A stretch of 25,045 nt of DNA from positions 59,850-84,894 of the forward strand of contig RQSC01000013.1 in assembly GCA_013416795.1 (NCBI GenBank), read 5' to 3'. The notes below the pieces were generated by a model. The model saw only the letters and a program-made list of their open reading frames with translations. It searched no databases and was not told where the DNA came from. Below are positions 1 through 25,045 of this stretch, piece after piece. How positions within the stretch are numbered: position 1 is the stretch's first letter; each line of letters begins with the position of its first letter. The translations under genes were made by a program, and so were the position numbers. This stretch comes from Prasinococcaceae sp. CCMP 1430. Its lineage: Eukaryota > Prasinodermophyta > Palmophyllophyceae > Prasinococcales > Prasinococcaceae.

Positions 1-1
1 C

Positions 2-978
2 GGCGGCCCGCGCCGGCCGCTGAGCGTGGCCGCCGCCGGCCGCGAGTGCGTGCTGCTCAAGGTGCCCGCGTTCGTTGCCGCCGCGTGGGGCAGCGACGCG
101 GCGGCCGTGGACATGGCAGACGCGGGGTCTGGCCGCCTGGGGACGCTGCGCGTCGAGCGTGACCCCTCGGTGGATCCAGGCGCAGCTGACGCGTCGGAGG
201 AGACCTTCGTGACGCTGGAGGGACCCACGGCCGCGCGCCTGCCCAAGGAGTACGTCGTCAACGCATCTGTGGGGTCGGCGCCCGCTGCAGCGTTTTCGTG
301 TTCGGGGGACGGGCGGTTTGCGGTCGAGGGAAAGGTGCGGGCGCGCGCGGGCGCGCGCGGGCGCGCGAGTGCCGCGCGCGAGAGACACAAGGACTCGAGA
401 TGTGGCGCAGACTGCCGTTCTGCCCGCATCGGCAGCGCACAAGCGCCCTCGCGGCGGGCTGACGCCGCCCCGCTCGGCGTGCGCGTATGTAGGTCACGCG
501 GAAGGGCGACCTGCAGGCACTCGACCTAAAGAGCAAGGAGTACAAGGCGCTCATGCGGGAGCGGCTGCTGAGCACGCAACGCAAGAAGCATGTGGTTGAC
601 CTGGACGGCAAAGCGAGACCCAAAGCGATCCTGCTGCCAAAGAAGCAGGTCCGCAACAAGAACCGCCACGACCGCAAGGCGATCGCCGGCGTGGGCGCGT
701 GGGAAACGCGCACCCGCCAAGCCTACACCGAAGAGCAGCTGCGTGACCTCCTCTTCGCGTACTTCGAGAAGAAGGAGTGCTGGACCTTCAGGGAGATCTT
801 CGCGGCGTTCGATCGCGAGCACGGCGACGCGCCGCACGCGTACGTGCGCGAAGTGCTCAACGACATCTGCGACCAGTTTCGCGACGGCGCCAAGGCCATG
901 CAGTACTCGCTCAAGTCGGAGTACGCGGTCAACGTGCACGGGCCTGCAGAGACCGTCAAGGATGAGACCTTCTCGTAG
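2..978 (+). CDS. GTF2F2: TFIIF beta subunit (RAP30), 5' partial
   Basis: General transcription factor that binds RNA polymerase II with TFIIF alpha and helps bring it to the promoter; nuclear. Two exons are seen, 2-334 and 493-978, joined by a 158-bp intron (AAG|GTGCGG ... TATGTAG|GTC), giving at least 272 residues, close to the usual size of about 250. The first exon holds the N-terminal dimerisation region (LLKVPAFVAAAW, then LPKEYVV and FAVEGKV). The second holds the basic linker and the C-terminal winged-helix DNA-binding domain (about 185-255 of the joined protein, around QLRDLLFAYFEKKECWTFRE). The frame stays open to the left edge with no ATG; the first possible start inside is a GTG at 26, so the true start is probably outside. 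Family assignment rests on remembered similarity to RAP30 at both ends and is strong. Confidence 0.88.
335..492 (+). other. Intron of the TFIIF beta gene
   Basis: GT-AG intron in phase 0. Splicing restores the expected continuity from the N-terminal domain (VEGK) to VTRKGDLQAL. The first 60 bases after the donor are almost pure alternating CG, a pattern seen in several other introns here. Confidence 0.8.
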
Positions 979-1096
979 GGGAACGCACGGAGGCAACTGA
1001 TACCATAATAAGCTACAAACGCCTAGGCACTAGCTAGTCTACTGCGTCACGCGCGCTGGCCAAGCCTCGCGGGGGCGCCCGCCTCCTCAAACGCTC

Positions 1097-2257
1097 TCAC
1101 CTGAGCGCGTCGTGCCCGAGGTGTAGCCCCAGCACATACCGCTCACCCGCGGTCACGGCGTGCTCGCCGTGCTCTGCGTCGCCCATGTGGAGCAGTGCAT
1201 CGCCGCGCGACAGTTGCGGGCAGTGCAGCGCGCCCGCGTCGCGGTTCATCAAGTAGCACCCGCCCCCGTCGAAGTCGGAGGGGTCACTGAGCAGCACGTT
1301 CACCGTCAGGCAGCACCTGTCGGTGTGCGGTGCCAGGCTCGCGCGATCGCCTGGTGCGTAGCGCCTCACGAAGGCGCCCCACAGCGGCAGCTCGCTTAGG
1401 TCCTCGCCGAACGCGTCCGCAGCCGCCACGCGTGCATCGGCGAGCGCTGCCGCAATCGTTGAGCCGCACGCGGGCCAGTGCGCTGCGTGACCCACCACTG
1501 GGAGACGCATGCGCGCGCGTTCGCGTCGGCCCAAGCCGAGCACGCGCGAGCGGACGTCAGCACGCAGACGTTCAGCACGCCGGCCATGCGAGCGCGGTTG
1601 CGCGCGCACGCGCGCGCGCGCTCGCGCCCGCATGTGCACACCTTCAAAGCTCGCGAAGGGCCCGCCGGCATTGTAGGACGCTGCGCACCACGCGCGCTGG
1701 CGGCACAGCGTGAGCTGGCAGCGCGGTTGGCCGTCAACCACGTTGATGCCTCCGCCCCCCCTGAGTTCGTCTGCGTGGCGCAAGGCCTCGATCAGCTCGG
1801 CGCAGCGCTGTGGCGGTACGAGGCCGCGCGCGACGGCCGCGCCCGACGCATGATCCTTGCTGACCCCTCCAGCGCGTAGCGGGCGGGCGGGCGGGGCACG
1901 GCTCGGGGGCAATCCCGACAGACCGCTCGCACGGAGCGCGGCGGCGACCTCGTTGCGCGGCCACGTGGCCGCATGCTCGCTCTCACGATGGCCGCCGATG
2001 GCGATTGGCGCCCACGCAAAGGCCTCCTCGGCGTCCTCACCCGTGAGCGCCTTCGTTTCCGTCTCGGCGAGCGCGTCGGCGGCTGCGGCGAGCGCGTCGA
2101 GCACCGGCCGCTGCGCGTGCCCCGCCGCCGCGAGCCGCAGCGCGTCAGCTCGCCAGTGGTGTGGCGGCGGGCGCCACGCCGCGCTGCGGCTGCGCGCGGC
2201 CGCGCGTTCGAATGACGAGCGCGCGACGCCGGGGAACGCACACAATTTGACGGGCAC
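1097..2257 (-). CDS. 2OG-Fe(II) dioxygenase (prolyl 4-hydroxylase-like)
   Basis: Predicted iron- and 2-oxoglutarate-dependent oxygenase; substrate unknown. The C-terminal double-stranded beta-helix core shows APHTDRCCLTVNVLLSD (iron-binding HxD), a glycine-rich turn DFDGGGCYL, then PQLSRGDALLHMGDAEHGEH and the distal histidine/arginine stretch EHAVTAGERYVLGLHLG, as in prolyl 4-hydroxylases. An in-frame 144-bp intron probably lies at 1498-1641 (GAAG|GTGTGC ... CTCCCAG|TGG); read through, it would insert an Arg-rich stretch just before the core. Removing it gives about 338 residues. The N-terminal 120 residues are Ala/Arg-rich and resemble nothing I know. The frame has only a GTG at 2257, just downstream of an in-frame TGA, and no ATG before the intron, so a 5' exon is probably missing. 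Adjacent adhE lies on the same strand and is unrelated. Confidence 0.7.
   Translation of the reverse strand: MPVKLCAFPGVARSSFERAAARSRSAAWRPPPHHWRADALRLAAAGHAQRPVLDALAAAADALAETETKALTGEDAEEAFAWAPIAIGGHRESEHAATWPRNEVAAALRASGLSGLPPSRAPPARPLRAGGVSKDHASGAAVARGLVPPQRCAELIEALRHADELRGGGGINVVDGQPRCQLTLCRQRAWCAASYNAGGPFASFEGVHMRARARARVRAQPRSHGRRAERLRADVRSRVLGLGRRERARMRLPVVGHAAHWPACGSTIAAALADARVAAADAFGEDLSELPLWGAFVRRYAPGDRASLAPHTDRCCLTVNVLLSDPSDFDGGGCYLMNRDAGALHCPQLSRGDALLHMGDAEHGEHAVTAGERYVLGLHLGHDALR
1498..1641 (-). other. Probable in-frame intron of the 2OG oxygenase gene
   Basis: The length is 48 codons without a stop, so it can be mistaken for coding. Its translation is Arg-Ala repeats from an alternating CG tract. 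Donor GTGTGC and acceptor TCTCCCAG are plausible, and splicing keeps the frame (EG to VVGHAAHW). Confidence 0.6.
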
Positions 2258-2280
2258 CGCGGCGCACCCGTGCCAAAACG

Positions 2281-2294
2281 TTAGGGTTAGGGTT
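2281..2294 (+). repeat. Interstitial telomere-like repeat TTAGGGTTAGGGTT
   Basis: Two full TTAGGG units plus TT. It lies just upstream of the oxygenase open frame, where on that gene's own strand it reads AACCCTAACCCTAA, like the telo-box promoter element of plants. Too short to be a telomere relic with any certainty. Confidence 0.6.
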
Positions 2295-2414
2295 CAGTCA
2301 CAACACTCGTGATCATGTGCATGTTACGGCGCCCTCCGGCTGGAGTGTGAAAACATTCGCTTCGCGCTCCTCTCCTGCCATCTGATGGTACAGTACATTC
2401 GAAGTCCTTGGCAG

Positions 2415-5400
2415 CTAGCTGGCTGCTGAAGTCGCGGCGTCCGTGGAGGGCTCGGCGCCTTTAGCGGCAACGGCGCCTTGCGCGAAGGGCCCATCGCCCT
2501 CGGTGTCGTTCGCCACGTCTGATTCGATTTGGTCCTGGCTGACGTAGCGACGCTGGGCGTCCGCCATCTTGGTCGGCGGCTGCGGCGGTCCGTAGTAGCA
2601 GTCGACGAGGAGCTGGCGTAGTTCTGAGACGAGCGGGTAGCGCGGGTTGGTCCCCGTGCATTGGTCATCGAACGCGCGCTCGGCCATCTCGTCGACCCTC
2701 GCGAGGAACGTCTCCTCATCCACGCCAGCGTCGCGGAGCGACCCAGGCACGCCGACGTCGGCCTTGAGCGCCTCGATGGCGCCGATCAGCGCGAAGACGA
2801 GGGCCTGCTCGTCGGTTGGCCCGTCCTCCGTCGCGAGGCCGAGCTGCGTGGCCAACTGCGCGTATCGGTGCGTGGCCACGGGGTGCGTGTACTGCGAGAA
2901 GACCGCCATCCGCGTCGGCGAATCGGTGGCGTTATAGTGAATGACGTGGCTAATCACCATGGCGCACGCTTGGCCGTGAGGAATGTGGAAGGCCGCGCCG
3001 AGCTGGTGTGCGAGGCTGTGCGCAATTCCCAAGAAGGCGTTCCCGAAGGCCATGCCGGCGATGGAAGCTGCCCGATGGCACGCGGCGCGGTGGGTGAAAT
3101 GGCCCGTGTGCACGCTCAGCGGCAGGTGCTCCATGATGCCCCGCGCGGCCTTGAGCGAGAGTGGCACCGTGAAGTCACTCGCGTACACCGACACGAGCGA
3201 CTCGAGCGCGTGCGTGAGAGCGTCCAAGCCAGTGTTGGCTGCGAGCCCGCGCGGGGCAGACAGGGCGAGCTGGGGATCGACCACGGCGCAATCGGGCAAC
3301 AGCTTGTAAGACGTGATCGGGTACTTGACGCCATCCTCGTCCGTAATCACGGCGAAGGGCGTCATCTCGGCGCCCGTCCCGCTCGTCGTTGGAATCAACA
3401 CGAGAGTCCGCACACGCGACCCCACCTTCGGGAAGGGGCACACGCGCTGGCGGATCTCGATGAAGCGCATGCTCATCTGGGCGATGGTGAGCTCGGGGTG
3501 CTCGTGCATGATGCGCATGATCTTGGCCGCGTCCAGGACCGAGCCGCCTCCGAGACCCACGACAACGTCCGGATTGAAGCGCTCCATCACGCGGACGCCC
3601 TCGCGTATCGTCGCGACGTCCGGATCGGGTGCGATGTCTGAGAAGATGGCCGTCTGCATTCCCATGTTCTTGAGCTGAGCAACGACGGGGTCGACCAGCC
3701 CTATGTCGCACATGATGGGGTCGGTGACGACCAGCACGCGGCTGTTCTTCCAGCCGAGCGGCGACGAGCTGGCGAGGTCCTTGAGCGCCTCACCGGTGCA
3801 GTGTCGGTTGAAATACACGGACGGCGGCACCTTGAACCATCTGCAAGAGGGAACGGGGAAAGGGGGGGAGGGGGGAACGGAGGGGAGGAGCGAGAAGCGG
3901 CGCAGCGCATGAGGTCAGCGCGGCTCGCAGCACACCCCTCTTCAGCGCGTGGCGGCAGCCATGACAGACAAGGCACGGGCGGCGTCGGGCGCGCGACGGC
4001 TCCTGGGAGCCACTCACTCGATGTGCTCGCGGCGCTCGGCGGTGTGCTTGTAGTTGAGCAAGGCAAGAGGGCCCATGTTCATCGAGCTGGTGGAGCCTGC
4101 GACGGTGCCGGTGCCAAGGGTGAGACTCGGCTCTAGTGCCATGTTGTACGGCCCACCGATGGCACCTAGCGAGCTGGGCGTGTTGACGAGGTTGTGCATG
4201 CACACGGACCCCAGCTGGAACTGGTCGATCCGCTCCTTGTTGTCCGGGTCCGTGTGAAGCGCGCACGTATGGCCAAGGCCGCCGTTCATCGCGAGCTCGC
4301 GCTGGATGCGCAGGGCATCATCGAAGTTGCCTGCCTTGTACAGGGCCATGATGGGGCAGAGCTTCTCGTAGCTAAAGGGTTCGGAAGGGCCAATCTCTTC
4401 TGCGTCGACTGCCAGGACCACGCACGTGTCGGGCGCGTAGATGTCCGCCATGGCTGCAATGTCCTTGGCGCTCTTGCCGACGACCTCGGTATTGAGCCTC
4501 CCGCCGGGGTAAAACGTGTCTGCGAGGCGCTTGCGCTCGGCGGGGTCGACGACGAAGTGCACGCCGCGTCTCTCGAAACGCTTGCGCACCTCTTCTGCGA
4601 CGCTCTGGACGACGACTGTGGCCTGCTCGGTTGCGCAGATCACGCCGTTGTCGAAGGTCTTGCCCGTCACGATGAGCGAACACGCGGCGTCGAGGTCTGC
4701 GGTCTCGTCGACGATGGCCGCGCAGTTGCCGGCGCCGACGCTCACGGCCGGCTTGCCGACCGCGAGCGCCGCCTTGACCATTTTGTTGCCACCCGTGGCG
4801 ATGATGAACTTGACGGCCTCTGCCCGCATGACGTAATCGCTCAGCGCGATGTCGCGCGGGTGCACGCACTGCACGCACCCCGGCGGCGCCCCCGCGGCCT
4901 CTGCCGCCGCCGCCAGCAGGCGCACCGCGTACCACGACACGCGGGCCGCGCGCGGGTGCGGCAGGAAGATGATGGTGTTGCGCGTCTTCATCGCGTTGAT
5001 GACGTCGAAGATGACGGTCGACGTCGGGTTGGTCACCGGCACGAGCGAGGCGATGGGTCCCACGGGGTACGCTGTCTTCGACACGCCGGTCGCCTCGCCG
5101 GCATCGATGATCCCCACGGTCTTCGTGTCCCTGTGCTTCGCGAGCACGTACTCCGCCGCGAAGTGGTTCTTGACGACCTTGTCCTCCATGAGCCCCATCT
5201 GCGTCTCGTCCACCGCGAGCCGCGCGAGCTCCACGCGGCGAGTGTTCGCCTCGGCAGCCACAGCGTGCGCGATGCTGTCGACCTCCTCCTGCCCGAGCTC
5301 CAGGAAGGCCTCCTGCGCAGCCGCGAGCGAGCGCATCGCCTCGTCTGCGGCGGGCTCATCGCCCACGGGGCACAGCGGCAGGTCTGCGACGCGGACGAAG

Positions 5401-5681
5401 CTCGTGCTCGACGAGCCGTACGTCTTTGCGCCCTCAGTGCTCAAGTGCGAGTCGCCGCCACCAGACGCGCCTGCGGCGTGCAGACGGCCGTTCCGCTCGG
5501 GCTCGGAGCTGTTGCTGCTCCCACCACCACCGGGCGCCTGCTCGGAGGCGGCGGCGAGCGCGCGGCGCGCGCGGCTTCGCCGCCTCCCCCTTGCCGCGTC
5601 GGCGGCGCGTCGCGCGCGCGTCGCGGGCGGTGTGGCGCCGCGGCGAGTCCTGTGGGACTCGGCCGCAGCGCAGCACACCAT
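2415..5681 (-). CDS. adhE: Bifunctional acetaldehyde/alcohol dehydrogenase AdhE
   Basis: Reduces acetyl-CoA through acetaldehyde to ethanol with NADH, the fermentation enzyme known from several green algae. Exon 1 (4018-5681) holds the CoA-acylating aldehyde dehydrogenase, with its catalytic cysteine in FDNGVICATEQ (residue about 349). Exon 2 (2415-3840) holds the iron-dependent alcohol dehydrogenase with GLGGGSVLDAAKI for NADH and metal ligands in GLDALTHALE and AHSLAHQLGAAFHIPHG. Splicing at CATCGA|GTGAGT ... CTTGCAG|ATGG restores REHIEWFKVPPSVYFNRH, the usual inter-domain linker. The chosen start is the ATG at 5681; the frame also runs to a GTG at 5720. The product is about 1029 residues, longer than bacterial AdhE (about 890) by an Arg/Ala-rich N-terminal extension of roughly 100 residues that may be a mitochondrial or plastid targeting peptide. 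All key residues are present. Confidence 0.93.
3841..4017 (-). other. Intron of adhE
   Basis: A 177-bp intron with a strong donor (GTGAGT) and acceptor (CTCTTGCAG), in phase 2. It sits between the aldehyde dehydrogenase and alcohol dehydrogenase domains. Its 3' half, read on the gene strand, has a C/T-rich tract before the acceptor. Confidence 0.9.
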
Positions 5682-6800
5682 GCCTTGGGTGCTGCCGACA
5701 ACGTGTTGCGTCCAATTCACCCATAGGGCGAAGCGGCGTTGAGCATGGTGCAGATATTTTTCGCGGCGAATTCACCATCCGCGCGAGGGACCCCTCCCCG
5801 CAGCGCAGCTCTTCGGTCGGTAGGGGCCACTCCTCGCAGGTGGTCGGACTGTCAAATGTGGCGGGTGATGATCAGCCGGTGATTCGGCAGTGAATCCCTC
5901 CACCGCCAACCCCAATCCAGGCCCGGATCACCGGCCGGCCGGCCCGCCCGGCGGGCGGGGGGGACTCTGCCTCTCCGCCTCTGCCGTTGCCGGTGCCGGT
6001 GCCGGCGCCGTGCGTGAGCGCGCGCGGCGCGAGTTCATCTCCGGGCTGCGCTGGGCGGGCGGAAGCGCGCCGCATCGCACCGGTTCCGGTTCCGGGTCTG
6101 GTGTCTGGTGTCGACATCATCGCCGCTGCTGGATGAGCGGGCGCCCTCCCCCTCTCTCCTGTCCATGCTGGGTTCGGTCGGATGGTACGGTGCGCGGCCG
6201 CGGGCGTTCGCTCGCTCTCGCCGTCTGTCTGTTGGCTCTTTCCCTTTCCGTGTGGGCTGCGTGCGTGCACGGCGGGGTGGGCTGTGCCGCGATGGGCTTT
6301 CGCATCGCCACCGCCGGCGCCGCCGCGGCGCTCGCGCGCGCGCGGGGCGCAGCTGTTGCAGCGCCCTCCGCGGGCGCGCCTCGAACGGGCGGCACCGGAG
6401 TGCGCGAGGGCGCACAGCGCCGCAGTGCGCCCCGGTGGGGGCAGGCGTGCGCTCGGCGCCGCGGCCTGCCTCCTCGTGCAAAGGGTGCGCTCTGTTTACG
6501 GCCCCGTGCCGCCTGCCCCCTCCCAACCCCAACCCAACCCCCGCGCAGCTCGGCTTGCGCTGCCGCGTGCGTGACCTCCGCCGCAGGGCAGCGAGCGCGC
6601 CGCTTTTTGCGCCGCGCGCTCTGTTTCGAAATGGGATTCGATGGGGGGGCCTAGGTCGCGCGCGGGCCTGCCCCGCGCGGCGGCTCGGTGCCCGGCGGCG
6701 CGCACGCGGACCTGCGTCGCGCGCACCTCGTGACGCCGCCGAGTGCATGCTGACGCCGCAGAGCAATGCCCCCGCTCCGCCTCGACTCGCGCGCGCGCAG
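5682..6800. other. Non-coding interval between divergent adhE and Ubc13
   Basis: About 1.1 kb separating the adhE start (-) from the first recognised Ubc13 exon (+). It should hold both promoters and Ubc13 exon 1. I see only GC-rich low-complexity sequence, such as the CCGGCCGG run near 5931-5945 and GCCGGTGCCGGTGCC near 5990. An AT-richer patch (AAAATATC on the adhE strand near 5756-5763) lies about 75 bp upstream of the adhE ATG and could be a core promoter. Open frames here have no recognisable protein character. Confidence 0.45.
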
Positions 6801-7479
6801 GAGACGCAGCGGCTGCTGAGCGAGCCCGAGGAGGGCATCACCGCGGCACCGGCGGAGGACAACCTCCGCCACTTCAGGGTAATACTCGAGGGCCCCAAGA
6901 CCTCGCCGTATGAGGGTGCGCCGCGCGCCTGCGCGGCGTGCGTGCTCACGTGCGCCGCGCCGCGCTGCCGCGTGCCACTGCGGCCGCAGAGCGCTTTTTA
7001 CGAGTCTCCGCTGACGCCAGCGCTGCTCGCGACGCGCCCCGTTGACCCTTCATGCACCCACCCCACCCACCGCCACCATGCCGGCGTGCTGCGGTGGTCG
7101 CCACCCTCCGCCGTGCGCGCAATCACGGCCTGCGCGCACCCTCTCTCTCGTCCGTTCGCGCACTGCAGGTGGCAAGTTCAAGCTCGAACTCTTCCTTCCG
7201 GAGGAGTACCCGATGGCGCCGCCCAAAGTGCGCTTCCTCACGAAGATCTACCACCCCAACATTGACAAGCTCGGGCGCATCTGCCTCGACATTCTCAAGG
7301 ACAAGTGGTCGCCTGCGCTGCAGATCCGCACGGTGCTGCTGAGCGTGCAGGGGCTGCTGAGCACGCCCAACCCGGACGACCCTCTGGCGGAGTACGTGGC
7401 CAAGCATTGGAAGGAGGACGAGGACGGCGCTATTAAGGAGGCGAAGGAGTGGACCGCGAAATACGCGATGGGCGGGTGA
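6801..7479 (+). CDS. UBE2N: Ubiquitin-conjugating enzyme Ubc13 (UBE2N), 5' exon not found
   Basis: E2 that, with an Mms2/Uev partner, builds Lys63-linked ubiquitin chains for DNA-damage tolerance and signalling. Exons 6801-6915 and 7169-7479 splice at TATGAGG|GTGCGC ... CACTGCAG|GT to give 141 residues, from [13 protein letters not shown] to KYAMGG. This matches the whole family apart from the first ten residues or so. The catalytic cysteine is in [13 protein letters not shown], with the E2 signature FLTKIYHPN before it and [15 protein letters not shown] after. The acceptor GCGCGCAG|GAGACGCAG falls where, as I recall, animal Ubc13 genes also have an intron after RRIIK, so I expect a tiny exon 1 upstream. 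The alternative is the in-frame ATG at 6747, which would replace the conserved RRIIK with PPRLARAQ. An AATAAA lies 105 bp past the stop. Confidence 0.9.
6916..7168 (+). other. Intron of Ubc13
   Basis: 253-bp GT-AG intron in phase 1. Removing it restores [19 protein letters not shown], the family consensus. The first 50 bases are CG-rich with many CGCG steps; the 3' end has a CTCTCTCTCG tract before the acceptor. Confidence 0.88.
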
Positions 7480-7583
7480 GCGCACCAGTCCGCACCACGC
7501 GCCAGCAGCGCGCTGCGCCCGCTCCCGCGCGTTCGCGCGGCGATCGACTGGGCGCGCCACTGCCGCCGCCGCACGTTCGCATA

Positions 7584-7589
7584 AATAAA
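7584..7589 (+). promoter_or_regulatory. Candidate polyadenylation signal AATAAA for Ubc13
   Basis: AATAAA inside ATAAATAAATATC, an AT-rich island in GC-rich DNA between the convergent Ubc13 and CAO 3' ends. I infer its role from position and motif only. Confidence 0.4.
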
Positions 7590-7727
7590 TATCTCTGGCA
7601 GCTGCCGTCGCCGCGCGCCGCGCCAAGAGCCGCGCCGCGCCGCGCGCGCCTCTGCGCCCGCACGCGGCCCGTCCTGCTCAAGTCAAAACCGCCAATGTAC
7701 AATCGCGCCAATGCTGTCGCCACGCCC

Positions 7728-9111
7728 CTACTCGATGGTAAGCTCCGAGCGCAGCGAGGGGTTGCCGTACTGCACGCCCGTCCGCCAGCGGCGGTAGCGC
7801 ACGCCGAGCTTGTCGTAGGCCACGGGGTTGGACCACACGTCCATGCCGGCCTTCATGTTGCGCTGCTGGCCCTCCACGAGCACGAGGTCCTCGCCGAGCA
7901 CCTGGTTCGCGAGCTCCTTCCAAAACTCCGACACGAAGGGCAGGTTCTTGGCGAACTTGGCGAAGTCGAGGCTCATGCGGTAGAGCAGGCGCGTCTCGCC
8001 GTCCTTGGCGGGCAGGCACACGTGCAGCTGGTGCAAGTGGCGGTCGCAGTCCGAGGCCCTGGTTTCGGCCTCCACTTGGCCGGGCTTGACCAGCCCGATC
8101 TGCGAGAGCACCATGCACGGCGGCTGAAAGGTCATGTCGATGGGGTAGGGCTGCCACTCGCCGCCGAGGCCGCCGATCTGCTGCGCGACGGCGTTCTTCA
8201 CGGTCTTGAAGTCCACGCGATCGGGCACCGACCAGCCCTTGGCGAAGGTGCTCGTGTGCGTGAAAGGAGCGTGCGCGAGGTCGAGCAGGTTCTCCATCAG
8301 CAGCCCGTGCTCCACAGGCACGGTCAGCACGATCTCCGCGTGGATGGTGAACTCGTCGCCCGGCGGCGCCAGCGCGGTGAAGTTCTGGTGGTCCTCGGGC
8401 GGGTCCTTCTCGCCGGGGTACACCCAGATCATGCCGTCGCGCTCCACGACCGGGAGGGCCTCCACGCGGATGTTCTTCAGCTCGTTGGTGGACGGCGTCT
8501 TGGTGCACTTGCCGTCCGTTTGGAACTCCCAGCCGTGGTAGGGGCACTGCACCTTGCCGCCCACGTTCTTCCCGAGCGAGAGCGGGCACGCGCGGTGCGC
8601 GCACGAGTCGCGCACGCAGCCGGCGACCCCGTTCGCGTCGCGGAAGAGCACCCACGGCTCGCCGAAGAGCTCCAGCGGCACGAGGGTGTCGTCCGTCAGC
8701 GTCGAGGAGAAGTCCACCGGGTACCAGAACTCGCGCAGCGCCCCGCCAGTCTGGCGCGCCTCGAGCGGCTCGCGCGCCGGCCTCTGGTCGTCGAACCCCT
8801 CCCCCCCGTGCTGGTCTATCCTAACCCCACCGATGTCGCTGTCGCTGCTGCTGCTGTCGCTCGCGCCCCCCGCGGCGCGCTCCAGCGTGCTCGTGTCGCC
8901 GAGGGTCGTCGCGGCGCGCACCGCGCTCTCCATGTCGGCGAGGCGGCTCTGCGTCTGGCGCAGGCGCGCCTCTGAGAGGTGCACGCGCTCGTGCGCAGCG
9001 CGCAGCTCCTCGCGCAGATCGCTCAGCTCGCCGCGCACGTCGGCGACGGACTTGCCCTCGCGCGCCGTCGGGTTGAGCGTCTCCACCACGCTGCTGTGCA
9101 GCGCCGTCACG
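7728..9111 (-). CDS. CAO: Chlorophyllide a oxygenase (chlorophyll b synthesis), 5' partial
   Basis: Plastid Rieske monooxygenase that converts chlorophyllide a to chlorophyllide b in two oxidations. The exon encodes about 461 residues. Positions 1-65 carry the end of the plant A domain (SSVVETLNPTAREGKSVADV, then RAAHERVHLSEARL), the part that in land plants destabilises the protein when chlorophyll b accumulates. A Ser/Asp-rich linker follows. The Rieske [2Fe-2S] site is at about 168-195 (CAHRAC ... CPYHGWEF) and the mononuclear-iron site at about 273-290 (ENLLDLAHAPFTH, with TFAKGWSVP after it). The end matches CAO (NPVAYDKLGVRYRRWRTGV). The acceptor CGCGCAG|CGTGAC at 9112-9113 sets the exon start; the transit peptide and start of the A domain are missing, probably lost at the N at 9246. 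Both iron centres are in one frame. Confidence 0.93.
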
Positions 9112-9246
9112 CTGCGCGAGGCGCCCACGAAAGCGTCGCGATGGGGGGTATCCGCGCGGCAGCTGCCGTCAGCGCGCGCGCGGAGCGCACGGGGGCGCGG
9201 GGAGCGCAGGGGGGAGCGCAGGCGCCGCGAGCGCCGCGCGCACGCN
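9112..9246. other. Probable CAO intron 3' end running into an N
   Basis: GC-rich sequence without coding character upstream (on the minus strand) of the CAO exon, ending at a single N at 9246. The 5' exons of CAO are not found anywhere to the right before the next gene. Confidence 0.5.
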
Positions 9247-10525
9247 CCGACGCGCACTGACTGAGGCAGAGGCAGAGGCGCGAGTGCAGGGGGCGATGCT
9301 GATGAGGAATCCACGCCGTATTCCATGGAACCCTCAATATCAAAAGACGTTGGCGCAACAGACAGAGACAGGCAGCGAGGCAGGCGGGGAGGGAGGATGT
9401 GCTCGTGCTCGCGACTGGGCGGTGGTGTTTGTCGTTGTTTGTTCTGTCCGTCCGTGGCGCCCATCCGCGGCCTGTTTGTGCCATGATGGATGGGATGGAT
9501 GGCTGCGGCGGCGGCGCGCGTGGCGCACGCGGGTTCGCCACACGCGCCACCGCTCAAATCTAGCATCAGTCGGTCAGATGAGGTTGGATGGGTGGGTGGG
9601 TGGGTTGAGGGGTGACCGGCCGGTCGCGCGCGCACATCATCACGACATCCGTCTGTCTATCTATCTGTCTGGCAGTGGGCGAAGGGAGGGGGTATGGCAT
9701 GTTCGGCCACGACTCGTTGTTGGATCGCGCGCTCCCTTTGCGCTCGCGCCGCCCCTCACTCAGTCAGCCTTCGGTCGGTCGGCCCACCTCTCGCATTGCC
9801 CAGCCAGCCATCCACAGCGGGGCCCTCTGCCAGACCAGCCGCTGCCGGTCCGGCTCATCAGCGCCGCGATTTCGGCGGCACGCGGGCGCCGCGCCGCCGA
9901 AATCGCGGCGCTGATGAGCCGGACCGGCAGCGGCTGGTCTGGCAGAGGGCCCCGCTGTGGATGGCTGGCTGGGCAATGCGAGAGGTGGGCCGACCGACCG
10001 AAGGCTGACTGAGTGAGGGGCGGCGCGAGCGCAAAGGGAGCGCGCGATCCAACAACGAGTCGTGGCCGAACATGCCATACCCCCTCCCTTCGCCCACTGC
10101 CAGACAGATAGATAGACAGACGGATGTCGTGATGATGTGCGCGCGCGACCGGCCGGTCACCCCTCAACCCACCCACCCACCCATCCAACCTCATCTGACC
10201 GACTGATGCTAGATTTGAGCGGTGGCGCGTGTGGCGAACCCGCGTGCGCCACGCGCGCCGCCGCCGCAGCCATCCATCCCATCCATCATGGCACAAACAG
10301 GCCGCGGATGGGCGCCACGGACGGACAGAACAAACAACGACAAACACCACCGCCCAGTCGCGAGCACGAGCACATCCTCCCTCCCCGCCTGCCTCGCTGC
10401 CTGTCTCTGTCTGTTGCGCCAACGTCTTTTGATATTGAGGGTTCCATGGAATACGGCGTGGATTCCTCATCAGCATCGCCCCCTGCACTCGCGCCTCTGC
10501 CTCTGCCTCAGTCAGTGCGCGTCGG
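9247..10525. repeat. Perfect 633-bp inverted repeat (arms 9247-9879 and 9893-10525)
   Basis: The two arms appear to be exact reverse complements around a 13-nt spacer at 9880-9892; position x pairs with 19772-x. The left arm stops exactly at the N at 9246. The right arm ends at 10525 and is followed by 149 bp of unpaired sequence up to the next N at 10675. Within each arm are short simple repeats: a GGGTGGGTGGGTGGG run at 9592-9606 with its complement near 10166-10180, and a CTATCTATCTGTCT run near 9656. Open frames in the arms are mirror copies of one another and look like nothing known. It may be a real palindrome or an amplification/assembly chimera. Confidence 0.9.
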
Positions 10526-10675
10526 TGAAAAATCCCGCGCGCGCGCCCAAACCCGAAACAGAAGGACGGATGGACGGCCGGCGCGCCGCGCGCGCGCGCG
10601 CACAGCGCTCGCGGCGCGTTGGCAAGGGATTTTTGTCGTGCTCGCGGGCGCGGGTGCGGGCGCGGGCGCGGCGCN

Positions 10676-11801
10676 CGTTGGTCAGGAAGCCACGCTCGTC
10701 CAGTGTGCCCGCGAGCGCGACTAAACGGCCGCGCTGGACGAAGTACATGCTATTGCCGCGAGCACCCTGGTGCACGATGACGTCATTCGGTGGGTGCACC
10801 TGTGGGCGCAACAGCGACGAGATGGCGACCAGCCATGCCTCGCCATTGACGGGGTCCGCAGCCACCTCGGTGAAGAGGCTGACATTTTCGAGGGCCCCGC
10901 GCAATGTCTCAGAAGCGTGCGCCCACACGCCCTTCATGAGCGTCTGTGGCAAGCTGCTCAGCAGCTGCCGCTCACCGTGCACGTCCGACATGGCGTTGCG
11001 CCTGAACGCGTAAAATTCGTTGATGCGCATGCGCAGGTCGCGTGTCGCGCTGTAGTGTGTGAGCAGCTCCTGCACATTATCCAGGTGTCGTTCTCGCCAA
11101 ACAGAGGCGATGTTGTTGTTGGCGATCATGTCGCACACCTGTAGCACGAAGTAGAAGTACGCTAGGCTGCCGAACAGCATCGTGCCAGCGCAATATGCCT
11201 GCTCCACCCCCGTGGTCGCGCTGATATTGCCGTAGCCCGTGGTGGACATGGTCATGACGCTCCAATAGAGCGCAGTGATGTACTGCGTGGTGCGTGAGGC
11301 CTCGCACAGTGGCTCACCGCGCGCGAATTGGGTCGACACCCACGAGCCGTCGCACAGCCCATCCTGCTCGCCGATGTACCAGAATACACACGCATTGATG
11401 TGCGCCGCCACCAGCATCAGCGCGGCAAAACGAACGATCAGGCGAAAGCTCGAGCGCGCGCTTAGCCACCAGCCGCTCGCAATGTCGCCGAGGTGGTCTG
11501 AGGACGACATGCTCACGCGAACTATCCGCAGCAGGCGGATGAGCTTAGCCTCCGCAAAGCCCTCGGCGTCACTGACAGCGGGATTCATGGCCTGTAAAGT
11601 GTCGAAAGGGAAGGCAATCAGCACGTCCATGAAGAGCCATGTGCGCGTATACATCCGCGCGACATGCGCAGGATCGAGGTCGACCTCGCCATCGGCGTCA
11701 ATGACACCCGTGGCGAAATTGAAGGGCACCTCGAGAACAAAAATCACGTCGATCAACACATAGAGTGCCAGCTCTGCTGGGGTCGGCGAGTGCGCGCCCA
11801 T
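10676..11801 (-). CDS. Voltage-gated K+ channel with cyclic nucleotide-binding domain, partial at both ends
   Basis: Six-transmembrane channel of the EAG/HCN/plant Shaker-like superfamily, in a membrane not identified. Seen in order: S2 (LALYVLIDVIFVLEVPFNF), S3 (TWLFMDVLIAFPFDTL), an S4 with few charges (KLIRLLRIVRV), S5 (FAALMLVAAHINACVFWYIG), a pore loop with the selectivity sequence TTGYGN (K+ type), S6 (SLAYFYFVLQVCDMIANNN), C-linker, and the first half of a cyclic nucleotide-binding domain (DVIVHQGARGNSMYFVQRG). The domain stops at RGFLTN, right at the N at 10675, so the rest is lost. S1 is absent: the left-hand limit is either the ATG at 11801 or an acceptor near 11777 (CCCCAG|CAGAGC), with earlier exons not found. 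About 375 residues are visible; intact relatives are much longer. Confidence 0.85.
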
Positions 11802-11835
11802 TTGAGGTACACCCCTTCCTTCAGGGTCTGATAGT

Positions 11836-12459
11836 ATGCTCGCAATCCATCCGGTGCGGCCGCGTCGGCGCGCGCGTCGCGGGGTCGCGGTTGCGGTTTC
11901 GCTCGAGCACAAAAAAACGGCAGCCGAAATCAAAAATTGCCGCGAGCGCGCGGCGGCGGCGTCGCGCAGCGCGATCGACGCCGCCGTGGGTGCGCTGCAG
12001 ACGGAGCTCGCCTCGCTCCGCCGCGAGTCGCACGACGCCACCTCGGTGCTCGCGCGCGACGCGGCGGTGCTCTCCAACGAGATGAACGCCGTCAAGGCGA
12101 CCACCACCGTGCTCAACGAGCGCACGCGGCCGCCCGCCACTGGGGTGGTCCAGCACATGCCGATGACGCCCGCGGGGATGGGCGTGGCGCCGGTCCCACC
12201 GCCGCTGGGAGAGGGCATCACGGCCGAGGCCGCGAGGGAGGCGGCGGCGGCGGCGGCGACGGCGGCCGCTCGCGCCTCCACACAGGCGCTGGGCCGGCGC
12301 GTCGACATGCTGGCGAGCTCGCACGAGCGCCACGCGGCCTCCGTGGAGGACATCATGCAGAAGCTCGTGGCGGACGCCGCCATGCTGGCGCGCACGCAGC
12401 GAGTGCACGAGGCTGCCATCGTGGGGCTCAAGAGGATCGTCGCGGGGCGAGACGGCCCA
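11836..12459 (+). CDS. Coiled-coil protein, unknown function, 3' end unresolved
   Basis: I do not recognise this gene. The frame from the ATG at 11836 has strong G/C at third codon positions, and a composition typical of long helices: Ala, Glu, Arg, Lys and Leu with few aromatics. A heptad-like stretch at about 45-95 (IDAAVGALQTELASLRRE) is followed by a Pro/Gly linker, an Ala run and a second helical part (DIMQKLVADAAMLARTQ). At 12459 the sequence CGGCCCAG|GTGAGCG is an excellent 5' splice site, after which the translation becomes Arg/Pro low complexity. I therefore end the exon there, at about 208 residues. No later exon can be seen before the next gene on the other strand. The start lies only 34 bp from the K+ channel fragment, head to head. 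Confidence 0.5.
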
Positions 12460-13143
12460 GGTGAGCGAGCGCGCCCGCGCGCCGCTCGGGCTGCGCCCGC
12501 CCCTCCCCCTCCTCGCCCCAGGCGCACGACGGCACGAGCCTCACCCCCACACACACACTCCCTCGTGCCCTCCCCCTACACACACACACGCGCGCGCTCG
12601 CTCCCTCTGCGCGCGCACTGCTGCGGGCCGCGAGGGCCACTTACGGTGCACTTTCCGGATAAACCCAATTCGAACTCCCAATCTGAACTTTTTACTCGCG
12701 CGGGCGTTCTTTTGATCTCACTTCCGTGCTTTATTCAGAGTATTTACATCTACTAAAACGCTGGATGTCGTGACTTTACGGAATATGCACGCGGTGGCAG
12801 AACGACGGGTCGCGTTTCGGAGCGCGCGCGCGCGCGGGCCGGCGGGGCGGGAAGCGCGCGCGCGGCGCGTCCGCAGGCGGCCTGGCGGCCACGCCGCTGG
12901 CGACGCCCTCGGGGGCGGCCACGGCGACGCACACCAACCCAGCCGCGGTCCTCAGCGGCGGCATCGGCCGCGGCGGGCCGTAGATTCGCGCGCGAAGCGC
13001 GCGCCAGCAGCGCGCGCACGCCGCGCGCGCGTAGGTAGGTGGGGACACGCCATCGCATCGCAGTGTGATCACATGCAATCTAGACGCGTCAAGGGCTGGC
13101 GCGAGCGTGCTCGCGGGTCCGTCCGCGCGCGCGAGGCGCGCGG
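12460..13143. other. Non-coding interval with simple repeats and a minus-strand AATAAA
   Basis: It begins with the presumed intron of the coiled-coil gene. CA-rich runs (ACACACACTC near 12550 and ACACACACACG near 12580) are followed by an AT-richer patch with a minus-strand AATAAA at 12730-12735, then CG-rich sequence around 12815-12890. The AATAAA is about 410 bp past the stop of the SMP-C2 gene and may be its polyadenylation signal. No conserved protein was recognised. Confidence 0.45.
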
Positions 13144-15414
13144 CTACCACAGCCCGCGCGGCGCCCGCGGCTCGTCGGCGCCGCGCTCCTCTCGGAGCGC
13201 GCGCCCGATCTCCGTCTCCTTGACCGCGAGCATTCGTCGCGAGTCCTTGCGCTCCTCCAAGGGCTTCGAGGTGTCAACCAGCTCCCTGGGCCCTTCCTCG
13301 AGCGCCCACAGCTCGAATGCGCGGCGCTGGAGCTCCTCCTGGTCGAGCGTGATGGACTTGAAGGCAACGGCGGTGAGCGTGATGATGACGGCGCCCACGG
13401 CAGTGCCGACCGCCAGCCCGCGCGCGGTGCGAATGACCCGACGCCACCACGACCGCGGCGCGTCGCGCCCCTTGCGCGTCTCGACGTCTCCCTCCAGCGC
13501 GTCCTGCCACATGTCGCTCCAGTCCGAGATGGGCGCACTCGAGATGCGCTCGTCCAGATCCTCGCGCTTGGCCGCCTGCTTGAGCGACGTCGACACCAGC
13601 GCCTCCAGCGCCAGCGCTTCCTCGATGGCTGCGTCCTGGTCGAACATCTCCGTGTCGTCCTTCTCCTGCAGCTGCCGCGAGTCAAAGCCACCCACATTCG
13701 CCATGCTCGCGCCCGCGGCAGAGGCGCCGCCCGCCCCCGACCTATTATCGTCACCGCTATTATCCCCCGCGCGCCAGCCCGGCGCCTCGCCGTTCCGCGC
13801 GTCCCCCTTCTTCTTCTCGGCGAGGCCCGACCACCACTGCTCCAGCAAGGGCAGGGTCTCCTCCACGCGCGGCATGGCCGCCATCATCTCCACGTCGCCG
13901 CCCCGCCACGCGCCGCTGTCGGTCGGCTGCAGCAAGTCACGAGCGCCATCCACGTCCTCCAGCCAGCCTGCGACCAGGCCCTCGGCGCCCTCGTAGGCGT
14001 CGCCGACGCGTGCCTCTTCGGGCATGGCGATGGCCGCGAGGTCGCTGGCGACCTCGTCGTCGTAGGGGAGCGCGCTCGCCCCCTCCGCGCCTTCGCTCGC
14101 GACTTGCTGGCTGGCCACCCTGGCGGCATTCGCCGCGGCGACGCTCGGCGCGCGCGGTCTGGGCCTGTCGGTGAACGACGAGTAGGTCGCGATGAGGCGG
14201 ATCTCGCCTTTCGTCACCTGTGCGTTGTCGTACGCCAGCGGCAGCCACACGTCCACCGGCGATCCCGGCTCGAGGTCCGCGATGGGCAGCTGGCAGAAGC
14301 CAAGGAAGGGGCGCAGCGTGAGGTAGCTGTCGCGGCACTGCACCAGCAGCCGCTGTCGCTGCGGATCCTCCACCAGGAAGACAAACTCCTGCTCCCACGC
14401 GGGCGCCCCCCTGCCCGCCTTCAGCGCCGTCTGCTTGGAGGTGCGACTCTCCGAGAGCTGCGTGCCTAGCGAGAGCATGCAGAAGGGGTCGCTGGACAAG
14501 GCGCCCACGCCCACAGCGGGCAGGCCGCGCGCCTCCACGAGCGTGACCACAAGCTCGCCCTTGTAGGTCGGCGCCACCGGCGCAATGTCACAGGCGGGGC
14601 CCTCCATGCTGTCGAGCTCGTCGCCCGCGGCAGCGGCCGCGGCCTCGGCGGCCGCGGCGGAAGCAGCGGCGACCTCGGGGGCGAGCGTGAAGTCGATGCG
14701 GCGCGGGTACAGGATGAGGCTGGGCAGGTCGCGCATGAGCAGCTGCTCGAGGAAGGAGTTCAAGACGGGAATGTCCATGAGGCGCACTTGCCGGAAGGGG
14801 GCGAGCTCGAAGCGGATGTTGGGCAGGCTGGCGAAGCTCACGCTCACCGTGTCCACCCACGGCCGGAGCGGACCCATGCGCAGCTGGACCCAGAGCTCGC
14901 CGTCGAAGTCGAGGTTGTACAGCAGCACCGGCACGGTGATGGAGGTCTCGCTGTTGCCGGGCGTGCCCAGCTCCACGCTGAGCAGCGCGCGCGCGTTGCC
15001 CGAGTAGCGGCAGTCCACCTCGTACTGGAAATCGTTCATCTGCCGCGAGGTGCGCCGCTTCATGTTGGAGAAGACCACCGGGTCGTTGCCGAGCGTGAAC
15101 TCGCTGATGACCACGCGCTTGATGTAGCCGGGCTTCTTGAGGTTGTCGATGGGCGGCTGCAACACGCGCACCAGGAAGCGCTCGAAGCTGTTCTGGTAGA
15201 TGCGCCACACCTTCTTCACCCACATGTTGACCCACTGCACGGGCTCGGCGGCCGTGCCGCGCGAGTAGAGGATGTCGCCGCGCGGCACCACCGCGGCCGC
15301 CTCGGCGAGCGCCGCTCGCTCGCGCGCGTCGCGGATCGCGCGGCGCGTCTGCTCCTCGGCCGTCTCCTTGCTCCTGGCTTGCGCCCACGCGTTGATAGCG
15401 AGGGACGCCAGCAT
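13144..15414 (-). CDS. SMP and C2 domain protein with C-terminal membrane segment
   Basis: Related to extended synaptotagmins and plant synaptotagmins, which tether the ER to other membranes and move lipids. From the ATG at 15414 the protein has about 756 residues. The SMP lipid-transfer domain is at about 55-260 (VNMWVKKVWRIYQNSFERFL, then DLPSLILYPRRIDF). One C2 domain is at about 280-405 (GELVVTLVEARGLPAVGVG, then GEIRLIATY). A long acidic linker follows, then a hydrophobic segment at about 664-685 (AVGTAVGAVIITLTAVAF) near the end. A weak hydrophobic stretch lies at the very N-terminus (MLASLAINAWA). The frame stays open further upstream, but that part is antisense to a BBS7 exon and has no ATG, so I start at 15414; a missing 5' exon is possible. 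The C2 calcium ligands look only partly kept. Confidence 0.8.
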   Translation of the reverse strand: MLASLAINAWAQARSKETAEEQTRRAIRDARERAALAEAAAVVPRGDILYSRGTAAEPVQWVNMWVKKVWRIYQNSFERFLVRVLQPPIDNLKKPGYIKRVVISEFTLGNDPVVFSNMKRRTSRQMNDFQYEVDCRYSGNARALLSVELGTPGNSETSITVPVLLYNLDFDGELWVQLRMGPLRPWVDTVSVSFASLPNIRFELAPFRQVRLMDIPVLNSFLEQLLMRDLPSLILYPRRIDFTLAPEVAAASAAAAEAAAAAAGDELDSMEGPACDIAPVAPTYKGELVVTLVEARGLPAVGVGALSSDPFCMLSLGTQLSESRTSKQTALKAGRGAPAWEQEFVFLVEDPQRQRLLVQCRDSYLTLRPFLGFCQLPIADLEPGSPVDVWLPLAYDNAQVTKGEIRLIATYSSFTDRPRPRAPSVAAANAARVASQQVASEGAEGASALPYDDEVASDLAAIAMPEEARVGDAYEGAEGLVAGWLEDVDGARDLLQPTDSGAWRGGDVEMMAAMPRVEETLPLLEQWWSGLAEKKKGDARNGEAPGWRAGDNSGDDNRSGAGGASAAGASMANVGGFDSRQLQEKDDTEMFDQDAAIEEALALEALVSTSLKQAAKREDLDERISSAPISDWSDMWQDALEGDVETRKGRDAPRSWWRRVIRTARGLAVGTAVGAVIITLTAVAFKSITLDQEELQRRAFELWALEEGPRELVDTSKPLEERKDSRRMLAVKETEIGRALREERGADEPRAPRGLW

Positions 15415-15550
15415 GGCGCCCGCCAGCGCGTCGCGCAGCGTCTGGCCGACGCCGCCGAGCGGCGCGTGCCCCTCTCCTTGCGAGGGCTGCGGGATGCTGA
15501 CGATGCGCCCGCTCCGCCCGTCTGCGCCCGCGCATGCACCACCCTCGCAG

Positions 15551-16696
15551 GGCACCTTGCTGCGCGGCGTGACCAAAAAGGAAAGGCCTTTTTCCGCTTC
15601 GAAACCGGCTTGACCGAGCCCGTGACGCGATTCGCCGTGCACGCGCTCGACATTGACGCCTTGGCTTCGCACACATTAGCGCACTACAAAGAATGCAAAG
15701 ACGGGTGGTCGTACACGTGCGAGGTGCGACAGCGAATGTGCGAATTCGTGCACCGCAATCGACTGCCCCTGGGACTGACGTGCACATGCAAACGGGCACG
15801 CCCCCGTGCCACGACCCCCAACCCTCCGGCCCGCGCGGTCGCCCGCACTCTCGTTCGCAGGATCGCGTCGAGGATTTCCACTCGTTCTCGCTGGGCAGCG
15901 GCGATGCCACCACGCACCTAACGGCACTCGCGTGCGCCGACAAGACCGTGCGCGTGTTGCGCCGCGATGACGAAGCGCAGCGTGACGCCGGGCGTGCGGA
16001 GAGCATCAGCGTGGGCATGCCTGTGAGTGCCATACAGTCGTACGTCGCCGACGCCCAGGCTGTGCGGGAGAAAGGGCACGCCGCGGATGGCGGTGGTGCG
16101 GCAGCGGGTGACAACGACGGGGGCACGTTATCCTCCGAAGCGGCGAGCGCCGCTATTGATGTCTTCTTGACAACCTCCGCAGCGAGCCGTCAGCTGCTCT
16201 ACGGCACCGAAGGTGGGACCATCGGGCAGCTGATGGTCGGCTCTCGCACGACCGAGCGTGGTTGGACACTCCCGAGTGCGGCCGGCGTGCCCATCGACAT
16301 GTGCACAGGCTACGACCTCACAGCAGATGGTGTGCCAGACATCGTAGTCGGTAGGGACAACGGCGCGGTTGAGGTGTATGGGTTCGAGCTGGGCGCGGAA
16401 CCTACACTCATGCTACAGAAGAGCGTCGGTGAGGGCGTCACCGCGGTTGATGCGGGGACGTGCACGGCGTCATCGTCCATGGACGCCGTGATCTCCACCT
16501 ATTCTGGAAAGATCGTCGCCTTCGCGCCCGTCGGCGCGGCCGACGACTCCGCCGCTGACTTTGAAGACACCGTTGCCAACACACACAACGCAGCACGCCG
16601 CCTGAGCCTTTTCCGCAAATCCTCGCGGTTGGCAGACGGCGCGAGTGGCGGTGGCGCCGACGGTGGCAGTGCTCCCGAGGCCGACGCTGCGAGCAC
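15551..16696 (+). CDS. BBS7: BBSome subunit BBS7, partial and frameshifted
   Basis: BBS7 is a beta-propeller subunit of the BBSome, the coat complex that moves membrane proteins out of cilia. Exons 15551-15723 and 15861-16696 splice at TGCGAG|GTGCGA ... GTTCGCAG|GATCGC. Propeller matches include KGKAFFRFETGLTEPV, HYKECKDGWSYTCE, GYDLTADGVPDIVVGRDNGA and ISTYSGKIVAF. Two faults stand out. LRGVTKK and GKAFFRF are in different frames, so one base is missing near 15578-15581. And the first 100 residues or so and everything after the propeller (more than half of a roughly 700-residue family) are absent; the latter stops at the N at 16697. Upstream of 15551 the DNA is the antisense of the SMP-C2 gene. 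Assembly damage is the simplest explanation; a pseudogene is the alternative. Confidence 0.8.
15724..15860 (+). other. Intron of BBS7
   Basis: 137-bp GT-AG intron in phase 0, ending TCGTTCGCAG. Removing it joins WSYTCE to DRVEDFHSF, in line with the family. Confidence 0.78.
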
Positions 16697-16775
16697 NACC
16701 CACCCGCACTCTCCCGCCCGGCGCGTCTCCGCCCGACCCCGCTGACGCCAGCGCGCGCCATCCGCGCGCGCGCAG
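16697..16775. other. N and probable intron 3' end
   Basis: A single N, then GC-rich sequence ending in the acceptor CGCGCGCGCAG at 16775. BBS7 stops on the left side and the nucleotidase lacks its N-terminus on the right, so the N most likely hides a gap containing the ends of two genes. Confidence 0.6.
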
Positions 16776-19180
16776 GACGCCGACGATCCGCGCTCGGTCC
16801 TGACCGCCGCGGACGTCGCCGCGCAGAAGGCAATCGTGTCGGCGCTCGCATCGGCGTATCCTGCGCTCCGCATCGTCGGCGAGGAGGACGAGGACGAGGA
16901 GGGCGTCGCGCCCGTGGAGGACACGCTGCGACGCGACCTGATTAATGCAGGCGCGGCCGACGCCGCGGACGACGACCTCGTGCCGCTCTCCGAGCTCACG
17001 GTGTTCGTCGACCCGGTGGACGGCACGCGCGAGTTTGTCGAGGGGCGGCTGGGCGCTGTGCAGACGCTCGTGGGCCTCTCGCGCCGCGGACGCGCCGTCG
17101 GCGGCGCCGTCGGCCTGCCGTTCCCGCACGGAGGCCGCGCGGCGCCGTGCGTCGTGTGGGGCGTGGTCGGGGGCGCGGGCGTCGGCGGGGTGGGCGAGGC
17201 AGCGTCGGGCACGCTCGGCGAGTTCGCGCCGGAGGGGCGCGTGGACGCGGGCTCGGCTTCCGGCCTGGTGTCCGTGACGGGGGACTCGTCCAACGCGCTG
17301 TTGGCAGCCGCGCGCGAGCTGGTGGCCGCCGACACCAATGCGATCTTCGGCGGCGCGGGCAACAAGTTGCTCCAGCTCGCGCACGGCCGCGCCGACGTTG
17401 CGCTCATGCACTTCGGCACCTCGCTGTGGGATACGTGCGCGCCCGAGGCGGTGCTCGCGGCGCGCGGTGGGCGCGTGACGGACCTCTTCGGCGCGCCGCT
17501 CGTTCACGACGCCGACTCGCCCGCGGGGCTCATCAACAGGCTGGGCGTGCTCGCTACCGCGCCGGCCGTTGCGCACATGCACGACGAGCTCTGCGCGCGC
17601 ATGCGCGCGGACGCCAGGCTGCTCGCGCTCCTCGAAGACATGGGGAGCGCGACCGAGGGGCCCGCGGGCGCCCAGGCGGTGGATGTGTCCCGTTGCCTGT
17701 CGGGCGCGCCACTTTCTCGCGCGTGGATCGAGGAGGCGATGTGCCCGCCCGCGGCCGGCGAGGCGGAGCCCGCGCACCGGCTGGCGTCGTACTCGGCTCC
17801 GGAGGCCGACGCCGTGCGAGGCCTCATGTCCGAGGCGTGCCGCCTGGAGCTCGAGTGGGCGGTCAACCCGGACGCCAAGCCTGGCGCGGCATCCGTTCCG
17901 CCACCGCCGGCGTCTGCGTTCTACAAGCGCATCGCCATGTCCGAGCTGGAGCACGCGCGCCTCAAGGCGCGCACGGCGCCGCTCAAGCTGGCGCGCGACA
18001 CGCGCTCGTACGCCGTGGAGGCGACGTTCCTTGGGTCGGCGGCGTGCGAGGCGCTGGTGAACGCGGGCGTGCCCGTCGCGCGCGCGTACGCGGTCGACCT
18101 GCGGCCGTGCGCGGCGGACCCGCTCGAGAGCAGGTTCGGCCTCCTCCTGGAGGAGTTCCGGCGCGAGGACGGCTGGAGCCAGCACTGGCTGTGCAACGCC
18201 GCGCAGGCACGCGCGGCTCTCGCGGGGCTCGCCAAGCTGCACGCGTTCTTCTGGGAGGGCTCCAAATTCTGGGCCGAGGCTGAGGGCGGCGGCGAGGGCG
18301 CCGCCGCGTGCGAGGAGCTCACCGCGGCGGTGTGGCCCTCTGGAGCGTACTGGCAGCCCTCCATGCAGCCAGCCGAACAGCTGACCGAGCTCGTCGCCAA
18401 GCACTGGCCCGAGCACGCGCGCAACTTCGCCGAGGCCTTCGCGCAGTCCCCCATGCTCGAGGGGGTCGACGTGGGCACGCTAGGCGCCAGGCTACAAGCT
18501 GTGGCCCCGCAGGTTGGCGCGGAGAGCCACCCCTTCGGTAGCACGGGCAAGGGCGCGCCGGGGATGAAGACGCTCATACACGGCGACCCGAAGGTAGCGC
18601 GCGCCGCTTGGCGCGCGCGCGCGCGCGCGCGCGCCATCCTGCGCCCTTGTGGCGGTGCCCTCTCCCGTGTGCTGACATCTGCTCTTCGCCCCACCAGGCC
18701 GCGAACATCTTCCTCCGCGAGACGGCGACTGGCGAGGTGCAGGTGGGCCTGATCGACCTGCAGTGGTGTGGCTTTGGCCTGGCAGCCACTGATGTGGCGC
18801 ATCACATCGTGGCCGGCACCGCCACCGACTGCCTGTCCGTCGATGGCTCGACCGAGTCCGCGCTGCTCGACCACTACCACGCAGAGCTCATGGCCGCTCT
18901 GGTTTCCCTTGGCGGCTTCTCGCCCGAGCGCGCCGCGAAGCTCCTGCCGCGTGACGTGCTTGAGGAGCAATACGAGAACGCGGTGCTGGACATGGCGCGC
19001 GTGGTCTTCGCTTATCAGTGGGCGCGCGTCAAGGCGTCGCCGGCCACGCTGGCGAAGAACGCGCCCTCCATGGGGCGCAACTCCTACAACAAGAGCGTGG
19101 AGCACGCGTGCTGGCTCGTGGGCACCACTGACAGGGTGCTGAAGAGGAGGGAGGCGCGCGGAGCCGGGCAGGCTGCGTGA
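16776..19180 (+). CDS. 3'(2'),5'-bisphosphate nucleotidase fused to a CHK/EcKinase-like kinase, 5' partial
   Basis: Exons 16776-18593 and 18698-19180 (AAG|GTAGCG ... CCCACCAG|GCC) give 766 residues. Residues 1-290 are an inositol monophosphatase-fold enzyme closest to BPNT1/Hal2, which removes the 3'-phosphate from PAP in sulfur assimilation: RIVGEEDEDEE (metal-binding acidic loop, about 34), FVDPVDGTREF (about 77), FGGAGNKLLQL and LWDTCAPEAVL. From about 380 a second domain resembles the small-molecule kinases of the aminoglycoside/choline/ecdysteroid kinase-like group, with the catalytic HGDPK then AANIF (about 601-611) and the metal-binding LIDLQWCGFGLAATDVAHH (about 622). Both catalytic sets look complete. 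The junction lies inside one long exon, so the fusion is not an artefact of exon joining. The substrate of the kinase part is unknown. The first 50 residues or so are missing to the left. Confidence 0.85.
18594..18697 (+). other. Intron inside the kinase catalytic motif
   Basis: 104-bp GT-AG intron in phase 0 that splits HGDPK from AANIF. It contains a (GC)n run at about 18616-18634 that can pair with upstream GCGCGC. Confidence 0.85.
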
Positions 19181-19257
19181 GTTTTCCGCCCACACACACA
19201 CACACACGTCGCGCGCGCGCGCGCGCGCGAGCGAGTGCCTCGTAAAACGCCGACAAA
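19181..19257. repeat. CA and CG dinucleotide tract between convergent genes
   Basis: A (CA)n run at about 19191-19207 is followed by (CG)n at about 19210-19230. It is only 77 bp, between the TGA of the nucleotidase-kinase gene and the TAA of the primase C-terminal part, so the two 3' UTRs must overlap. Confidence 0.75.
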
Positions 19258-19914
19258 TTAGTTGGTCTCCATGGGCGTGACTGGCGTCACGCTGCCATCG
19301 GTCGCCGGCGCGCGGCGTTTCTCCGCCGCAGGAGTCTTCGGCGCCGTCTTCTCCGCGATCGCCGCGAGGGACAGCTTGGTGTACTCGTTGGGATGGTTGA
19401 TGGCCACCTCGGATGCGTCGTGCAGCGCCTCGAACGTGCAGCTGCACGCCAGCTGGTAGTGATGACCCTTGGCGAATGCGCGCGCCTCCTTCTGCGCTGC
19501 CGGCGCGAGGCCCATGCCGTTGAGCGCAGCCGCCAGGCTGTCGTCCTCGAACGCGCGATACGGGCAGCCGCCGTTCCCGATGATCTTCATGCAGCTGTAG
19601 GGCGTGTAGTCGGTGCGCTTGCCCTCCTTTCCGTAGTTGTGGCGCACGTTGTACGCGTACTCCTTGTCGAACCTCTCGGCGGGCATCCCCTTTGTGAACT
19701 CGCCGCGCCAGAACGCGAGCGCGTCGTCGAGGCTCAGACCAAGCCCCTTGAGGTACAGGCCGAGCTGCATGCGGCCGGCGTGCTTCAGGTGGTGCTTCGC
19801 CTTGAGCTCGTCGTACAGCGTGCGCATGCAGAGCGGCATCGACTGCGCGGCCACCTGCGGCAGGTCGGCGAGGCTGACCGCGCCCTCGCGCGCCGTCCAC
19901 GACAGCGACTCCAT
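19258..19914 (-). CDS. PRIM2: DNA primase large subunit, C-terminal [4Fe-4S] domain
   Basis: Regulatory half of eukaryotic primase (p58), which with the small subunit and Pol alpha makes RNA-DNA primers. The segment encodes 218 residues from an ATG at 19914. All four cluster cysteines are present in family context: SMPLCM, YTPYSCMKII, GNGGCPYRAF and YQLACSC. Other matches are HHLKHAGRMQLGLYLKGLGL, FDKEYAYNVRHNYGKEGKRTDYTP and INHPNEY. The start of homology (SLADLPQ) is about 13 residues after this ATG, just where the interdomain linker of the intact protein lies. The N-terminal domain is encoded 467 bp upstream on the same strand and ends in a stop. This is either exon 2 of one gene or a separate gene; see the finding. 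The frame runs open upstream through a perfect hairpin. Confidence 0.88.
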   Translation of the reverse strand: MESLSWTAREGAVSLADLPQVAAQSMPLCMRTLYDELKAKHHLKHAGRMQLGLYLKGLGLSLDDALAFWRGEFTKGMPAERFDKEYAYNVRHNYGKEGKRTDYTPYSCMKIIGNGGCPYRAFEDDSLAAALNGMGLAPAAQKEARAFAKGHHYQLACSCTFEALHDASEVAINHPNEYTKLSLAAIAEKTAPKTPAAEKRRAPATDGSVTPVTPMETN

Positions 19915-19927
19915 CGCGACCGCCGCC

Positions 19928-19979
19928 CCACAGCGCACGCGGCCGCGCGCGCTGCCGCGCGCGGCCGCGTGCGCTGTGG
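19928..19979. repeat. Perfect 24-bp hairpin just upstream of the primase C-terminal part
   Basis: Arms 19928-19951 and 19956-19979 are exact reverse complements around the loop CTGC, nearly all GC with two NotI-like GCGGCCGC cores. The stem lies 14 bp before the ATG of the C-terminal primase segment, so it is in either an intron 3' end or a 5' UTR. Confidence 0.92.
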
Positions 19980-20034
19980 CGGCGACTCGGGAGACGGGAC
20001 GCCCGGAGCTTGCGTTATCCACACGTACGATCGT

Positions 20035-20222
20035 GCAAGCGTCCCTACGCACACGCGCGTGCACACGCACGCACATACACATACACACAAGCGTCCCCTC
20101 ACACACACACGCGCGCGCGCGCGCACACACACACACAGACACGCAAGCACACACACGCACGCACACACATACACACACGCACACACGCACACACACGCAC
20201 ACACGTGCACACACGCGCGCCC
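20035..20222. repeat. Long CA/CG/TG alternating purine-pyrimidine tract
   Basis: About 180 bp built almost wholly of CA and CG steps (ACACACAC, GCGCGCGC, CACACGCACA). It lies between the two primase parts. Such sequence can adopt Z-DNA and is slippage-prone. Translations of it are artefacts. Confidence 0.9.
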
Positions 20223-20381
20223 GCCCGCGCCGAGCCCATGCGCGTTCCCCGAGGCGCGCTCGTTGACCGGCGCTCGGCCGGCCCGCGCGGGGGAGCGCGC
20301 GCGCCCGCGCGCCCGCCGGTAGTTAAGGTTTGGTTTTAGGGTATACATATATGTACACGTTTGGGAAGAGGGTCTGTGTAC

Positions 20382-21080
20382 TCAATAGCGTCGCGCCAGC
20401 GCCTCGACGAGCGGGCCGAGCCGCTCGGCCTCGCCCGGCGCGACCACGCTGGCCCACTGGCGCGCGGTCTGCACGAGCGCCTTGGACAGGCGCGCGCGGA
20501 ACTGGCCCACCACGAGCGCGGCGAGCTGGTCGCGCGGCACGTACGCGTGGCCGCGGCGCACGAGCACCGCGCGCCGCATGACGAGCTCGGGCACCTGCTC
20601 GAAGGGCACGCTGTAGTAGTCGGACGCGCGCGCGGCGGACGTCTCCGCGCGGGCGTCCAACGACTTGGCGACGCCGGCCAGCGCGTCGCGCACCTCGGCG
20701 AATTCGGCGGCGCCCAGCGGCGCGTACGGCAGGCCGTTGGCGCCCAGGAAGCGCACCTGTTCCTGCGCGGGCAGCATTTTGAAGCGCGCGCGGAAGAGCA
20801 CGCACTCCTGCTGGATCAGCCAGCGTCGGAGCTCCTCGGTGCGGCAGTACGTGAGGCGCGCCACGAAGTGGCTCACCACGTCCTTGCGCGCGGTCGCCTC
20901 GGCGTTGCCGGCGACGCGCAGGTGCTTGGCGACGAGCGTGCGGCAGAGCTCGTCGACCTCGGCGCCCTTCTTGCCACGCGCGCGCGCGTCCTCGAGGCCG
21001 CGCAGCACGCGCAGGCGATCGAGGGCGAAGCGCTCGAACTCCTCGAGTGCGACGTCCCCCTGGGGCGGCGCGTCATACAT
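20382..21080 (-). CDS. PRIM2: DNA primase large subunit, N-terminal domain
   Basis: Helical N-terminal half of p58, which contacts the catalytic small subunit. It runs from an ATG at 21080 (MYDAPPQGDVALEEFERFAL) to a TGA at 20382, 232 residues. Family landmarks are VVSHFVARLTYCRTEELRRW and IQQECVLFRARFKML, then DYYSVPFEQVPEL, AYVPRDQLAALVV and FRARLSKALVQTAR. The last residues (LVEALARRY) align with the end of this domain in animal PRIM2 (ending HLSHSY). About 25 residues seen at the N-terminus of animal PRIM2 are not visible; the ATG is preceded by GCCACCTGAG, which could be a splice acceptor, so an upstream exon may exist. There is no usable donor before the stop: the only nearby GT follows it directly (TATTGA|GTACAC). 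Confidence 0.85.
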   Translation of the reverse strand: MYDAPPQGDVALEEFERFALDRLRVLRGLEDARARGKKGAEVDELCRTLVAKHLRVAGNAEATARKDVVSHFVARLTYCRTEELRRWLIQQECVLFRARFKMLPAQEQVRFLGANGLPYAPLGAAEFAEVRDALAGVAKSLDARAETSAARASDYYSVPFEQVPELVMRRAVLVRRGHAYVPRDQLAALVVGQFRARLSKALVQTARQWASVVAPGEAERLGPLVEALARRY

Positions 21081-21203
21081 GCTCAGGTGGCCGCCCGCCG
21101 CGCCGCCGGGCGTCGCCGCGCCCGCGCCCGTGCGCGGCGGTACGGTCCGGACTGGCGCGCGCGGGGCCCGGGAGGGAGCGCGCGCGCGCGCGACGCGACG
21201 CGG

Positions 21204-21229
21204 TCTCTCTCTCTCTCTCTCTCTCTCTC
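21204..21229. repeat. (TC)13 microsatellite
   Basis: Uninterrupted dinucleotide run; reads (GA)n on the primase strand, about 125 bp upstream of its ATG, so it lies in the 5' UTR or promoter. Confidence 0.95.
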
Positions 21230-21787
21230 GCACGCGCCGCCGCGCCTCGGCGCCCCGCGCGTCCCTGGCGCGCCCTGTGGCTCCCGCGCCCTGTGGCTTG
21301 GCGCCTTGCGGCTCCCCCTCCCCATCTCGCTCCTCTGCCCTCTGCGCCGCTGCGCGCTCGAATTCGCTCCGCGCGGCGTTTCCCGCCCCGGCGGCCGCGG
21401 CCGCACGCGCGCTGCGAAAAAGAAAAATTCGAGTTCGAGTTCCGAGTTTGCGCCCAACCCACCCATCTTTTGACCAAAACGACAAACCAACCAACTCGCG
21501 CTCGGGCGAAACGGCGAAGCGCGCGGCCAACGAGCGCGGCGCAAAGTCGCGCGCGCGCGCGTGCGCTTTCGAATCCCCCCCCTCGCTCTCTCTCTCTCGC
21601 GCCTGTCGGTCGGGTCGAGGGCCGTGAGCCCGCGCGCGCCGGCGAGGTCGGTCGGGCCCGCCGGCCGAACCCGAACCCCAAACCGACCCCGTCCGACGGG
21701 CTTGCACCTCTTCATCGCAGCCGGCATGCGCGCCGCGAATGGAGCAAGCGCCGCGCCTGCTGCGCTCGCGCGCCTCGCGCCTCGCGC

Positions 21788-21790
<3 letters not shown>

Positions 21791-21821
<31 letters not shown>
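21791..21821. repeat. Poly-C run of 31
   Basis: A homopolymer of 31 C (G on the minus strand), flanked by CGCAGT and GTTGCGG. The length should be treated as approximate because such runs are hard to sequence. Confidence 0.9.
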
Positions 21822-21822
<1 letters not shown>

Positions 21823-22238
21823 TTGCGGAAGCGCACTGGCTGGAGACGCCAGCCGACGGCCGCAGCGGCAGGGACGGCAGCTGAGGCGGCTGCTCTCTCT
21901 CGCAGCAGCTGCGGCGGCGGCACTGCATCGGCGCGGCGGGGCCAACCCCTGCCTGCCCCCGCCGATTGCACACAAAATTGGTAAGATTTACTGTACACAC
22001 GGCTCGGTGTCTTGGCATTGCATTGCGCGATTGAGTCTCGTAACCACCGGGCGTGGCGCGGCGCTTGCCCGTGATGAGGCGTCCCTGTACCATCAGATGG
22101 TACGTATGTAGATTGCATGTGAGTGTATGCGCACGCGTGCTCGCCCCGCGGCCCCGCGTCGGCCTGCGGCCTGACGGCGGGCGATGCGAGGAGGCCAGCG
22201 TGCGCCTGTCTGAAGAAGAGGTGTGGGTGGCAGCGACC

Positions 22239-24866
22239 TCAGCTCTCTCGGCTCTTGGCCCCATCGGCGCCCAGGCAAGCCAAGGCCGCGACGAAGCAGC
22301 GCGCCTGCGTCTGCGCAGACTGCGCCGCCACGACTTCGTAGAGAGCACGGGAGAAGGCGCCAGACTCCTGGATGCCCTGCTCGATGAGTCTGCGCGAGCC
22401 CGGCCAGTCGAGCGGGAGGACTTCGTCGGCCAAACGGGTTCCCGCGCCCTCCTTGCCCATCACCCGCACAAAAACGCGTGCCCCGCCCCGTCCCGCCACC
22501 GAATCAACCACACAGGGCCACCACCGTTCGCCGGTGGGAAGATTCTGGCCGCGCGCCCAGCCGTAGTCGCCGGCCCTGAGCTGCGGGCTCTGGCTTGCGC
22601 TGGGCTCGGCCTGCGAGGGCCGCGCCGCCGCGCGTGCGCTGGGCTCGGCCTGCGAGGGTCGCGCCGCCGCGCCGTTGGGCGCGAGCGCAGGCTGGTCCGC
22701 GTGGGCGATGCGCAGGCTCGGCGGCTCCCACGACCTGTGCACGGACGGCGCGCCTCCTCTCGAGGCCTTGGCCAGCAGCGCCTTGCGGTAGTTTCCCCAG
22801 TCCTCGCCGGCGCGCCCATCGTCCTCCTCCTCCTCCTTGACGGGCGCTGCAGCAGCCCTCGAGGGCCGCGCTGGCGCGCGCGGGATCGCCTTGGGCGCCG
22901 CAGGCAAGGGCTTCTGCGCCGCAGCTGGTGCGGGCCTGCGCGCGAGGGCGTGCCTCTGCTTCGGCGGCGGCGCGGTCGGCGCGGAGGGCGCGGGCCTGGT
23001 GGCCTCGCTGGCAGGGGGTGCGAAGTAGCGGAAGCAACCACCCGGACCGATGTCAATGTCATCGCCGCCGGCGAGCACGATGCCGGGGCCGTGCTCGAGC
23101 ACCCGGCCATTGACGCGCGTCGGCACCGCTGCGAAGCGGGACTTGGTTGCCTTTTTCATGCACATCTCGGCGACCACCTCCGGCACCTTGCCTGCCTCGA
23201 CGCGCACCACCACGCGCGAGTGCAGCTTGAGTGGGAGGCCCTCGACCACGAAGTCAAGGTTCTGCGCCCACCGCTTGCCGAAATGCACGGCGCGCTTGCC
23301 GAGCAAGCGGACCGGCTCGCCTGCGACCTTGGTGCGCGCGACGTCCTCGTAGCGCTGCACGGAGCCGTAGTCCCGGCCAGGCTCGAACGCGTCGAAGACG
23401 CCCTGGCAGCTCAGGCACTCGAGCGTGCGATCGTCCGCAAACCTCCTCACGCCATCGGGCACGCACGACACGTGGTAGCTCTTGACGCACGTGATGCACC
23501 TCAGCAGGCGCAGAGAGTCGCCAGACATCTCGCACAGATCGCAAAAGTGGGACGGGCACACAAAGGTGGTGGACCCGGCGTGGTTGTTTGCCGTGCTCAC
23601 GGTCTTGCGCGTGCCGAGACGCCAGCGCGTCAGCCTCATCTCCTTCGCGCAGCTGAGGTGGTAGCGCTTCGGGCACACGTTTCCCTTCCCGCACGGCAGC
23701 AGGTCATTCCCCGGCAGCGCCGGCTTGCCGCAGTAGAAGCAACAGTTGTCCTTCTGCACGCAGTCGGTGCACAGGAAGTCCTTGGCCGCGTCGGTGCCGG
23801 GCGTGGGTATGGGCTGGTCCGAGTCGGCGCACTCGAGGTGGAACGGGCGCTTGCACAGCTGGCACTGCAGCATCGCCCTGCCCTCGAGGCTGCCGCCGCA
23901 AATCGCGCAGTCGTTCACGCGGTTGTACGAGTACGCCTTCTTGGTGGGGGCGCCGGTGGCCGCCGCCGCGGCCGCGCCGGCGGACTTCGGGGCAGCGCCC
24001 CTGGCGCGCTTCTTCTGGACGCCGCGGTCGTCGTCGCTGCGATCCCCACCGGAGTCGTACGCAGAGCCCGCTCCTCCCTTGGAGGCGGCGCGCTTGCGGG
24101 AAGCGCCCGAGGCCTGCTGACGCCCATTGTCAGCCGCGGCGGCGCTCCGCCTCTCCTGCACGGCCACGCGGCGCTCGCGCCGCAGCTCCCACGAGCTTAC
24201 GCGCTGCGACTGGCCCGGGTTCTCGTCGAACTCGACGGTGATGGCCTCCCAGCCGTTTGAGGCCATGCGCTCGGCCGACACCGCCGTGACCACGCCGCCG
24301 TACCAGTCGCCGTGCGTGAGCGGCTGCTCCTCGTCAGGGAAGTACATGGCTGCGCGGTCGCCCGTTGCCCACCCCGCCCTCATCCCCTCCGCGTACTCGC
24401 TCGCGAGCACGAGGTAGTTCGGGCAGTTGATGTCGGGCACGTAGTCGACCGCGAAGATGGCGCCGTTTCTCTGGCGCTTGAGTGCGATTAGGGCCGAGAG
24501 GCCCGACCTGGCGGCCTCGCTTGGGTTGCTCTCGCGCCCGTAGGCAACGCTCTCGACGGTGCACAGCTCGTACGCCTCCAGGGGCGCCGACTGCTCCTCC
24601 GTGAGGTGGTCGGACAGGCTGAGGCGCTCATCTTCGAGCGCACCGGCGAGGTAGCCCTCGAGAAAGAAGACGACGTTCGCGCCAACCTCGAGCTCCCCCC
24701 TGGCACCGATGGCCATCACGCCCGCACCCTTGGTGAAGTCGCTCGCGGCGATCGGCTCGCCAGGCATCCTGTAGGAGGCGAGCACCGTCTTCCGCGGGGC
24801 GACGCCACTTTGCGACGCACCGCCTGCGCTATGGGACGCCCCCGCACCGCCCGCGGCTTGGGCCAT
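22239..24866 (-). CDS. Chromatin reader with Tudor-like, three PHD-type, FHA and PWWP domains
   Basis: Predicted nuclear histone-binding protein, 875 residues from the ATG at 24866, in one uninterrupted frame. A BRWD/PHIP-like Tudor region is at about 165-230 (DWYGGVVTAVS ... RVSSWELR), then a basic patch (KKRAR). Three zinc fingers follow: 320-369 (CAIC ... CQLC ... FHLEC ... CTDC), 375-440 (CCFYCG ... CPKRYHLSC ... CPSH) and 442-487 (CDLC ... CITC ... YHVSC ... CLSC). The last two resemble the paired PHD fingers of NSD-type proteins. An FHA-like domain at about 515-615 shows KLHSRVVVRV and TRVNGRVL, then LAGGDDIDIG. A PWWP-like domain is at about 765-845 (YGWARGQNLPTGERWWPCVV). I see no SET or other catalytic domain. 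The frame is open past the ATG to the window edge, so the N-terminus may be longer. Confidence 0.82.
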   Translation of the reverse strand: MAQAAGGAGASHSAGGASQSGVAPRKTVLASYRMPGEPIAASDFTKGAGVMAIGARGELEVGANVVFFLEGYLAGALEDERLSLSDHLTEEQSAPLEAYELCTVESVAYGRESNPSEAARSGLSALIALKRQRNGAIFAVDYVPDINCPNYLVLASEYAEGMRAGWATGDRAAMYFPDEEQPLTHGDWYGGVVTAVSAERMASNGWEAITVEFDENPGQSQRVSSWELRRERRVAVQERRSAAAADNGRQQASGASRKRAASKGGAGSAYDSGGDRSDDDRGVQKKRARGAAPKSAGAAAAAATGAPTKKAYSYNRVNDCAICGGSLEGRAMLQCQLCKRPFHLECADSDQPIPTPGTDAAKDFLCTDCVQKDNCCFYCGKPALPGNDLLPCGKGNVCPKRYHLSCAKEMRLTRWRLGTRKTVSTANNHAGSTTFVCPSHFCDLCEMSGDSLRLLRCITCVKSYHVSCVPDGVRRFADDRTLECLSCQGVFDAFEPGRDYGSVQRYEDVARTKVAGEPVRLLGKRAVHFGKRWAQNLDFVVEGLPLKLHSRVVVRVEAGKVPEVVAEMCMKKATKSRFAAVPTRVNGRVLEHGPGIVLAGGDDIDIGPGGCFRYFAPPASEATRPAPSAPTAPPPKQRHALARRPAPAAAQKPLPAAPKAIPRAPARPSRAAAAPVKEEEEDDGRAGEDWGNYRKALLAKASRGGAPSVHRSWEPPSLRIAHADQPALAPNGAAARPSQAEPSARAAARPSQAEPSASQSPQLRAGDYGWARGQNLPTGERWWPCVVDSVAGRGGARVFVRVMGKEGAGTRLADEVLPLDWPGSRRLIEQGIQESGAFSRALYEVVAAQSAQTQARCFVAALACLGADGAKSRES
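22596..22673. repeat. Tandem 39-bp coding repeat (two copies)
   Basis: Two copies, one substitution apart over most of their length, starting at 22596 and 22635 (TGCGCTGGGCTCGGCCTGCG). They encode a 13-residue repeat with the core ARPSQAEPSA in the linker before the PWWP-like domain. Confidence 0.85.
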
Positions 24867-25045
24867 GTGGCTCGGGGTGGCGTCGCCGGCGTCGCCGGCC
24901 GCGGTTTTTGCGCGGGCGCCAGGGCTCACCGGCGGCGCGGCTCGCCCCTCTCCGCCAATGCTGCCACTGCCGCCGCCGTTGGCGCCAGCGTCCTGCCTCG
25001 GCCTCTGCGGCAGAGGCAGCGTCCCCAGCCCGGCAGCCGCGGCCG
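24867..25045 (-). other. Open Gly/Ala-rich extension upstream of the chromatin protein ATG
   Basis: No stop occurs in the chromatin-protein frame from its ATG to the window edge, and no ATG either. The translation is Gly/Ala/Pro-rich. It could be a longer N-terminus or GC-rich 5' UTR in which stops are rare. Confidence 0.35.

Follow-up and report, generated by a model that had tools for sequence, protein, structure and literature searches.

The window, a stretch of 25,045 nucleotides from Prasinococcaceae sp. CCMP 1430, carries on its + strand a gene whose predicted product joins a BPNT1-type phosphatase to a kinase of the EcKL/APH superfamily. This fusion is probably real, and the reading that we consider probable is one bifunctional protein in which two independent active sites are tethered. 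The reading frame is free of in-frame stops across 16746-18593 and joins a second exon through a phase-0 GT..AG intron at 18594-18697, ending at a TGA at 19178-19180. Splicing out this 104-nt intron links HGDPK to AANIF with the phase kept, and Pfam finds both domains in the resulting protein, well beyond what chance would give, as the original prediction had proposed for a single chain. The prediction that the junction would lie inside one exon of 1.8 kb was also borne out, since the phosphatase/kinase boundary falls within the exon at 16776-18593, which measures 1,818 bases.

At the 5' end, a single N at 16697, which marks an assembly join, precedes the gene by 78 bases. The segment at 16698-16775 corresponds to the 3' part of an intron: its codon score is non-coding, it ends with CAG, and a branch-like CTGAC motif lies 34 nt upstream of the acceptor, from which the exon is open at 16776. 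In both introns CTGAC sits 26-34 nt ahead of the acceptor, a feature found at a background of about 2% of the CAGs in the window. The gene is 5'-incomplete, since the earlier exon or exons were lost at the join, and the assembly lacks about 35-50 residues of the N-terminus, equivalent to Inositol_P positions 1-35.

A profile search of both halves, suggested along with the original prediction, was carried out by Pfam hmmscan on the spliced product of both exons. It returned Inositol_P at 96.8 bits (residues 13-256), EcKL (PF02958) at 32.8 bits against a cut-off of 22 (residues 547-688), and APH (PF01636) at 24.4 bits against a cut-off of 23.2 (residues 433-660). The last two scores agree with the small-molecule kinase class that had been assigned to the C-terminal half.

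The phosphatase domain, without its first 35-50 residues, occupies 16776-17639 and was delimited by Pfam, phmmer, alignments and AF2/Foldseek. BPNT1 was the top PDB match by phmmer (1jp4 and 2wef, E ~1e-32, 116 bits), and CysQ, SuhB and INPP1 scored only about 28 bits or less. All the D..EE..DPxDGT..WD metal ligands of the Inositol_P fold are present, in the motifs TAAD (D 16812), GEED (E 16881 and 16884), DPVDGT (D 17010 and 17019) and WDTCAPE (D 17430), and they are invariant when aligned with bacterial CysQ-type proteins. The AF2 model of this half (pLDDT 71, pTM 0.74) retrieved human and rat BPNT1 as the best Foldseek matches (E ~1e-16), with 2wef at the top (E 1.3e-16). Neither the HAL2 equivalog cut-off (NCBIfam TIGR01330, 22.9 vs 267 bits) nor the CysQ one (TIGR01331, 63.2 vs 228.8 bits) was reached. 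By sequence, this half is thus nearest to BPNT1 and not to IMPase, INPP1, HAL2 or CysQ. Of the complete BPNT1-type core in the original prediction, the metal-ligand motifs and the sequence similarity are supported; the N-terminal helix region is missing at the join.

The linker at 17640-17711 has about 24-25 residues, MGSATEGPAGAQAVDVSRCLSGAP, and holds an in-frame ATG at 17640. It is followed by the N-lobe and the start of the C-lobe of the kinase (17712-18593), supported by Pfam, phmmer and a collinear motif alignment. The rest of the C-lobe lies in the last exon (18698-19180), where Pfam and the alignment agree. The candidate ATP lysine is encoded at 17925, the alpha-C Glu at 18018 and the HGD with the catalytic Asp at 18585, whereas the Mg-binding Asn (18704) and the metal Asp of the ID motif (18755) come from the last exon. 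Both the HGDxxxxN and the (I/V)D metal motifs of EcKL are present, as LIHGDPKAANIF and LIDLQW. Several of the bacterial EcKL proteins fetched for comparison from a search of 299 genomes matched the kinase half by phmmer, with E-values as low as 3e-8, the database being small. In the alignment, K, E, HGD, N and ID are collinear with those proteins, and a G-x-YW block is held in common.

This half is labelled divergent because its identity to the bacterial relatives is about 20-25%, its glycine loop is not preserved (LMSEACR-like vs GYGEIVR-type, with insertions), and the 33 bits obtained with an HMM of one bacterial subfamily come nearly all from the C-lobe, the N-lobe giving 3.4 bits. The Lys and Glu of the N-lobe are aligned, and it is the collinear motif alignment that supports this lobe. 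For the first kinase exon, AF2 gave a poor model (pLDDT 47), which was not used as evidence and retrieved no significant match in a fold search. The C-terminal half is best described as a divergent EcKL/APH-superfamily kinase, likely active as judged from its motifs. The kinase core that had been called complete keeps its HGD...N...ID motifs and its EcKL score, but its glycine loop and N-lobe are degenerate.

The reality of the fusion has to be judged against the quality of the assembly. In the window, single Ns occur at 9246, 10675 and 16697. The 1,235 bp at 15462-16696, which end at the N, are 100% identical to C107:203946-205180, where the BBS7 gene carries on beyond the copied segment. This stretch is a misplaced BBS7 segment, foreign to the fusion locus, and an upstream BBS7-BPNT1 fusion was ruled out on this basis. 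Likewise, the 1,125 bp at 10676-11800, which start after the N, are identical to C43:161903-163027, and an apparent ion-channel ORF on the - strand remains open past the proven chimeric join at 11800. Directly after the N at 9246, the bases 9247-10525 form a perfect inverted repeat of 636 nt around a 7-nt centre, likely a hairpin read artefact. At four further Ns in other loci one flank, and one only, is a perfect copy (from C109, C128, C37 and C78), and one N on C60 and one on C23 showed no copied flank. Wherever an outside copy exists, the join is one-sided in six of six cases and both-sided in none of the six, with the source present in the assembly. A single N in this assembly is thus usually the sign of a contig end to which foreign sequence was added on one flank. 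The copied pieces are up to 1.1-1.3 kb long, and many contig ends are chimeric.

Three other features of the window lie on the - strand. At 2415-5771, parts of an aldehyde dehydrogenase and of an iron alcohol dehydrogenase stand together in AdhE order; 7731-9245 encodes a Rieske protein whose C-terminus is of the pheophorbide a oxygenase type, fitting a photosynthetic host; and the DNA primase large subunit is split between two ORFs at 19258-22238.

Because similar N-flanked copies occur elsewhere in the assembly, the fusion was tested as a possible chimera, in which 16698 to ~17650 would come from another BPNT1 gene and have been wrongly placed next to a standalone EcKL kinase gene. We regard this as quite unlikely. 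Single Ns do mark bad joins here, and the phosphatase half spans about 0.95 kb from the N, within the reach of the copied stretches; nevertheless, the copied flank at 16697 is the left one, DNA and protein searches found no second copy of the right flank or of the fusion DNA in the genome, and none of the six surveyed joins was copied on both sides. The missing source copy does not count fully against a chimera, because a second BPNT1-like fragment in the host genome also lacks one: at ~3108-3720 of locus L032 (C23:11500-19500), it follows an N, has no other copy in the assembly and runs into a gene that is BSD-domain-like by eye. That fragment is shortened, being cut mid-domain, whereas in the fusion each domain runs undamaged to the linker, and a chimera would need two complete domains on the same strand, in frame and within about 25 codons of linker. 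An open frame is weak evidence at 70% GC, as the ion-channel ORF that stays open across a proven join illustrates, and the codon score in the linker region is near or slightly below zero, with dips to between -0.15 and 0.13 at 17658-17753. However, frame 0 is the best of the three throughout the linker, there is no stop and GC3 holds at ~0.88, while at the control join at 11800 the codon score drops below zero and GC3 is down to 0.53-0.57. A second dip (-0.02) occurs inside the kinase, in a Pro/Ala-rich stretch at 17850-17921.

Two other explanations accept the fusion frame and differ on the kinase. The kinase could also, or mainly, be a separate product, arising either by initiation at the ATG at 17640, whose context is GACATGG, or through an internal promoter. 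That ATG coincides with the domain boundary, and the relatives of both halves stand alone as proteins, but no stop codon ahead of the kinase frees the phosphatase, so the phosphatase half would remain fused; we consider this very unlikely. It is also improbable that the kinase half has only weak catalytic activity, or serves as a pseudokinase in the regulation or localisation of the phosphatase. The degenerate loop in place of the GYGEIVR type, the insertions and the low N-lobe score would suit such a role, whereas the C-lobe catalytic residues HGD, N and ID and the Lys/Glu pair are all kept.

Regarding the domain pair elsewhere, 299 bacterial genomes of one phylum were searched once with the phosphatase-kinase exon and once with the EcKL family. 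The exon was matched in 114 of the 299; the matches listed covered the phosphatase part, and most of their frames were 250-430 residues long. Apart from the window's own, none of the fetched loci contained both halves. In the host genome, Inositol_P and EcKL otherwise occur at different loci, and the open frames of four other EcKL-like loci lacked an Inositol_P partner. No relatives turned up when viral contigs were scanned with the exon or with alignment A1, and prokaryote contigs yielded nothing beyond four weak phosphatase loci. We discarded alignment A2, which combined 27 rows, since it had forced the kinase rows onto the phosphatase. The original prediction knew of no described enzyme with this pairing, and our literature search likewise found no report of a PAP phosphatase paired with an EcKL kinase. 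The novelty of the pairing rests on this absence from the literature, and the bacterial comparison covers the 299 genomes of one phylum. A fish gene of bacterial origin that carries an EcKL domain, with its function unassigned, has been reported (PMC4687049).

Concerning the function of the bifunctional protein, translation as one chain and activity of each half are inferred. The N-terminal half would be a Mg-dependent 3'(2'),5'-bisphosphate nucleotidase, expected to split PAP into AMP and phosphate; it is probably lithium-sensitive. BPNT1 clears the PAP left behind by sulfotransferases. The C-terminal half would transfer the ATP gamma-phosphate to a hydroxyl group on a small metabolite; choline and ethanolamine, named in the original prediction, would be no more than candidates. 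Phosphorylation of small alcohols is the activity known for EcKL kinases, with ecdysteroids as the substrates in insects; to our knowledge, their substrates outside insects are essentially unknown. The two independent active sites may have been joined for co-expression or co-localisation. Substrate channelling seems less likely, because the products of PAP hydrolysis are, as far as we know, not EcKL substrates. The two-step conversion, or the link between PAP turnover and phosphorylation, that the original prediction put forward would be a further possibility. A more specific proposal is an algal-lineage bifunctional enzyme that couples PAP clearance to the phosphorylation of small alcohols, for example where sulfation and phosphorylation are paired on the same metabolite class; this is conceivable and we rate it as rather unlikely. 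If the fusion is real, it is a domain pair for which we found no description, and it hints at what the largely orphan EcKL family might do in vivo. The link to PAP would then suggest looking for EcKL substrates among sulfated and phosphorylated metabolites. Moreover, the misplaced copies flanked by Ns imply that fused genes in this assembly need checking.

Compared with known systems, animal-type BPNT1 (1jp4, 2wef) is the best match in sequence and fold, with GGAGNK, WDTCAPE and the metal-ligand motifs conserved. However, BPNT1 is a standalone protein of ~308 residues, whereas here a kinase follows and the assembly does not contain the N-terminus. The SAL1/HAL2 PAP phosphatases of plants and fungi are expected to catalyse the identical reaction, but the HAL2 score, far below its cut-off, places the fusion phosphatase in another subfamily. 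The kinase shares with EcKL (PF02958) and APH (PF01636) proteins scores above the curated cut-offs, the HGD..N..ID motifs and collinearity with bacterial EcKL proteins of ~330-400 residues, and it differs from them in its divergence, its degenerate glycine loop and its attachment to a phosphatase. A protein of the host genome, at locus L014, was recognised by eye as resembling the ACAD10/11 type. Proteins of this type show that an APH/EcKL-like kinase can be fused to another metabolic enzyme; in them the partner is an acyl-CoA dehydrogenase and the kinase is N-terminal, whereas in the fusion described here the partner is a phosphatase and the kinase comes after it.
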